This document shows positions 1-64,000 of a DNA stretch of 64,000 nt, piece by piece. Each line of letters starts with the position of its first letter. Positions within the stretch are counted from its first letter, which is position 1. Where the stretch lies: assembly GCA_016208495.1 (NCBI GenBank), contig JACQXX010000019.1, positions 62,001-126,000 of the forward strand, given 5' to 3'. The notes beneath the pieces are model-generated. The model was given only the letters and a program-made list of their open reading frames with translations, ran no database searches and had not been told where the DNA came from. A program made the translations under genes and the position numbers. This DNA is from Acidobacteriota bacterium (GTDB lineage Bacteria > Acidobacteriota > Blastocatellia > Chloracidobacteriales > Chloracidobacteriaceae).

Positions 1-1058
1 GCTGGTTTTCGGCCTTTGGTTTTGAGTGGCGTCACGAGCGGTTGAGGGATACCGCCAATCACATACAGCCGGAGCAAATGCCAGTCACGCGCTTTTTCTT
101 CAATCAACTTTTCATAAGTGGCTGCCAGTGCGTGGGTTGGGCTTTCTCCGGAGGAAAGCTCGTGATAGAGCGCCGCTGCGGCCTGGCTGGCATCGGTTTC
201 AAGCACCGAACGCCCCCATCCGAGCACCGCCGTAAACCCATGCTGGAGCAAGGTTTCCGCCATTGACGGCACATCCCCCGCTTTCATCGCCTGTCCGGTC
301 TTACACCCCGAAAGGAAAACCAGTTTGGGTTTGTGGTGGAGTGCTTTGGCAATTTCCTCACCGGTTGCCAGTTCTTTTGTGCCGATGTCAGATTCCATCA
401 GGAATTGTGGACCGTCGTCGGTGTGTGTGGCATGTCCAGTCAGGTGAAAGACATCCAGTTCATCATAATTGGTGATTGTTTCGTGGAGTTCCTTCAGGTT
501 GCCGCTTTCTTCAACCGTCAGGGTCAACGGCTTTTTGCTGGTGGCATCGAGGATGAGGGCTTCTTCGCGTTCGAAATCAAGTGGTGACGTGCTGTCCTGC
601 GGAGACGTCGCCATAAACAAGACCCGCAAGGGCCGATTGGCTGGCGCATAGCCCGTTGCGGTTTTGTCAGTCCAGCGAACCGGCACAATGCGCGGGCTTC
701 GGCTCTCGACCAGAAAGCTCTTTCCATCGTGGAGCGTCTCCCACGGCAGATGACCGAGTTTTCCGGTGGTCGAAATCGCCAGCACCAGCAACCGATCCAC
801 CGGAGTGTCACCAATAGCCGTCGCCAGAAATCGGTCGGCCTGGTCAAGCCAGTTGAAGAGCTTCTGACCGTTCTGCACCAGATCTTTGGGAAGTACCGTG
901 TAGTAATCCGTTTCCGCCGCCGTGATGAGCGGTTCGATGGCTTTGACTTCGAGTTTGCGCGACGTGTAGTCATTCGGGTTGTCGAAATAGTAGCGCAATT
1001 CAGCCAATCCATTGCCCAGTTCAATCAGTTTGATATGGAGGACGGTTTCTGACGACAT
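1..1058 (-). CDS. CHAT-domain caspase-like protease (C-terminus beyond left edge)
   Basis: The minus frame read from ATG at 1056-1058 is open to position 1, giving at least 352 residues; the 3' end lies outside the window. A GAGGTG ribosome binding site sits about 6 nt upstream of the ATG. Residues 1-200 form an N-terminal region typical of CHAT proteins (contains LGHLPWETLHDG). The CHAT peptidase core follows, with the catalytic His in DVFHLTGHATHTDDG (H209) and the catalytic Cys in VFLSGCKTGQ (C252). There is no signal peptide, so it is probably cytosolic. CHAT proteases are cysteine peptidases of clan CD, often effectors in bacterial conflict systems. Substrate or partner domains may lie in the unseen C-terminus. 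The small membrane protein gene 116 bp upstream on the same strand suggests a two-gene unit. The CHAT call is firm; the role is inferred. Confidence 0.85.
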   Translation of the reverse strand, partial: MSSETVLHIKLIELGNGLAELRYYFDNPNDYTSRKLEVKAIEPLITAAETDYYTVLPKDLVQNGQKLFNWLDQADRFLATAIGDTPVDRLLVLAISTTGKLGHLPWETLHDGKSFLVESRSPRIVPVRWTDKTATGYAPANRPLRVLFMATSPQDSTSPLDFEREEALILDATSKKPLTLTVEESGNLKELHETITNYDELDVFHLTGHATHTDDGPQFLMESDIGTKELATGEEIAKALHHKPKLVFLSGCKTGQAMKAGDVPSMAETLLQHGFTAVLGWGRSVLETDASQAAAALYHELSSGESPTHALAATYEKLIEEKARDWHLLRLYVIGGIPQPLVTPLKTKGRKP

Positions 1059-1092
1059 CAAACACCTCACAGAGCCAGGGTTCAGTTCAAGA

Positions 1093-1163
1093 TGGGAGCG
1101 CGGGCATCTTGCCCGCCTGAACTACATTCCCAACCCGTTGCGGGCGAGACGCCCGCGCTCCCA
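1093..1163. repeat. REP-like double palindrome
   Basis: Two short palindromes (1100-1116, GCGGGC-loop-GCCCGC; 1140-1156, GCGGGCGAGACGCCCGC) lie within a perfect outer 13-bp inverted repeat (1093-1105 with 1151-1163). It sits between the EACC1-like gene and the CHAT gene. The layout resembles REP/BIME elements; it could also reduce read-through into, or stabilise, the CHAT transcript. Confidence 0.6.
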
Positions 1164-1174
1164 TGTGAAGACAT

Positions 1175-1519
1175 TCATTCCGGCAACTGATTGGGCACAG
1201 CGGCCAGGATGGCGGCGACGTCTTCGGGTTTGGCATTTTCCATCAACACCCGCGTTCCGTCGGGGCCTTCGATGATGACTTTTTCGATTCGTTTTTCGTC
1301 TTTGCCTTTTTTCCAGTCGCGATACCAGATGATAAGTTTGTCTGCAACGGTGACAGCGCCGGCGGTCATCGCGACAATTGACACAATGGTGGCCAGAGCA
1401 ATTTCCTTATGTTCTTCGACGATTGGTTCAACCGTAGCCGTAAGTTCTTGAATTTCTTGAAGATTTCGCGATGCGTCAACGGCGTGCTCACCTTCGACAA
1501 TCAAGCGGATCGCTGGCAT
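1175..1519 (-). CDS. Small membrane protein, EACC1-like (effector-associated constant component)
   Basis: 114 residues starting MPAIRLIVEGEHAVDA; this ATG is preceded by GGAGGGG, and a longer upstream reading lacks such a site. The protein has an N-terminal beta/alpha stretch, one hydrophobic segment at about residues 43-66 (IALATIVSIVAMTAGAVTVA), a basic stretch (RDWKKGKDEKR) and a C-terminal strand-helix unit (VIIEGPDGTRVLMEN). This organisation matches the effector-associated constant component small TM proteins found beside caspase, CHAT or trypsin effectors in NTP-dependent conflict systems. It lies directly upstream of the CHAT protease, which supports that reading. The family assignment comes from architecture and context, not from a search; an unrelated small membrane protein remains possible. 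Confidence 0.5.
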   Translation of the reverse strand: MPAIRLIVEGEHAVDASRNLQEIQELTATVEPIVEEHKEIALATIVSIVAMTAGAVTVADKLIIWYRDWKKGKDEKRIEKVIIEGPDGTRVLMENAKPEDVAAILAAVPNQLPE

Positions 1520-1710
1520 AAACCCCTCCGAAACAATGTCCTGAATTGTTGGTGTTGAATGAAAACTGGTTGCTGTGGAAATACAACAACACGACGTTAG
1601 CACATCCACCTTCGTTACAAAAGGACGGAGATTCAGCGTTCAAGCGATTGTTTGCACGATTTCACGCTCAGCCCAAAGTTGAGTCAATGAATGTATGTCC
1701 CAGAATCCGA

Positions 1711-4700
1711 TCACTTGCCTGTCAGGCTGATCCACTCACCCGACAAAATGAAACTGGCCCAGTAAAACGGGTGTTGCCGCTTCGGATTTTTGAGCAGGTC
1801 CAATCGGACCTCACGCAAGGCAGCGCTTCTTCCCTGGCCCAACTTGAGCCGTTTGTAATAATCGGTCATCAAATCCTGCGTTCCCGCATCTGACACCGGC
1901 CACAAGCTCATCATCTGGCTTTCGGCACCGGCGAGCACAAACGCCCGTCGCAGGCCATACACTCCGTCACCGGTCTTCACGTCCCCAACACCGGTGTCAC
2001 AGGCTGACAACACAACCAGCTTGGTGCCCCACAGGTCAAGTCCCCCGGCTTCAAGCGCGGTCAGGGTGCCATCGTCACTGCCTTTTCCGGCGTTGGCACC
2101 GGCGAAAAAGAGCATGGACCGCAAGAGTGGATTGGCTTTTTTCAGCTCTTCGGGATCAACTGGTCTGGGAAGTTCTCCCAGGCGACCTTCCACAATGATT
2201 GGTGTTTCCACATTAGCCAGGAAATACCCGTGGGTGGCAATGTGCAGAAATAATGGACGATTCGCCGTCTTGAGCGTTTGTTTGGCGGCTTTGTCTTTTA
2301 CTTTGACGATGGCTTGTGGAAATTCAGCTTGAATGGCAACCGCTTCCCGTGATGTCCCAGGCAATGGCAACAAAGGCTTGACGGTTTGGCCAAAGACCGT
2401 CGGACCAACACCCGTGGCGTAATCCGGATTTGCCAGGACCAGCGGGCTGGTTTTGTTCGATAAACCATTGCGCAATCGCAAGAGGTCGCGTCCACTTGTC
2501 AGGTAAGAAATTTCATAGGTTTCGACCAGGTATTTCCCCTGTTCATCAACCAAAGCGTCAAATGGAATCAGGTTCAAATCCCCGTCGGCTGAAATCAACA
2601 ACCGACGAGTTTTTCCAAGTAGCTTCCGAACCGGCGCCATCACAAGCTGGTCGAGCACACGGGCTTTGGATTTGAGGTTAGCGCTGGAGCTTTTCGGATC
2701 ACGTACAACGTTGCGAAATTCGGTCACGACTTGCCCAATCGGTTCAGCCTCCCCCAGGTCAACCCAGGCAAGTTCGCCGTCTGCCTTGAGCACATACACT
2801 GCGAACCGAAAACCGTCATTATGGAGATAGGTTTTCGCGTCGAAGGGCTGATAGGCGATAAATTCGATCAAAGCTGCGTCTTGGGGAATTGCCTTTTGCA
2901 CAGATTCCAATGTGGTCGGTGTGGTTTGAATTTTGAATTCAACGCTGCGGGCACTAATGTCACGTTCCAGTTGGTCCTTGCGGGTTTCAAGTTCCTGAAT
3001 TTGAGCCTGATATTCTTCCGGTTTTCGGCGCCCGGCCCCTCTCAAGATCAAAGTCGCCAAGTGTGCATTGACGGTTGAATATTCATCCAGCAATTGTTGG
3101 GTTGATGCATCGCCGCGTTTTCGGAGCAAGGCAATCGTACTCGTCATCGCGTCCAGCACACGCCCCTTGCGGCGCAGAATGACCTCCAATGCCAGGCGAC
3201 TTGCCGCTGCATCCCTGGGAGCACTGTTTAAATGAAGCGATACACACCGATACATTTCAGCCGTGGTTTTGTTTAAGTAGAGCAACTTTTGTTGCTCAGA
3301 GCCCGACGCGAGATTCAGCATCAAATCGCGTTCGCGCAGTGCGTTAGCTCTGGTTTGAAAGGTGACGGCTTTGGCGAAATCACCCTCGGATTCATACAGA
3401 CCTGAGAGCATGTTGAGGAGAAAGACCACCGAAGGATGCGCAGTCCCCAACGTTTTTTCCATAATTCCAATTGCTTGTTGGAGGGTGGCTTCTGCTTTCG
3501 GAAAGTCCCTGGTGTTTTTGTACAGCCACCCCAGGTTACTTAATACAGTTGCTGTCTCTGGGTGGTTGGGGCCAACCGTTTTTTCCAAAATGGCACGGGC
3601 TTTCAACAAAATCGGTTCCGCCCGAGCAAACTCTTTCCGGCTGCTATAGAGCCCTCCCAAATTGGTGAAAATGAGCGCGGTTAATGGATGTTCCGGCCCA
3701 AATGTTTTTTCTCGGATGGCAATCGCCCGCAAATATAGCGACTCGGCTTTATCCAATTCCTTCTGGGCATGATAGAGCAATGCCAGATTGTTGATCGTAA
3801 TCGCCGTCACTGGATGCTCCGGTCCAAGGGTCTTTTCCCGAATCGCCAGCGCCCGGACAAACAGCGGTTCGGCACGGGTAAAATCACCTTTGTCTTTATA
3901 CAATCCAGCCAGATTTTGGAGTGCCCTGGCCGTTTCGGGATGTTCCGGCCCAAGAATCTTTTCGTAGCTGGCCAGTGACCGCATATAAAGCGGTTCCGCA
4001 CGCACATACTCGCCCTGCACGTGATACAGCAATGCCAGATTGCTCAATGATTGCGACGTATTGGGGTTCTCTGGGCCAAGCGCTTTTTCCCGAATATTGA
4101 GGGCACGCACAAAAAATGGTTCGGCTCGCGCATACTCTCCGCGAGCCTGGGACACCAACCCCAAAGCGTTGAGTGATTGGGCGGTATCCTCGTGCTCAGG
4201 TCCTGACATTTTCTCACGAATGGCCAGCGCCCGCAGGTTCAGCGTCTCAGAGCGGACCAAATCGGCCTTCAGGTATGAGACCCAGGCCAAATTATTGAGG
4301 ACGGTGGCGACATCCTTGTGGTCCAGGCCGTGTGTTTTTTCCATGACGGCCAGAGCACGGGTAAAGAGCGGCTCGGCGCGGGCCAGATCTCCTTTTTCCT
4401 GATATACCCAGCCAAGATGAAGCAATGAAAACCCAGTATCTGGATGCTCCGGCCCCGGTGTTTTTTCCCGGATGGCAAGTGCTCGCACCAGCAGGGGTTC
4501 AGCAGCGGCAAAACTCCCTTTTCCGAGATGTACTCTGCCCAGTCCATCAAGGGCGGCGGCGGTGTCGGGATGTTCCGGACCAAGGTGTTTTTCCGCCAAC
4601 AAGACCGCTTCTTCGGCTTTCGGTAAGGCATCGTTCAGGCGTCCGACCTTCAACAATTCGTCAACCTCAGCAGTGAGGCGGGTGATTTGCGTTTTTACCT

Positions 4701-4818
4701 GGGTTGGCTCGTCTTGAGTGTGCACCGCCGCGAAGACACCGGCTTCGATATGCCAGACAAACAGGCTCAACACGATGCAGAAGGCAACCATGGCTCGAAA
4801 TATTTTCTGGAAGACCAT
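1711..4818 (-). CDS. Exported TPR-CHAT protein
   Basis: 1035 residues. Residues 1-31 are a signal peptide or anchor (AMVAFCIVLSLFVWHIEAG). Residues ~35-500 carry about eleven kinesin-light-chain-type TPR units of ~42 residues (pattern ALAIREKTLGPEHPxTA). A helical linker follows, and the C-terminal ~300 residues are a CHAT domain with H863 in LFLHIATHGYF and C940 in VVLSACDTGVGD. TPRs bind peptides or proteins, and CHAT is a cysteine peptidase fold. Such fusions are common in Acidobacteriota and cyanobacteria, with largely unknown substrates. It differs from the other CHAT gene in the window by being exported and carrying its TPRs N-terminally. A gene for an EACC1-like protein and the second CHAT gene follow on the same strand. 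Confidence 0.92.
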   Translation of the reverse strand: MVFQKIFRAMVAFCIVLSLFVWHIEAGVFAAVHTQDEPTQVKTQITRLTAEVDELLKVGRLNDALPKAEEAVLLAEKHLGPEHPDTAAALDGLGRVHLGKGSFAAAEPLLVRALAIREKTPGPEHPDTGFSLLHLGWVYQEKGDLARAEPLFTRALAVMEKTHGLDHKDVATVLNNLAWVSYLKADLVRSETLNLRALAIREKMSGPEHEDTAQSLNALGLVSQARGEYARAEPFFVRALNIREKALGPENPNTSQSLSNLALLYHVQGEYVRAEPLYMRSLASYEKILGPEHPETARALQNLAGLYKDKGDFTRAEPLFVRALAIREKTLGPEHPVTAITINNLALLYHAQKELDKAESLYLRAIAIREKTFGPEHPLTALIFTNLGGLYSSRKEFARAEPILLKARAILEKTVGPNHPETATVLSNLGWLYKNTRDFPKAEATLQQAIGIMEKTLGTAHPSVVFLLNMLSGLYESEGDFAKAVTFQTRANALRERDLMLNLASGSEQQKLLYLNKTTAEMYRCVSLHLNSAPRDAAASRLALEVILRRKGRVLDAMTSTIALLRKRGDASTQQLLDEYSTVNAHLATLILRGAGRRKPEEYQAQIQELETRKDQLERDISARSVEFKIQTTPTTLESVQKAIPQDAALIEFIAYQPFDAKTYLHNDGFRFAVYVLKADGELAWVDLGEAEPIGQVVTEFRNVVRDPKSSSANLKSKARVLDQLVMAPVRKLLGKTRRLLISADGDLNLIPFDALVDEQGKYLVETYEISYLTSGRDLLRLRNGLSNKTSPLVLANPDYATGVGPTVFGQTVKPLLPLPGTSREAVAIQAEFPQAIVKVKDKAAKQTLKTANRPLFLHIATHGYFLANVETPIIVEGRLGELPRPVDPEELKKANPLLRSMLFFAGANAGKGSDDGTLTALEAGGLDLWGTKLVVLSACDTGVGDVKTGDGVYGLRRAFVLAGAESQMMSLWPVSDAGTQDLMTDYYKRLKLGQGRSAALREVRLDLLKNPKRQHPFYWASFILSGEWISLTGK

Positions 4819-4906
4819 AAGTGTTTATATCATTGGGGTTGGAGGATTTTGGGCTCAGGGTTGGGAAAAGGACCGATATTCGAAAATCTGGAACCCTGAC
4901 AGAATG

Positions 4907-5017
4907 ATACCAGTTTGTAGTCAGTAGTCAGTAGTCAGTAGTCAGTAGTTCATTAAGTCTATTTGATTGAATTACTTGACTATTTTCTAATGCGAGGGTT
5001 CCATTCCAAAATGGTAT
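4907..5017 (-). repeat. MITE-like element family A, copy 1
   Basis: 111 bp with terminal inverted repeats ATACCAGTTT / AAAATGGTAT (9 of 10 paired). It contains a GTAGTCA heptamer array (4917-4949). Read on the minus strand it matches the copies at 17588-17684 and 61158-61261, including the shared internal word TAATTCAATCAA. It overlaps the 3' end of the IS982 remnant, whose frame reads into it. Confidence 0.7.
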
Positions 5018-5883
5018 AACGTCATCTTCGTGGTGGTGAAATTCCATCCCTCCTGGTGTTGAAGTGAAAGCATCGTCCCTGGTGTGGCGACTGACTATCA
5101 AAATGCCAAAGCGGGAGTAAAAGCCGGTCACTTTGATCTTGACAGGGAAGTCGTTTGCAAGAGGCGCTGGAAGCATTGAGAAAGTACCTCGGCGGGGAGT
5201 GAACTCCTGCCCCAATCGGCAAACGGAGATGAGGAACGGAGGGACCCCGGCGCGGCTCTCCGAGAGGATCGGATCCAGCCTGACTTGTTCGTGTTCGGCC
5301 AGGATATCCTCAACCGTATAGTCGGTATAGGCACTGTCACGCCAGACCTCGCTCCCAGGTGGCAAATCCAGGGGCAGCAAATCCAGCCCATGGACATCAT
5401 GCGGTCCACCAGGCAGAAACGCGACTTCGACTGGAATCCCATCAACCGTCGTCAACACCTGCACCCACACCCCATAAAAATATCGCCGCTTCGACGCATT
5501 GTAGCTTCGAAAGGCTTCGTCCCTCACCAGTCGACACCGTTTGATTCGGATATTGTCGCAGATTGCCACCGGAAATGAGTCCATCAGATATTCCATCCTC
5601 GAATTGGCTTGTTTCAATACCCACCCCAGTTGATGAAATACTTCCTCCAGCCATCCCGCCAACTCGTGCAGCCTTCGACACAGCCGAGATCGGCTCAGCA
5701 TCTTCGGGATCAACCTCAGTTCCTTCAGCATCAACCGCGCTCGTTCCAGGTTGCCTCCATACATTCGGGCGGCGGCAAACGCACGGTCAACACTTCCGCA
5801 TCAGTCATTGTCACTCGTGAATCTTCCTGATGCCCAATTCCCTTGAGAACATCATCTAAGTGGAGCAAGCAATGAATGGGTGA
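4928..5883 (-). pseudogene. IS982-family transposase, frameshifted and truncated
   Basis: An IS982-type DDE transposase split over two frames. The N-terminal part (from about 5883; LHLDDVLKGIGHQ ... MTDAEVLTV) breaks near 5779 and continues one frame over as AFAAARMYGGNLERARLML, then MLSRSRLCRRLHELAGW, SFPVAICDNIRIKR and GSEVWRDSAYTDYTVED. The first two acidic catalytic positions are visible. The last region (EFTPRRGTFSML) lacks the expected Glu before TFS, and the C-terminus is spoiled: the final ~18 residues are encoded by the adjacent family-A repeat. The element is therefore probably inactive. No convincing terminal inverted repeats or target duplication were found. Confidence 0.72.
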
Positions 5884-6006
5884 TTCCCCACTATCTTGAG
5901 TCTGAGAAATGCAGAGTAGATAGAGAAATAGCGAAAATTCACTCACCAGGAGACCGAGCAAAGCCGTCCTGGAAAAACAGAGGGAACTTGAGCCGCAATT
6001 GATCAA

Positions 6007-6421
6007 TCAAACTTCGCTACGGTTGACGAAGTTGAACTCCGTTATTTTAGGAATTTCTCGTGAGTCAGGCATGTTTCCGGCACTGATGATTTTGGTGGTT
6101 CTGGAACTCTCTTCTTGAAAATAAAAGGGTTATGCCCATTGCAAAAAATAAACGGGTGCTTTTTCCAAAGCACCAGCTACACCTGAATCAATAGATTACA
6201 AATGTGGTTCAACTGCCACCACAAAATCTGTTGAGCGCCAGCCCTTTCACTTTGGTCAGTTAAGTCGAATGAAGGGCAGGTGTATCTGGCATAAAAATTG
6301 CCTTTGAGTATGCAACGATCAGCCATATTCCTGAGCCGACTTATCTGGTGAGTTGTCCAAATACAGGTTATGAGCTTTACAGCGTGCCCCCTGTCGTTTC
6401 AATCAGAAGGGAGAAACTGTA
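6007..6421. other. Intergenic region with a candidate sigma-54 promoter
   Basis: No gene seen. It contains a hairpin (GGTGCTTTTTCCAAAGCACC near 6158-6178) that could end transcription of remnants to the left, and a sigma-54-like promoter annotated separately. Confidence 0.5.
6287..6302 (+). promoter_or_regulatory. Candidate sigma-54 (-24/-12) promoter
   Basis: TGGCATAAAAATTGCC keeps the diagnostic GG-N10-GC spacing and matches TGGCAYRNNNNTTGCW at all but the last base. It lies ~120 bp upstream of the ATG of the secreted propeller protein at 6422, on the same strand. Confidence 0.5.
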
Positions 6422-9313
6422 ATGAAAAACTTTTATTTGCGAGCACCTCGCTACATGGTGTGGCTGAGTGTGTTGAGTCTGGTAGTTGGAGTCAATTTTT
6501 TGAAGCAACCGCCAGTTGTTGAAAGTAACACACAGGCTATCATATCCAAACAATTAAGTGCGGCTGACAAGCCTTCTTCGGAAGTGGGACGGCAGCCCGA
6601 CTGGACTGGTGGTATCCAGGGCCGCCAGGAGGAAAAGCAATCTCGTTTGACCGCCGCTCCCAATGTCCAGTACACAGTTCAAGGCGTGTCACTGGCGGCA
6701 GGGCAATTGGAAACGGGAAATGGAGGGAGTTCAATCGAGGTACACAACACCGTCAGTGATGATGGTCGGTATGTGGTGTTTACCAGCACGGCGACCAATC
6801 TGGCGGCGGGCCAGATAGATGCCAATGAAACCGATGATGTGTTTGTTTTTGACCGGGTCACACAGGCGGTGCAATTGGTGAGCCGGGCTGCCGGTATCAC
6901 CACGGGTAATGGCTTTTCTTTTAGTCCAATGATCAGCGGCGATGGGCGGTGGATTGCATTTGAAAGCGTGGCGACCAACCTGGTGTTGGGTCAAACAGAC
7001 ACGAATGGGACTTTTGGCAACGATGTGTTTCTCTTTGACCGGGTTACGGAGACGATGCAATTAGTAAGCCGGGTTGCCGGCACCACCACTACCACAGGCA
7101 ATAAGGGCACTTCGACCCATGTGATTAGTGCCGACGGGCAGTGGATTGCCTTTGGAAGTGAAGCAACCAACCTGGTGACGGGCCAAACGGACATGAATGG
7201 GAATCTTGATGTGTTTGTTTTTGACCGGATCGGGCAGACGGTGCAACTGGTGAGCCGGGCTACCGGCACCACCACCACCACAGGTAATAGTTACTCTTTC
7301 AATCCTGAGATCAGTGCCGACGGGCAGTGGATTGCCTTTGGAAGTGAAGCAACCAACCTGGTGACCGGCCAGATAGACACGAATGGAAGTAATGATGTGT
7401 TTGTTTTTGACCGGATCGGGCAGACGGTGCAACTGGTAAGCCGGGCTGCCGGCACCGCCACCACCACGAGCAACGGTTTCTCTCAAGAACCTGCGATCAG
7501 TGCCGACGGGCAGTGGATTGCCTTTATGAGCGAAGCAACCAACCTGGTGACCGGCCAGATAGACACGAATGGAAGTAATGATGTGTTCGCCTTTGATCGG
7601 GTTGGGGAAACGATCCAGGTGGTAAGCCGGGCGGCGGGTACCAGCCTCACCACGAGCAATGGCTATTCTTTCAATCCTGAGATCAGTGCTGATGGGCAGT
7701 GGATTGCAGTTCGTAGCTTTTCGACCGACCTCGTAATCGGCCAAACAGACACAAATTTCTGTGATGACGTGTTTGTCTTTGACCGGGTTGGAGGAACGAT
7801 GCAACTGGTGAGTCGGGCTGCCGGTACGACTGCCACCACGGGTACCAGCTTCTCTGAAGAGCCTGAGATCAGTGCTAACGGGCGGTGGATTGCATTTCGC
7901 AGCATTTCGACCAATCTGGTGACCGGCCAAACGGACACCAATGAAAATCATGATGTGTTTCTCTTTGACCGGGTCACGGAAACAATGCAACTGGTGAGCC
8001 GGGCTGCTGGTGCGACCACGACAACTGGCAACGCTATCTCCAGGATGCCCTCCCTCAGTGCCGATGGAAAGTTTGTGGCGTTTCAATCAATGGCTTCAGA
8101 TTTGATAGCTGGGGATTTGAATCTGACTGAGGATGTATTTTTATTTGGTGCCACTCCGATTACGGGTACTGTCACCGGAGGCGGAACAATTTGTATCGGG
8201 CAGTCGGCAACGGTTAAGGTAACAATTTCCGAGGGAGTCCCCCCGTACACAGTGACGCTCGACCATGGAGGTGGGACCAAAACTGGCAACAGCCCGCTGA
8301 CGTTCACGGTGTCGCCACTCACAACCATAACCTATACGGTTCAATCGGGGACTGATGCCGATGGGTGCCTTCTTATCGGGAGTGGAAATGCCACTGTCAC
8401 GGTGAACTCTTGTCCAAAATTACAAATCTTAATGGTTGCCGACACGATCAATAACCGCGTCCAGCGCTTTGACGGTAACACCTGGTCTGTGATTGGAACA
8501 GGAACGGTCGGCTCCGGAAATGGTCAGTTCAACCGTCCAGAAGCAGTTGCTTTTGATGATGCTGGCCGGATTTATGTCGCTGATTTCGGGAACAGTCGCA
8601 TCCAGTGGTCAACCGACAGTGGCACAACCTGGGCTACCTTTGCCGCGAGCGGCTTTGGATTGGGTCAGGTCAGATTCCCGCAAGGGCTGGCTCTGGATAT
8701 CAATGGCAACCTCTATGTGTCCGACACAGGGAATGGTCGCGTGCTCCGCTTTAACAATGGTGTTCCAGGAAACGCGGTGGTGATTGTAGCGAATGGAAGG
8801 GGGAGCGGTCGTATTGGGCTGCCTCACGGACTGGCCATTGATTCAGCATTCCGGCTCTTTGTCACGGATGAAGGCTACAACCAGATCTTGCGTATCACCA
8901 ATGCCCATACAGTCATGTGGTCAACAAGTGGAACCTCCATCGCCACCAAAGGCACAGCCCTCAATCAGGTCATGAAGCCGCAAGGCATCGCACTTGATCC
9001 GAACGGCACACTCTATATTGCCGATACTGGAAATTCACGCATGTTGCGTTGGACCAATGCCAACCCCAACACCAGCACGGCACTGGCTTTGACCGGGTCT
9101 CAACTCGGCCAGGTCAACCGGCCCGAAGGCGTCACGATCAAATTCTTCCTGACCGGCCCCTTTGCCGGAAATCTCCTGCTGGTTGTGAGTGATACAATGA
9201 ACAATCGCATCCAGGGCCGATTTGTCCCAACTGGACAATGGAAGCTGGTCGGGGTCCCGAATGGACTCGGCACTGCCATTGGTAGCTTCCGGAATCCATC
9301 CAAGATCCAGTGA
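6422..9313 (+). CDS. Secreted protein with PD40-like repeats, Ig-like domain and NHL propeller
   Basis: 963 residues; AGAAGGGAG precedes the ATG. A hydrophobic N-terminal segment (MVWLSVLSLVVGVNFL) serves as signal or anchor. Residues ~95-575 hold about eight repeats of ~62 residues with the pattern SADGQWIAFxSxATNLVTGQ ... DVFVFDR ... QLVSRAAG, a TolB/PD40-type beta-propeller. An Ig-like domain follows (~578-660; GGTICIGQSATVKVTISEG), then NHL-type repeats to the end (VADTINNRVQRFDG, VADFGNSRIQ, VSDTGNGRVLRF, IADTGNSRMLRW). It is a non-enzymatic binding scaffold, probably outside the cell or periplasmic. Repeats 4 and 5 are almost identical in DNA (186-bp period), indicating recent internal duplication. 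A sigma-54-like promoter lies upstream. Confidence 0.85.
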   Translation: MKNFYLRAPRYMVWLSVLSLVVGVNFLKQPPVVESNTQAIISKQLSAADKPSSEVGRQPDWTGGIQGRQEEKQSRLTAAPNVQYTVQGVSLAAGQLETGNGGSSIEVHNTVSDDGRYVVFTSTATNLAAGQIDANETDDVFVFDRVTQAVQLVSRAAGITTGNGFSFSPMISGDGRWIAFESVATNLVLGQTDTNGTFGNDVFLFDRVTETMQLVSRVAGTTTTTGNKGTSTHVISADGQWIAFGSEATNLVTGQTDMNGNLDVFVFDRIGQTVQLVSRATGTTTTTGNSYSFNPEISADGQWIAFGSEATNLVTGQIDTNGSNDVFVFDRIGQTVQLVSRAAGTATTTSNGFSQEPAISADGQWIAFMSEATNLVTGQIDTNGSNDVFAFDRVGETIQVVSRAAGTSLTTSNGYSFNPEISADGQWIAVRSFSTDLVIGQTDTNFCDDVFVFDRVGGTMQLVSRAAGTTATTGTSFSEEPEISANGRWIAFRSISTNLVTGQTDTNENHDVFLFDRVTETMQLVSRAAGATTTTGNAISRMPSLSADGKFVAFQSMASDLIAGDLNLTEDVFLFGATPITGTVTGGGTICIGQSATVKVTISEGVPPYTVTLDHGGGTKTGNSPLTFTVSPLTTITYTVQSGTDADGCLLIGSGNATVTVNSCPKLQILMVADTINNRVQRFDGNTWSVIGTGTVGSGNGQFNRPEAVAFDDAGRIYVADFGNSRIQWSTDSGTTWATFAASGFGLGQVRFPQGLALDINGNLYVSDTGNGRVLRFNNGVPGNAVVIVANGRGSGRIGLPHGLAIDSAFRLFVTDEGYNQILRITNAHTVMWSTSGTSIATKGTALNQVMKPQGIALDPNGTLYIADTGNSRMLRWTNANPNTSTALALTGSQLGQVNRPEGVTIKFFLTGPFAGNLLLVVSDTMNNRIQGRFVPTGQWKLVGVPNGLGTAIGSFRNPSKIQ

Positions 9314-9338
9314 TGAGAATGACAGAGTGACCAAAAGT

Positions 9339-9372
9339 AAGGGCATGGCTGCTTTGAGCCGCGCCCTTTTCC
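9339..9372. terminator. Terminator-like hairpin between convergent genes
   Basis: AAGGGC (9339-9344) pairs with GCCCTT (9363-9368), with an inner GGCT/AGCC pairing, followed by TTTCC. It sits between the convergent genes ending at 9313 and 9391 and could serve both. Confidence 0.45.
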
Positions 9373-9390
9373 AAAACCCGGAACCCTGTT

Positions 9391-10467
9391 TTACTTTATT
9401 TTGAGCTTTGCGACAGAGGCCGCTTCCCCGGCATTGCCGAAGGCATCGCTCGCAATGATTTTCACCACGCCGAGTTTGGTTTTCGGCAAAGCGTTGGAGA
9501 CTTCCCAGAGAAAAGACTGTGTACCTCCTGAAAGTCCAGTCACAACCGTCGTGTTGAAATTGACGCCGTCAGTGGCATACACAATCGTGTGATTGGCCAG
9601 CTTCTGATCATCAATCGAATACCAGACAATCGCCACTCGCGGGTCAGTTTTGCGATTGACCTTCTTTTTGGAAAAAGCAACATCGGTCACGACCGGCGCT
9701 GACGTGTCAGGCTGGTTTGTGACGGTGAGTGTACCGGTGGCAGTGTGAACAAGCGGTCCGGAAGTTCCAGTCAAAGTGATTGCATACTCAGCTACTGGAG
9801 TTTCTGATGTCGTGGTCAAGGTCAACATCGCCACATCACCTGCATTCACAAGATTTGAAGACAATGCAACTCCAATCGTGGGATCAGCCGGAGTGATGAC
9901 TGCGGTGAGATTTACCGGTTGGGCAAATCCGGCTTGCGGGTTGGCCTGAACCAAAAAACTGGCCGTCCCACCGGGGAGCAGTGCCCGTTCACCTGGATTG
10001 AAGTTCAAAGCAAAATCAGGGGCAATGGTTTGTTCAACAGTGAATTTGACGTCTACTGAATGAACCAGACTTCCTGACGTACCCGTGACGCTGAGTGTGT
10101 ACTCATCGAGCGGCGTGTTCCCCGTGGTGGTCACCGTCAACCGGGTGCCATTTCCCGGAGTCACTGCCGAAGCCGAAAAATTCAATGAAATGTTGCTGGT
10201 GGCGGGTGTGATTTTGGCGCTGAAGTTGACGCTCTGGGTAAAGCCATACACACCTTCGATGCGGACTTCATATTGCGAAGTCGTTCCGGGTGTAATGGTT
10301 CGCGGTGTATTGGGTGTGATTGACATGGCGAAATCTCCGGGCAATTGCACCCGGCGATTGATTCCAGCCAGACTTGTGGGTGAAGGAAAAGAAATCAGAA
10401 GCGCCGGCACCATCGCCGCCAGAAAGCCGAGCACAGTGAGACGCACTGACCTGAAAGAAGCAGACAT
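9391..10467 (-). CDS. Secreted protein with tandem Ig-like domains
   Basis: 358 residues from the ATG at 10465-10467, chosen because GGAGGT lies 6 nt upstream and the product begins with a clear signal peptide (LTVLGFLAAMVPALLISF). After the signal there are two ~95-residue Ig-like domains with the pattern DFAMSITPNTPRTITPG ... LTVTTTGNTPLDEYTLSVTG. They are closely related to the C-terminal domains of the two subtilases in this window (31105 and 51025). The last ~100 residues are a third beta-rich domain (PVVTDVAFSKKKVNRK). It has no enzymatic motif and is probably a cell-surface or matrix protein. The longer reading from 10542 lacks a ribosome binding site. Confidence 0.78.
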   Translation of the reverse strand: MSASFRSVRLTVLGFLAAMVPALLISFPSPTSLAGINRRVQLPGDFAMSITPNTPRTITPGTTSQYEVRIEGVYGFTQSVNFSAKITPATSNISLNFSASAVTPGNGTRLTVTTTGNTPLDEYTLSVTGTSGSLVHSVDVKFTVEQTIAPDFALNFNPGERALLPGGTASFLVQANPQAGFAQPVNLTAVITPADPTIGVALSSNLVNAGDVAMLTLTTTSETPVAEYAITLTGTSGPLVHTATGTLTVTNQPDTSAPVVTDVAFSKKKVNRKTDPRVAIVWYSIDDQKLANHTIVYATDGVNFNTTVVTGLSGGTQSFLWEVSNALPKTKLGVVKIIASDAFGNAGEAASVAKLKIK

Positions 10468-10578
10468 ACAGATACCTCCAGTGACGGTGGGACTCACGGA
10501 AATCACTTGTAGCCAATTGTTCGGCCAATGTCTAGCTGACACTCCGATTCATAGCGCCTGCCAGCATTGAAATATTCC

Positions 10579-10908
10579 TCAAGCCCTGTACCCTTTGGCT
10601 GCGTTTCTCCAACTCAAAAAAGCTCCGATGCTGGGAAGCACCACAGCAAGCACGATGGCAATATAAGACTGGATAACATAAGCGTACCCGGCTTCCCGAA
10701 GAATAGCCGGGCCAAGATGTTGATCGTGAAGCTCGGTTAACCAGCCCAATCCCAAAAGCAAATTGATTGGAAAAACAATGGCCAGCAACCAGTAACGAAA
10801 CCGGGTCAACCCAAAACCAATGACTGCCAGGGCCGCATAAAAAAGCCATATCTCAATCAATTCCGGCTCTTTATCCATGACTTCAAAGAAGAAAGCAAAA
10901 TTGTACAT
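10579..10908 (-). CDS. Small three-helix membrane protein
   Basis: 109 residues, family not recognised. Three hydrophobic segments are visible: ~19-37 (IWLFYAALAVIGFGLT), ~41-58 (LLAIVFPINLLLGLGWL) and ~75-97 (YVIQSYIAIVLAVVLPSIGAF). It ends in a basic tail (WRNAAKGYRA). It lies between the Ig-like protein and the SUKH-like protein on the same strand, 65 bp downstream of the latter. It could be an immunity or accessory protein of that gene, but nothing in the sequence proves this. No strong ribosome binding site was seen. Confidence 0.6.
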   Translation of the reverse strand: MYNFAFFFEVMDKEPELIEIWLFYAALAVIGFGLTRFRYWLLAIVFPINLLLGLGWLTELHDQHLGPAILREAGYAYVIQSYIAIVLAVVLPSIGAFLSWRNAAKGYRA

Positions 10909-10973
10909 ATGAGTTGAGCCACCCGTGTTGCGGACTCACAACGAACTCGATTTTTGAGTGATGAGGTAATTTC

Positions 10974-11717
10974 TCAGAACTTACCCCAATCAATAAAGGC
11001 ACCACTTTTCACATAAGCAGCTTTGGACAGAGCTTGAATTGACGGCGGTAGCTGTTGAACTGGAATACGTCGCTGAAATTCCACTTTGACAACCTCGTGA
11101 TGCCAGGAAATTGGGTTGTTTGACGTAAACACGAGGATTTCATCGCGGAGAAAGTATTCAGTGTCACCAAATTGTGTGGGTTCTCCGAAGTCGGCTGCCA
11201 GTGCTGTGCGGTCATACGGAAAAGAGTCGGTACCGACCGCAAATCCACCGCCAGGGCTGTCCATGTACGCCAGAAAGTAATCAAAGGCAAAGGCTGAAAC
11301 GGTTGGCGACTGCATTCCCCGTTTTTCAAACCATTCTTCGTCGCCTTCATAATTCAGGAAATACACCACGATTGGCGGATCATCCTTGTCTAAATCCTGA
11401 GTTTCAATCGCCCACCACACATCACCTTCAGCCTGGGTTAGCAATGCAATGGCGTTATGTTCTGGGATTGATTGCACAAAGAGTGGACCATCCCGGAAAG
11501 AAAAATATTCATCGAGTTCTGAGGCTGACCAGCCAAAAAAGCACCATTCGCGAGCCGAGGGTGGAAGGGTGATTCCAAGTTCCGCCTCAAGTTTTTGGAG
11601 CCGCTTCATATCCCGCTGAGGTCTGAAATTGAGACCAGTCCAGGTGCGAATAAATTGATAGATCTGCTCCCATTGGTCTGACCAGTTGTGTTTGATACGT
11701 GTAAGATCTTGTGACAT
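10974..11717 (-). CDS. SMI1/KNR4 (SUKH)-like protein
   Basis: 247 residues, soluble. Residues ~38-60 (MKRLQKLEAELGITLPPSAREW) match the start of the SMI1/KNR4 (SUKH) fold, whose hallmark is the E-x-x-LG-x-x-LP-x-x-x-x-x-F/W pattern. Aromatic and acidic strands follow (DEYFSFRDGPLF, VVYFLNYEGDEEWF). SUKH proteins often act as immunity proteins against polymorphic toxins such as nucleases and deaminases. No toxin gene is adjacent, so it may be an orphan immunity protein or serve housekeeping binding. The small membrane-protein gene follows on the same strand. Confidence 0.6.
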   Translation of the reverse strand: MSQDLTRIKHNWSDQWEQIYQFIRTWTGLNFRPQRDMKRLQKLEAELGITLPPSAREWCFFGWSASELDEYFSFRDGPLFVQSIPEHNAIALLTQAEGDVWWAIETQDLDKDDPPIVVYFLNYEGDEEWFEKRGMQSPTVSAFAFDYFLAYMDSPGGGFAVGTDSFPYDRTALAADFGEPTQFGDTEYFLRDEILVFTSNNPISWHHEVVKVEFQRRIPVQQLPPSIQALSKAAYVKSGAFIDWGKF

Positions 11718-11975
11718 AAGCGTTTCAGCCGATCCATCCTTTCTGATGATTCACAAATGTATACAGCACATCTTCTTGCAGGTGCGGAAGAAAATCCACC
11801 GTCAATTCGCTTAAAATTTGTGTTTCTCTTTCAAAGAATTGGATTGCCAGCCCCCTGGTTCGAGCCTAGAATTCCTTTGTTCTCAACAGCATGATCTCCC
11901 CTGACTGTATCCACAACCCAAGTAAAAACCAAAGCTGTGACAAGTCACAGCACTCCAAAGATTTTTTGAGGCGTT

Positions 11976-14231
11976 ATGAAACTCACTCGTCGGTTGTTCT
12001 GTGTGATGTTGCTCGCAGGGTTTCTCCTGGGGGGTCATTTCCACGTGGTGGCCCAAACAGCGGAACCCCAATCAGAAAAACCGGTTCAGGCCAGTGCGAC
12101 GCTGCCGAAACCTCAAGCCCTCAAGCCCTCAACCCCCGTGACTCGCACTCTGAACGGCACTGAACAACACCGTTTCACCGTGGCGGTCAAAGCTGGGGAG
12201 TTGCTGCGGGTTGTGGTTCAGCAACACAGCGTTGATCTCAAGTTCTCGGTCCTGCCGCCTGGGACAGCAGAAATGGTTCAGGTGGATGCCGCCGATGCTT
12301 TTGGGAAAGAATGCTATTCGGTGATGACATCCGCAACTGGAAATTGTCAGATTACAGTGACGGCAATTGATTCTCAAAACAAAGCTGCTGGTGAATACCA
12401 GATCACGGTTGAAGTCAAAAAGAAACCGACACCTGCTGATCAACAGCGGCTCCAGGCTGAAACCTGGCTGGCTGAAGGCGGCATGAGGCTCTATCGCCAT
12501 GACCGCAACGGCGCCGCCGAGAAATTTGAAGCCGCCGTCAAAGGATTCCAGGAATTGAAAGATCCAGAAGGCGAAGCAACCGCCCACTACATTTTGGGAT
12601 ACGCCTGTCAGGAACTTGACCCAGCCAAAGCCATTCGCCATCTGGAATCCGCGCTTGCCCTGTGGAAACTCCTCAACCAGCGACCACAGCAGGCCCTGAC
12701 GCTCCAGTGGCTTGCCAAAATCCAACGGAATTCGCCAATTCGGGACTACCCGAAGGCACTTGAATCCAGTCAACAGGCACTCCACCTCTGGGCTGACCTC
12801 AAAGACTATATCCGGCAGATAAAGGTGCTTGATGAGATACAGAATCTCCACCGCTATTACCTCAATGACACCGCACAGGCCACGGCGACGCTCAGTCGCA
12901 TGGTCGAACTGGCCCATGCCCAAAAAGATGCGGGACATGAAGCTGATCTGCTCAATCGCCTGGCCGATGATGCGGCAGAAGCTGGTGATCAAACCAAAGC
13001 CATCAGTCTTTTGGAATCGGCGGCGGCGCTCCGTAAAACCTTGAACCAGCCGGAACAACAGGCGCGTGTGCTGAACCAGATGGCACGACTCCACCGACAA
13101 CAAAAACATCTTGACAAAGCCACGGTGGTCCTTGGCCAGGCGGTTGATCTTTTACTGGCAACCCAACCCGTTTCGCTGACGGTACAAGATTTTCTGGTTG
13201 GACTGGTTAATCTTCACCTTGCCCAAAATCAGATGCCACAGGCGCTGGCAACCTGTGATCGAGCGGCAGCGGTGACTGCGTTTGAAGGCCGGTCATTTGG
13301 GCCTGGGATGTTGATGTACAAAGGCATAATTCAACGGAGTGTCAGAGCTTTTCCCGAAGCTCGCGACAGTTTCCAGGCAGCACTCAATCGAATCAACCAG
13401 TGGAAAACCAGTGCCGGGCAGACGGCCTCCGATTCGATGTCGCCAGCCAATTTGGAACTCAAACTGCTGGAACTGGGCATACAACTTGGGCTTGGACTGG
13501 TCCAACATGATCTGGGCCAGCATTCCGAAGCACTGGCCACGATTGAGAAGGTTCGCACCGAATTTGCGGCCTTTCAGCAGGTGCTCCAACAAGCTAACCT
13601 GCTGAAACCAGCCGAATCAATCACCTCTGATTTGGCGGCACAGTTTGTTTCCGGCTATGTGTATCGGGAAATCGGCGAGAAACACAAAGCCCTGCAGGCA
13701 TTTGAGAATCTGACCGGGTTGCTCCGGCAGGGTGATGCCAATCCGGACGTTCCCGATTATGTCAAAGAAAACTGGCAGCAGTTTGAACAGGGCGTGAAAC
13801 CAGTGCTTGGTATTCTGTACCTTGAAAACGGGCGATTGATTGAAGCGGGCGAAGTGTTTGACGCTATCGAACGCCAGCAAAAACAAGCACCACGGATACA
13901 GGCAACCGAAGGTTACGTGACCGGTATTCTGGAAATGATGGCCAATCTCCAGAAAGCCTATGCCGCCACCAAAGGCAATGGCCGCTATGCCACCCTTGAC
14001 GAACTGACTGCTCTTGGCTGGCTGGCTCCAGAGTTGACCAAAGGTCCGGTTGAAGGCTACCGGTTCACCAGCCGGTTAACCTCTGACGGAAACGGCTATG
14101 AAATCACGGCAACCCCCGAAAAATATGGCGAAACAGGCATCCGGTCGTTTCTGGTGACCAAAACCGAGAAGGTTTTGAGTAAAGACAACCACGGCGCGCC
14201 GTTGACGGTGCTGGATTTTGAGGAAAAGTGA
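11976..14231 (+). CDS. Exported TPR protein with pilin-like C-terminal domain
   Basis: 751 residues; GAGG lies 5 nt before the ATG. A signal peptide (LFCVMLLAGFLLGGHFHVVAQ) is followed by a beta-rich domain at ~45-145 (GTEQHRFTVAVKAGELLRV), of the type that precedes TPRs in exported TPR-CHAT proteins. Residues ~150-640 are TPR helices. The final ~95 residues (MMANLQKAYAATKGNGRYATL ... GYRFTSRLTS ... EKYGETGIRSFLVTK) resemble the globular part of Acidobacteriota type IV pilins or pseudopilins (YxATxGxGxYxTL ... G-x-RSF). The CHAT domain expected for the N-terminal architecture is absent. Function unknown; probably a periplasmic scaffold. It converges on the TonB-dependent receptor. Confidence 0.75.
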   Translation: MKLTRRLFCVMLLAGFLLGGHFHVVAQTAEPQSEKPVQASATLPKPQALKPSTPVTRTLNGTEQHRFTVAVKAGELLRVVVQQHSVDLKFSVLPPGTAEMVQVDAADAFGKECYSVMTSATGNCQITVTAIDSQNKAAGEYQITVEVKKKPTPADQQRLQAETWLAEGGMRLYRHDRNGAAEKFEAAVKGFQELKDPEGEATAHYILGYACQELDPAKAIRHLESALALWKLLNQRPQQALTLQWLAKIQRNSPIRDYPKALESSQQALHLWADLKDYIRQIKVLDEIQNLHRYYLNDTAQATATLSRMVELAHAQKDAGHEADLLNRLADDAAEAGDQTKAISLLESAAALRKTLNQPEQQARVLNQMARLHRQQKHLDKATVVLGQAVDLLLATQPVSLTVQDFLVGLVNLHLAQNQMPQALATCDRAAAVTAFEGRSFGPGMLMYKGIIQRSVRAFPEARDSFQAALNRINQWKTSAGQTASDSMSPANLELKLLELGIQLGLGLVQHDLGQHSEALATIEKVRTEFAAFQQVLQQANLLKPAESITSDLAAQFVSGYVYREIGEKHKALQAFENLTGLLRQGDANPDVPDYVKENWQQFEQGVKPVLGILYLENGRLIEAGEVFDAIERQQKQAPRIQATEGYVTGILEMMANLQKAYAATKGNGRYATLDELTALGWLAPELTKGPVEGYRFTSRLTSDGNGYEITATPEKYGETGIRSFLVTKTEKVLSKDNHGAPLTVLDFEEK

Positions 14232-14250
14232 TTTTTTGGGGTTTGGGCTT

Positions 14251-14292
14251 TTCGAAAAAGGCGCGATTCACGGCAACCGCGCCCTTCCCGGC
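14251..14292. terminator. Terminator-like hairpin, convergent
   Basis: A stem GGCGCG/CGCGCC lies near 14260-14284, followed by a T-rich stretch built of TTTTCGTCC 9-mers, between genes ending at 14231 (plus) and 14338 (minus). Confidence 0.4.
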
Positions 14293-14337
14293 TTTTCGTC
14301 CTTTTCGTCCTTTTTGTCCATTTGTCTTGTTAGCTCT

Positions 14338-17300
14338 CTAAAACGAGACTTTCAACCCAAACTGAATCTGACGCGGGTCGCCGGCGCTGTTAAAGCCAAG
14401 CGCTTCCGTTGGAGAGCGGTCTTTCCTTCCGCGCAGGTTGAACGGCCCGCGCACCAGCTTTGGGTCACCGCCGATCACGTCGTTGACCGACAGGAAATTG
14501 GTGTGATTCAACACGTTGGTCGCTTCGACGATTACTTCCGCCTGAATTCCGGCCTCTCGATTGACGGCAATCAATTTGCTGATTCGGAGGTTCACATTGG
14601 CAAAGCCAGCCCCCTGCCCCGTGTTTCGCCCGGCATAAAATGGACGGTCATAGTTGCCGGTGGTGTCTCCGTTGACGTCGCGGCCAGCCCGTGTGGTAAA
14701 TGGAATGCCACTGCGAAGATTTACAATCGGACTCAAGGTCATATCTCCAAACAGATGACCCAGCCAGCCTTTTCCCGGACCGGATTTGAATGGACTCTGA
14801 AACACGCCACTGACCACAAAATTATGCCGAACGTCAAAGGATGACACGCTCCGCTCCAGATACAGTCGCGTTGGCAGAAACGCGGCAAACGTGGCGTTGA
14901 AATCAATCACGTCGTCAATGGTTTTGCTGTAGGTGTAATTCGCTTCAAACTGCACATTGTGGCTCAAGCGTTTGGTGAGCGACGCGGTCAACCCGTGATA
15001 AATCGAGTTTCCAATTGAACTATACAGATTTAACTGGGCAATCGTCGGATCAATCCGGGCCAGTCGCGGGCCGTAAATCGGATCAAAGACGTCTGTTTCC
15101 CGATAGTTGACATTCTGTGACACCTGTAAATGCACACCCCGGTACATTTGATAGGCGACATCCAATGCCAGATTTGAAGCCAGTTGCTGTGAAATGCCCA
15201 AACTGGCCTGGAGCGAATAGCCGTTCCGATAGCCTGGACTCGGTTCGTTGATGCGCCGTCCCTGTGATTTCGGCCCGGTGGAAATGCCAAACGCATTGAC
15301 CTGGGCTTCGCTTAAAGCCGTGGACGGCAACACACCTAACCCGGCACCGTATTGCCACAAATTCACCGGCGACTGGGCACCATCGCTGAGTGCCCGAATC
15401 ACGATATTGACATACTGCCCGGTATCATTCTGGATCGTCGTTCGGAGCGGAATCTGAAACGGAATCGGCGCCACAAACATGCCGCCGCCGCCGCGCAACA
15501 CCGTTTTCTGATTCCCAAACACATCCCAGGCAAATCCGAGGCGCGGTGAAACAAAGCTGTTTCCACCAATGGGTCCTGGTTGATGATCAAAGTCATACCG
15601 GACCCCGGCATCAATGGTAAATGTCGGGGTTACTTTCCACGAATCCTGGGCAAAGGCGCCAAGACCGTGTGCCCAGGCGTTCCAGTTCGGATTGTTGAAC
15701 CCTTGCGCATACTGCGCCGGTCGCCCCAGATTAAAAGACTGGATCGAATTCAAGTTTGCGTCCGTCGGACCACCAGCGGGCAGGCCATTCGCTGTATTAA
15801 ACGCCGCCAGCGCCGCTTGATCAGCCGCCGAAAGTGCCTGATTGACCCCAATCACCCCGGAAGCAAACGTCCATTGCCCTGGGAAAAACTGACCATTGAC
15901 GACCTGATAACTGGCTGGCCGGTATGAAGCTCCAAACTTGAAGGTATGCGAGTTAACCGTCCAGGTCAGGATGTCTTCGATTTGATACCGGTCGGCAATG
16001 GTTTCAACCGTCGTTGGTCGCCCAAACGAACCAACCCCAACAATCAACAACCCGGTGCTTTGTAGAGACTTCGCCAGCGTCCGGGCCGAAAAATTGGGCA
16101 CAATCTGCCCGCGTACCTGATTGACCAGATTGGAATTGAAGATGTGTAGCCAGGAAACCAGCGTCGTGTAATCGCGGAATTGAACCGTCGTATCAGCGCT
16201 CGGCGCCTGATCGTTGTTGGGTGTCAACTGGTCCTGGTCTTCGCGTGAGAGCGAAAACCGCGCCGTGATGGTGTCGCTGGCGCTTACCTGATAATCCACC
16301 CGTGTCGTCCAGTTATAGCTGCGAACCGGTGCGGGAAAAGCACCTTCGTTTTCCTGTAACAGCTTGAGCGTGTTTGGGTAACTCGTGGTGCTCAACGCGG
16401 TTTGAAGTCGCTGCCCAAGCGCACGAATCGCTGGATCGGTTGCTGCTTCCAACCGCCCCAGATATGCCTGTTGACCAGCCGTCAGGTTGAAGGTGCTGTC
16501 GTTGGTATAGCGCCGGAATCGCGATGTGTCGGATTTCAAAGCTTCAAACGAAGTAAAGAAAAAGAGTTTGTTGCGGGCAATCGGACCGCTCAGGGTCAAG
16601 CCGGGATACAGCTTCTGATCAAAGGCTTTCTGTGGGTTGTAGTCAAAATAATTGCGGGCTGCCGTTTTTTGCGACCGGAAGAAGGCATACAGACTGCCGT
16701 GAAAATCGTTGGCGCCGCTTTTGGTGACTACATTCACCGCTGAACCCGAGGTAAACCCGAATTCGGCGGCAAAACCATTCCGATTGACCTGGAATTCCTG
16801 GACGGCTTCCGGGCTCAGATTTCTGATGCGAAGCTGCCCGGTTCCAAATTCGTTTTCGCCGCCATCAATCGTGACCAGGTTGTTACGCCCGTTTCCACCG
16901 CCGATGGAAAAGCCCGATGAGGTAAAACTCACGTCAAACCCGACAAACTGGGCACGGGGTGCATTTGAATCTGAGACGCCGGGCAAGGTGTAGACATAGG
17001 ACGTGAATTCGCGGCTCAAATTTGGCAGATTCTGAATCTGACGCCCCTGGATAGTATTGGCCTGTTGGGTACGCGCCACATCAATGACTGGAACATCGGC
17101 GGTAATTTCAATTACTTCACCGGCCATGGTGGCAATCTGCAACTGCAGGTTCTGAACTGTAATTTGCCCGACGGTTAACTCAATGTTTTTAATCGCTTTG
17201 CCGCCAAACCCTTCGGCTTCAATCACCAGGTCATAGGTGCCAGGTTGCAGGAACGGAAGCTGATACTCACCCGCCTCACCAGTCAGTGCCGAACGTGAGA

Positions 17301-17469
17301 AACCGCGTTCGCTATTTTTGGCGGTAATCGAAGCATTCGGCAGTGGCGCTCCGCTTTCATCGGTCACAGTTCCCCGAATGGTCGCGGTGGCAGCATCCGC
17401 CTGGCCCAGCACAGCCAGCGGGAATGTAACAATTGTCATAAACAGGATCAGTTCACCGAGGAGTTTCAT
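14338..17469 (-). CDS. Oar-type TonB-dependent outer-membrane receptor
   Basis: About 1043 residues. The ATG at 17467-17469 is preferred because AAAGGA lies ~11 nt upstream; an ATG three codons earlier is too close to it. After a signal peptide (LILFMTIVTFPLAVLGQ) comes a carboxypeptidase-regulatory-like domain at ~30-115 (IRGTVTDESGAPLPNASITA), then a plug domain (~120-235; RQIQNLPNLSREFTSYVY, LVTIDGGENEFGTGQ), then a long beta-barrel ending in the outer-membrane signature FGLKVSF. This architecture is the Oar-like/carboxypeptidase-regulatory receptor expanded in Acidobacteriota; substrates are often oligosaccharides or peptides, but the ligand here is unknown. It is divergent from the Reg_prop-kinase gene, with 529 bp between them holding a family-A repeat. 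Confidence 0.9.
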   Translation of the reverse strand: MKLLGELILFMTIVTFPLAVLGQADAATATIRGTVTDESGAPLPNASITAKNSERGFSRSALTGEAGEYQLPFLQPGTYDLVIEAEGFGGKAIKNIELTVGQITVQNLQLQIATMAGEVIEITADVPVIDVARTQQANTIQGRQIQNLPNLSREFTSYVYTLPGVSDSNAPRAQFVGFDVSFTSSGFSIGGGNGRNNLVTIDGGENEFGTGQLRIRNLSPEAVQEFQVNRNGFAAEFGFTSGSAVNVVTKSGANDFHGSLYAFFRSQKTAARNYFDYNPQKAFDQKLYPGLTLSGPIARNKLFFFTSFEALKSDTSRFRRYTNDSTFNLTAGQQAYLGRLEAATDPAIRALGQRLQTALSTTSYPNTLKLLQENEGAFPAPVRSYNWTTRVDYQVSASDTITARFSLSREDQDQLTPNNDQAPSADTTVQFRDYTTLVSWLHIFNSNLVNQVRGQIVPNFSARTLAKSLQSTGLLIVGVGSFGRPTTVETIADRYQIEDILTWTVNSHTFKFGASYRPASYQVVNGQFFPGQWTFASGVIGVNQALSAADQAALAAFNTANGLPAGGPTDANLNSIQSFNLGRPAQYAQGFNNPNWNAWAHGLGAFAQDSWKVTPTFTIDAGVRYDFDHQPGPIGGNSFVSPRLGFAWDVFGNQKTVLRGGGGMFVAPIPFQIPLRTTIQNDTGQYVNIVIRALSDGAQSPVNLWQYGAGLGVLPSTALSEAQVNAFGISTGPKSQGRRINEPSPGYRNGYSLQASLGISQQLASNLALDVAYQMYRGVHLQVSQNVNYRETDVFDPIYGPRLARIDPTIAQLNLYSSIGNSIYHGLTASLTKRLSHNVQFEANYTYSKTIDDVIDFNATFAAFLPTRLYLERSVSSFDVRHNFVVSGVFQSPFKSGPGKGWLGHLFGDMTLSPIVNLRSGIPFTTRAGRDVNGDTTGNYDRPFYAGRNTGQGAGFANVNLRISKLIAVNREAGIQAEVIVEATNVLNHTNFLSVNDVIGGDPKLVRGPFNLRGRKDRSPTEALGFNSAGDPRQIQFGLKVSF

Positions 17470-17478
17470 AAATACCAT

Positions 17479-17998
17479 GTCCTTTGGCGGAGATGTTTGA
17501 CGAGCCCGGCAACCTGACGAGATGGGAAATCCGGCTGCCTGATCCTCTGAAGAAATTTCAGTCCAAAGCTCACGTTTTTCGTGTCTGATACCAATTTGCG
17601 ATGAAGTCCTCGTATTAGAAAACAGTCAAATAGTTCAATCAAATAAACTTAGTGAACTACTGACTACTGACTACAAACTGGTATGAGCACGTCTTTGAGA
17701 AAATGGAAAAATCTGAGACTGATGAGGATTACCTGAATTGAACAAGGGGGATTCCAGGTCTCGATAGCAACCCTTGTACAAGATAACGGATAAAGTGTCA
17801 ACATAACGACACACCTATTCACAGAATACACCGCTGACCGCACCTGAGAATTCACTCGACGCCAGGAACAGTTTTAATGGTGCCCCGCTTTCGGCTAAGC
17901 TTCACGCCGCTTCACGCAGTTTTCATTGAGTCAATTCTCTCGTACCTCATAACATTCGATTTATCAATAGTTTACAATTCAGAGACTTAAAGGGTGAT
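17479..17998. other. Divergent intergenic region with family-A repeat
   Basis: No gene seen. It holds the family-A element (17588-17684) and, on the minus strand, a TTGACA word near 17802 that could be a -35 box for the receptor. Both flanking promoters must lie here. Confidence 0.4.
17588..17684 (+). repeat. MITE-like element family A, copy 2
   Basis: 97 bp with ends ATACCAATTT and AAACTGGTAT (inverted, 9 of 10). The interior shares CGTATTAGAAAACAGTCAA, TTCAATCAA and TAGTGAACTACTGACTAC with the copies at 4907-5017 and 61158-61261. It carries ACTGACT heptamers and lies in the leader region of the receptor gene. Confidence 0.7.
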
Positions 17999-20900
17999 AT
18001 GAAACGCTTCAGGTTGTGGTGCCGCAGGTGTGTCGCAGGGCTGATTGTGATGAGCATTGGATGGAGCATTGGACACCGAATTGAGTTCAGTCAGGTCCAG
18101 GCCAGTCAGCTTTCCAACCAGGTGACCACGCCAACTGAGTCAAAAGCGTTGCCGATGCGGTCCTCGGTCAATCCGCCGGGCTGGCCAGAAGGTCGGTTGT
18201 TTCTGAAAGTTTTCGGCAATGAAGACGGTCTCCGGTCAGGTTATATCAGTTGCCTGACTTTTGATCAGCACGGCTATCTCTGGGCTGGAACTGACGACGG
18301 AGCGGCCTTTTATGACGGCCAAACGTGGACGCCAGTCAATATGCCCAACCGGACAATTTCAAACGAAATCTACACTATCTTTGCCGCTCGGGACGGAAGC
18401 CTCTGGTTTGGCAGGTCAGATGACGGGTTGAGTCGGCTTCACAATGGGGTTTGGACCACCTATACCCCAAACAATTCAGGAATTCCGAGCCAGGTTGTCA
18501 GTTGCTTATATGAAAGCCTGACCCCGGATGGAAAACCCTGCCTCTGGATAGGGACAGATCAAGGACTGGCACGTTTTCTGGACAATCAATGGACTGTTTT
18601 CACAACTCAAAATTCAGGGCTGGCAGGTAATAACATCCAGTGTGTATATGAAAGCACACTGCCCGGCAAACCGACCGTGTTATGGGTTGGAACCGAAACC
18701 GGGCTTTCGCGAGTTGAGCAGTTTCATGACATAGAGCCAGCACCATCTCCATCAGACACCAGGTCAGGCTGGACCAATTTCACGACTCAAAATTCGAAAC
18801 TTCCAGGAGATTGGATCACCGGAGTGCTTGAAACGATCACCCCCGATGGACAGTGGAATTTCTGGATTATCACATATTCTGAACTGGTTCTGATCGAACC
18901 GGTTTCAGCTCAATCGCCAGCACACATGATGCCCAGCCGTGAGCCAACCGACACCCGCTGGCTGGTATTTACAACTCAAAATATGCTGCTTCCGGGTATG
19001 GATGTCCTGTCGGTGACCGAGACGAGGTCAGCCACTGGGAAACGAGTCGTGTGGCTTGGTACTGATCTTGGATTGGTTCGGTTGACCGAAAAGCCAGGCG
19101 CCACCGGGATTGACCGATTTATCTGGGATGTCTACACGGTTCACAATTCGAAATTGCCGATTGACGGCGTCAATCAGGTTCTTCAAACACCATCACCAAC
19201 TGGAAACCCCATGCTCTGGATTGCCACCCGAGGCGGCGGTATTGCCTGTTATCGCGAAGACTGGTGGACGACGTTTGACACCGACTATCCAGGGCTGCCA
19301 AATAACTTGATTGACAGCCTGCTTGAAACCAGATCGGCAGCCGGAAACCCGGTTTTATGGGTGGGAACTGACGAAAACGGCCTGGTGCGCTATGAAGCCG
19401 GGCAGATGATCAACTTTGATCCGAAAAACTCACCCTTGCCGAGCATTTCAATCACCGCTCTGGTGGAAACAACGTCACCTTCCGGGCGGCCTGCCCTGTG
19501 GATAGGCACCAAAAACGGAGAGGTCGTGTTACTTGAAGAACCGCTCCGGGCGGCTCCCGGCGGTCCCAAGGCAGGGGATTTTTCCTGGACGATTTTTGAT
19601 TCGAAAACGGTCGGCATCCCTGGCGCAGTCAATGATCTGATCGAAGTGAAAACGGCTTCAGGTCAGTCTGTGCTTTGGGCAGCCTGTGATTACGGATTGG
19701 CGCGGTACGAGCAAGGAAAATGGCTGATTTTCCGTACCGAAACCATCCAATTTCTACCAACTTCCCCGATGACAATCACCCAAACCAGCCATGGATCAAC
19801 ACCGCCGGTGCTCTGGATTGGAACCTATGGAAGCGGACTCATCCGACTGGAAGAAACCGGCAACCCTCAACTTGAAAAGGAAAAAGCCTACACCTGGACC
19901 AGCTTTACCCCGGCGAATTCAAAGCTTCCGAATGGGTTTGTGATGAGCCTTCACCAGACGGTTTCTGCTGCAGGTCATCAGGTTTTGTGGGTTGGAACCT
20001 CATATGCCGGGGTCGTCCGATTGGATCTCACCCAGCCTGACACGCCCTGGCTGATCCTCAACGACACCTCAACCCCGGCCATGCCGGACAACACAGTGTA
20101 TGAAATCCTCGAAGACCCGGCCCACAGAATCTACCTTTTGACCAACAATGGGGTGGCGCAACTGACCGAACGCCAATCCAGTTCTGGAAACGGGCTGGAA
20201 CATTCGATTTTGACCTTTACCACCGAAGACGGCCTACCGATCAATTCCTGCAATAGCATTGCGGGGATGGTGGATCACCTGGGCCGAATCTGGGTTGGAA
20301 CCATCAAAGGCATCACCAGGTTTGACCCGGCCAGTAAACTGAAGGACCAGACACCCAAACCACTGCTGATCAGCCAGACCTGGCTCAATGGGCAGCTATT
20401 TGGGAATCTGGGGGCACTCTCCGTTCAGCCAGTGTTGGGGCTTGGCGACCAGTCGCTTGATGGCGTCAGCCTGACCTATCACCAAAACAACCTCGTTTTT
20501 GAATACCGGCTGGTGAGTTTTTTCAAACCATCGGAAACCAGATACCAGACGCAACTGGTCGGCATTGATGCCGCACCTTCGGAATGGTCGCCAGACACCA
20601 AAAAAGAGTATCCGGCACTCGGCGAAGGCCAGTATGTATTTCGAGTGTGGGGCCGGGATGCAGACGGGAATGTGACCGGGCCACGTGAACTTTCATTTAT
20701 GATCAAACCGGCCCCATGGCGGGCGTGGTGGGCGTATGGACTCTATGTCTTTCTGCTGCTTGGGCTTGGGTATGGCAGCGTGCGCTGGCGAATCAAAACG
20801 TTACAGCGGCAAAACCTGCAACTCGAAGAGAAAGTAGCCGCCCGCACTCAGGAACTTTCGGAAAAGAATGACCAACTTGATCACAAAGTGGCCGAACTGG

Positions 20901-22141
20901 CGCAAAAAAATGAAGAACTGGCCCAGTCCAAAGAAGAATTGATCAAATCGTACCAGCAAGCCGAACAAATTTTCAGTGCCCTGGCCGATGTCCTGCCTGG
21001 AACCGAACTGGATCAGAAATACCGCCTCGACAAAAAAATCGGTGCCGGAGGTTTTGGCGCCGTCTATCAAGGCACCCATCTGGCGATGAAACGCCCCGTG
21101 GCCGTCAAGGTCTTTCGCCCGGCTGGGGCCAATGCCACCGCTGAGAGCCTGGAACGATTCAAACTAGAGGCGGTTTCGACCTGTCGGGTCAACCATCCCA
21201 ATGCCGTGGCAGTGCTCGATTCCGGCGTTTCCAAAGGCGGTATCGCCTATCTGGTGATGGAACTCCTGCAGGGTAAATCTCTGCACCAGGTGCTGGCCAC
21301 TCACCGGGTGCTGTCGCCGCTTCGGTGTGCTGAAATCGTGGTTCCAGTCTGTAATGTTTTGACCAAAGCCCATTCGCTGGGGATTGTCCATCGCGACATC
21401 AAGCCGGACAATGTGTTTCTCCATCAGGGCGATGATGGCGAAATCGTCAAAGTGGTTGATTTCGGAATTGCCAAGCTTGTCGGCGACACCGAAGAAATCG
21501 AAGTGCCAAACCTGACCGGCACGCATAATTTGATTGGGACGCCGGACTATATGTCTCCAGAACGCCTGAACCATAAAAGCTATGATGGACGGGCGGATGT
21601 GTATAGTGTCGGCGTGATGGCCTACCAGATGCTGGTTGGAAAACCACCATTTCATTCGGATTCGGGATTTGTCGGGGTTATTTTGCAACATATGACCAAA
21701 AACCCCGATCCGTTGCGCAGTATCAATCCATCCATTCCAGAGGCCGTGGACCGGGCCGTGCTTCGGGCACTTGAAAAGAACCCCGAAACACGCCCAACAG
21801 CTCAGGAATTTGCCTGCGAACTGGCTGCGGCAGTGGGCACAACCGTTGAAGCACTTTCGGTAACTCGATTGGAACGCAATCGCCTGGAGACTGATGGAAA
21901 AACGGTTATTGGAAACGCTCCATCCACAAAAGAAAATGACGCCCCCACGATGATCGAATCGGACCGCTCAACCACAGCCATTGCTTTTTCAAACCGAACC
22001 AAGGTGATGGAATCAGGCCCAGTTTTTGTTGAGGATACCGCCATTGAAACCTTCAGCAATGTGGTGACATTAGGGCCTCCCCAACCATCGCCGGACACAG
22101 AAGAAGACCAGGAAAACGCCACAAAAAACGACATCAACTAA
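17999..22141 (+). CDS. Reg_prop/Y_Y_Y periplasmic sensor fused to a Ser/Thr protein kinase
   Basis: 1380 residues. Signal/anchor segment ~12-30, then about a dozen Reg_prop beta-propeller repeats to ~800 (LWVGTDQGLARF-type, for example LWIGTDQGLARFLDNQW). A Y_Y_Y domain follows at ~830-905, a transmembrane helix at ~907-930 (WWAYGLYVFLLLGLGYGSV), and a coiled coil at ~935-990. The cytoplasmic kinase domain has GAGGFGAVY (from G1015), K1037 in AVKVF, HRDIKPDN (H1131, D1133), DFG (D1154) and GTPDYMSPERL. The input half is that of hybrid two-component sensors, which normally end in a histidine kinase; here a Hanks-type kinase replaces it. All catalytic motifs look intact. It is divergent from the Oar-type receptor, suggesting a sensing-uptake link (inference). 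Confidence 0.92.
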   Translation: MKRFRLWCRRCVAGLIVMSIGWSIGHRIEFSQVQASQLSNQVTTPTESKALPMRSSVNPPGWPEGRLFLKVFGNEDGLRSGYISCLTFDQHGYLWAGTDDGAAFYDGQTWTPVNMPNRTISNEIYTIFAARDGSLWFGRSDDGLSRLHNGVWTTYTPNNSGIPSQVVSCLYESLTPDGKPCLWIGTDQGLARFLDNQWTVFTTQNSGLAGNNIQCVYESTLPGKPTVLWVGTETGLSRVEQFHDIEPAPSPSDTRSGWTNFTTQNSKLPGDWITGVLETITPDGQWNFWIITYSELVLIEPVSAQSPAHMMPSREPTDTRWLVFTTQNMLLPGMDVLSVTETRSATGKRVVWLGTDLGLVRLTEKPGATGIDRFIWDVYTVHNSKLPIDGVNQVLQTPSPTGNPMLWIATRGGGIACYREDWWTTFDTDYPGLPNNLIDSLLETRSAAGNPVLWVGTDENGLVRYEAGQMINFDPKNSPLPSISITALVETTSPSGRPALWIGTKNGEVVLLEEPLRAAPGGPKAGDFSWTIFDSKTVGIPGAVNDLIEVKTASGQSVLWAACDYGLARYEQGKWLIFRTETIQFLPTSPMTITQTSHGSTPPVLWIGTYGSGLIRLEETGNPQLEKEKAYTWTSFTPANSKLPNGFVMSLHQTVSAAGHQVLWVGTSYAGVVRLDLTQPDTPWLILNDTSTPAMPDNTVYEILEDPAHRIYLLTNNGVAQLTERQSSSGNGLEHSILTFTTEDGLPINSCNSIAGMVDHLGRIWVGTIKGITRFDPASKLKDQTPKPLLISQTWLNGQLFGNLGALSVQPVLGLGDQSLDGVSLTYHQNNLVFEYRLVSFFKPSETRYQTQLVGIDAAPSEWSPDTKKEYPALGEGQYVFRVWGRDADGNVTGPRELSFMIKPAPWRAWWAYGLYVFLLLGLGYGSVRWRIKTLQRQNLQLEEKVAARTQELSEKNDQLDHKVAELAQKNEELAQSKEELIKSYQQAEQIFSALADVLPGTELDQKYRLDKKIGAGGFGAVYQGTHLAMKRPVAVKVFRPAGANATAESLERFKLEAVSTCRVNHPNAVAVLDSGVSKGGIAYLVMELLQGKSLHQVLATHRVLSPLRCAEIVVPVCNVLTKAHSLGIVHRDIKPDNVFLHQGDDGEIVKVVDFGIAKLVGDTEEIEVPNLTGTHNLIGTPDYMSPERLNHKSYDGRADVYSVGVMAYQMLVGKPPFHSDSGFVGVILQHMTKNPDPLRSINPSIPEAVDRAVLRALEKNPETRPTAQEFACELAAAVGTTVEALSVTRLERNRLETDGKTVIGNAPSTKENDAPTMIESDRSTTAIAFSNRTKVMESGPVFVEDTAIETFSNVVTLGPPQPSPDTEEDQENATKNDIN

Positions 22142-22718
22142 GGAATGAAAATTAAATAACTTCATCATTTTTTCACCACAGAGGACACAGAGGAAAATCA
22201 ATCAACCGAACCCTCTGTGTTCCTCTGTGTCCTCTGTGGTGAGTTTTTGATTTTTTTTAGAGTTTGTTTCAGTTGACCAGGTTATTTTGTGTCCATTCCT
22301 AATTACTTTTTATGACATAAGGATGGCATCAAGTCAGTACCACCCGCCTGAGCGGATAGGTTGCCACGGCAAGGAAGTTCCACTTTTGGCAAATGGTTAA
22401 TCCCAATAATGTCTTTTGAACCTTTTTCTCAACCCGGAAAAAACAAACAACTTGCCAACAATTCTCAAGAAGCGTATATATCCAACTCAAAGATCACTCA
22501 ATAGCCATTCACATGGCAGCCCTTCCAAAAAAGCTCCTCAAAAAAACAAAATCAGATCGAAACTGGAACTACCTTCACTCTCTCAGGTCAACCGACATTT
22601 TTCACGCAAAGCGTGTCTGAATATCCGTGTGGCTACGCAAATTAGCCCTTAGGCGTTCGGCAACACCCCAGCGGTCGCCTATCGCACTCAATCGGGGCAA
22701 CAAGTGAAGGAGAATGAC
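22142..22718. other. Intergenic region with long palindrome
   Basis: No credible gene. It contains the 23-bp-arm palindrome annotated separately. The short open frame near 22416-22652 has no ribosome binding site and no family signal. Confidence 0.4.
22173..22259 (+). terminator. Palindrome of CACAGAGGA 9-mers with T tract
   Basis: A perfect 23-bp inverted repeat (22173-22195 with 22220-22242) built of CACAGAGGA units is followed by TTTTTGATTTTTTTT. Its position 31 bp after the kinase stop fits a terminator. The repeated unit resembles dispersed CACAGAGG-type repeats seen in other environmental genomes. Confidence 0.6.
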
Positions 22719-23090
22719 ATGAACTGGTATCTTGCAGCGTTAAAAAAATATGCCGTGTTTAGCGGAAGGGCACGGCGGATGGAATACTGGATGTTCCTGG
22801 TGTTTAACGTCGTCATCAGCATTGTACTTGGGGTTGTTGACGGAGTTGCAGGCACGGCGACTGAAACGGGGATAGGTTTGATCAGTAGCGTCTATTCACT
22901 GGCCGTCTTGGTCCCAGGTATCGCCGTAACGGTGCGCCGGCTCCATGACACTGATCGCGGTGGCTTGTGGATCCTCATCGCCTTTGTCCCTTGCATCGGC
23001 GCGCTGATTCTCCTGTTTTTCATGTTTCAGGCTGGCAAACCAGGCTCGAACCAGTATGGCCCCAACCCGAAAGAATCCGGAGGGTATTAA
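22719..23090 (+). CDS. DUF805 family inner-membrane protein
   Basis: 123 residues from ATG 22719 (AAGGAG ends 7 nt upstream; an earlier in-frame GTG overlaps the site itself). The start MNWYLAALKKYAVFSGRARR and the motif AVTVRRLHDTDRGGLW are diagnostic of DUF805 (YhaH/YhaI-like), small proteins with 3-4 transmembrane helices of unknown molecular role. Three hydrophobic segments are visible (WMFLVFNVVISIVLGVV, YSLAVLVPGIAVTV, ILIAFVPCIGALILLFFMF). It is convergent with the TonB-C protein across a strong terminator. Confidence 0.88.
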   Translation: MNWYLAALKKYAVFSGRARRMEYWMFLVFNVVISIVLGVVDGVAGTATETGIGLISSVYSLAVLVPGIAVTVRRLHDTDRGGLWILIAFVPCIGALILLFFMFQAGKPGSNQYGPNPKESGGY

Positions 23091-23185
23091 CCTGACAGAG
23101 TGAGCTTTCAAATGAAGAATTTGAGAGTTCATGGAAGACCCAGGAAAAAAGAGAACCAGAAGAAAAGCAACGACCAGAAACACTG

Positions 23186-23224
23186 AGGGGTGGGACCGCT
23201 TTGAAGGCGGTATCCACCCCTTTA
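23186..23224. terminator. Bidirectional intrinsic terminator
   Basis: AGGGGTGG...ACCGC pairs with GCGGT...CCACCCCT over 23186-23221, followed by TTTAAT. It lies between the convergent genes ending at 23090 and 23235. Confidence 0.8.
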
Positions 23225-23234
23225 ATGTATGGCT

Positions 23235-24098
23235 TCAGGTCAAATGAAAGGAATACTCCACCCGTGAACGAAAAGTGAATGGACGACCGCCTTTTTGGGC
23301 TGGCCGAAATCGGATATGCCGTGCGGCCTCAACCGCACATTCATCCAGGCCATAGCCGAGTGATTTGACAACCTGGACTTCACCAATCGTTCCATCAGCG
23401 CGAAATTCAACCGATAACACCACTTTTCCAGCAATTTTATTTTGCCGGGCGGCTTCGGTGTACCGTGGCTTTGATTGAGAGATAATTTGAGGTCGCGTGT
23501 CAGGCGCTGTACTGCCGCCAAACATCAGAACGGCAAGCAATGTGGTGGATTCTTCTTCGCTCAATTGTGGTTCTTTCAGAACCTGGAGTATTTCACTCAA
23601 ACCTGGTTTGACGATATCTTTTTCGATTGAGCCGGTGTTGTGTTTGAGTCTTGAAAAAACTGAACCAGCAGATGACATTATTTTCCATCGCCCCTGCTTC
23701 TTTACAAGCTGGTAAGAACTAAAACCTCCGGGAATCCACTCGGACCAGCCTTTATCGGGAAAATAAACCCGTTGAGCTTGTGAGGAACAATCAACAAACC
23801 CTCTCCAGGAAATCCCGTTCAACTGATCAATTTTGGATATTGGCTGAGAGCCTGTCTTCAGCACCATTTCATTGACTTGCCAGTACTTCCCGCCTTCTTT
23901 TTCTTTTGTGAACCAGCTTTCTCCATTTTTTGCCCAGCAGGTTTCAAATTCCCGTTGAGCAAATGCCTGAGCTTCCTGATTGAGTTCTTCAGAAGGTTCA
24001 ACCGATTGTGGCCAACCCATGAAGGGGCTGGCCAGGGCGCAATGGCACCCTGACCAAAACCAACCACCCAAAAGGCCAAGCAAAACCAACCATTTCAT
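23235..24098 (-). CDS. Exported protein with TonB C-terminal domain
   Basis: 287 residues from ATG 24096-24098, with AGGAGG 7 nt upstream. The product then begins with a signal peptide (MKWLVLLGLLGGWFWSG). Residues ~25-190 are not recognised. The last ~90 residues are a TonB C-terminal domain: KPRYTEAARQNKIAGKVVLS, EFRADGTIGEVQVVKSLGYG and HIRFRPAQKGGRPF. In energy transducers this domain contacts TonB boxes of outer-membrane receptors, but here an N-terminal cleavable signal replaces the usual membrane anchor plus Pro-rich linker. It may therefore be a periplasmic TonB-fold protein rather than a true ExbBD partner. A family-A repeat lies just upstream. Confidence 0.8.
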   Translation of the reverse strand: MKWLVLLGLLGGWFWSGCHCALASPFMGWPQSVEPSEELNQEAQAFAQREFETCWAKNGESWFTKEKEGGKYWQVNEMVLKTGSQPISKIDQLNGISWRGFVDCSSQAQRVYFPDKGWSEWIPGGFSSYQLVKKQGRWKIMSSAGSVFSRLKHNTGSIEKDIVKPGLSEILQVLKEPQLSEEESTTLLAVLMFGGSTAPDTRPQIISQSKPRYTEAARQNKIAGKVVLSVEFRADGTIGEVQVVKSLGYGLDECAVEAARHIRFRPAQKGGRPFTFRSRVEYSFHLT

Positions 24099-24122
24099 AG
24101 TTTTCCTCCTTGACTGAAACTC

Positions 24123-24226
24123 ATACCAATTTGGAATGAACATATCGCATTTTTGAAAAGCTAAGTTGCTGATATGAATGTATTTCCCTCAGCCCTTAGC
24201 CCAATACCCTCAGCCCGAAATGGTAT
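24123..24226 (+). repeat. MITE-like element family A, divergent copy
   Basis: 104 bp with ends ATACCAATTT and GAAATGGTAT. The first ~30 bp (TTGGAATGAA...TCGCATT) match the copy at 61158, but the interior is replaced by a CAGCCC/TTAGCCC heptamer-like array. It appears to be the same family with a swapped core. Confidence 0.55.
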
Positions 24227-24264
24227 CAGACTCATCAAATCAGAGCTGTTTTGCTTGATGCTGG

Positions 24265-24690
24265 CTAGGGAACGCAAATGATCTTCACCTCAGGTTCTGG
24301 GACTGGGTGAGCATTTCGCTCACCAAACAACCGCACTCCCTGATACACATACCAGGATCGAAATGACGACATGCCGTCTTCGCGGCAGATATCCCGTAGC
24401 AGTTCATCCGCCCGCTGGCGGTATACTTTATAATCCAGTGCTCCAAGTCGCATAAGCTGGTACAGTGCATCGTGAACCAGCGATCCACGCATAAAGTTCC
24501 TGGTGTCAATCGTGGGGCCGCTCGGTCCATCCCAGGCATAGTTTTTTTTGATCCCCAATCTTCCCTGGCTTGTTAAACCAACAAAATCAAATATCAAATC
24601 CCGTGGTGGAGTAATGTCAGTTTGTATCTCATAGTCTTTAACTAACTGATATTTGTAGGATGTGAGTTCTCGATAGCAAGCTTGCGGCAT
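24265..24690 (-). CDS. DUF1353 family protein
   Basis: 141 residues. The core KNYAWDGPSGPTIDTRNF, GSLVHDALYQL, YRQRADELLRDICREDGM and VYQGVRLFG follows the DUF1353 pattern (G-asvP ... HD-LY ... R..aD..f...l ... mY..vr.fG). The family is best known from phages and prophages, and its function is unsettled. No other phage gene is nearby, so it is probably a domesticated or relic gene. It is flanked by repeat-rich intergenic DNA. The start is near a family-A repeat on one side and a long AT-rich gap on the other. Confidence 0.82.
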   Translation of the reverse strand: MPQACYRELTSYKYQLVKDYEIQTDITPPRDLIFDFVGLTSQGRLGIKKNYAWDGPSGPTIDTRNFMRGSLVHDALYQLMRLGALDYKVYRQRADELLRDICREDGMSSFRSWYVYQGVRLFGERNAHPVPEPEVKIICVP

Positions 24691-25205
24691 AATATATTCA
24701 CCTCAAATCATTCATAATACAGGTGAAACCAATATTTTTTTCTAATTTATTACTACTCTGTAAGAAAAGCAACCTGGGCAGAAGATCCCACAATATGGTG
24801 CAGTATCTCTCATTCAATTAGATTTTCTTGCTACCACGAGGCGAGCTGATAGGATGTACTCTGTATTCTTCAGCCGGCTTCTTCAGCCCTGGCCTATTTT
24901 CTTCCGCCCTGAACCTGTCTTCTCCAAGTCACAATGAGCCAAAAGACTGATTTTTAGCGCATACGTCAGACAGAAGCCCGTTTTCGAAACTTTGCACTTG
25001 AATTCGCTGGCCTGGTTGGTTTTTGATTGCTTCCGCACACATAAAAAGCAGAAAATCACTTGCACCACAGGTTCTCTCACACTTTTCTCACGTGCGCTCC
25101 GCACGACTGCAATAAAATTATGAATTATGAGTGGTAAGACTTTGTTCTTCAACAAGATAGCTTTTCATAATTCATAATTTGTATCATTGAGGAGGATTCC
25201 ACTGT
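24691..25205. other. Intergenic region with a perfect 15-bp inverted repeat
   Basis: No convincing gene. AAATTATGAATTATG (25115-25129) is perfectly inverted at 25166-25180, ~25 bp before the FG-GAP gene, with 36 bp between the arms. The minus frame crossing here (24883-25155) has low-complexity composition and no ribosome binding site. Confidence 0.5.
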
Positions 25206-27368
25206 ATGCCTGGACACCTGAAGTTCACACGCGTATTGCGTCAGCGGCTTTTTCTTGCCCTGACAGTGCTTTGCACCAGTATTTTTTTCACACCTTCACT
25301 CTATGCCCAAAATCCAACGACGATTGATCTGGGCGTGAAAATCCCAGAACTCGGTATCTATGGGGCAGCAGCCAATAATGCAACCGGCAATAGTGTGGCG
25401 GTCGGAGACCTCAATGGCGATGGACTCAACGACGTCGTGGTGGGAAGTCCACGTGAACGTGGCCCTGCCGGAGACCCAACCGGACGGCTGGCCTGTGGCG
25501 TGGTCCGGGTCTTTTTGGCACCATTTGCAGCCAACGACCAGGTTGATTTAGCCCAACGCCAGGCGCCGGTCACCATCTTTGGCCAGCAAACCGGCGACAA
25601 CCTCGGGAGCAATCTGTTAATTGCCGATATCAATGCCGACAATCGCCCGGATTTGATTATGCAGGCCGCGAATGCCGACTTTGGCGGCACGAGATCTGAT
25701 TGTGGAAAAGTCCTGGTCTTGTTTGGCCCAATTAATCCACAAACACGAGACCTGGCAAATGCTCAAACACCGCCGAATGTTCAGTTTATTGGAATTTCGG
25801 CTGGCGACCGGGTAGGGAATGCACTCACCGCAGGTGATTTTGACAGCGACGGACGCACTGATCTGATCATCGGCTCACCGTTTTCAACCGTAAACGGAGC
25901 GCCACTCGGCGGCGCGATTTTCATCATTTATGGCCGCCCAAGCGCCAGCTTCCCGGCCAGCTATGATTTAACCCAGTTTGCCCAAAACCAGGACGACGCG
26001 TTTGGATTCCAAACGGCGGATACGTTGTTTGGCTTTTCAGTTGGCTTCGGTGATGTCAACGGAGACCGCCGGGGTGACATCATTGCCGGTGCGCCACGCT
26101 TTGACGGCGCCAATGGGGCCCGGCTCAACAGCGGCGCCGTGGTGGTACTCTTTAACGGCGAATTGCAAAACCCATTTGTCGGCTTTGGAATTGATACCAA
26201 TGATCTGATGGGAAGCAGTATCTCGGTGGGCGATGTTACAGGTGACAGTCTGGCGGATGTCATTGCCAGCGCACCCGGTGCCTTTAGCCTCAGTAATCAG
26301 CGAAGTGGGGCTGGGGAAGTCTACATGTTGCTTGGCGGACGATTTGCTCCGGGCCAAATTCGGGATCTGTTAATCCAGGGCCAGGGACCAGAAGCCACGT
26401 TTTTTGGCGCCGCCATTGGTGACCGGCTTGGATTTCCATTTGGAACGGCAGTTGGTGATATCAATGGCGATACCATCAGCGACATTTTGATGGTTGCCAA
26501 CGGTGGCGACGGGCCAAACAACAGCCGGATTGATGCTGGAAATGTGTATGTGGTGCTCGGGAATGCAAGTCTGGCTGGACCACGTGATCTGGCAACACCG
26601 TCAAATTCGAGCGTGATCGTGTATGGTGCCCGCTCACAGGATCAAATTGGGTCTCCGATTGAAACCTCAGCGAGTAACCGAACTGGCAGTACCGTGGTCA
26701 TTGGGGATATTTCAGGAGATCGCAAAGGGGACCTCATCATTGGATGTCCGTTTTCGGATGGACAAATCGCGGCGCCAAAAACTGATGCAGGCGTGGTGTA
26801 TGCACTGACCCAATTAAGCGGGCCACCGCCAGTCAATCAGCCACCGGTCATCACTCCGGTCGCCAACCAATCTGTGGTTGAAGGAAAAGCTCTGAGCGTC
26901 GCGATTTCAGCGACTGACCCAAATGGTGATACCATTCGGTTTAGCCTGACTGGACCAGCGTTTGTACAGGTGTTTGACAACTTGAACGGCACAGGGACAA
27001 TCCAGATCATGCCGCCAATCAACACGCCGAAACAAACCTACAGCATCGTTTTGACGGCCACTGACGCTGGCACCCCGGCCCTTAATAGCGCCGTTACTTT
27101 TACAGTCACCGTCACTTCAGCCGGACCCGTGATCAATTCGGTGACCTATGACGGCAAGTTTATGACCATCAGCGGCGTCGGGTTGACGCCAAGCCCCACC
27201 GTGCGGGTAAATGGCAATGTCCTGGCGACCAAATTCCTCAAGACCATCACGGACCAGCAACTTCGGGTCAAAGGCAAACCAGCGAAATTGAAGCTGCAAT
27301 CAGGCGATAACCAGATTATCGTGGTGGTCAACGGATTGGAGTCAAATGTTGCTATTTTGAGACTTTAG
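25206..27368 (+). CDS. Secreted FG-GAP (integrin alpha-like) seven-blade propeller protein
   Basis: 720 residues; GAGGAGG lies ~9 nt before the ATG. Signal peptide RLFLALTVLCTSIFFTPSLYAQ. Seven FG-GAP repeats are visible, each with a calcium-loop-like DxNxDGxxD motif: VGDLNGDGLNDVVVGSP, IADINADNRPDLIM, AGDFDSDGRTDLIIGSP, FGDVNGDRRGDIIAGAP, VGDVTGDSLADVIASAP, VGDINGDTISDILM and IGDISGDRKGDLIIGCP. Seven blades would close a complete propeller. A cadherin-like domain (~545-640; VVEGKALSVAISATDPNGD) and an IPT/Ig-like end (~640-720; VRVNGNVLATKFL) follow. Probably an extracellular calcium-dependent adhesion or matrix protein; no catalytic domain. Confidence 0.88.
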   Translation: MPGHLKFTRVLRQRLFLALTVLCTSIFFTPSLYAQNPTTIDLGVKIPELGIYGAAANNATGNSVAVGDLNGDGLNDVVVGSPRERGPAGDPTGRLACGVVRVFLAPFAANDQVDLAQRQAPVTIFGQQTGDNLGSNLLIADINADNRPDLIMQAANADFGGTRSDCGKVLVLFGPINPQTRDLANAQTPPNVQFIGISAGDRVGNALTAGDFDSDGRTDLIIGSPFSTVNGAPLGGAIFIIYGRPSASFPASYDLTQFAQNQDDAFGFQTADTLFGFSVGFGDVNGDRRGDIIAGAPRFDGANGARLNSGAVVVLFNGELQNPFVGFGIDTNDLMGSSISVGDVTGDSLADVIASAPGAFSLSNQRSGAGEVYMLLGGRFAPGQIRDLLIQGQGPEATFFGAAIGDRLGFPFGTAVGDINGDTISDILMVANGGDGPNNSRIDAGNVYVVLGNASLAGPRDLATPSNSSVIVYGARSQDQIGSPIETSASNRTGSTVVIGDISGDRKGDLIIGCPFSDGQIAAPKTDAGVVYALTQLSGPPPVNQPPVITPVANQSVVEGKALSVAISATDPNGDTIRFSLTGPAFVQVFDNLNGTGTIQIMPPINTPKQTYSIVLTATDAGTPALNSAVTFTVTVTSAGPVINSVTYDGKFMTISGVGLTPSPTVRVNGNVLATKFLKTITDQQLRVKGKPAKLKLQSGDNQIIVVVNGLESNVAILRL

Positions 27369-27396
27369 GGAGTCGGGGGAAAATATCATACCACCA

Positions 27397-27493
27397 GGGT
27401 TCAGGGTTCAGGGTTTAGGGTTTAAAAGACATAAAGGACGAAAAGGACGAAAAGGACATAAATTCGAAACCCTGAACCCCGAACCCTGAACCC
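27397..27493. repeat. Inverted GGGTTCA heptamer arrays
   Basis: Four heptamers GGGTTCA/GGGTTTA (27397-27424) are mirrored by an ACCCTGA-type array (27469-27493), with AAGGACGAA 9-mers between. This makes a stem-loop-prone element between the FG-GAP and MBL genes. The sequence resembles telomere repeats only superficially. Confidence 0.6.
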
Positions 27494-27541
27494 GATTTCA
27501 GTGGGATTTTATTTTCTTCCGGGTCCCTTAATCCATTCTTC

Positions 27542-27569
27542 ATTCTCAATTCTCAATTCTCAATTCTTC
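27542..27569. repeat. ATTCTCA heptamer array
   Basis: Three to four tandem ATTCTCA units end 8 nt before the ATG of the MBL hydrolase at 27578, where a Shine-Dalgarno site would be expected. Confidence 0.6.
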
Positions 27570-27577
27570 ATTGGTTT

Positions 27578-28234
27578 ATGAAAGTTTTTCACGTCACCAC
27601 CGGTGCGTTTCAGGCGCACACCTTTTTTCTGATGTGCGAACGCACCCGCGAAACATTGCTGATTGATCCGGGACAACATCCCGAACCAATCCTGCAGATG
27701 ATTCGCACCCATCAACTCAACGTGACCCATCTGGTAGGCACTCACGCCCACCTTGATCATGTCTGGAGCGTCGGTCGGCTGAAGCAAGAAACCGGCGCTC
27801 CGTTTTATCTCCACCCAGATGACGAGCCAATTTACCAGAATATGCCCGAATGGGGATTGCTCTTCGGGTTTCAGATTCCAACACCACCACCGATTGATAT
27901 TTATTTAAAGGATGGCGATGTCTTGAAATTTGGCGACGAGGCACTCCAGGTGCGCCACGTACCGGGTCATTCGCCCGGCCATGTCATGCTCTATAACGCC
28001 ACCGATGCCTGGGTGGGCGATTGTCTGTTTCAAGGCTCAATTGGTCGAACGGACCTGCCCGGCGGAGATACCCAGACGCTGCTTGATACCATCCATCAAC
28101 GGATCCTCCCTCTCGGAGACAAGGTCAAAGTCTACCCCGGCCATGGATTGCCCACGACCATTGCCGAAGAACGCCGCAGCAATCCTTTTTTGCGAGGCCA
28201 TATTGGCCGGTCGGTGTTGTGGCAGGAACAGTGA
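27578..28234 (+). CDS. MBL-fold metallo-hydrolase (glyoxalase II-like)
   Basis: 218 residues. The metal-binding motif THAHLDH (H56, H58, D60, H61) is intact, with further ligands in VRHVPGHSPGH, WVGDCLF and VYPGHG, giving the two-zinc site of the metallo-beta-lactamase fold. Length and motif spacing fit the YcbL/glyoxalase II-like hydrolases that cleave thioesters such as S-lactoylglutathione; the substrate is not determined by sequence. The C-terminal NPFLRGH is also typical. No Shine-Dalgarno motif is visible: a heptamer array ends 8 nt before the ATG. It is convergent with the S41 peptidase, 28 bp apart. Confidence 0.88.
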   Translation: MKVFHVTTGAFQAHTFFLMCERTRETLLIDPGQHPEPILQMIRTHQLNVTHLVGTHAHLDHVWSVGRLKQETGAPFYLHPDDEPIYQNMPEWGLLFGFQIPTPPPIDIYLKDGDVLKFGDEALQVRHVPGHSPGHVMLYNATDAWVGDCLFQGSIGRTDLPGGDTQTLLDTIHQRILPLGDKVKVYPGHGLPTTIAEERRSNPFLRGHIGRSVLWQEQ

Positions 28235-28262
28235 GAAAACCAGGCCCTCAGCCCTGGTTTTT

Positions 28263-30275
28263 TCAAAATGAATCAATCGCCATCTGGAGCACATTATCCT
28301 GACCGGCCAGCAATGACTGACGGGTCAGTTCGGCTTTGACCTGTGGAACCGTTCCGCGACCTTCAAGCACAATTCCTTTCGGCGTCGTGTAATTTGAAAT
28401 GACATACATCAGCGAACCGCCCGTCGGCAGAAGTTGATTCAACGCTGGAAGTACCGCTCCCGCCGTTGTTTGGCCAAACACGGTTGCCCGCCCCATATCC
28501 TGCATACCGGCGGAAAAAACCTCAGCCGCACTCCCAGTTAATTCATCCACCAGAATCACGACTTTCCCCTGATAGGCAGCTTTTCCCGTGCCTTGAAACG
28601 CAGCCGGTTGCGATTGATACCGAAAGGTCATCGTACCCAAGGTGCCGTCGGTGGCGCTCAGCACACTTGCCAGCGCATTGGTCAGTTGCGCGGCGCCCCC
28701 CCGATTCCCACGCAAGTCAATGATCAAGCCGGAAGTTGATTGGAATTCAACCAACGCTTTTTGAAACTGCTCAAGCAAGTCCCCAAAGAACAGGTTAAAC
28801 CGAATATATCCAATCTGCGGCGTCAGCTTGCGGTGTTCAAAGTTGAGAGCCATTCCTGCAGGCTGGGCCTGACGTTCAACCTCGAAGGTACGCGGCTGAT
28901 CGTGTTCATCCAAAAGTTCGATTTTCACTTTGGTACCGACTCCACCTTGCAGGAATTTGTTGGCGGCTCGAACTCGCTCGACTTCTTCGCGGAGGGCAAA
29001 TCCGCCGCGCTCGGCTTTAAACTCTTTGAGGAACGTGTCTGGAGTTTTGTTTTCGATTTTTGACACCACATATCCAGGACGGATGCCCTGTTTGGCAGCA
29101 GGCGAATCTGGTTTGACTTCTTTGACCACGAGTTGATTGTTCATCCAGCGCACATCAAGCCCAATATTTCCCACGGCTGGCTGGGTTGACCGGGTTTGAA
29201 GGCCCTGAACCTGCCCCGGTTCAACGACGCTTAAATGAGAGCGCTTGAGTTCACCGACCATTTGGTTGAGCAGGGTGTGGAACTCTTTGTTCCCTTCCGT
29301 AGCCGTCACTTTCGGCAAATACTGATCGTGAATGCCTTTCCAATCCACCCCGCCAAACGTGGCATCCCAATAGGATTCGTTGATGGTCTTCCACACCAGT
29401 TCAAACGTCTCAAGCCGTACATGTTCAGGCAAGGTCTTTGCATCTGGAGCAATCGAGGGAAGCGCGGCTTTCGGTGCCACAGCCGGTGCGGTGGCTGATG
29501 AAGGACCCGTTGAGGAAACTTCACCCAATTCAAACAGTTTTGAGTCAACCGGAACATTAAATTTGACCTGGGTGATTTTGGTCTTGATCGTCACATGAGG
29601 ATTGATGGATTTGGTCGAAAACGCCAGAACCCGACCATCAACTGTCCGGTAATCATCAAATTGTTCGGTATTTTTTATGGCATCACCACTGACGATTTGT
29701 TTCAGCAGGTAGGTAGCAGCATCAAAATAATATTTGATGGGAATGTCGTGTCCCAAAGGGTCTTTTTCGCTGGTGGTCAGGACGAGGCATTTCACCCCAT
29801 CGAGGGTTTCATCTGGTTGCCGGGTAAAGCTCAGGTTCTTTTCCCGATATTCATACAGTTCAGGCTGAGGCTGACGGTCAGCCACGGCTTGAGGATCGGA
29901 GTTTTCCAAATACCCTTTGAAAAATGGTGCCCGCCGCCAGGATCGTTTTCCGTCAAACCCAGTTTCTTGTGTACCTTGCGCCCCTTCGATCCGGGCAAAT
30001 CGGCGATGATTTTTTCGGTCTTCGAGGCGATAGACCTTCTGGATATTTCCAAAGACCTCGATTTCGCTGTATCGCTCAACTGATTGAATCGAATTCCAGG
30101 CCGTATGGCCACCAATGGCGGCAATATGTTTGTCAAGAATTCTATCAACGTCCCGTGAACTGGTCGTTGACGAATGTTGAGATGGGGAAAATCGAGGAAC
30201 TGCCTGACAGACACCGATTTCCAGAAAGATCAGAGTAACCGTTACAACGGTCGTAACTCGGCTCAGGATGCTCAT
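28263..30275 (-). CDS. Exported S41 family peptidase with N-terminal LolA-like domain
   Basis: 670 residues. Signal peptide VVTVTLIFLEIGVCQAV. Residues ~45-255 resemble the LolA/outer-membrane lipoprotein-sorting fold (DRILDKHIAAIGGHTAWNSI, SFTRQPDETLDG). An S41 N-terminal helical region follows (ELVWKTINESYWDATFGGVD), then a PDZ domain at ~370-455 (VVKEVKPDSPAAKQGIRPGY), then the peptidase core with IDLRGNRGGAAQ and the nucleophile motif ELTGSAAEVFSAGMQ (S582). The later position holds GQTTAGA rather than the Lys seen in CtpA-type enzymes, so the catalytic dyad may follow another S41 subtype. Probably a periplasmic or outer-membrane-associated processing or quality-control protease. Confidence 0.85.
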   Translation of the reverse strand: MSILSRVTTVVTVTLIFLEIGVCQAVPRFSPSQHSSTTSSRDVDRILDKHIAAIGGHTAWNSIQSVERYSEIEVFGNIQKVYRLEDRKNHRRFARIEGAQGTQETGFDGKRSWRRAPFFKGYLENSDPQAVADRQPQPELYEYREKNLSFTRQPDETLDGVKCLVLTTSEKDPLGHDIPIKYYFDAATYLLKQIVSGDAIKNTEQFDDYRTVDGRVLAFSTKSINPHVTIKTKITQVKFNVPVDSKLFELGEVSSTGPSSATAPAVAPKAALPSIAPDAKTLPEHVRLETFELVWKTINESYWDATFGGVDWKGIHDQYLPKVTATEGNKEFHTLLNQMVGELKRSHLSVVEPGQVQGLQTRSTQPAVGNIGLDVRWMNNQLVVKEVKPDSPAAKQGIRPGYVVSKIENKTPDTFLKEFKAERGGFALREEVERVRAANKFLQGGVGTKVKIELLDEHDQPRTFEVERQAQPAGMALNFEHRKLTPQIGYIRFNLFFGDLLEQFQKALVEFQSTSGLIIDLRGNRGGAAQLTNALASVLSATDGTLGTMTFRYQSQPAAFQGTGKAAYQGKVVILVDELTGSAAEVFSAGMQDMGRATVFGQTTAGAVLPALNQLLPTGGSLMYVISNYTTPKGIVLEGRGTVPQVKAELTRQSLLAGQDNVLQMAIDSF

Positions 30276-31104
30276 TGCAGGAAGTCTCCGTTTTTAACTT
30301 GAGAATATGATGTGTGATGGTTCCAGATGTACCTCTGTGCAAAAGGGGGACCACAATCCTGCTTGCGTCCATAACCCTCAATCAAACATTACGGAGTTTT
30401 CACCTCAATTCATATAAAGCATTTGAATACAGTTTTTACAGATACAACTCATCATTGAACTAAATCAAAATGCAACCGACTTTCATTGATTGCCAGTTCC
30501 CGATATGAGGAAGTGATTCCTTATATCAGGAAAGGATGTGTTGCTGGCTGAAGGAGCAGTTTCTGTGGTTGTCCGGACCCCATTTCCCTGACTGACACCC
30601 AGATTTTGCTCTAACCAACGTTTTTCCAGCAATTTCTTTCATTTTTTTGAATTTTTAAGTTCTTCACTCTAAGTAAGTTATCACTTACTTAGATGTTTCC
30701 AACGCCTGCCTGCCTTGACCCACTTTCAATCCGTGGTAAGCTTCCCTCCCATTTTTATTTCCTGTCTGCCGGTCTGGCAGTCGTAGCCAATAACCCAATC
30801 ACACATCCTCAATCAGATATCAGTTCAAGAGAGCCTCCATCTGAAGGAACACGCTCCCCCTGATAATTCCCAGGTATCTGAGATTCATTTCTTGAATGGA
30901 GCATAGGGTTTTGCTTGATTGCTTCATATTTTTCTTCTTCCAACTGGACTTCCAGGGGAAGAAAGTACGGCTCCGGCCCGTCTACTTTTAAGTGTGGGGC
31001 GCCAAAACATATCTGCCTTGGCGCAGCCGACCAATTCTTGTTGTATTGATTTTTGTTTCCTTTTCACCTCACAGGAAAAGCAATTTTAAGGGAGAGTTTG
31101 CCGA
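30276..31104. other. Long intergenic leader region with two inverted repeats
   Basis: 829 bp without a gene. It contains CTAAGTAAG-TTATCA-CTTACTTAG (30670-30693), which could be an operator, and a second 7-bp inverted repeat GCGCCAA/TTGGCGC (30999-31024) in the leader of the subtilase gene. No known riboswitch consensus was recognised. Confidence 0.5.
30670..30693. promoter_or_regulatory. Operator-like perfect inverted repeat
   Basis: Perfect 9-bp arms CTAAGTAAG/CTTACTTAG with a 6-bp spacer, ~410 bp upstream of the subtilase at 31105. The size fits a dimeric helix-turn-helix repressor site; no regulator gene is adjacent. Confidence 0.4.
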
Positions 31105-34100
31105 ATGAAGCGTTTTCTTACACTTCTCAGCCTGGTGCTGTTTGCCATGACCGTCGTGGCCGTGGGCACCGGGAAAATGCAGTCGGGCGCGGTCTATCAA
31201 GCCCCGCCAGCATCCCAAACTGCGGTTTCACAACTGGAAGCCGTCCAACCGCAACTTCTTTCAAGTGATTATGTCAGCCTGAGCGACCAGCATAAGGTCA
31301 TGATCTCGGCTGAAGATTCCGCTTTGTTTGATGAACTCATGGCCTCGGGCAGCGTCAAGCAGGTCCTGGACTATGAGAGTTTTCGCGTCGTCACGGTTGG
31401 AACCGATACCGTGAACAGCCTCAAAGGTCGGGCTGAAATTCGTGATGACATGAACGTCATCTCCCTCAACGGCTTTCATCTGGATACCACGAACCCGGAA
31501 GCCACACTCGCCACCCTGCCGCCAGCCTTTAGCCGGCAGGCTGATCTGACCAAAGGGGTTCAAACCGGTGCTGAAGCTGGTCTCTATCTGGTCCAGTTTA
31601 CTGGCCCGATTCAGGATGAGTGGTATACCAAACTGGCAAAGACCGGCGTCCATATCGTGGCTTATACCGGCAACAATGCCTACGTTGTTGACGCCAGTGC
31701 CAGTCAAGTCCAGGCCCTGGAAAAATGGAAAGCCAACCACAGCGAAACAGTCCAGTACATCGGCTTTTATGAGCCGGCGTTCCGAGTGTCGCCCACCCTG
31801 CGCGATATGTATCAGCGCAATGCCAGCGCGCTGACCGATGTCACGATTCAGGTGGTGGATGGCCCACGAGCAACGGAAACACTCACTGCCCTGCGGCAAA
31901 TTTCGACTCAAGTGCTGCGCCAGGAAAACAAAGTTCTGGAATATCGCAACATCACGCTCACGGTTCCGACCGACCGGATTGCCGATATCAGCCGGATGGA
32001 CAGCGTGTTTGCCGTGGCCTATTACACCGCACCGGTGCTGATGGATGAACGGCAAGGTCAGATTCTGGCTGGAAATATCAGTGGGAATGCGGTCGGCGCC
32101 CCCGGCTATCTGGCGTGGCTGCAGGCTCGCGGCTTTAGTGGCACCGGGCAGTTTGACTTTACAGTTGATGTCACCGATGACGGAGTTGACCGGGGCAGCA
32201 ACACCGATGTAAACAACGAATTTAAGGTCAATGGCCAATCCGCCGGCGCCAGCCGCCTGGTGTTTAACAACAACTATACGGGTGATTCACAAGCGGATAG
32301 TGGTGGCGGGCACGGCAGCATCAATGCCTCGATCATTTTTGGATACAACAATTCAACCGGAAGCACAGTTGAAGATGCTGGCGGGCACAATTACGGTCTG
32401 GGCATTTGCCCGTGGGTGAAAGTTGGAAACACCAAGGTTTTTAGCAATGGCTCTGGCGCTCAGTTTACCCAGGAAGCCACCATACGACTGCGAGCGGCCT
32501 ATAATGGCGGCGCCCGCATCAGCAACAATAGCTGGGGGTATCGCTTTGCCAACGATTACAACGCGGATTCACAGGAACACGATGTACTCGTCCGTGATGC
32601 TGACAATCAGGCAACTGGCAATCAGGAACTGACGATTGTGTTTGCCGCCGGAAACAGCGGTTCCAGCTCCTTCACCGTGTCACCTCCCGGAACAGCCAAA
32701 AATATTATCTGCGTCGCCGCCTTTGAAAATGACCGGCAAACCGGAACCGACGGCTGCGGGACGGACAACAGTGGCGCCAACAACGTCAATGATGTGATTG
32801 GTTTTTCAGGCCGCGGACCGACTTCGGATGGGCGTGTCAAACCGGACCTCGGTGGACCTGGAACGCACATTCAGGGTGCCGCTTCACGGTCAACCAATTA
32901 TGACGGCGCCAGTGTGTGCAACAAATACTGGCCAACCGGTCAGACGCTCTATGCCTGGTCATCAGGTACATCGCACTCGGCGCCGGCCATCTGCGGCGTG
33001 GCGGCGTTGATTCGGCAGTACTTCATCAATCAGAGCTGGACGATTCCAAGCCCAGCGATGGTCAAAGCCTATATGGCCAATGCCACCCGCTACATGACGG
33101 GAACGGGTGCCAACGATACCCTGCCATCCAACAGCCAGGGAATGGGCAGTGCGCATCTGGCAACTTGCTTTGATGGTGTGTCACGGGTGAGAGTGGATCA
33201 GACCGAAGTGTTTGGTGCCACTGGACAAACCCGGACCGTCAGTGGAACCGTGGTGGATAATAGCAAACCATTCCGGGTGACTCTGGTCTGGACTGATGCG
33301 GCTGGTTCCACGACTGGAAATGCCTGGGTCAATAACCTTGATCTGGAAGTGACCGTCGGTGGACAAACCTATAAAGGCAATGTGTTCTCAGGCCGCAACT
33401 CAATTACAGGTGGCACGGCTGACACCAAAAACAACATGGAATCAGTGTTCCTGCCGGCTGGTGTTTCCGGAGCCTTTAGCGTCACGGTCAAAGCCACCAA
33501 CATTGCCGGCGACGGTGTGCGGAACAATGGCGATACGACCGATCAGGATTATGCGCTGGTCGTCTATAACGGCACCACCGCCGCTCCAACCCCAGATTTC
33601 ACCATCAGCACCAACCCGACTTCCTCAGGTTCCGTGACCCAGGGAGGCTCAGCCACGACAACTGTAACCGTTGCCCCGACCAACGGGTACACAGGCACAG
33701 TCAATCTGTCGGTTTCAGGGTTGCCGGCCAATACCACGGCGAACTTTGTGCCAACCTCAATCACCACTTCCGGCAGCTCAACGCTGACAATTAACACCAC
33801 GGCATCAACGCCAACCGGAATCTTCACGCTCACAATCACTGGGACGGATGGCGTGTTGACACATACCGCCACCTACACCCTGACGGTTGGTTCAGTGCCA
33901 ACGGGTGATTTCAGCTTGACGACAACTCCCAAGAGCGGCACCTGGCGGCGCAATGCGGCCTACCGGGTTACAGTCAAAGTAACTCGGACGGGTGGGCATA
34001 ATGCTGCAATTACCCTGTCACAAACCGCCAATAAAACTGGTCTGTTTACCAACGTGACCTTTAGCCCGAACCCGGTAACAGCAACCAAGACTTCAAGCTC

Positions 34101-34212
34101 AGCCACCTTCCGGACAGCAGCCAACGCGCCAACGGGAGCTGCCGTCATCACCATTTCTGGAACCGATGGCGTGCGTACCCGCACCGCCACCGTGAACATT
34201 AAGGTTCAGTAA
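31105..34212 (+). CDS. Secreted S8 subtilisin-like protease with C-terminal Ig-like domains
   Basis: 1035 residues; GGGAGA lies ~12 nt before the ATG. Signal peptide FLTLLSLVLFAMTVVAVG. A propeptide-like region (~50-300) is followed by the S8 domain with the triad D358 (VDVTDDGVDRG), H403 (SGGGHGSINAS) and S623 (SSGTSHSAPAICGVAAL). Next is a beta-sandwich of proprotein/pre-peptidase type (~690-830; FRVTLVWTDAAGSTTGNAW), then two Ig-like domains (~835-1035). It is a paralogue of the subtilase at 47504-51025, near-identical in many blocks, but lacks that protein's P domain. Likely an extracellular degradative protease. Family certain; substrate unknown. Confidence 0.92.
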   Translation: MKRFLTLLSLVLFAMTVVAVGTGKMQSGAVYQAPPASQTAVSQLEAVQPQLLSSDYVSLSDQHKVMISAEDSALFDELMASGSVKQVLDYESFRVVTVGTDTVNSLKGRAEIRDDMNVISLNGFHLDTTNPEATLATLPPAFSRQADLTKGVQTGAEAGLYLVQFTGPIQDEWYTKLAKTGVHIVAYTGNNAYVVDASASQVQALEKWKANHSETVQYIGFYEPAFRVSPTLRDMYQRNASALTDVTIQVVDGPRATETLTALRQISTQVLRQENKVLEYRNITLTVPTDRIADISRMDSVFAVAYYTAPVLMDERQGQILAGNISGNAVGAPGYLAWLQARGFSGTGQFDFTVDVTDDGVDRGSNTDVNNEFKVNGQSAGASRLVFNNNYTGDSQADSGGGHGSINASIIFGYNNSTGSTVEDAGGHNYGLGICPWVKVGNTKVFSNGSGAQFTQEATIRLRAAYNGGARISNNSWGYRFANDYNADSQEHDVLVRDADNQATGNQELTIVFAAGNSGSSSFTVSPPGTAKNIICVAAFENDRQTGTDGCGTDNSGANNVNDVIGFSGRGPTSDGRVKPDLGGPGTHIQGAASRSTNYDGASVCNKYWPTGQTLYAWSSGTSHSAPAICGVAALIRQYFINQSWTIPSPAMVKAYMANATRYMTGTGANDTLPSNSQGMGSAHLATCFDGVSRVRVDQTEVFGATGQTRTVSGTVVDNSKPFRVTLVWTDAAGSTTGNAWVNNLDLEVTVGGQTYKGNVFSGRNSITGGTADTKNNMESVFLPAGVSGAFSVTVKATNIAGDGVRNNGDTTDQDYALVVYNGTTAAPTPDFTISTNPTSSGSVTQGGSATTTVTVAPTNGYTGTVNLSVSGLPANTTANFVPTSITTSGSSTLTINTTASTPTGIFTLTITGTDGVLTHTATYTLTVGSVPTGDFSLTTTPKSGTWRRNAAYRVTVKVTRTGGHNAAITLSQTANKTGLFTNVTFSPNPVTATKTSSSATFRTAANAPTGAAVITISGTDGVRTRTATVNIKVQ

Positions 34213-34219
34213 TGGACAA

Positions 34220-34422
34220 AAGCGAGTAGCGAGTAGTGAGTAGCGAGTAGCGAGTAGTCAGACCAATTTCTTCTCATTTGAGCCAATCAGAGTTCTTCAA
34301 TCAGTGATGAGGAACAGCTCACCGGGGAAGACAGCATTTAAACCAATACTGGGTTGACTATTCGCTTTGTCTGACGACTCGCTACTCACGACTCGCTACT
34401 CACGACTCGCTTTGTCTCGCTA
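34220..34422 (+). repeat. murJ-flanking direct repeat, left copy
   Basis: A core of ~120 bp (34260-34377) is nearly identical and in the same orientation as 36294-36411. Both are edged by GCGAGTA-type heptamer arrays, inverted at the two ends (GCGAGTA at left; CTCGCTA/CTCACGA at right). Together they bracket murJ. Confidence 0.75.
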
Positions 34423-34427
34423 CTTCA

Positions 34428-36065
34428 CTACCTCAAAAACCGTTTGAACCGTCCCAGCAATTTGGTCCGCAGAAAGTCAGCTTCAGGTATTCCCAGCCAG
34501 ATAGTTCCTCCCAAATACGCCACCCCGTAAATCCCCAAGACCACTCCGGCAAGCACAAACGGTGGAAGCCACATCAACACCGATTTGAGTGCGATTCCCA
34601 CCCCAGCGGCACCGCCAGCAATAGCCCAGAGGGTCAGCCCAAACCGCCATGGTAAGTGAAAGCCGCCAATCCGTCGCCTGAGAATCCAGCGCAACAACAG
34701 ATACTCAACCCAACTCGCCACTCCGGACGAGACCGTCAATCCGACGATTCCCCAAAACGGTTTGAGCCCAAGGAATTGAGGGACTTGCAACGCCAGGAGA
34801 TAGCCAAGGACTGCCGTTATCGCCACCCGGGCAATCGAGCATTTCAACGGAATTTTGGTTTCGTGGAGGGCGTAAAATGTTGAGGAATACAATCGCCCCA
34901 TCGTCGCCGCCAGCAACCCAATCGTCAGCCCGGCCAGCGTACACCAGACAAGCACGGTATCGCCGCGTTGAAAGCGCCCATTCTGAAACAAGGCACCCAC
35001 GACCACATCACCCAGAACCCAAAAGGCCACGGCTGACGGAATGACGTAAAACGCCACGTGGCGTAGCGTTGCAATCAGCCGCTGACGGATTTGCTCGGCA
35101 ATTTCATCGCTGGTGCCGAGCGTGCTCGACATTTCAGGGAGTTCAGCGGCTGAAAACGACATGCCAAACAAACTCACCGGCAACATGTAGACAATCTGGG
35201 CATTGGCCAGAACGGCCAGCGCCGTGGGTGAAATGAAACTCGCCAGAATCCGGTCCACATAGGCGCTGATCTGAACCACACCTCGCCCAGCCACAACCGG
35301 CAAAAAATTCTGAATCACCTTCCAAACCGGCGCGAACCGCACATCAAAGGATGGCTCGAACCGCTTGAGCAACCCCAGTACTTTTGGAAGTTGCACCAGA
35401 AAAATCAGGAAACTGCCAATAGTTGCGCCCCAGGTGGTATAGACCACCAGCATTTCACCCGGTTGATGGCGAAACACCACCAGCGTCACAATCACCGTGG
35501 CATTCATCACCACCTGAACACTGTATGACAGGAAAAACTGTCGGTGACTGTTGAGCACTCCCAAACACCAGGCCGACATTACCAAAATGCCTGTTCCAGG
35601 AAAAACAATCCGGACCAGTTGAACGGCCAGGTCATAGTGCGCGCCGGTAAAGCCGGGAACAATCAATTTCGTCAAAACTGGCGCCAGCACAATCCCGATG
35701 AGCACCAGAAATGACACCATCACTCCAAGCAGTGAGGCCACGGCACCTGCGACTTTGCGGGCATCCACTTCGTTCCCTTCAGCCAACAACCGGGAGTAGA
35801 CCGGGATGAAGGAGGCTGAAAGCACACCTTCCCCAAGTAAATTCTGCAAAAAGTTGGGAATGGATTGCGCGGCACGAAAAATCCCAGCCACATCGGAATT
35901 GCCAAAATAGCGGGCGAAAAACCATTCGCGGGCAAATCCGGAGATGCGACTGAGTAGAATTCCAGCCGCCACCAGAAAAGCTGAGGCCGAAGGACTGTGT
36001 GATCGCGAGGTTGTTTTTGAAGCTGAATCAGATGATGAAGACAGATCTGGGGATGGAGAACTCAT
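34428..36065 (-). CDS. murJ: Lipid II flippase MurJ
   Basis: About 545 residues from ATG 36063-36065; an upstream TTG would add 11 residues with no better site, and no Shine-Dalgarno motif is visible for either. After a Ser-rich cytosolic tail, the family signature appears: AAGILLSRISGFAREWFFARYFGNSDVAGIF, shown here in parts as LLSRISGFAREWFFARYFG and SIPNFLQNLLGEGVLSASF. About 14 hydrophobic helices follow. MurJ flips lipid II across the inner membrane for peptidoglycan synthesis. It is a single gene bracketed by direct repeats of ~120 bp, with no cell-wall operon partners in view. Confidence 0.93.
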   Translation of the reverse strand: MSSPSPDLSSSSDSASKTTSRSHSPSASAFLVAAGILLSRISGFAREWFFARYFGNSDVAGIFRAAQSIPNFLQNLLGEGVLSASFIPVYSRLLAEGNEVDARKVAGAVASLLGVMVSFLVLIGIVLAPVLTKLIVPGFTGAHYDLAVQLVRIVFPGTGILVMSAWCLGVLNSHRQFFLSYSVQVVMNATVIVTLVVFRHQPGEMLVVYTTWGATIGSFLIFLVQLPKVLGLLKRFEPSFDVRFAPVWKVIQNFLPVVAGRGVVQISAYVDRILASFISPTALAVLANAQIVYMLPVSLFGMSFSAAELPEMSSTLGTSDEIAEQIRQRLIATLRHVAFYVIPSAVAFWVLGDVVVGALFQNGRFQRGDTVLVWCTLAGLTIGLLAATMGRLYSSTFYALHETKIPLKCSIARVAITAVLGYLLALQVPQFLGLKPFWGIVGLTVSSGVASWVEYLLLRWILRRRIGGFHLPWRFGLTLWAIAGGAAGVGIALKSVLMWLPPFVLAGVVLGIYGVAYLGGTIWLGIPEADFLRTKLLGRFKRFLR

Positions 36066-36133
36066 AAGGAGGGAGTGAAGGAGCGAAAGACGGCACAAAA
36101 GCGAGTCGTGAGTAGCGAGTAGCGAGTAGCGAA

Positions 36134-36258
36134 TATAGAATTTCAGATAAAGAAACCACGGAACACACGGAACACACAGAAAATAAATCCAAATTTTTCA
36201 ATCGTTTCTGAAATTTCCTCAAATAGAAACTCAAGAAATATTTATCTGAAAAGCTATA
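36134..36258 (+). repeat. MITE-like element family B, copy 1
   Basis: 125 bp with inverted ends TATAGAATTTCAGATAA / TTATCTGAAAAGCTATA. The interior AAGAAACCACGGAACACACGG and TAGAAACTCA(A/G)GAAATATT recurs, reversed, at 47241-47356. Confidence 0.7.
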
Positions 36259-36261
36259 GTC

Positions 36262-36436
36262 AGACAAAGCGAGTCGTGAGTAGCGAGTAGCGAGACCAAT
36301 TTCTTCTCATTTGAGCCAATCAGAGTTCTTCAATCAGTGATGAGGAACAGCTCAACGGGGAAGACAGCATTGAACCAATACTGGGCTGATCATTCACTGT
36401 GTCTGACGACTCGCTACTCGCTACTCGCTACTCGCT
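36262..36436 (+). repeat. murJ-flanking direct repeat, right copy
   Basis: Core 36294-36411 matches 34260-34377 with only about eight differences, including a 1-bp indel; edged by GCGAGTA/CTCGCTA heptamers. Confidence 0.75.
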
Positions 36437-36437
36437 C

Positions 36438-37922
36438 TTATGACTGGCCGCCATCTTTGGGGTTGGTACGCCGTGGACGGGATGGAGATTGAGGTTGTGG
36501 GAGCGGTGGTTTGACCGGTAACTGGCCTTGCTGATATTGCTCGCGGAGCTTGATGCGCTGGATCGCCAGGTTAGCGGCATTCACAACCCGGGCATTATTA
36601 TCACGCAACAGGGGTTCAATGACCGGGACGCTTTCGCCGGTGCCGATGACACCGAGGACTTTGAGAATTTTCACGGTGGCGCCAGTGGTCGCAACCCGGA
36701 CTGGGCCGTGTAAATCAGCCGGACTGAGGACTTCATACAGATATCCGGTCGCCTGATCACCGAGCGTCATGGCTTCAAGTTCCTTGATAATGGCATCCAG
36801 ATACTCTGGCCGTCCGAGTCGGTAGAGAGCAAATGCCTGGGCGAGCTTGACGCTATTACTGCCCTCTTTGAGACGATTGCGCGAAATGGTCTCCACAAAG
36901 CTGGTGTCACCCATCCGCGCCAGTCCTTCATTGGCCCATCGGCGGCGGTCTTCATCACGACGCAGGTTTCCTTCAAAAACATCTTTACTGGCCGGGTCAC
37001 CGATTTGGGATAAAGCTTCGAGCGTAATTCGTTGACGTTCAGGAACTTGCTTGAAAAAATCGTTAATGTTGGCTTTGAAACCCCGCTTATCTTCACCCAA
37101 CCGATATACCGTGTTGAGCGGCTCAACGGCTTTGTGGGTCCGCAACAACCCTGCCGTTGCAATTGCCTGTGCTCGAACTTCCCGATCATCGTTGGAAAAG
37201 TAGGGGATGGCATATTCGCCATATTCGGTGCGCCCCAATTTGATAAACACCCGAAAGATGTCAATTCGCAGATTTGGGTCCGAATCAAGCGCACCAATCA
37301 ACGCCAGCGCCTGCGAATCAGCCCGGAGAACACCAAGTGCTCGCACCGCAGCCCGACGCAGGCTGACTTCGGCATCATCACGCATCATCTGGGCCAGGGC
37401 TTCGGTCATCCGGGGGTCAACCTGGACATAGGGCTCAACAATGGTTGGGCCGTCGGTATCCAGAAAGGGGTTGAGGACATTCAATCCCTTGCGCTCCGCA
37501 AAAACAAATCCGATGTCGCTTTCGATGTAATAGGAAATGAGGGCCCGCACCGCAGCCCGACGCACCTGTGGGGAAAGATCTTTTAAAGTATCAAGAATGG
37601 CTGGAATCACCGCTTCGTCTTTAAGACGTCCAAGCGATTCAAGTGCATTGGCCCGCACCTCAGGATCCGTGTCGGTTTGCGCCGCCTGAGCCAGCGCTCC
37701 ACTGACTTCGCGAAATCGCTTTTCGCCCAATTCCTTGGCTGCCTTTCGGCGAACGACTGGATCTGGATTTTTCAAATTCGCCAGCAGGGATTCCTGACTG
37801 GTTTGGGCCTGAATGGAAATGGGGTTGACCACCAGCCAGCCACTCGCGCCGACCAAACAAGCTGTTAACATCAATGCCTGGGAAAATTGCCAGACAGACG
37901 TCCGTTGGGAATTGATAGCCAT
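36438..37922 (-). CDS. Exported HEAT-repeat protein
   Basis: 494 residues from ATG 37920-37922 (GGAGGC ~12 nt upstream); a start 12 codons earlier would bury the signal peptide (FSQALMLTACLVGASGWLVV). The mature part is a stack of HEAT or PBS-lyase-type repeats (LLANLKNPDPVVRRKAAKEL, EVRANALESLGRLKDEAVIP, PQVRRAAVRALISYY, VSLRRAAVRALGVLRAD) to ~465, then a Pro-rich basic tail (VKPPLPQPQSPSRPRRTNP). HEAT arrays mediate protein binding; the partner is unknown. The catalytic residues of phycobilin lyases are not implied. Probably periplasmic. Confidence 0.85.
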   Translation of the reverse strand: MAINSQRTSVWQFSQALMLTACLVGASGWLVVNPISIQAQTSQESLLANLKNPDPVVRRKAAKELGEKRFREVSGALAQAAQTDTDPEVRANALESLGRLKDEAVIPAILDTLKDLSPQVRRAAVRALISYYIESDIGFVFAERKGLNVLNPFLDTDGPTIVEPYVQVDPRMTEALAQMMRDDAEVSLRRAAVRALGVLRADSQALALIGALDSDPNLRIDIFRVFIKLGRTEYGEYAIPYFSNDDREVRAQAIATAGLLRTHKAVEPLNTVYRLGEDKRGFKANINDFFKQVPERQRITLEALSQIGDPASKDVFEGNLRRDEDRRRWANEGLARMGDTSFVETISRNRLKEGSNSVKLAQAFALYRLGRPEYLDAIIKELEAMTLGDQATGYLYEVLSPADLHGPVRVATTGATVKILKVLGVIGTGESVPVIEPLLRDNNARVVNAANLAIQRIKLREQYQQGQLPVKPPLPQPQSPSRPRRTNPKDGGQS

Positions 37923-38307
37923 AGATGAATGCCGCCTCCGCCCGTGGTTTGATTGCAACCGATTGAAGAAAATCGAGATGTGTGCCTGACCGTACCAAGT
38001 TCAACTCGACCCTGTCAATGTTCACACTTTTGGATTGGAGATTTGTCCAGCCGGGTCTCTCGACTTTTTGGATTCTTTCTCGCGGCCCAGCGTAATGAGC
38101 CAGTTGCCTATTCGGCATTTTCAGTCATCACCCGCTCCGGGCATCAAATCTAACCGACTGTAAGGAAATGACTTGGGCGAAAGTCTTGACACACCCGACA
38201 AGCTGCGGTTCAATCCCCACTTCTTTGCCTTTTGCAAGCGTCCACCGAAAAGAACAGATCACGTTCTGAAATGCCGGTCTAAAGCTGATCGAACGCCGGA
38301 AAGGATT
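37923..38307. other. Intergenic, divergent; nothing specific seen
   Basis: Between divergent HEAT and ygfZ genes. A TTGACA word near 38187 might be a -35 box for ygfZ, but no clear -10 follows at standard spacing. Confidence 0.35.
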
Positions 38308-39456
38308 ATGATGTCCGTTTCTGAAACAACTGCCGTGGTGAATTCACTGGAGACGATCCACCAAACACTCCAGGCAACAATGACTGAATATGCGTCCAAA
38401 TCGGTGCCGGCCCACTACGGTGATGTTCAAGCCGAATACCATACTTTGCAGACTGGGGTTGGGTTGATTGATTTAAGCGCCCACGGGCGAATCCAGGTCA
38501 GTGGCAAAGAGCGCGTTCAGTTTCTAAATGGACTGGTCAGCAATTACATCAAGCCGTTGCAGCACGGCTTTGGGGTGCCCGCGCTCTTTCTTACAGCCCA
38601 GGGAAAAGTGATTGCCGCGTGTCATATTTTCGGTGTGGATGAAACCTTCTGGATTGATTTGGACGCCGCTCTGGCTGAAAAAATCTATAAATCCTTATTT
38701 CGCTTTACTTTCGCTGGTGACTTTAAAGTCGAGGATCTCGCCAAAAACTATGGGTTGCTTTCCCTGCAGGGCCCGCTAGCCAGCGCCATGCTGGCGGCTA
38801 TCACCGGGAGCAACCCAGGTGAATGGCCCATAACCCATCAAGTTGATAAAGTTGGCGGCGGCACGGAAGATATTCCGGTATTGCCGCTGAAGAAGCTCCA
38901 ACCTGGTGAAACCGAAGCACTTGTGGTCCGGCGGGCACGTGGAACAGTTGACGGATATGATCTCTATATTCGTCGCGAAGCACTGGCTCAAACCTGGAAC
39001 TGGCTCACCAATCAGGGCACCGCATTTCACCTGCGTCCAGTTGGATGGGAAGCCATGGAACTGGTGCGCGTTGAAGCCGGCCTTCCCCGCTATGGCGTTG
39101 ATGTGGATGAAAACGTGATTGCCCTCGAAGCCAACCTGGGTTCGGCGGTCAGCTACCATAAGGGATGTTATGTCGGCCAGGAAACCGTTGCCAAAATCCA
39201 CTGGCGCGGACACGACCAGGTCGCCCGGAGGTTGACTCAGCTTGTCGTTGAAGGCGCGGACTTGCCGCAGCGTGGCAGCCGAATTGTGAAAGGCGAAAAA
39301 GAAGTCGGTACGCTCACCAGTGCCATTCGCTCGCCGCGGCTTGGCGGTGCTATTTTGGCGCTTGGGTATGTTCGCTCATCGGTCATTCAGGCTGGCGGAA
39401 CGCTCACCATCAAAAACGATGACGGCACGGAAGTCAGCGCGGAACTGAAAGCCTGA
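38308..39456 (+). CDS. ygfZ: YgfZ/GcvT-like folate-binding protein
   Basis: 383 residues from ATG 38308 (tandem ATG at 38311; GGAAAGG upstream). Earlier in-frame codons to 38173 encode an unlikely basic extension. The YgfZ signature KGCYVGQETVAK is present (residues ~288-299), preceded by the tetrahydrofolate-binding fold of GcvT (QTGVGLIDLSAHGRIQVSG, ERVQFLNGLVSN). YgfZ supports assembly or repair of Fe-S enzymes with folate and lies in the cytosol. Length is at the upper end of the family. The next gene is a small unknown protein after an inverted-repeat element. Confidence 0.9.
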   Translation: MMSVSETTAVVNSLETIHQTLQATMTEYASKSVPAHYGDVQAEYHTLQTGVGLIDLSAHGRIQVSGKERVQFLNGLVSNYIKPLQHGFGVPALFLTAQGKVIAACHIFGVDETFWIDLDAALAEKIYKSLFRFTFAGDFKVEDLAKNYGLLSLQGPLASAMLAAITGSNPGEWPITHQVDKVGGGTEDIPVLPLKKLQPGETEALVVRRARGTVDGYDLYIRREALAQTWNWLTNQGTAFHLRPVGWEAMELVRVEAGLPRYGVDVDENVIALEANLGSAVSYHKGCYVGQETVAKIHWRGHDQVARRLTQLVVEGADLPQRGSRIVKGEKEVGTLTSAIRSPRLGGAILALGYVRSSVIQAGGTLTIKNDDGTEVSAELKA

Positions 39457-39458
39457 GG

Positions 39459-39597
39459 CTGAAGACAGCGGGCTGAGAAAACCAGGGCTTGGGGCTGAGG
39501 GCTGAAGACTTCGGGCTGAAGAATTAGTTTTCTTTCATCCCTCATCCCTCATCCCTCATCCCTCATCCCTGGATTGCCCTGAGCCCGCTGTCTTCAG
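39459..39597. repeat. Inverted-repeat element with CATCCCT heptamer array
   Basis: Arms CTGAAGACAGCGGGCTGAG (39459-39477) and its near-perfect complement (39579-39597, 18 of 19 paired) enclose GGGCTGA-type words and five exact CATCCCT units (39536-39570). It lies between ygfZ and the small gene. Confidence 0.7.
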
Positions 39598-39642
39598 CCC
39601 GAGATCTCGTGTCATTCACTTTTCTTTTCATTGGGGATTTTT

Positions 39643-39963
39643 ATGTCGCACCCTGAGCATTCGGAAATGCCTGCACCAATCAACACACAGCCAGACATTG
39701 AATGGGCAACGGCTGAAGACGCTTATCACATTATCAACCATCTCCTGACATACGTTCACGCCACCAGTGATCTGATTGCCCTGATGGCAACCGCCCTTGG
39801 CGAAGCGCAGGTGAAAAAGCTGGCTGAAACGCATCCGTGGGCTGACTACCTTGCGGCACGGCGTATGTTGGAAAAGATTCAGCCTGAGATTCAAAAATTT
39901 TCTCAAACCATGATTGAACTGGCCAAAGACCGACCCGACCGGCCAGATCCCGATGAAGAATAG
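39643..39963 (+). CDS. Small conserved-looking hypothetical protein
   Basis: 106 residues from ATG 39643, with GGGGA a few bases upstream. Not recognised. Acidic at both ends, alpha-helical (EDAYHIINHLLTYVHATSDL, AQVKKLAETHPWADYLAARR), ending in a DRPDRPDPDEE tail. No signal peptide or membrane segment. Codon use and a good start make it likely real. It follows ygfZ and precedes uvrA on the same strand but is separated from both by repeats. Confidence 0.65.
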   Translation: MSHPEHSEMPAPINTQPDIEWATAEDAYHIINHLLTYVHATSDLIALMATALGEAQVKKLAETHPWADYLAARRMLEKIQPEIQKFSQTMIELAKDRPDRPDPDEE

Positions 39964-40104
39964 TGGGTTCCAGGTTTTTGAAAGGATGAGGGATAAAGGA
40001 TGAGAAATGAAAAGAATTACCTTGTCACCCTGTCATCTTGTCACCTTGCCATCTTCTCAGGGTTCCGGGTTTTCGAAAAATTCACCTGCATCAGCAGGTA
40101 GCCT

Positions 40105-40156
40105 GACTACTCGCTACTCGCTATTTCGCTATTTCGCTATTTCGCTATTTTGCTAT
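40105..40156. repeat. CTCGCTA/TTTCGCTA array upstream of uvrA
   Basis: Two 7-mers (ACTCGCT) then three to four 8-mers (ATTTCGCT) run to 17 bp before the uvrA ATG. Confidence 0.55.
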
Positions 40157-40172
40157 TCACGACAAAGATACA

Positions 40173-43151
40173 ATGTCCACTACAGCTCCGTTGACCTCTC
40201 CACAACTATCAGCCCAGGCCGAAGATGAAGCGATCCTCATTCGCCGGGCCAGAGTCCACAACCTCAAAAATATCAGCGTTACCATTCCGTTCAACCAGCT
40301 CACGGTGGTTACCGGGGTCAGTGGATCCGGGAAATCTTCGCTGGCGTTTGACACGGTTTATGCCGAAGGACAGCGCCGGTATGTCGAATCACTCTCAGCC
40401 TATGCGCGACAGTTTCTCGAGCGGATTGATAAACCGGATGTTGATGAAATCACTGGGATTTGCCCGGCAATTGCCGTGCGTCAGAAAAATTCGGCTCGCA
40501 ACCCACGGTCAACCGTCGCCACCCAAACTGAAATTCATGACTACCTGCGGTTGCTCTATGCCCGTGTGGGGCGCACGTTTTGTTATCAATGTGGAATTGA
40601 AGTCAAACGTGATACACCCCAATCAATTGCCGATGCGGTGCTTGAACTGCCTGAAGGCACCCGGTTCTATGTTTTGTTTCCAGCGGCTTCAGGTATGAAT
40701 TTTATGCCGGAAGTAAATGTGGGAAGTGAAGATGACGGGAGTTTTGATGACCTCGACGACTCGATGATAGATGAATCGCTCACGCCCGATGGAGGTCTGA
40801 GACGAAGAGGCAAACCGGTGCGCTCACGCGAGGCGTCAATCACCCCTGAAGATGGTGAGGCTGAGTTGCGCCGGGTCAAAGGGTATCTCATGAGCCTGAT
40901 GCAGCGTGGGTTCACCCGATTGTACCGCCGTGGAGAGATCTTTGAACTGACAACCCCTGATGTGTTCCCGTTTTCTGATTTTCACGAAACTTCAGTTCTG
41001 GTTGACCGCCTGGTGGTGCGACCCGATACGCGCGAACGACTGGTTGATTCCCTGGAAACCGCCTATCGCGAAGGAAATGGTAAAGTTGAGATCCAGACAG
41101 TTGGTTCAAACACACAGCAGTTTCGATTTAGCGAAGATTTCGAGTGTAAGACCTGCCACATTGGCTACCCGATGCGTGAGCCGCGGTTGTTTAGTTTCAA
41201 CAACCCGTATGGCGCCTGCCCAACCTGTCAGGGATTTGGCGATATTGTCGGCCTGAATCTGGATCTGGTGGTCCCAAACCCGAAGTTGACACTTGAAGAG
41301 GGGGCAATTGAACCCTGGACTAAATCACAGTTTGAATTTGCCCAGCGTGAACTCCGGACCGTGTGCCAGCGCCATAAAATCCCGATGACAGTGGCGTTTC
41401 ATCAGCTCAGCCCGGAACATCGAACGCTTTTGTTTGAGGGCACCAACGGCTGGGGCGGCATTCGCGGCTTTTTTGATTCACTGGAGCAACAAAAATACAA
41501 AATGCACATCCGGGTGTTCCTGGCCAAGTATCGCAGCTACACCTGTTGCCCGGATTGCCATGGGGGAAGGCTTCGCCCTGAAGCCCGAGCGGTTCGAATT
41601 GGTGGAAAACCGATTGTTGACACCCTGGCGATGACGATTGAAGAGGCAGCCGATTTTTTTGAAAATTTATCCCTGACAACAGAAGAACTGGCAATTGCAG
41701 ACCGAGTTTTGATCGAAATTCGCCATCGGCTGCGATTTTTGAAAGACGTCGGGTTAGAATACCTGACGCTTGACCGGCTCACCTCTTCCCTTTCTGGTGG
41801 TGAAGCCCAACGGATTCAACTGGCGACCCATTTGGGATCCTCACTGGTTGGAGCGCTTTATGTGCTGGATGAGCCAAGCATTGGCCTGCACTCACGTGAC
41901 GGTCAGCGGCTGATCCAGGTCCTGCAGCGGTTGCGTGATATTGGGAATACCGTTCTGGTCGTCGAGCATGATCCTGACATGATGCTGGCGGCGGATTATT
42001 TGATTGACATTGGACCTGGAGCGGGTGAGTTTGGTGGCGAAGTCATCTTTCAGGGTTCATTACCAGAATTGTTAAAACACCCAACATCGTTGACCGCCAA
42101 ATACCTGCGGAAAGAAAACAGCATCAAGAAGCCACAAACTCGACGGACACCTGGAACTCGCAAATTAACGGTTTCCGGTGCCAATGAACATAACCTGAAG
42201 AACCTCACGGTTGAAATTCCTTTGGGATTGATGGTGTGTGTCACGGGTGTTTCTGGCTCCGGGAAGTCAACGCTGGTTCATGACGTGCTCTACCGGGGAC
42301 TGCAGCGGGAAACTGAAAATGGAAAACGTATCCCGACGTTTGAACTTGAGGGTAGGCAATTCATTGATGAAGTTATTTGTGTTGATCAATCCCCAATTGG
42401 TCGAACCCCACGCTCAAACCCGGCGACCTATCTCAAGGTCTATGATGGGATTCGGGAACTGTTTGCCGCCACGCGCGAAGCCCAGGGCGCGGGCTGGACG
42501 GCCAGTCATTTTTCGTTCAATCTGCCCGGCGGTCGGTGTGAAACCTGTCAGGGAGACGGAACCGTCACGGTTGAAATGCAATTTTTGGCGGACGTGGAAT
42601 TGATCTGTGACGATTGTCATGGCCAGCGCTTTCGCCCTGAAGTACTGGCCGTCAAGTACCGTGGGAAAAGCATTCACGATGTGCTCAACCTGACGGTCCG
42701 CGAAGCAATTAGTTTTTTCTCAAATGTCAAAAAAATCAGTGATCGCCTGAAGGTTCTGGATGAAGTCGGCCTTGGATATTTACGGCTGGGACAATCGGCA
42801 ACCACTCTTTCCGGGGGTGAAGCCCAACGCATCAAGCTGGCCACTTTTCTGTCACGAACTGGAACAAACCGCATGCTCTACATCTTTGATGAACCCACCA
42901 CTGGGCTTCATTTTGATGATATCAATAAGCTGCTGTTTGCATTTCGGCGCTTACTTGATCTGGGGGCTTCGCTGGTAATCATCGAGCACAACCTGGATGT
43001 GATCAAAGTTGCCGATTGGGTCATTGATCTGGGGCCGGAGGGCGGCCATGCTGGAGGAACCGTCGTTGGGTGCGGCACACCTGAAGAGATTGCCCAGTTA
43101 CCACACTCCCACACAGGCCGGTTTCTGCGCAAAGTTTTAACGACAGCCTAG
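40173..43151 (+). CDS. uvrA: Excinuclease ABC subunit A
   Basis: 992 residues, about 50 longer than usual. First Walker [21 protein letters not shown] (K54), first signature [15 protein letters not shown], second Walker [18 protein letters not shown], second signature [16 protein letters not shown], with matching Walker B DEPSIGLH and DEPTTGLHF. Zinc-finger cysteines are seen in CYQCG, CKTC...CPTC and CETC...CDDCHG. The UvrB-contact region is present, so this is a canonical UvrA, not UvrA2. It finds bulky DNA lesions for UvrBC excision. The extra length is an acidic then basic insertion at ~180-236 ([17 protein letters not shown] ... [11 protein letters not shown]). No Shine-Dalgarno; an array lies just upstream. 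Confidence 0.96.
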
Positions 43152-43171
43152 AATGAAGAATGAAGAATGAA
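43151..43171. repeat. GAATGAA heptamer array
   Basis: Three exact GAATGAA units, the first overlapping the uvrA stop codon. Confidence 0.6.
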
Positions 43172-43260
43172 AAAAGTGGTTAGTGATCGTTAAAAAATAA
43201 GTTCCTGGAAGCACGAGTATCCATTCACGTTTCGGCTTTGGGTTTTGCACCTCGAAGAGT

Positions 43261-43450
43261 TGCCGTTCGGATAGCCGGTCGGTTGCTCGGCTTTGCGAGC
43301 TACCACCGGAAAAGGATCAATCTCTCCCTCATTCTCTGCGCTTCGCCCGCGCCCCCGCAGGGGCGCGGGCGAAGCGCAGAACGACAAAGGGTGGCCCTGG
43401 TGACCGGTGGTAGGCCCAAAGCGGCCAACCGACCGGCTATCCGAACGGCA
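43261..43450. repeat. 190-bp triple-nested palindromic element
   Basis: Three nested perfect inverted repeats: outer 25 bp (43261-43285 with 43426-43450), middle 10 bp CTACCACCGG (43300-43309 with 43404-43413), inner 21 bp TCTGCGCTTCGCCCGCGCC.. (43335-43355 with 43360-43380, 4-bp loop). It would fold into one long cruciform or RNA stem and lies between uvrA and the DUF445 gene. Not a recognised family. Confidence 0.8.
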
Positions 43451-43577
43451 GCCCTCCGGGATGCTCAATCCAAATGCTGGTGCCCCAAATGAAAAGGGGA
43501 AGTTGTTTTTTTACGCCCCCTTAGTGGTTGGTGGTTAGTACCTGGTTCCTGGTTCTTCTTCGAAAGTATTGATTTCT

Positions 43578-43605
43578 AACCACTAACCACTAACCGCTAA
43601 CCACT
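43578..43605. repeat. AACCACT heptamer array
   Basis: Four tandem units AACCACT (one AACCGCT), part of a loose inverted pair with GTGGTTAG words near 43520-43540; ends 32 bp before the DUF445 start. Confidence 0.6.
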
Positions 43606-43637
43606 TTTTCATTCTTCATCCTCAATTCTTCATTCCA

Positions 43638-44486
43638 ATGAATCTCACCCGCCTTGCGCTTGATTTAAGCCCATTGGTGATTGCAACCCTGCACGGCTAT
43701 GCGGCTGCCTGGCTGGCCGTGAAAATGCTGTTTCGTCCCCGGCATCCAATCTATCTCTTTGGGAAAAAATTGCCTTTCACCCCAGGATTGCTGCCGAGTG
43801 AACGTGACCGGTTTGTGGATACCCTGGCTGGAATCGTTGCGGAACGACTTCTCACCGCTGAAGTGATTAGTCAGGAATTAAATGCTTTACGGCTTGAAGA
43901 AGAAGTCGAGGTTTTAGCCCGTCATCGCTATTCGGAACGCTCGCAACCAGAGGCATTGATCCAGGTCATCAGCACTCAATTAATGGGCGTACTGAACCGG
44001 TTAAAAACCTCGGCTGAAGCTCAGCACCAACTGGCTCAGGAAGCTCGCTTGTTCCTGGAGCGCCAAATCGAGCGTGAATATAGTCCAGCAGTAAGATATG
44101 CGAGTCGGTTCCTATTGAGCGAAGATCTGATGTTCCGAACCATCCATTTTGTGATCCAGGATGTCACATCCCGGCTTTCAGATAGCATTACGATTCGAAC
44201 CATTCTGCGGCAAACCATTGCCCAACTCCCTGAGGCGGTGTTTCAAGGTGAATATCCACTCCAAAAACGGGTCGTTCAGGATTTAGTTGGGCAATTAACC
44301 AGCCGGCTTGATTTTAAAGGAATTATTAAACGGCGATTTGATACGTTCTCAAACGAAATTTTTGAACAGATCATGTACGAATCAGCCGGGCGTGAAATCC
44401 GAGGGATTATGCAGTTTGGAACGGTGGTAGGATTCATGATTGGAGCGGTCCAAACGCTGGTGAATCTGGTGCAGTACCTCTGGTAA
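43638..44486 (+). CDS. DUF445 family membrane protein
   Basis: 282 residues. The start AALHGYAAAWLAVKML-type block (here HGYAAAWLAVKMLFRPRHP) followed by YLFGKKLPFTPGLLPSERD is diagnostic of DUF445 (YheB-like). It has an N-terminal membrane helix, a long amphipathic helical middle and a C-terminal membrane helix (FGTVVGFMIGAVQTLVNLVQYL). Membrane-topology-linked function is unknown; in Firmicutes relatives it is a peripheral coat or envelope protein. No Shine-Dalgarno site; TTCTTCATTCC precedes the ATG. A clear terminator follows. Confidence 0.85.
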   Translation: MNLTRLALDLSPLVIATLHGYAAAWLAVKMLFRPRHPIYLFGKKLPFTPGLLPSERDRFVDTLAGIVAERLLTAEVISQELNALRLEEEVEVLARHRYSERSQPEALIQVISTQLMGVLNRLKTSAEAQHQLAQEARLFLERQIEREYSPAVRYASRFLLSEDLMFRTIHFVIQDVTSRLSDSITIRTILRQTIAQLPEAVFQGEYPLQKRVVQDLVGQLTSRLDFKGIIKRRFDTFSNEIFEQIMYESAGREIRGIMQFGTVVGFMIGAVQTLVNLVQYLW

Positions 44487-44496
44487 GCATCCATAA

Positions 44497-44525
44497 AAAA
44501 ACCTGGTCAGGCGACCAGGTTTTTC
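44497..44525 (+). terminator. Intrinsic terminator
   Basis: AAAACCTGGTC / GACCAGGTTTT stem with a short loop, 10 bp after the DUF445 stop; the A/T flanks would also serve the convergent pilin gene. Confidence 0.85.
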
Positions 44526-44554
44526 ACAAACGTTACGAATCTCAATGGGGGTGA

Positions 44555-45151
44555 TTAGGAACCACTTTGCTCACCCAGTGGGGGTGAGGTTGATTGAGCG
44601 CCAGTTCCACCAACCTCAACCCGAATGACCCCCGATAAATCAATGTAATACCCATTGCGGCCAGTTGCCGATAGTCCACTCGACTGAATAGGATCAGCCT
44701 GGATATAAAATCCACGATAGACGGTTACCCCGCCACTCGTAAAAGAATCAGCCAGGGCTGGATCCAACCCGGCAGGTAAGATCCCGGGACCAATCGTAAA
44801 ATAATATCCTGATTTGGGAACATTGTTCGGTTGACTTCCCAAAACTTCATCAATGGCACCAGCCGTCAGGTTTTTCAATTCAACAAAATCAACGAGAAAT
44901 CCATTTCCATTTCGAAATGCCATTTGGGCGGTGTGGTAAGCACGAAGGGTTGAAACGGCTGAAGCCTGGTTCGCCGCCCGGCGTGAAGCTTGCAGGTTTG
45001 GAACAGCAATCGCGGCAATGATTCCAATAATGGCAACCACGATTAATAACTCAATTAAGGAAAAGCCATGTGAGCACTTTGATCGGGCAGGGCGAATCGG
45101 TCGCAGGATGTTTCGGTGTCTGAAAGATTCATTTGCAAAACGCATATCCAT
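44555..45151 (-). CDS. Type IV pilin / prepilin-type protein
   Basis: 198 residues; GAGAGG lies 5 nt before the ATG (a second ATG two codons in is possible). A 29-residue basic leader ends at Gly, cleaved as SHG|FSLIELLIVVAIIGIIAAIAVPNL (read here in parts: FSLIELLIVVAIIGII), with Glu at mature position 5, the class III prepilin signal. The mature globular domain has YHTAQMAFRNGNGFLVDFVE, KSGYYFTIGPG and GYYIDLSGVIR, the last resembling the usual pilin end. It is processed by PilD and assembled into a type IV pilus or T2SS pseudopilus. No other pil genes are nearby. A sigma-54-type promoter ~105 bp upstream fits known pilA regulation. Confidence 0.9.
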   Translation of the reverse strand: MDMRFANESFRHRNILRPIRPARSKCSHGFSLIELLIVVAIIGIIAAIAVPNLQASRRAANQASAVSTLRAYHTAQMAFRNGNGFLVDFVELKNLTAGAIDEVLGSQPNNVPKSGYYFTIGPGILPAGLDPALADSFTSGGVTVYRGFYIQADPIQSSGLSATGRNGYYIDLSGVIRVEVGGTGAQSTSPPLGEQSGS

Positions 45152-45622
45152 CGAGCCTCTCTGCTATCTGATAGCAAATGTGACGAAATCAGAGTTGTTT
45201 ATTATGTGAAGGGGAGGTTACAAAAAGGGAATTGAAAAATTTTGTTTCTGACAGGCAAGTTGCATTCCACTCTGAAATCCTTCGCCTCAAAAAGCCTCTA
45301 ATCTGTTGATTTCACATATGCTCAGAACTGGAAGCTCGATGAAAAATACAGAGATTCACTGCGATAATGACAGGAAATGTAAACTCCTGGTCGTCATAAC
45401 TGACAATTCTTGTTATCATTCTCCGTGGCTGGTGACCGAAGCCTGTCACCCTCCAAAGAGCAACGGTTCTGGAACCAAGGGCATCGCAACGCCGGCTTCA
45501 CTTCTGTCAATATCTTCGGAAAACCACCTGTTTATTCAATTCACGTTACCCAGCCTTTGGCTATATTCTGCTTTCAACTCTTGTCATTTGAATTTCTTCA
45601 TGCCTGGAGTTTCTCATCGTCT
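45152..45622. other. Divergent intergenic region, pilin / anti-sigma
   Basis: 471 bp; holds the sigma-54-like promoter for the pilin. Frames running through the right part into the anti-sigma gene lack ribosome binding sites and show no homology. Confidence 0.45.
45254..45269 (-). promoter_or_regulatory. Candidate sigma-54 promoter of the pilin gene
   Basis: On the minus strand TGGAATGCAACTTGCC shows GG-N10-GC spacing and the TTGC box; ~105 bp upstream of the pilin start. Pilin genes are classic sigma-54 targets in other phyla. Confidence 0.5.
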
Positions 45623-46360
45623 ATGCAATGTCAAGAATGTGAGAACCTGCTCTCCGACTATTTGGATCATGCGATTGAGCCTCACCTCAGAAAAGAGGTC
45701 GAAGCCCACCTCGCTGTTTGCTCTGGATGCGCCGCGGTACATACTGAATTATGTCAACTCCTGGCCGCCAGTGAATTATTGCTCCCTCAAGTCAGCGGAC
45801 CAACCATCCGCGCTCACCGCGTCCCTCAACCGGGTTCCGATGCCATCTCAAAGTCGCCAAACCAGTGGTTCTTCTTACGAATCAAAGAACTTCTGTTTGA
45901 GCGCTATGTTGAAATCAAGCTGACCATTCCACAATTCTCCGCTGTGGTTGGGATCGTTGGCGGGCTGGTTCTTTTTGGGTTCTGGTCGCTTCAAAACCCA
46001 ACGTCTCTGAGTCAAGGAGAACCACGCCCGGTGTTTGCGAATCCAGCATCACCAGGCACCTCAAGTCCCGTCTTCGTTCCAACAAATCACCTGGTCTCAC
46101 ATTCTCGGAATTATCAGGCTGAGCGAGTCGTGTTAACCGAATCAATCACCCGACTGAGTAAAGCCCTTGAAACCCGAAAGATGGATTGGGACCCAGAATT
46201 GAGACGAGTATTTGAACGAAACATGGCGTTGATTGACCAATCGCTTTTGGAATGCGAAGTGGCATTGCGATCAAACCCCCATGATTTTGGAGCTGAAGAA
46301 ATGCTGATTGCGGCGTATCGCGAAAAACTGCGACTGCTTCAAGAATTTGCGGCAATTTGA
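45623..46360 (+). CDS. Zinc-finger anti-sigma factor-like membrane protein
   Basis: 245 residues from ATG 45623, chosen because the upstream frame has no homology and this ATG begins the domain. Residues 1-40 (MQCQECENLLSDYLDHAIEP ... EAHLAVCSGC) form the ZAS/zf-HC2 anti-sigma fold with C3, C6, H29, C33 and C36. One membrane segment lies at ~100-122 (FSAVVGIVGGLVLFGFW). The C-terminal ~110 residues are helical and probably periplasmic. Such proteins hold an ECF sigma factor; no sigma gene is adjacent, so the partner is encoded elsewhere or the gene is an orphan. It forms an operon with the DUF4097 gene 23 bp downstream. Confidence 0.82.
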   Translation: MQCQECENLLSDYLDHAIEPHLRKEVEAHLAVCSGCAAVHTELCQLLAASELLLPQVSGPTIRAHRVPQPGSDAISKSPNQWFFLRIKELLFERYVEIKLTIPQFSAVVGIVGGLVLFGFWSLQNPTSLSQGEPRPVFANPASPGTSSPVFVPTNHLVSHSRNYQAERVVLTESITRLSKALETRKMDWDPELRRVFERNMALIDQSLLECEVALRSNPHDFGAEEMLIAAYREKLRLLQEFAAI

Positions 46361-46383
46361 ACTGAGGGGAAGGTGGAGAGCTT

Positions 46384-47151
46384 GTGAAACACGCAGGGTG
46401 TCAACCGGTTCGCACTTCATTCAAACCAAGGTTACTCCTTTTGGGGTGGTTTTTTTGCGTGTGCATCGTCCTTTTTAGCTTTGGCTTGCACGTTCCGATT
46501 CAAGGATCGGCGTCAGGTCTAATGATCCGATCCTATCGGGTTGACCCTCAATCCGCACGTCTTTCCCTGCGTGGCATGAAAGGGCCAATTACCATTACAA
46601 CCGCAGCCAGGGATGAGATCAAAGTGAAAGCTGAAAGCCAAACTGGGCAGGTAAAAATTGCTGACAGGCAACTTGATAACTTTGTCCAGATTTCAGTGGC
46701 GGATGACCGGGCAGGTCTGGTGAAATTTGAAGTGGTTGTTCCTCCAACCTGTAACCTGGAAATTAAATGCCTGGATGGTGCCATATCAATTCAAGATGCC
46801 ATTGGCTCGGTCAGTGCAGAAACGACAGATGGCGATATCACGCTGAAAAATCTGCGGTGTGCTCAGGTCAACGCCTGTTCGACGAGCGGACGAATTTTCT
46901 TTGATGGGGAAATTCTGCCCAAAGGCAATTATTCATTCCAATCATTTAATAATCTCATTGATTTGACGGTACCAGCCGCCGCCCCGTTTCAACTTGATGG
47001 GACAGCGTTTACTGCCGACATTGATCTCGGCGGATTCGTAGTCACAAACTTTGCTCCAGGCAATAAACAGCTCTCGGGCATTCATCGGCAAGGAAGCGCT
47101 CGAATCTACTTGATGACCCATCGGGGTCAAATTCGGTTTCATAAGAAATGA
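46384..47151 (+). CDS. DUF4097-type beta-helix protein
   Basis: 255 residues starting at GTG 46384 (AAGGTGGAG upstream). A membrane anchor or signal (LLLLGWFFCVCIVLFSFGL) is followed by short parallel beta repeats typical of DUF4097/DUF2807-like envelope proteins: ARLSLRGMKGPITITTAARD, IKCLDGAISIQDAIGSVSAE, TTDGDITLKNLRCAQV, STSGRIFFDG. The family commonly sits beside anti-sigma or sensor genes, as here. Likely a periplasmic or envelope stress-associated protein; the molecular role is unknown. Confidence 0.78.
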   Translation: MKHAGCQPVRTSFKPRLLLLGWFFCVCIVLFSFGLHVPIQGSASGLMIRSYRVDPQSARLSLRGMKGPITITTAARDEIKVKAESQTGQVKIADRQLDNFVQISVADDRAGLVKFEVVVPPTCNLEIKCLDGAISIQDAIGSVSAETTDGDITLKNLRCAQVNACSTSGRIFFDGEILPKGNYSFQSFNNLIDLTVPAAAPFQLDGTAFTADIDLGGFVVTNFAPGNKQLSGIHRQGSARIYLMTHRGQIRFHKK

Positions 47152-47240
47152 GTCAGTAGTAGTCAGTGGTTGATAAGTCAGTAGTCAGTAGATAAAACCC
47201 AGATCGTTGAATCCATGGAGTTCTTGAAAAGAATTGTTCT

Positions 47241-47356
47241 TATAGCTTTTCAGATAAATATTTCCTGAGTTTCTATTTTGGGAAATCTCAGAAACTATTG
47301 AGAAATTTGGTTTTATTTTCCGTGTATTCCGTGGTTTCTTATTCTGAAAATCTATA
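47241..47356 (-). repeat. MITE-like element family B, copy 2
   Basis: 116 bp with TATAGCTTTTCAGATAAATA at one end and the inverse of TATAGATTTTCAGA at the other. On the minus strand it aligns with 36134-36258 along its length. Confidence 0.7.
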
Positions 47357-47442
47357 ACTGGCTCAAATAGAATCAAATCCACTTGACAGATACTTCAAAG
47401 TCCCAACATTCGACGACTGGCGACTGACTGGTATAAAAAAAG

Positions 47443-47480
47443 AGAGCGGGTAACCTGTATCAGGGTACCCGCTCTTTGCT
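47443..47480. terminator. Bidirectional terminator after the second subtilase
   Basis: AGAGCGGGTA (47443-47452) pairs with TACCCGCTCT (47466-47475); A7 on one side and TTTG on the other. It ends the minus-strand subtilase (stop at 47504). Confidence 0.75.
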
Positions 47481-47503
47481 TCGAGGTGAGGGTCAATCAG
47501 AAA

Positions 47504-50500
47504 CTAGGTTGTAATTGACAGGCTCAGCGTTGTGCTCCGCTGAAGGTTATTTCCGTCCTTTCCAATAATGGTGACGGTTGCCGATCCGGTTGGTGCGGAG
47601 CTTGACACTCTAAAGGTCATCACGCTGCTGGTTCCGGTGGCAGGAATCGGGTTGACCGATGCCGTCACGCTGGAGAACAAACCGGTTTTTGAGGTGCTGT
47701 ATGACAACGTCACCGGTGATGAGTGACCGCCTGAGCGGGTAACATACACCGTGCGAGTGTAGCTGTAGCCACGTCGCCAGGTGCCAGATGAGCTGGAAAG
47801 CGACATCGTAAAGTTGCCGGTTGATCCGCCGCCGCCACTCGCCGCCGTTCCAGTGATGGAGATGCTCCAACTGTTCAAGGTTCCAGTATCGGCTGAAGCC
47901 AGATCTTTCACCCGAAGCGTCCAGTTTCCGGCTGAATTCTGCCCGTTGAAGGCGGTTGGGGTATAGGTGGCAACGATATTATCCGCGCTGTCACTTGAAC
48001 TGGTTGCTTTCAGTGTGGTGGTCGTCCCAGCCGGGCTGATCAGTTCGATTTGCACATCACCTCGCCAGGTATGCGTGATGTTAACTGACGTGCTAACGCT
48101 CTGAATGGTCAGGCTATTGGGGATATTGATGACACTGGTGATGCCAGTGGTGTTGTTATCCGGGATGGCAATTGCGGTGTTATTGCTGCCAGTAACGGTT
48201 TGGCTTCCGCCGCCGCCACCACTCGCGGTCACATTCAATGTATAGCTCGCCGTGCGGGTGGTTGAGCCACTCGTGCCGGTGATCGTCACGGGATACGCAC
48301 CAGCCACGGTCGCGGACGTTGTGCTAATGGTCATCGTTGACGTGCCAGCACCGGAAGCGACTGAAGCTGGGCTGAAAGAAGCTGAGGCGCCGCTCGGCAG
48401 GCCCGAAGCCGTCAGGTTTACAGTACCGGTAAAGCCATTGATGCTGCTCACGGTTACGGTTGAGGTGGTTGAGCTACCAGCCGTGACAGTGCCACTGGTT
48501 GGGGATGTTGAAACACTATAGTCTGGAGTTGGGTTTCCACCTGTGGTTGCATTGTAGATCACAAGGGCAAAATCCTGATCGGTGGTGTCACCGTTGCCTG
48601 GGATTCCATCGCCACCGATATTTGTTCCCACCACACGAACCGTAAAGCTCCCGGTCGTTCCGGCTGGCAGGAAAACGGATTCCATATTGTTGCGAATGTC
48701 GGCGTTGCCACCTGAGAGTGAATTTGCGCCTGAGAACACGTTGCCTTTGTAGGTTACAGTGCCCACCGTCACTTCGAGATCCAGGTTGTTGACCCAGGCA
48801 TTGCCAGTCGTTGGGCCAGCCGCATCCGTCCAGGCCAGGGTCACTCGGAAAGGTTTCGAACCACTCACAATGTTTCCAGAAGTTGAATAGGTTTCACCCG
48901 TGGTGCTCAACACGCGGGTTTGATCCAGCATCACGCGCTGCTCAGCATCAAAGCCTGTTCCCAGGTTGACGCTGCCCATTCCTTGATTATTTGACGGCAG
49001 GGTGTCGTTGGCACCAACGCCGTTCATATAGCGGGTTGAGTTGGCAAGGTACGCTTTGACCATCGCTGGGCTTGGAATTCCCCAACCCTGGTTGATGAAG
49101 TATTGGCGAACCAGTGCCGCTGCACCAGCCACACCAGGAGCCGAGTGGGACGTTCCAGATGACCAGGCATACAGTGTCTGACCAGTCGGCCAGTACTTGT
49201 TGCACACACCATTGCCAGAATAAACAGTTGACCGTGAAGCCGCACCTTGAATGTGTGTTCCAGGTGCACCCAGATCGGGCTTAATACGTCCATCTGAGCA
49301 TGGACCACGGCTTGAAAAACCAATTACATCATTGACGCTATTGGCACCGGTGTTATCGGTGGCACATCCATCAGTTCCAGTCTGGCGGTCATTTTCAAAC
49401 GCCGCCACCGTAATGATGTTTTTGGCGGTTGCCGGTGGACGCACCGTGTTTGAACCTGATCCGTCGTTGCCAGCCGCAAACACAACTGTCATTTCCTGGT
49501 TGCCCGTTGCAGCAGAATCAGCATCACGCACAATCCGGTCATGTTCTTGTGAGTCAGTGTTGTATGAGTTCCCCGAGGTGTAGCCCCAGCTATTGTTGCT
49601 GATGCGAGCACCACCTGTGTACGCAGCCTTTAACCGAACCGTGGCTGACTGGGTAAAGGTTGCCGCGCTGCCGTTGCTGAAGACTTTCGAATTTCCAACT
49701 TTCACCCACGGCGCAATGCCAAGGCCATAGTTGTGCCCAGCGGCATCTTCATACGCCGACCCGGTTGAACTGTTATAGCCAAAAATAATCGAAGCATTGA
49801 TATTTCCGTGACCGCCGCCACCATCGGCTGACGAGTCACCAGTGTAGTTGTTGTTGTACACGAGGCGGCTGGCGCCTGAGGAGGAACCACCCACTTTGTA
49901 TTCCTGGTTGACATCCGTTGTGGAGCCACGATCAACCCCGTCGTCCGTCACGTCAACCACAAAATCAAACTGCCCGGTTCCAGAAAAGCCTTTTGACTGC
50001 AACCAGGACAGATAACCTGGGCCGTTAACGGTCGAACCACTAATATTACCCGCCATAATCTGGCCTTGACGTTCATCCATCAACCGTGGTGAGTAGTAAG
50101 GTTCAACGCCAAACACGTTGTCAATCTGGCTGATTTCAGCCAACTGGGAAACCGGGACCGTCAGCGTGATGTTTTGATATTCAAGCACTGGATGGGCTTC
50201 GCGAATCACGCGGCTGGATATTTCGGTCAGCTTCGCAATTGTTTCGTCAGCGCGGTGGTTGTTCACAATCTGGACAGTGATATCAACCGAACCAGCCATT
50301 CCTTTGGTGTATGCATTGCGGAGCACTGAAGTGGTGCGGAAGGCTGGTTCATAGAACCCAACATACTGCACACCATTTTTGGCTTCCTGACGCATTGCAT
50401 CCAGCTTCTCGATTTGCCCATTGGTCGCCTCGACAACATATCCGTTGCTAGCCACATAGCTCACAACCCGAACACCGGTCTTCACCAGTTTTTTGTACCA

Positions 50501-51025
50501 GTTGTCCTGGATCGGACCTGAGAACTGGACGATGAAGAGCTTGGTGCGGCTGCCTTTGTCGCTTTGAACAGCTTTTGTTTCAGCATCTTTGGTGCGGACA
50601 AACTCAAGAGGCAAACTGGCCAATGTGGCTTCCGGATTGGTTGTATCTAACTGGTATCCGTTCAGCGTGATCACGTTCATGTCATCGCGAACTTCAGCCC
50701 GGCCTTGAACGCTTTCCAAAGTTTTGGAGTTGACGGTCAGGACACGGAAACTTCCGTAATTTTCTTCAGTCAGAACGCCACCTGAGGCGGTCAATTCGGT
50801 ATACAGGGCCGCATCATCAGCGGAAACCATCACTTTGTGACGGTCGCTGGCGCTGACATAGCCATCAGGCAATATCATTGGCTGTTCTTCTTCAAGTTGT
50901 GTCACCACTGGACGGCTGTTCGCGGGCGACTGAAACGTGCTTCCTGATTGCATGCGTCCAATGCTGGTATACAGGACGCTGGCCGCAAACAGGACCAGAC
51001 TTAATAGGGCAAGGTAGCGCTTCAT
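47504..51025 (-). CDS. Secreted S8 subtilisin-like protease with P domain
   Basis: 1173 residues; GAGAGAGGG lies ~11 nt before the ATG. Signal peptide YLALLSLVLFAASVLYTS. The S8 triad is intact: D361 (DVTDDGVDRG), His in DGGGGHGNINAS, S626 (SSGTSHSAPGVAGAAAL). A beta-sandwich and an Ig-like domain (DYSVSTSPTSGTVTAG) follow, then a proprotein-convertase P domain at ~935-1065 (AIPDNNTTGITSVINIP, HTWRGDVQIELISPAGTTT, SAGNWTLRVKDLASADTG), then a last beta domain shared with the paralogue at 31105. Likely extracellular; substrate unknown. A 490-bp AT-rich leader precedes it. Confidence 0.93.
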   Translation of the reverse strand: MKRYLALLSLVLFAASVLYTSIGRMQSGSTFQSPANSRPVVTQLEEEQPMILPDGYVSASDRHKVMVSADDAALYTELTASGGVLTEENYGSFRVLTVNSKTLESVQGRAEVRDDMNVITLNGYQLDTTNPEATLASLPLEFVRTKDAETKAVQSDKGSRTKLFIVQFSGPIQDNWYKKLVKTGVRVVSYVASNGYVVEATNGQIEKLDAMRQEAKNGVQYVGFYEPAFRTTSVLRNAYTKGMAGSVDITVQIVNNHRADETIAKLTEISSRVIREAHPVLEYQNITLTVPVSQLAEISQIDNVFGVEPYYSPRLMDERQGQIMAGNISGSTVNGPGYLSWLQSKGFSGTGQFDFVVDVTDDGVDRGSTTDVNQEYKVGGSSSGASRLVYNNNYTGDSSADGGGGHGNINASIIFGYNSSTGSAYEDAAGHNYGLGIAPWVKVGNSKVFSNGSAATFTQSATVRLKAAYTGGARISNNSWGYTSGNSYNTDSQEHDRIVRDADSAATGNQEMTVVFAAGNDGSGSNTVRPPATAKNIITVAAFENDRQTGTDGCATDNTGANSVNDVIGFSSRGPCSDGRIKPDLGAPGTHIQGAASRSTVYSGNGVCNKYWPTGQTLYAWSSGTSHSAPGVAGAAALVRQYFINQGWGIPSPAMVKAYLANSTRYMNGVGANDTLPSNNQGMGSVNLGTGFDAEQRVMLDQTRVLSTTGETYSTSGNIVSGSKPFRVTLAWTDAAGPTTGNAWVNNLDLEVTVGTVTYKGNVFSGANSLSGGNADIRNNMESVFLPAGTTGSFTVRVVGTNIGGDGIPGNGDTTDQDFALVIYNATTGGNPTPDYSVSTSPTSGTVTAGSSTTSTVTVSSINGFTGTVNLTASGLPSGASASFSPASVASGAGTSTMTISTTSATVAGAYPVTITGTSGSTTRTASYTLNVTASGGGGGSQTVTGSNNTAIAIPDNNTTGITSVINIPNSLTIQSVSTSVNITHTWRGDVQIELISPAGTTTTLKATSSSDSADNIVATYTPTAFNGQNSAGNWTLRVKDLASADTGTLNSWSISITGTAASGGGGSTGNFTMSLSSSSGTWRRGYSYTRTVYVTRSGGHSSPVTLSYSTSKTGLFSSVTASVNPIPATGTSSVMTFRVSSSAPTGSATVTIIGKDGNNLQRSTTLSLSITT

Positions 51026-51514
51026 TGGATGAATTCCCTCTCTCAGAGATTGCGTTGTGAGTTGTTGTAATGATTAGAAAGGTAAGAAACTGACGTAATC
51101 CCTTAAGCAATTATCGCGCCAGAACTCCAAATCTCCTTCTTACCACAACACAAAATCACGTAACATATTGAAATAAAATCTAGTTACCCGCCAATTATTT
51201 TAATTTCCAACCCGGCCTGAAGGTTCATCCAGGAAAAATAAAATGTATACTTACTACACATAAACAAAGTCACATTTTTTGTCACGCGATTTAACTCTTT
51301 TTTTTTCAATATTTTGAATTAACCGTAAAGTTTATCAAGCTACTGTCAATTGATTTGACAGAACAACCTCTCTGAAAAGCACAAAGCCACCTGAGACAGA
51401 AGAAAGCCTGTCTCAAGTGGCTTTTGACGAAAAATACCGAATGAATTATGAATTATGAGAAAGACGTGTCTCTGTTATTGCAATAGACACTCTTTGCATC
51501 ATTCATGATTCAAA
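51026..51514. other. AT-rich intergenic region upstream of subtilase
   Basis: No gene. It carries the gatB terminator at its right part and GAATTAT heptamers (51441-51459). TTGACA/GTGACA words on the minus strand are possible -35 boxes for the subtilase. Confidence 0.4.
51385..51425 (-). terminator. Terminator after gatB
   Basis: AGCCACCTGAGACA (51385-51398) pairs with TGTCTCAAGTGGCT (51409-51422), 13 of 14 base pairs, ~90 bp after the gatB stop on the minus strand. Confidence 0.7.
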
Positions 51515-52990
51515 TTATTCAGCCAGTTTGGCTTTCAAAATATCATTGACCAGTTGCGGATTGGCCTTTCCTTTGGTGACCTTCATCACTTGACCAACAA
51601 AGAAGGCCAGCAATGCCTGTTTCCCGGCCCGGTAATCGGCTGCCTGTTTGGGGTTTGCCGCAATGGCGTCGGCAATGATGGTTTCCAGTTGCGAGGCATC
51701 TGAAATCTGTCCCCCTCCCATTTCTTTGACCAGGGCGGCGGCTGATTTTCCAGTCTTAAACATCTGGTCAAAAATTTCTTTCGCCATTTTGCCACTGATG
51801 GTGCCGTCATCAATCAGCTTGATCATCTCGCCCAAAGCCGCAGGTGAAATCGGGGAGTTCTGCAAATCGTCAGCTTTCATCCGCGCCAGCAACTCACTGG
51901 TGATCCAGTTGGCCGCGGCCCGGGTATTTCCAGATGCTTTGGCGGTGGCTTCATAAAAATCAGCGATTTCACGGGCGCTGGTTAACAACATGCTGTCGTC
52001 AAACGACAGAGCGTATTCACTGATGAACCGACGCCGCCGGGCTTCTGGTAATTCAGGCATCCGGTTGTCAACTTCGGCAATCCACTCTGGATGCAGACGG
52101 AGCGGTGGCAAATCAGGTTCGGGGAAATATCGGTAGTCGTGGGCTTCTTCCTTGCTGCGCATGGTGTAAGTCCGGCCTTCTTTTTCGTTCCAGAGCCGTG
52201 TTTCCTGTGCCACGCGCCCGCCACTTTCTAAAAGCTCCATCTGGCGATCAATTTCATAATCAATCGCCCGTTGAATAAATCGGAATGAATTCAGGTTCTT
52301 GATTTCCGTCCGTGTCCCAAATGCTTCAGTTCCCCGTAGCCGAACTGACACGTTGGCATCACAGCGCAAACTTCCTTCCTCCATATTGCCATCACAGGCA
52401 TCAACATAGAGCAGGCTACGGCGCAGATACTGCACGTAATCATAGGCTTCCCAACTACTTCGAAAATCAGCCTCACTGACAATTTCAGCCAGCGGCATAC
52501 CGCTTCGATTGAGATTGACATAGGAGGTGTGCGCGGAATCAGGCATTCCTTCGTGCAGACTTTTGCCGGCATCTTCTTCGAGATGGAGGCGTTGAATCCG
52601 AAACCGTTTTAATCGCCATTCAATCGGGCGACCATGATGATCGCGCTCAGTAGTTGGGATTTCGACAAATCCGCTGATTGAAAACGGGCGATCATACTGT
52701 GAGATCTGGTAGCCCTTGGGTAAGTCCGGGTAGAAGTAATTCTTCCGGGCGAAAATGGATGTCTGGGTAATCTGTAAGTTGAGGGCCCGGGCGGCGCGGG
52801 CTGCTTTTTCAACCACTTCGTGATTGAGGACCGGGAGGGCTCCAGGCAGACCAAGGCAAACCGGGCAGGTATTGGCATTTGGCAGTGCGTCGAAGTGGGT
52901 GGCACAGCCGCAAAAAATCTTTGAATTGGTCTTCAACTGGGCATGGATTTCAAGCCCAATGACAGGTTCGTATTTCTCTCTCAGGTTCAT
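51515..52990 (-). CDS. gatB: Asp-tRNA(Asn)/Glu-tRNA(Gln) amidotransferase subunit B
   Basis: 491 residues from ATG 52988-52990 (MNLREKYEPVIGLEIHAQLK). Upstream codons in the same frame are part of iscB DNA and not expected in GatB. Signatures present: GLEIHAQLKTNSKIFCGC, PNANTCPVCLGLPGALPVLN, DLPKGYQISQYDRPFS, EDAGKSLHE and the C-terminal Yqey-like tail (FVGQVMKVTKGKANPQLVN). GatCAB amidates Glu-tRNA(Gln) or Asp-tRNA(Asn); the kinase/transamidase subunit B binds tRNA. gatA and gatC are not in the window. The start codon overlaps the iscB stop (ATGA), and no Shine-Dalgarno site is visible, so translation may couple to iscB. Confidence 0.96.
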   Translation of the reverse strand: MNLREKYEPVIGLEIHAQLKTNSKIFCGCATHFDALPNANTCPVCLGLPGALPVLNHEVVEKAARAARALNLQITQTSIFARKNYFYPDLPKGYQISQYDRPFSISGFVEIPTTERDHHGRPIEWRLKRFRIQRLHLEEDAGKSLHEGMPDSAHTSYVNLNRSGMPLAEIVSEADFRSSWEAYDYVQYLRRSLLYVDACDGNMEEGSLRCDANVSVRLRGTEAFGTRTEIKNLNSFRFIQRAIDYEIDRQMELLESGGRVAQETRLWNEKEGRTYTMRSKEEAHDYRYFPEPDLPPLRLHPEWIAEVDNRMPELPEARRRRFISEYALSFDDSMLLTSAREIADFYEATAKASGNTRAAANWITSELLARMKADDLQNSPISPAALGEMIKLIDDGTISGKMAKEIFDQMFKTGKSAAALVKEMGGGQISDASQLETIIADAIAANPKQAADYRAGKQALLAFFVGQVMKVTKGKANPQLVNDILKAKLAE

Positions 52991-54258
52991 CCTATTTTCG
53001 GCGTGGAGACCCGGTCCTTGCTGGGTCGGGAGGAAACGCCGCTCCTGCTTTGAATTAAGGTTGTGGTTCTCGCCGTCAACCGCACACAATTGGTTTTGAT
53101 GTTGACACTGTCGGTCAGCCGAGTCCCGTCAATCGCCCCCAGAGCAAAATATCCAGTACTCCGCTTGCCGGTGACAAACCCAATTCCTTTCACAGTATGA
53201 ATCAAATCGAACTTGCGCAACCCAAACAGCTTGCCGGTTGGAATCTGTTTCTGGCTGTGTTTGCCGGTCGTTTGCTGATAATCGCCCTGGCTGACGTGAC
53301 GTTTGACGAAACTATTTCCGTTCCCGGCTTCGACGACTTTGCCATCCTCGCAACAAATGGCCATCGCATCATGGATGTGAGACTTGGGTAACTTCAAGAA
53401 TTGCTCGCGCTTGTATTTGGTTTCGTACCCGAAGGTCGGTTCAAATTCCCAGCCAGATCCCTTGAGTTGGGTGGCGATCACACCCACTTCGGTCGCCGGT
53501 TTGGTCACATTTCGTTTCGGTTTGATCTCAAACTTTCCCTGATGTAAATCCTGATGACAAGTCAGGCACAGCGTGACGAGGTTGCCGTGATGGGTGCCGC
53601 CTTGACGACTCCTGAACTGCACGTGATGGACATTGAGTTTGAGGCTGTGGGGGACCTTTTGTCCGCTTTGACACTGGTGGCCGTCCCGGTGCAGCACGTA
53701 GGCTTTGACGTGATACCAGTCCTTGAGCGGTCCGTTTTGATATGCAACTCCCGCCACCTCTGGATTGACCAGTCGGTGAATGTCAAAACTCGCCGTTTCC
53801 ACCTTCCAGCAAGTCACAGGTACCAATGACTCGACGTGTGTGCGCTCGCGCAGGTGCGACTCGACTTTGCTCCGGATGGAAGGCGGCAACCGGCCCTGCC
53901 GGCGTGATGCCCCACGATTGTCAAACCTGGCTGCCCGGTAGCGGGTTTTTCGGCTGCGGCGGCTACGGCGATAGGCTTGGCGTTGTTCCATCTTGCGCGA
54001 AACATCCATCCGAAGTGTGACTTCCGCCTGGTAGATCACCTTGCCGTTCGCCACCGCCGCCGTTCCAACCCTGGTGCTTCCCGTGTCCATCCCCGCCACC
54101 ACGTCCTGCTTGTATCCTGATGAACCGAACAGCAGCTTGATCGTGAACGGTGTTTTCCGAACCACTTTCGCCTTGCCGGTCTTGAGCAAGAGCCTGGCTT
54201 TGGCCGGATTGGTCGGCATCAGCGGTTTCCCATGACAATTCAAAACATAAACGAACAT
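52987..54258 (-). CDS. iscB: IscB RNA-guided nuclease (PLMP-RuvC-HNH)
   Basis: 423 residues from ATG 54256-54258 (AAGGAAG upstream). Upstream frame codons belong to the RNA region. PLMP domain MFVYVLNCHGKPLMPTNPAK; RuvC-I VVAGMDTGSTRVG (D58); Arg-rich bridge helix RRSRRSRKTRYRAARF; RuvC-II WKVETASFDI (E154); HNH VHHVQFRSRQGGTHHGNLV with CLTCH (H211/H212, N226, H235); RuvC-III SHIHDAMAI (H296, D297). The C-terminal block TGKLFGLRKFDLI...KGIGFVTGKRSTGYF is typical of HEARO-associated IscB. All catalytic residues are intact. IscB uses an omega RNA to nick or cut DNA and is the ancestor of Cas9. No TnpA is near. The extreme C-terminus includes a GGCGT...ACGCC hairpin at the likely element end, and the stop overlaps the gatB start. 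Confidence 0.95.
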   Translation of the reverse strand: MFVYVLNCHGKPLMPTNPAKARLLLKTGKAKVVRKTPFTIKLLFGSSGYKQDVVAGMDTGSTRVGTAAVANGKVIYQAEVTLRMDVSRKMEQRQAYRRSRRSRKTRYRAARFDNRGASRRQGRLPPSIRSKVESHLRERTHVESLVPVTCWKVETASFDIHRLVNPEVAGVAYQNGPLKDWYHVKAYVLHRDGHQCQSGQKVPHSLKLNVHHVQFRSRQGGTHHGNLVTLCLTCHQDLHQGKFEIKPKRNVTKPATEVGVIATQLKGSGWEFEPTFGYETKYKREQFLKLPKSHIHDAMAICCEDGKVVEAGNGNSFVKRHVSQGDYQQTTGKHSQKQIPTGKLFGLRKFDLIHTVKGIGFVTGKRSTGYFALGAIDGTRLTDSVNIKTNCVRLTARTTTLIQSRSGVSSRPSKDRVSTPKIG

Positions 54259-54264
54259 ATCGTT

Positions 54265-54595
54265 TATTCTTCCTTTCGGAGTGATGCGTACCGGTCTGAC
54301 TGTGACCGCCGACCGGATTCGACCTCCTCTCGACCGGATTTGGGAAGGTTTACCGTAACCGGCACTGGCACTGACTCCCATGCCTGTTTAACCGGTCACC
54401 GTAGAGCAGCGGACTGAGGCGGCATCCGCAGGTACCTATATATTCTTCCCAATCGTTTCCCGTGATTTGCACGGGGGTCTGGTCAACCGGAACTTGAGCC
54501 AATCTCCCCACAACCAGCCATCCGTCAGGATGGCATCGTGGCTTGACGACTCAAGCTCGACCCTTGAGGGCTGAGTCTGTTGACCTTGCAACCGC
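54265..54595 (-). ncRNA. HEARO/omega RNA of the IscB element
   Basis: A ~330-nt region immediately upstream of and co-oriented with iscB, rich in stable hairpins: CTCAAG/CTTGAG (54550-54568), GCCATCC-TGAC-GGATGGC (54517-54534) inside CCAC/GTGG, CCCGTG/CACGGG (54459-54475), and GCGGA/TCCGC near 54420-54440. The arrangement and conserved-looking words match the HEARO RNA family known upstream of IscB. The guide would lie at the 5' end, roughly at or beyond 54590 toward the receiver gene; the exact boundary cannot be fixed without a covariance model. Ends given are approximate. Confidence 0.8.
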
Positions 54596-54625
54596 TTCCT
54601 CAATATAAAATATAGGCGTCAGACG

Positions 54626-55000
54626 CTAATTTGAAAAATTCCGGGTGGTGGCCGTAATCACTGATAAAAGTTGTGATGGTGAAAACGGCTTGCGAAAGTA
54701 GGTAACCACGCCTTCCCTCAAAGCATTGCTTTGCGTTCGAATATCGGTCACCCCAGTTAGAATAATCACCGGAATATGGTGCAACTTCGGGTTCCCTTTG
54801 GCAAATTGCAATACGTCGAGCCCGGTTTTGTTGGGCATTTCAATATCAAGCAACAAACAATCCCAACCGGTATCCTGCTGCAAGCACTGTATGGCTTGAT
54901 CGCCATCACCAACCATGGTGAGTTCAAATTTGCCACGCAGGATATTTTGAATCAAAAATCGAATTGCCGGATCATCATCGGCAGCCAAGATACGTTTCAT
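54626..55000 (-). CDS. Stand-alone response regulator receiver protein
   Basis: 124 residues from ATG 54998-55000 (AAAAGGAG 5 nt upstream). Single REC domain: acidic pocket ILAADDDPAIRF (D8-D10), phosphoacceptor D52 in LLLDIEMPNKTG, T82 in VIILTGVTD, K104 in YFRKPFSP. All switch residues are intact and no output domain follows, so it is a CheY/Spo0F-type shuttle. It lies 72 bp downstream of the rhomboid-like gene on the same strand and ends ~30 bp before the omega RNA region, suggesting the IscB element inserted between it and gatB. Confidence 0.93.
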   Translation of the reverse strand: MKRILAADDDPAIRFLIQNILRGKFELTMVGDGDQAIQCLQQDTGWDCLLLDIEMPNKTGLDVLQFAKGNPKLHHIPVIILTGVTDIRTQSNALREGVVTYFRKPFSPSQLLSVITATTRNFSN

Positions 55001-55072
55001 AAAACTCCTTTTCTTATGAATCAATGATCTCAACCTGACTAAAACCTGAGTATCTGGTTTCAATCCGCTCAT

Positions 55073-55894
55073 TTAGTGGATATGTTTACTTTGGTTGTCT
55101 CGATTGATCCGATCTTCAAGGTCATCCCACAATTCTTTCATCTCAGCATCAATCACCTTGAAATTACGATACTTACGCCGGATTCTCCAGAGTCGAATCC
55201 GTTCCTGTATTTCGGCAATCACGGTTCGGTACCATCGGGATTGATCTTTCCGAACCGACAGAACACCAACCCATACCCCGCTCAGGGTTCCAGCCCACCA
55301 GAAATCACCCCGTAACAAGAGAAAAATCGCCACTCCGGTCATAACCCAAACCAGCGTTTTTCCGCGCAAGGGAACAAAATTGAAATTTACCGTTTGCTCC
55401 CAAAACAAGGCTCCAAAACTCCCCAGGAATGTCCCAAACACCACGGCGGTGGCACTTGAAACGGGGAACCGGGTATGAACCTGGCCAATGAGCGCCATCA
55501 ACACAAAGGCCATCAGGTGTGTCACAATCCCGGCCCAAAGGTAGTACCAGAGAAATCGTTTGGTCCCCCACATTCCTTCCAGCAAAGTCCCCACAAAATA
55601 AAATCCGAGCAACCCCAGAAGGAGATTTATAAGGTTGCTGGTGGCATCCGCCGAAATCGCATAGGCAACCGAGGCGGTCATAAATTGCCAGACGGCTCCC
55701 TGGAGAACCCGGTCAGGCACCAGTGCCAGAAACCAGGCATCAATCAGGCCCTGCTTGATGGCATAAACCTGTCCAAGATAGGCCAACCCGGTGAAGATCA
55801 TCAAATATTTCACCCCAGGCGTGAGTGGCCGGCGCCATCCACCCCGATTGTGAGCTGACCCATTCCAATCATTGAGGTTACCAGTTCGTCGCAT
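55073..55894 (-). CDS. Rhomboid-like membrane protein, probably catalytically inactive
   Basis: 273 residues from ATG 55892-55894 (AAAGGAG ~9 nt upstream). About six hydrophobic segments. The line NLINLLLGLLGFYFVGTLLEGMWGTKRFLWYYLWAG matches the rhomboid L1/TM2-TM3 region (given here as LLGLLGFYFVGTLLEGMWG). At the active site the family GxSG becomes PVSSATAVVFG, and the catalytic His region (family HLGG) reads WWAGTLSGVWVG with no His. It is therefore likely a pseudoprotease (iRhom/derlin-like behaviour is conjecture). The C-terminal tail is basic and coiled (IRLWRIRRKYRNFKVIDAEM). Probable operon with the receiver gene. Confidence 0.72.
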   Translation of the reverse strand: MRRTGNLNDWNGSAHNRGGWRRPLTPGVKYLMIFTGLAYLGQVYAIKQGLIDAWFLALVPDRVLQGAVWQFMTASVAYAISADATSNLINLLLGLLGFYFVGTLLEGMWGTKRFLWYYLWAGIVTHLMAFVLMALIGQVHTRFPVSSATAVVFGTFLGSFGALFWEQTVNFNFVPLRGKTLVWVMTGVAIFLLLRGDFWWAGTLSGVWVGVLSVRKDQSRWYRTVIAEIQERIRLWRIRRKYRNFKVIDAEMKELWDDLEDRINRDNQSKHIH

Positions 55895-55998
55895 AGGCAA
55901 TGCTCCTTTGCCGAAGTCTTGCTGCAGCACTATCTCACGCACTTCCATCTTTTGGCAAACCTACCCTGAATTTTTTGCGTCTCACTCAGGAAAAATGC

Positions 55999-56026
55999 TT
56001 GACCAGGTCCTTGTTTCGTGGATAAT
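55999..56026 (+). promoter_or_regulatory. Sigma-70-type promoter of the small-gene pair
   Basis: TTGACC (55999-56004), 16-bp spacer, GATAAT (56021-56026); ~45 bp before the ATG of the 58-residue gene. Divergent from the rhomboid-like gene. Confidence 0.55.
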
Positions 56027-56069
56027 GGCCTGTTCCATACATTTTTTAGAAAGGTTGCCTGGAGGCACT

Positions 56070-56246
56070 ATGTCAGCAAGCAGTAGTAGCAATATACCTG
56101 AGCCAACTGGTGGAAACTCTCAGCAGTTTTCAGCGTTGGGTTCTTTGTATTTTGCGAATAGCACATTCTGTTCATTGGTTCAGAATGGCTGTGTGTTGTA
56201 TCCAGGTACCGATCTGTACAGCAGCACATCTGGAGGAGGTCGGTAG
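56070..56246 (+). CDS. Small unknown protein (58 aa), Ser/Gly-rich, two Cys
   Basis: GGAGG lies 4 nt before this ATG, one of the best ribosome binding sites in the window, and a -35/-10 pair lies upstream, so the gene is likely real. The product starts MSASSSSNIPEPTGG, continues NSQQFSALGSLYFANSTFCS with a second Cys in LVQNGCVLYPG, and ends DLYSSTSGGGR. No signal peptide or transmembrane helix is clear. Composition suggests a disordered or modified peptide; a short double-Gly after residue 13 could be fortuitous. A terminator-like hairpin and a second small gene with a strong site follow. Not recognised as any family. Confidence 0.6.
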   Translation: MSASSSSNIPEPTGGNSQQFSALGSLYFANSTFCSLVQNGCVLYPGTDLYSSTSGGGR

Positions 56247-56278
56247 GCCACTTTCAGACAAACGGGCTTCACCTCGTG

Positions 56279-56322
56279 AGGGCCAACCTGCTGTTCAGAA
56301 GCGGGTTGGCCCTTTCGCTTTT
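56279..56322 (+). terminator. Hairpin between the two small genes
   Basis: AGGGCCAACC (56279-56288) pairs with GGTTGGCCCT (56304-56313), followed by TTCGCTTTTT. It may be a terminator or attenuator separating the pair. Confidence 0.7.
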
Positions 56323-56361
56323 TGATCGTTGAAAAAAATAATCAAAGGAGGGATACATCCA

Positions 56362-56619
56362 ATGAAGCTCTTTGCCTTTTTTCGTGGTCAGGGCATTCAC
56401 AATGCCCGTTTGGTCCGTGTCGAAACCATCAATTCCCTGGCCCAGCTTTCGCCACTGGCACGCACCGAAATGCGTGAACGGTTGCGGGATCTGGTCACCA
56501 AGGCTGAACAAAAGCGACGATTGCGCAACCTGCGGCCAATCTCGGCAGCACTGGTGAGCACAATCACCGCTGGACGTGAGCAATCCGACGAGGGGGACAG
56601 TAGATGTCTAGCAGCATAG
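56362..56619 (+). CDS. Small unknown basic protein (85 aa)
   Basis: Starts at ATG 56362 with GGAGGG ~10 nt upstream; an upstream in-frame ATG lacks a site of its own. MKLFAFFRGQGIHNARLVRV then a helical basic segment (MRERLRDLVTKAEQKRRLRN) and an acidic C-terminus ending RCLAA. No known domain recognised. Same strand and spacing as the 58-residue gene, with a hairpin between, so they may be coordinately expressed. A 15-bp-arm hairpin (56628-56642 with 56667-56681) follows as a terminator. Confidence 0.6.
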   Translation: MKLFAFFRGQGIHNARLVRVETINSLAQLSPLARTEMRERLRDLVTKAEQKRRLRNLRPISAALVSTITAGREQSDEGDSRCLAA

Positions 56620-56627
56620 GGGTAGGC

Positions 56628-56684
56628 AAGTGATTCGGGAACGTGAAGAGGCGTCATCCACTTCTTGTTCTCGAATCACTTCCT
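56628..56684. terminator. Terminator-like hairpin between small gene and sixA
   Basis: AAGTGATTCGGGAAC pairs with GTTCTCGAATCACTT (14 of 15). Convergent position between genes ending at 56619 and 56747. Confidence 0.6.
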
Positions 56685-56746
56685 GAAACTTCCACCACTT
56701 TTTTTCCTTCAATTTGCCACCTTTCGTATTTCCGCTTCGACCGTAC

Positions 56747-57253
56747 TTATTTCTTCCCCAGTAATCGCATCTGAGTCGGTGTCAATAACCACCGCAAGCT
56801 CCCACCGGCTTTCACCACACGCAGACTATCAATCCGGCATAAACTCCCTTTTTTCATCTGCAACGCCGCATCTCCGCGTGAACTGATCAAATACGCCCCC
56901 AACAAACTCAAATCCGGTTCATGCCCAACCAGCAGCACCGCCCCAGCCGATCCAAACTGGTCTCTTAAGACAGTGCATACCCGTTCTGGATCAGCGCCAA
57001 GTGCCAGAGCCTGGCAGACTTCAAGTTTATCTGACTGCCGTAACACTTCAGCCACAATTTCAGCCGTTTCACGTGCTCGAATCAGGGGACTGGTGAGAAT
57101 TGCGTCAAACTTCAGATCAAGTTGACGCATGCCTTCAGCCTGCTGGTACATTTTGATTTTCCCATCCGGGCTGAGTGCTCGTTCCGCATCCGTTCGCGAT
57201 CCACTATCTCCTAAATCATAAGCTATACCGTGGCGGAGCAGATAAATCTCCAT
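56747..57253 (-). CDS. sixA: Phosphohistidine phosphatase SixA-like
   Basis: 168 residues from ATG 57251-57253 (GGAGG 8 nt upstream). Histidine-phosphatase fold: MEIYLLRHGIAYD (H8), R in SPLIRARETAEIV, and the second His in VLLVGHEPDLSLLG. Length and motif order match SixA, which removes phosphate from histidine-containing phosphotransfer domains. It follows the Clp gene on the same strand, ~105 bp downstream, and could share its transcript. Confidence 0.88.
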   Translation of the reverse strand: MEIYLLRHGIAYDLGDSGSRTDAERALSPDGKIKMYQQAEGMRQLDLKFDAILTSPLIRARETAEIVAEVLRQSDKLEVCQALALGADPERVCTVLRDQFGSAGAVLLVGHEPDLSLLGAYLISSRGDAALQMKKGSLCRIDSLRVVKAGGSLRWLLTPTQMRLLGKK

Positions 57254-57358
57254 GTTCAACGTCCTCCGTGATAAGTGTTTTTCCACAGAAACAACAAAGG
57301 CGAGGTTCTGGGTCAACCTCGCCTCACTATGTACCATTGAACTGGTCTGTTACTCAAT

Positions 57359-59653
57359 TCAGTTCACTGAATCTTTTGACTCGGTGATTGGATCAATATT
57401 TTTCACCGTGATTTCGCCCTGTTCGGCTTCAACCACAAATGTATTGCCGTTATCCCACTGGGCAGTCAATGGGATTTTCACTTTCTCATCAATTGTCCGT
57501 TTCAAGAAACGAGCACCATATGCCGGGCTAAATCCTTTTTCAACCAGCAGGTTGCGGGCATTTTCAGTTACTTCCACGGTTTTCCCGCGGCGAGCCATCT
57601 GGGTTTCGATTTTGGACAGATACAAATCGCAAACCTGACGAACTTCATCGCGCGTCAGCGGTGAAAACACCACGATTTCGTCAATTCGATTGCGGAATTC
57701 CGGGGAAAATCGCTGTTCGGCAACTTTGAGGACTTCATTCTTGATCTCTCGCATATCGCCGAGGGTTTTGGTGCCAAACCCAAGCGGCTTCATATACTTC
57801 TTGAAGTTCTCGCTGCCCAGATTCGAGGTCATGATAATAATGGCATCTGAAAGATAGACCTTTTTGCCACGACCATCGGTCAACCAGCCTTCATCAAATG
57901 CCTGAAGGAACAGATTAAGCAAATAGGGTGATGCTTTTTCAACTTCATCAAGCAGTAAGACAGTGTAGGGGTTATCCCGAAGCTTCTCAGTTAAAATCCC
58001 TCCGCGTTCTGATCCGACAATGCCACGTGGCATGCCGATCAGTTTTTCAACCGAAACCGTGCCGTCCTGGTATTCCGACATGTCAATGCGAATCATCTTG
58101 CCTTCGTCACCAAACATAAATTCTGCCACGGCTTTGGCCAGTTCGGTTTTCCCAACCCCGGTTGGACCAAGAAACAGCAACACACCATCGGGCTTGTAGA
58201 AATTCTCTTTCAACGGACCTTTATTCAGGCGCAACCGGCGGGCAACGGCTTTGATTGCTTCGTGTTGACCAATCACTCGCTGGCCAATTCCGGTTTCCAT
58301 ATCGCCAAACCGCCGATTGGTTTCCCGAAAGATCATATCGCGTGGGATTTGCGACTCCTGCGAAATAACTTCGATCACCTCGGCTGAGGTAACCACCGGG
58401 TGCTCGGGATGATCCATTTCGACCTTGACGGATGCTGTATCAAGCCAGCCAATGACTTTGTCGGGCAGATGCAAATTCCGCATGTAGCGCGGCGCCATTT
58501 CAAGCGAAGTTTCAAGTGCTTCGTCAGTAATTTGAACCGAGTAGTTGCGCTCCAGTCGTGAACGGACACCAGTTAAAATCCGCCGGGTGTCATCGAGGCT
58601 GGGCTCGTTCACTTTCACCATTCGGAAACGCCGAGCCAGGGCTTCATCTTCGGCAATATATTCTTTGTATTCAGTACTTGTGGTGGCCCCAATGATCCGC
58701 AATTCACCGCGCCCGAGGGCTGATTTGAACATATTTGCCGCATCTGACGATGCGCCAAGAGCATTGCCGGCGCCGATCAAGGTATGGGCTTCGTCAATAA
58801 ACAGAATGATGTTTTCACGCTCTTTGACTTCATTGATGAGGCCCTGAATTCGCTCTTCAAACATACCACGCAACATGGTGCCCGCCACCACCCCGGAAAT
58901 CTGGAGGTGGACAAGGTGTGAATTGCGTAACCGCTGCGGAACTTTCTCTGGCTCAAGTTCAATCATTCGGGCCAGACCTTCGACCACGGCGGTCTTCCCG
59001 ACACCAGGATCCCCAACCAGCATTGGAGAATTGGCTCGTTCCCGATGGCACAAAATTTCCATGACTTGACGGATTTCCTGCTCACGACCAATCACTGGCG
59101 GCAGTTTATCCTGACGGGCCAGTTTGTTCAGACTGACGCCAAAGTGTTTGAGATAAGGCGGCAACTCAAACTTGCGGCTAATTTTGGCCTCTTTTTCCTC
59201 GCGTGTTTTTACTCGTGAAGTAATTTTTTCGACCACTTCCTGAGCCTCAGCGCCAAATTTCTTCAGAACACTCACCGAGGCACTTTCCTGGTCTTCAAAC
59301 ATCGAGGCAAACAGGTCAACCGATTCAATGGTTTGCCGGCCACCCTTACGCGCCCGCATCATGGCGGAGGAGAGCAAGCTGCGGGTTGAATCATGAAGCT
59401 TCATCCGCCGCCCGACATACTGCCGCTGATGGCCCAGCCGACCATTAAATTCATTCAGGATGGCCTGTGGGTCGAGGTTTAAACTCTGCATCACGTCATT
59501 GAAGAGGGCTTTCTCAACTTCGGTTAAGGCCAGAAAAATGTGCTCAGGCGCCAGAAAGTTGTGATCACGGCGCTTGGACTCTTCAAACGCACGCTTCATT
59601 ACCCGTTGTCCACTATCTGCGAATCTATCTGCAAAATCCCCAAGATCAATCAT
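57359..59653 (-). CDS. Hsp100 ATPase of ClpA/ClpC type
   Basis: 764 residues. Clp_N repeats at ~8-145 (FEESKRRDHNFLAPEHIFLA). NBD1: Walker A GDPGVGKTA (K220) and Walker B FIDEAHTLIG. NBD2: Walker [11 protein letters not shown] (K502) and LLLDEVEKA. A ClpP-docking LGF loop (624-626, MKPLGFGTK) is in the place of the ClpC VGF. The coiled-coil middle domain of ClpB/ClpC is absent, making it nearer ClpA in layout. It should unfold substrates for ClpP; clpP and clpS are not in the window. It lies downstream of grpE in a heat-shock cluster. Confidence 0.92.
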   Translation of the reverse strand: MIDLGDFADRFADSGQRVMKRAFEESKRRDHNFLAPEHIFLALTEVEKALFNDVMQSLNLDPQAILNEFNGRLGHQRQYVGRRMKLHDSTRSLLSSAMMRARKGGRQTIESVDLFASMFEDQESASVSVLKKFGAEAQEVVEKITSRVKTREEKEAKISRKFELPPYLKHFGVSLNKLARQDKLPPVIGREQEIRQVMEILCHRERANSPMLVGDPGVGKTAVVEGLARMIELEPEKVPQRLRNSHLVHLQISGVVAGTMLRGMFEERIQGLINEVKERENIILFIDEAHTLIGAGNALGASSDAANMFKSALGRGELRIIGATTSTEYKEYIAEDEALARRFRMVKVNEPSLDDTRRILTGVRSRLERNYSVQITDEALETSLEMAPRYMRNLHLPDKVIGWLDTASVKVEMDHPEHPVVTSAEVIEVISQESQIPRDMIFRETNRRFGDMETGIGQRVIGQHEAIKAVARRLRLNKGPLKENFYKPDGVLLFLGPTGVGKTELAKAVAEFMFGDEGKMIRIDMSEYQDGTVSVEKLIGMPRGIVGSERGGILTEKLRDNPYTVLLLDEVEKASPYLLNLFLQAFDEGWLTDGRGKKVYLSDAIIIMTSNLGSENFKKYMKPLGFGTKTLGDMREIKNEVLKVAEQRFSPEFRNRIDEIVVFSPLTRDEVRQVCDLYLSKIETQMARRGKTVEVTENARNLLVEKGFSPAYGARFLKRTIDEKVKIPLTAQWDNGNTFVVEAEQGEITVKNIDPITESKDSVN

Positions 59654-59870
59654 AAAAACCCTCTTTCGAAAGACTGAGAGTTTATCTTTCCTTTACAGCC
59701 CAATGCTGCCAACAGGCGAGAGAAAAACCCCTGGTCAATTTGACTCAATTGGATGCCTGACGCGATTGTTTAGCACACTTCCATAAGTGTCAAGCACATC
59801 TTGAAGAATGCCGGAGATGCGCAGCAGAGGCATCATTACCCTCTTTTTTCCGCTCTGAATTCACTCCCAA

Positions 59871-60518
59871 TCAGGCATTTTCCGATTGGGCTTTGGCTTT
59901 CCCAACCCGGACCATTGCCGGGCGCAACAATTGTTTTGCCGACCGATATCCAGCCCGCAACTGACTGACCACCAAACCAGCTTGTGCCTCAGCCACTTCA
60001 ACCACTTCGATGGCTTCGTGAAACGTGGGATCAAATGGCTGACCGACGGCTTCGATGCGTTCAAACCCATGGCGTTGCAGTGCCTGTATCAACAACCGCT
60101 GGGTGGCAGCAACTCCGCCAGCCAGATTCTCAGCGGTTTGTCCTTGATTGGCGGCTTCTAATGTTAGATCGAGATTATCAAAAACCGCGAGCAAATCCCG
60201 GACCAGGTCTTCTTTCCGGGCCTCGCTCCGCTGGGAAAAATCACGTTCGAGTCGGGCACGTGATTCCTGAAATTCAGCGCGCATTCGGCGCTCCAGATCC
60301 TCAACCCGCGATTGGATTTGTTTGACAACCATTTCGCGTTCGCGCAACTGGGCTTGCAACTCGGCTACCGTCGGCTGAACCTGGGGTGGATCATCCATAA
60401 TGACCTCGCCTTCAACACTGATCACGGACTCTTCAGCTTGTCCCACTTGAGTGGTTGCCAATTCAGATTGGGCCGGTACTGGTTTACCGGTTGGTACAAC
60501 AGGTTCTTTTTTGCTCAT
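59871..60518 (-). CDS. grpE: Nucleotide exchange factor GrpE
   Basis: 215 residues. An acidic N-terminus, a long coiled coil at ~48-125 (VAELQAQLREREMVVKQIQS), then the GrpE beta domain with FERIEAVGQPFDPTFHEAIE and GYRSAKQLLRPAMVRVGKAK. It exchanges ADP on DnaK; dnaK/dnaJ are not in view. The gene lies 80 bp after hsp20 and ~215 bp before the Clp gene on the same strand, consistent with a stress-response transcription unit. Confidence 0.95.
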   Translation of the reverse strand: MSKKEPVVPTGKPVPAQSELATTQVGQAEESVISVEGEVIMDDPPQVQPTVAELQAQLREREMVVKQIQSRVEDLERRMRAEFQESRARLERDFSQRSEARKEDLVRDLLAVFDNLDLTLEAANQGQTAENLAGGVAATQRLLIQALQRHGFERIEAVGQPFDPTFHEAIEVVEVAEAQAGLVVSQLRAGYRSAKQLLRPAMVRVGKAKAQSENA

Positions 60519-60598
60519 GGTTTTACGTGATCCTCGGCGCTGGATGGTGAGTGGCGGTACACAGGTACCGCCACCTCAGGAAATGCTCATTATTGGTT

Positions 60599-61051
60599 CT
60601 ATTCAACATCAACCGCAATTTGACGGACGTGTCCAGTTTCACGTTTTGGCAACGTGATTTTCAGCACCCCATTCCGGCTGTAATCAGCTCGGATGCGCTC
60701 CAGATCTACATTTGGCGGCAGGGTAAACACGCGGGCAAAGGCACCGTACGCGCGTTCGATCCGGTGATAATTTTCCCGTTTGACATCGGCTGGCAATGTG
60801 CGCTCTCCACGCAGTAACAACCGGTCACGATCAACACTGACCTGGATATCTTCCTGTTTTAAATCCGGCAGATCAGCCAGCATGACAATTTCCTGTGGTG
60901 TTTCATAAATATCCACCGCCGGAGACCAGGTCGCCGTGGCCAGTTCGCCATCAGCCGCCGGTGATTGGGCACCGAGGTCTCCGAATAACCGGTTCATGCG
61001 TTCTTGAATGTTCATCAATTCACGAAATGGTTCAAATCGTTGGATTGACAT
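60599..61051 (-). CDS. Small heat-shock protein Hsp20
   Basis: 150 residues from ATG 61049-61051 (GGAGG upstream; the longer frame to 61150 has no site). Alpha-crystallin domain ~45-140: SPAVDIYETPQEIVMLADLP, DRDRLLLRGERTL, YGAFARVFTLPPNVDLERI, YSRNGVLKITLPKR (the GVL motif). ATP-independent holdase in the cytosol. Upstream of grpE; the gap to clpB contains a family-A repeat. Confidence 0.95.
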   Translation of the reverse strand: MSIQRFEPFRELMNIQERMNRLFGDLGAQSPAADGELATATWSPAVDIYETPQEIVMLADLPDLKQEDIQVSVDRDRLLLRGERTLPADVKRENYHRIERAYGAFARVFTLPPNVDLERIRADYSRNGVLKITLPKRETGHVRQIAVDVE

Positions 61052-61431
61052 ACTTTTCCTCCACATTTTGTTTTTTGACTGAGGGCAATTGGGCTGAGTT
61101 GAAAGTTCATTGCGTTTGAAAAAACCCTCAGCCCTCAGCCCCATATGCACCAGGATAATACCATTTTGGAATGAAGTGATCGTATTAGAGAACAGTCAAG
61201 TAATTCAATCAATTGAAGTTAGTGAACTACTGACTACGATCTACTGACTACAAACTGGTATAAGGAAATGTGAGCCTGTTTGAGACAAGGAGATCATCCT
61301 CCCGACGTTGGGAACGGGAGAATGTTTTTCTCTCCGTGTCCTGTGTCCCCTTGTCCCCTTGTCCCCTTGTCCAGATCGGGTTCTGTTCCCTTATCCTGGC
61401 GCTTATGGCCCTCAGCCCCCAGTCCTGGTAA
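61052..61431. other. Intergenic clpB-hsp20 with repeats
   Basis: Family-A element, CCCTCAG heptamers (61125-61140) and a GTCCCCTT 8-mer array (61346-61371). No CIRCE or other classical heat-shock operator was recognised. Confidence 0.5.
61158..61261 (+). repeat. MITE-like element family A, copy 3
   Basis: 104 bp, ends ATACCATTTT and AAACTGGTAT, interior CGTATTAGAGAACAGTCAAG and TAGTGAACTACTGACTAC as in the copies at 4907 and 17588. Confidence 0.7.
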
Positions 61432-64000
61432 CTAAAAGCCTTTCGAAGCCGCCACCTGGGTATCAGATCCGGTGGCGGCTACAGCCGTAAAGGTCAACTT
61501 CTCTTCCCGGCTGTCATAATCAACCTTGACGGCTTGCCCGGGTCCAATCTCACCGCGCAACAACCGCACGGCCAGTTGATTTTGCAACAGATTCTGAATT
61601 GACCGCTTGAGTGGACGCGCACCGTAGGTCGGGTTAAACCCATCAGAGGCAAGGTATTCCGTCGCTTCAGGAGTTAACATCAGGGTGACATTGCGGTCGG
61701 CCAGCATCTTTCGCAGTTTCTCAAGCTGGACTTCGACAATCCGATACAATTCCTGACGTCCGAGCGAATGGAAAATCACAATATCGTCAATTCGGTTCAG
61801 AAATTCCGGCTTGAAGGCATTGCGCAGGTGGGAAAGGACTGCTTCGCGCATCTGGGTTTCAGTTTCTTTTCTTCCGCTAAATTCAAGGATTTCACGGCTT
61901 CCGATATTCGAGGTCATGATGATGACCACGTTTTTGAAGTCCACGACCCGCCCTTTCCCATCGGTGAGGCGTCCATCGTCCAGGATCTGCAGCAACACAT
62001 TGAATACATCCGGATGGGCCTTCTCGATTTCGTCAAAGAGAATGACCGAGTAGGGCCGTCGCCGAACGGCTTCGGTCAATTGACCGCCTTCCTCGTAGCC
62101 GATATATCCTGGAGGCGCACCAATCAGACGGGCGACCGAATGCTTCTCCATATATTCCGACATATCGAGGCGCACCATCGCGTGTTCGTCATCAAACAGA
62201 AATTCGGCCAGCCCCCGAGCCGTTTCGGTCTTTCCAACCCCGGTTGGCCCAAGGAAGATAAATGACCCAATTGGCCGGTTTGGATCCTGCAGGCCAGCAC
62301 GCGAACGGCGAACAGCATTGGCCACGGCTTCCAGGGCTTCATTTTGACCAATGACCCGTTGCTGCATCCGCTCTTCCATGTGCAGCAGTTTTTGCATTTC
62401 GCTTTCCAGCATTTTTGAAACTGGAATCCCGGTCCACTTGGCAATGACCAGGGCGACATCTTCTTCATCAACTTCTTCTTTGAGCATGCGCCCGGTCTTT
62501 TGCAACTCAACCAGCCGCGCCCGGTTGGCTTCAACCTGCCGCTGGAGCTCAGCCATTTTGCCGTACCGGATTTCAGCCACTTTGGCGTAGTCGCCAGCCC
62601 GTTCAAAGCGGTCGGCTTCGATTTTGAGTTCTTCGAGTTTTTCTTTGTTTTCGCGCAGACGCTGAATGACTTCTTTTTCAGATTGCCACCGGGCTTTCAA
62701 ACCGGAGCTTTTTTCCTTCATCTCTGAAATTTCCAGCTCGATTCGCTTTAACCGCTCACGGGCATCTACATCTTCTTCACGCTGAAGAGCCTGGCGCTCA
62801 ATCTCACGTTGCGTGATTTCGCGTTCAACTTCATCAATTTCAGTTGGCAGGCTGTCAATTTCAATCCGTAACCGCGACGCGGCTTCGTCAATCAGGTCAA
62901 TCGCTTTGTCAGGTAAGAATCGGTCCGCAATATAGCGATTTGAGAGGTGAGCGGCGGCAACAATCGCGGCGTCCTTGATGCGTACGCCGTGATGGATTTC
63001 ATAGCGTTCTTTTAAGCCGCGCAAAATGGAGATCGTATCCTGCACATCAGGTTCGGCCACAAACACCGGCTGGAATCGCCGTTCCAGCGCCGCATCTTTT
63101 TCAACGTGCTTTTTGTATTCATTTAAGGTTGTGGCACCGACACACCGCAATTCGCCACGAGCCAGGGCGGGCTTGAGCATATTTGAAGCATCCAGCGCGC
63201 CTTCCCCGGCACCGGCGCCAACCAGTGTGTGTAACTCGTCAATAAAGAGCACAATTTGCCCTTCGGCCCTGATGACTTCTTTCAACACCGCTTTGAGACG
63301 GTCTTCAAATTCGCCCCGGTATTTCGCACCAGCCAGCATAGCGCCGAGATCCAGCGTAATCAGGCGCTTGTTTTTGAGGGATTCCGGAACATCACCCGAG
63401 ATGATCCGCATCGCCAATCCCTCAACAATGGCGGTCTTCCCAACCCCTGGCTCCCCAATCAGCACCGGGTTGTTCTTTGTCCGTCGTGACAGAACCTGCA
63501 CCACCCGTCGGATTTCATCGTCACGGCCAATCACCGGATCCAGCTTCCCAATGCGGGCCAGTTCGGTGAGATCACGTCCGTACTTTTTCAATGATTCATA
63601 CTTTGATTCAGGATCCTGATCGGTAATCCGCTCGCCACCACGCAACTGCTGCAAGACTTTGAGCAAATCTTCACGGTTGACGCCACGCTGACGCAGGATT
63701 CGCCCCGCCGTGCTGTCTTTGTCACCAGCAACTGCCAGCAGCAAATGCTCCGTGCTGAGATAGGCATCTTGAAATTGATCGGCTTCTTTTTGAGCGGCGG
63801 TAAAAATGGCGCTGACTTTGGGAGAAAAATAGCGCTGGGCACCACTGACTTTCGGTAACTTGCCAATGACCTCACGGGCATCCTGCACAATCGACGGAAC
63901 ACTGGCGCCGATTTTTTCCAGGATTGATCTGGCAATGCCTTCGTTTTGTTCGAGCATGGCCACTAACAGGTGTTCGGGTTCAACCTGAGGATGTTGTGCC
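61432..64000 (-). CDS. clpB: Chaperone ClpB (N-terminus beyond right edge)
   Basis: At least 856 residues; the frame is open through position 64000 ([20 protein letters not shown]), so the true start lies outside. Clp_N repeats, NBD1 with [15 protein letters not shown] and [12 protein letters not shown], a full coiled-coil middle domain (~[20 protein letters not shown] onward), and NBD2 with [20 protein letters not shown]. The middle domain and the lack of a ClpP loop mark it as the DnaK-dependent disaggregase ClpB. First gene seen of the minus-strand heat-shock cluster. Confidence 0.96.

Follow-up and report, generated by a model that had tools for sequence, protein, structure and literature searches.

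The window analysed here is a stretch of 64,000 nucleotides from an Acidobacteriota genome, and it carries a nested palindrome between uvrA and a DUF445-family gene (Table 1). The three perfect arms of 25, 10 and 21 bp reported in the initial annotation were all found in their places, and around them the inverted repeat extends imperfectly (49-nt arms, 84%). The palindrome is far beyond chance: folded as RNA it has a z-score of −13.3, folded as DNA one of −11.5, and none of 100 shuffles equals it. The interval first drawn for it, 43261–43450, is correct for the arms but leaves out the side hairpins, the terminal inverted repeats (TIRs) and a 3-bp target duplication. The full element is 338 bp long with TTA on both sides, a complete member of its family. 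Farther downstream, an ORF on the minus strand (44555–45151) starts with a type IV prepilin-like N-terminus (GFSLIELLIVVAIIGIIAAIAVPNL).

Table 1. Features of the palindromic element, its neighbours and the Y1 transposase locus L128 (window positions unless a contig or locus is named)
Feature	Position	Strand	Basis or remark
uvrA, upstream neighbour, 992-aa ORF	40173..43151	+	28 bp between its end and the left target duplication; gene name from the initial annotation
Left target-site duplication TTA	43180..43182	.	sequence; identical TTA/TTA or TAA/TAA in 51/60 elements of a preselected set
TIR-flanked miniature element (MITE shell and REPIN core)	43183..43520	+	TIR pair in the window and dozens of other places; identical flanking TTA; 338 bp
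Left terminal inverted repeat (TIR A) GTGATCGTTAAAAAATAAGTTCCTGG	43183..43208	+	TIR A matches: 160 places in own genome, 0/29 relatives
Imperfect inverted repeat, full extent	43237..43474		49-nt arms, 84%
Left side hairpin GCA-C-CTC-GAA-GAG-T-TGC, REP unit 1	43247..43263	+	sequence; 59 left-side hairpins all Watson-Crick, five stem types
Outer perfect arms, 25 bp	43261..43285 / 43426..43450		found as annotated
ATAG tag, foot of main hairpin, REP unit 1	43271..43274	+	sequence; equivalent NTAG at class-wide transposase loci
Main REP hairpin, unit 1, CCGGTCGGTTG..CTACCACCGG	43275..43309	+	near-identical to the units beside the L128 Y1 transposase gene
Middle perfect arms, 10 bp	43300..43309 / 43404..43413		found as annotated
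Central GC-rich hairpin, 21-bp perfect stem, 4-nt loop CGCA	43335..43380 (arms 43335..43355 / 43360..43380)	.	sequence and stem covariation
Main REP hairpin, unit 2, inverted	43404..43436	-	sequence; unit comparison
ATAG tag, unit 2 (CTAT on + strand)	43437..43440	-	sequence
Side hairpin, unit 2 (GCAGCCCTCCGGGATGC on + strand)	43448..43464	-	sequence; family right-side hairpins 66/67 Watson-Crick
Right terminal inverted repeat (TIR A)	43495..43520	-	TIR pair search
Right target-site duplication TTA	43521..43523	.	sequence; TTA/TAA agreement across elements
DUF445-family gene, downstream neighbour, 282-aa ORF	43638..44486	+	gene name from the initial annotation
L128 Y1 transposase gene	C102:39572-40024		single-copy gene, 151-aa product
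REP units flanking the L128 gene	L128:1294-1357 and 2337-2400		plus two degenerate units

The element is highly repeated in its own genome, an assembly of 8.38 Mb in 177 contigs. A 251-bp query gave dozens of matches (40 of 195 candidates scored), and a 43-base pattern of the right arm with at most 3 mismatches gave 74 matches and none with the reversed control. Some copies are 97–98% identical to the window copy. The initial annotation had suspected recent spread and proposed a search for further copies, a unique sequence being what would speak against it; with at least 74 copies in one genome, some of them this similar, the suspicion is supported. Several copies sit at contig ends, where a repeat that interrupts assembly would be expected, and 63 of the 74 lie outside long ORFs on a crude ORF map. 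The complete element is present in none of the 38 other relatives examined, and G001, from the same family as the source genome, has just one related hairpin unit.

The alignment of the copies reveals ends beyond the palindrome, namely TIRs of about 26 bp, GGGACTGTAAAAAATCAACTTCCCG (TIR A), and a 3-bp duplication. Identical TTA or TAA stands on both sides of 51/60 TIR-A elements, an agreement within a set preselected by a script that retained pairs with TTA/TAA or identical flanks. TIR A matches 160 places in the genome and is absent from all 29 relatives tested. It also bounds elements of 108–119, 142–146 and about 213 bp. The family thus has the inverted terminal repeats and the fixed-length target-site duplication of MITEs.

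Short, non-coding, with several size classes per TIR and a TTA/TAA duplication, the outer layer resembles the MITEs of the IS5/PIF-Harbinger type, which have TNA or TWA duplications. A TWA duplication is the product of IS5/PIF-Harbinger-like DDE transposases. Unlike such MITEs, the element here has a REPIN in its interior and no matching DDE transposase was found in the genome. The search for an autonomous TIR-A element in the 177 contigs gave no match to PF13340; the two genes that match PF01609 lack TIR A, and the unpaired TIR-A ends inspected were all truncated MITEs or contig ends. Judged by the duplication, the outer layer would belong with IS5/IS1031. A tract of GTGGTTAGTGGTTAG and TTCATTCTTCATTC repeats surrounds the window element (43160–43182 and 43521–43636), and flanks of TAACCACTAACC are common to many TIR-A elements genome-wide. 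Such repeats may be their preferred targets.

The arms of the palindrome are two diverged copies of one unit. Each unit is ordered as a 17-nt side hairpin, GCA-Y-NNN-GAA-NNN-Y-TGC, then CGTTCGGATAG and then a main hairpin, CCGGT(C)GGTTG..CTACCACCGG. Two such REP units face each other across the central GC-rich hairpin, and hence the window copy has two inverted REP-type hairpins forming one long hairpin, as a REPIN or BIME does. Its copies are many, dispersed and mostly intergenic, and at L128 the genome has a cognate Y1 transposase gene with this REP on either side. The foot tag is not the GTAG of REPINs but ATAG in the window copy; at other loci of the class it is GTAG, ATAG or TTAG. The initial annotation could fit the palindrome to no known family, and it can now be given one: a REPIN, that is, an inverted REP doublet, inside a MITE.

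The likeness to the REPIN/BIME systems with RAYT (Bertels & Rainey 2011, PMC3116915; Nunvar et al. 2010, PMC2817692; TnpA-REP biochemistry, PMC8266576) includes the inverted REP hairpin pair, the self-folding spacer, the compensatory stem changes, the high copy number, the REP units adjoining a single-copy Y1 transposase gene and the REPIN-deleted sites. The differences are an IS200-like transposase with the subclass 1.2 signature and a score under the NCBIfam RAYT cut-off, an NTAG tag (ATAG here), an extra side hairpin ahead of the tag, pairs spanning about 160 bp and the travel inside a DDE-type MITE. GTAG-tagged REPs with RAYT, listed for Proteobacteria, Cyanobacteria, Chloroflexi and the PVC group (Di Nocera et al. 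2013, PMC3733652), are likewise tagged palindromes beside a tyrosine transposase gene, but the tag and the unit architecture differ here.

The stems covary strongly. The central hairpin is perfect in 42/60 measurable copies, and its stem occurs in 34 different sequences. In a set of 40 distinct stems, 97% of the positions pair Watson-Crick, and extra pair types number 38 versus 16.7 in column shuffles, which leave the relatedness between copies in place (0/2000). The side hairpins pair in 59/59 left and 66/67 right cases matched, using different stems on the two sides, mostly CCT/CCC on the left and CGC/CTC on the right. The central loop is found in both orientations (TGC, GCA).

Y1_Tnp (PF01797) has nine matches in the genome, and one of them, L128, carries the REP of the palindrome. 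The unit GCACTCCGAAGGATTGC-CGTTCGGATAG-CCGGTCGGTTGCTCGGCTACAGCGAGCTACCACCGG stands on both sides of this gene, the second copy having a few changes. The two intact flanking units are in the same orientation, not inverted, and without TIR A. Repeats are abundant in the region. The L128 protein scores 84 bits with PF01797 and 62.5 bits with the NCBIfam IS200 model NF033573, above its cut-off of 55, and only 25.8 bits with the RAYT model NF047646 (REP_Tyr_transpos), under the cut-off of 80; hence it is not a RAYT by NCBIfam. Among proteins of solved structure it matches Y1 transposases, ISHp608 TnpA being one of its nearest relatives there. An IS200/IS605 insertion sequence moving its gene and ends as a multi-copy unit was considered and rejected, as the L128 gene is single-copy.

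In the published classification, TnpA-Y1 subclass 1.2 has the signature DH[IV]H, WQ and YIKNQKEHH, a length of about 148 aa and a low copy number, occurs mostly in Cyanobacteria and Bacteroidetes, and has no REP or secondary structures reported (Quentin et al. 2018, PMC6006769). The L128 protein has DHVH, WQ, YIHNQENHH and 151 aa, so it is alike in residue signature, length and low copy number. It differs from the subclass as published in that the genes, in this class and a Bacteroides, are flanked by dispersed tagged palindromes. In class 3 of Acidobacteria and Planctomycetes, Y1 genes are also accompanied by hairpins in high copy number, about 600 of them in Solibacter (PMC6006769). However, the core profile of that class is distinct, its Y motif ends in EQ and its foot is CnGA, whereas Y...Q..HH and NTAG are what the genes here show.

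The other full-length Y1 matches of the genome are 43–55% identical to the L128 protein, and those tested carry their own units. L126, L127, L129 and L130 are closely similar genes with another unit, GGATAGTAG-CCGGTG..CACCCACCGG, and a true GTAG tag; L123, L124 and L125 have further distinct units. Several REPtron-like loci thus coexist in this genome. When the contigs of other genomes were searched with the L128 protein, only 28–50% identical proteins from other phyla came up and no close relative of the source species.

Related Y1 genes were found in 28/39 genomes searched. A unit shared by both sides of the gene within 500 bp was seen at 23/27 loci of the class, these being the loci with both flanks and counting L128 and L142, the same gene, twice; shuffled sequences gave 1/27 and stretches further out 2/23. 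At 17/26 loci an NTAG precedes a perfect hairpin of 6 bp or longer, versus 2/26 when shuffled. Other families, too, have several copies of the tagged hairpin, with 22 places in G026 and 9 in G046 (reversed controls zero; the pattern is nearly palindromic and one site is countable on either strand). It often forms inverted pairs, 119–149 bp apart in G026, G047 and G052.

The same architecture recurs in another phylum. Bacteroides sp. 519 has 45 tagged units, 38 of them in inverted pairs about 115 bp apart; counted from the listed coordinates, 19 inverted pairs are 96–122 bp apart and one is 584 bp apart, which fits a transposase gene with flanking inverted units. At L133 of this genome, a subclass 1.2 gene is enclosed by inverted triple-hairpin units, and 19 gene-less inverted pairs lie elsewhere. 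They look like an autonomous element and its REPIN derivatives. The shared units at 23/27 loci and in Bacteroides sp. 519 contradict the published trait of subclass 1.2 as having no REP. Searches of the open-access literature turned up neither a description of a REPIN within a MITE nor one of REPs beside subclass 1.2 genes.

The two layers are not always joined. TIR A bounds 31 of the 74 copies at both ends and 50 at one end or more, while 19 have other ends only and 5 have neither. The alternative ends (TIR B) of the 19 copies are CTTTCACGTGTAGG..CCTACACGTGAAAG, and no clear duplication was seen at them. At L088, L122 and L113, the sequence of a small REPIN-free MITE is retained directly beside the REPIN end, as expected if the REPIN entered a MITE. 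Four REPIN-less shells of 142–146 bp are joined at a CGAA/CCGAA repeat with the target duplication intact. They keep the outer REPIN sequence and therefore are deletions rather than the ancestral empty state. REPIN loss of a similar sort was found by population sequencing of Pseudomonas (PMC3116915), and palindrome slippage would yield such shells equally.

On a tree of the cores, the MITE shells do not form one clade, requiring at least three label changes and eight in parsimony. This mixing leaves a single REPIN capture by the MITE unproven: one capture followed by recombination, for example between the arms, and repeated capture are both possible.

We consider the palindrome to be a two-layer non-autonomous mobile element, a REPIN of the L128-type Y1 system amplified within a DDE-type MITE, with a probability of roughly 0.78. 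This reading draws on the copies, their TIRs and duplications, the REP units shared with the transposase gene, the covariation and the REPIN-deleted shells, and on the REPIN architecture in the relatives and in another phylum. By analogy with the RAYT/REPIN systems, the L128 HUH/Y1 transposase probably recognises and moves a single-stranded form of the REPIN. The homology and the flanking units suggest that the L128 protein or its ancestor most likely acts on the REP pair in single-stranded form, which would become available when replication exposes the palindrome, and cuts and joins it at the ATAG foot. The REPIN would then have entered the TIR-flanked MITE with its TWA duplication, and the composite may have been amplified via the cut-and-paste route. 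Going by the TIRs and the duplications, a DDE transposase absent from the assembly, or since lost, would have moved the REPIN-carrying MITE.

A simpler account is an ordinary DDE-type MITE alone, with the palindrome as its interior and MITE fragments that happen to flank the Y1 gene. The clear TIRs and TWA duplications and the repeat-rich L128 region agree with it. However, 19 copies and the L128 units are without TIR A, and the same unit architecture stands beside related transposase genes of the class and of Bacteroides, with TIR A absent in 29 relatives, so we disfavour this account as unlikely. Or else, a structured RNA or a bidirectional terminator, protecting or terminating the 3′ ends of mRNAs, might maintain the palindrome, its spread being secondary. 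The very stable fold, the strong covariation and the mostly intergenic copies, at 16 convergent versus 7 divergent sites on the crude ORF map, could be so understood, and the tandem-flanked copies have more G.T than A.C mismatches on the sense strand (14 versus 7, not significant, the arm part being distorted because many left arms are out of register by one base). On the canonical strand, however, the central-hairpin mismatches are G.T and A.C in equal number, 10 each, and nothing points to RNA. Moreover, the orientation is 20 sense versus 20 antisense, no Rfam 15 family matches at the gathering score with weak hits to hairpin families only, and no fixed position beside any gene family was noticed. 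A role in RNA thus seems highly improbable, and of the structural selection suggested in the initial annotation the arm-to-arm covariation between copies stands but not an RNA.

The covariation may also be mechanical, if template switching in replication corrects one arm from the other and the perfection carries no function. The symmetric mismatch classes, the recurrent palindrome deletions and the loop present as TGC and also, reverse-complemented, as GCA, as if the centre had been inverted, are in favour. Against it, the left and right side hairpins differ yet each is self-complementary, all on the left and 66/67 on the right, and arm-to-arm correction fails to explain that. We entertain this mechanism as a possibility of less than even odds, and it is compatible with the REPIN-in-MITE reading.

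The best reading of the REPIN is that it belongs to an under-recognised class of REPtron, spread also inside a DDE-type MITE. It seems reasonably probable that the subclass 1.2 Y1 proteins are a REPtron lineage keeping NTAG-tagged REPINs in at least two phyla, with a REPIN captured here by a DDE-type MITE, so that a HUH single-strand system and a double-strand cut-and-paste system spread one palindrome. A group reported as repeat-less would be linked to a repeat family of its own. It would also be a second Y1 lineage with a clear flanking REP unit, near the true IS200 transposases and the solved structures.

To our knowledge, REPIN movement is still unproven even for the classical RAYTs. The REPINs here resemble an L128-type unit pair minus the gene; in Bacteroides sp. 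519, the gene lies within one pair and is absent from 19 others. With both kinds of pairs at hand, it is directly testable whether REPINs are gene-less derivatives of IS200-like elements. The composite suggests hitch-hiking of a REPIN on a MITE as a route to higher copy number that would not need the Y1 enzyme. This is a caution against reading the copy number as RAYT activity.

Other small elements accompany those described above. A REPIN-free MITE of about 213 bp, bounded by TIR A and containing a stretch of CGTGTTTTTCGTG-type repeats, is high-copy (L097, L102, L105, L010:2693-2904 and others), and at L010 it directly adjoins a REPIN-bearing element. A third small element of about 120 bp, AAGTACCTTACCGAAAATTTCCAGACATTTTAACCACG..AAGGTACTTA, interrupts the Y1 transposase gene in L129 (1383–1500) and also the centre of the palindrome in L088.
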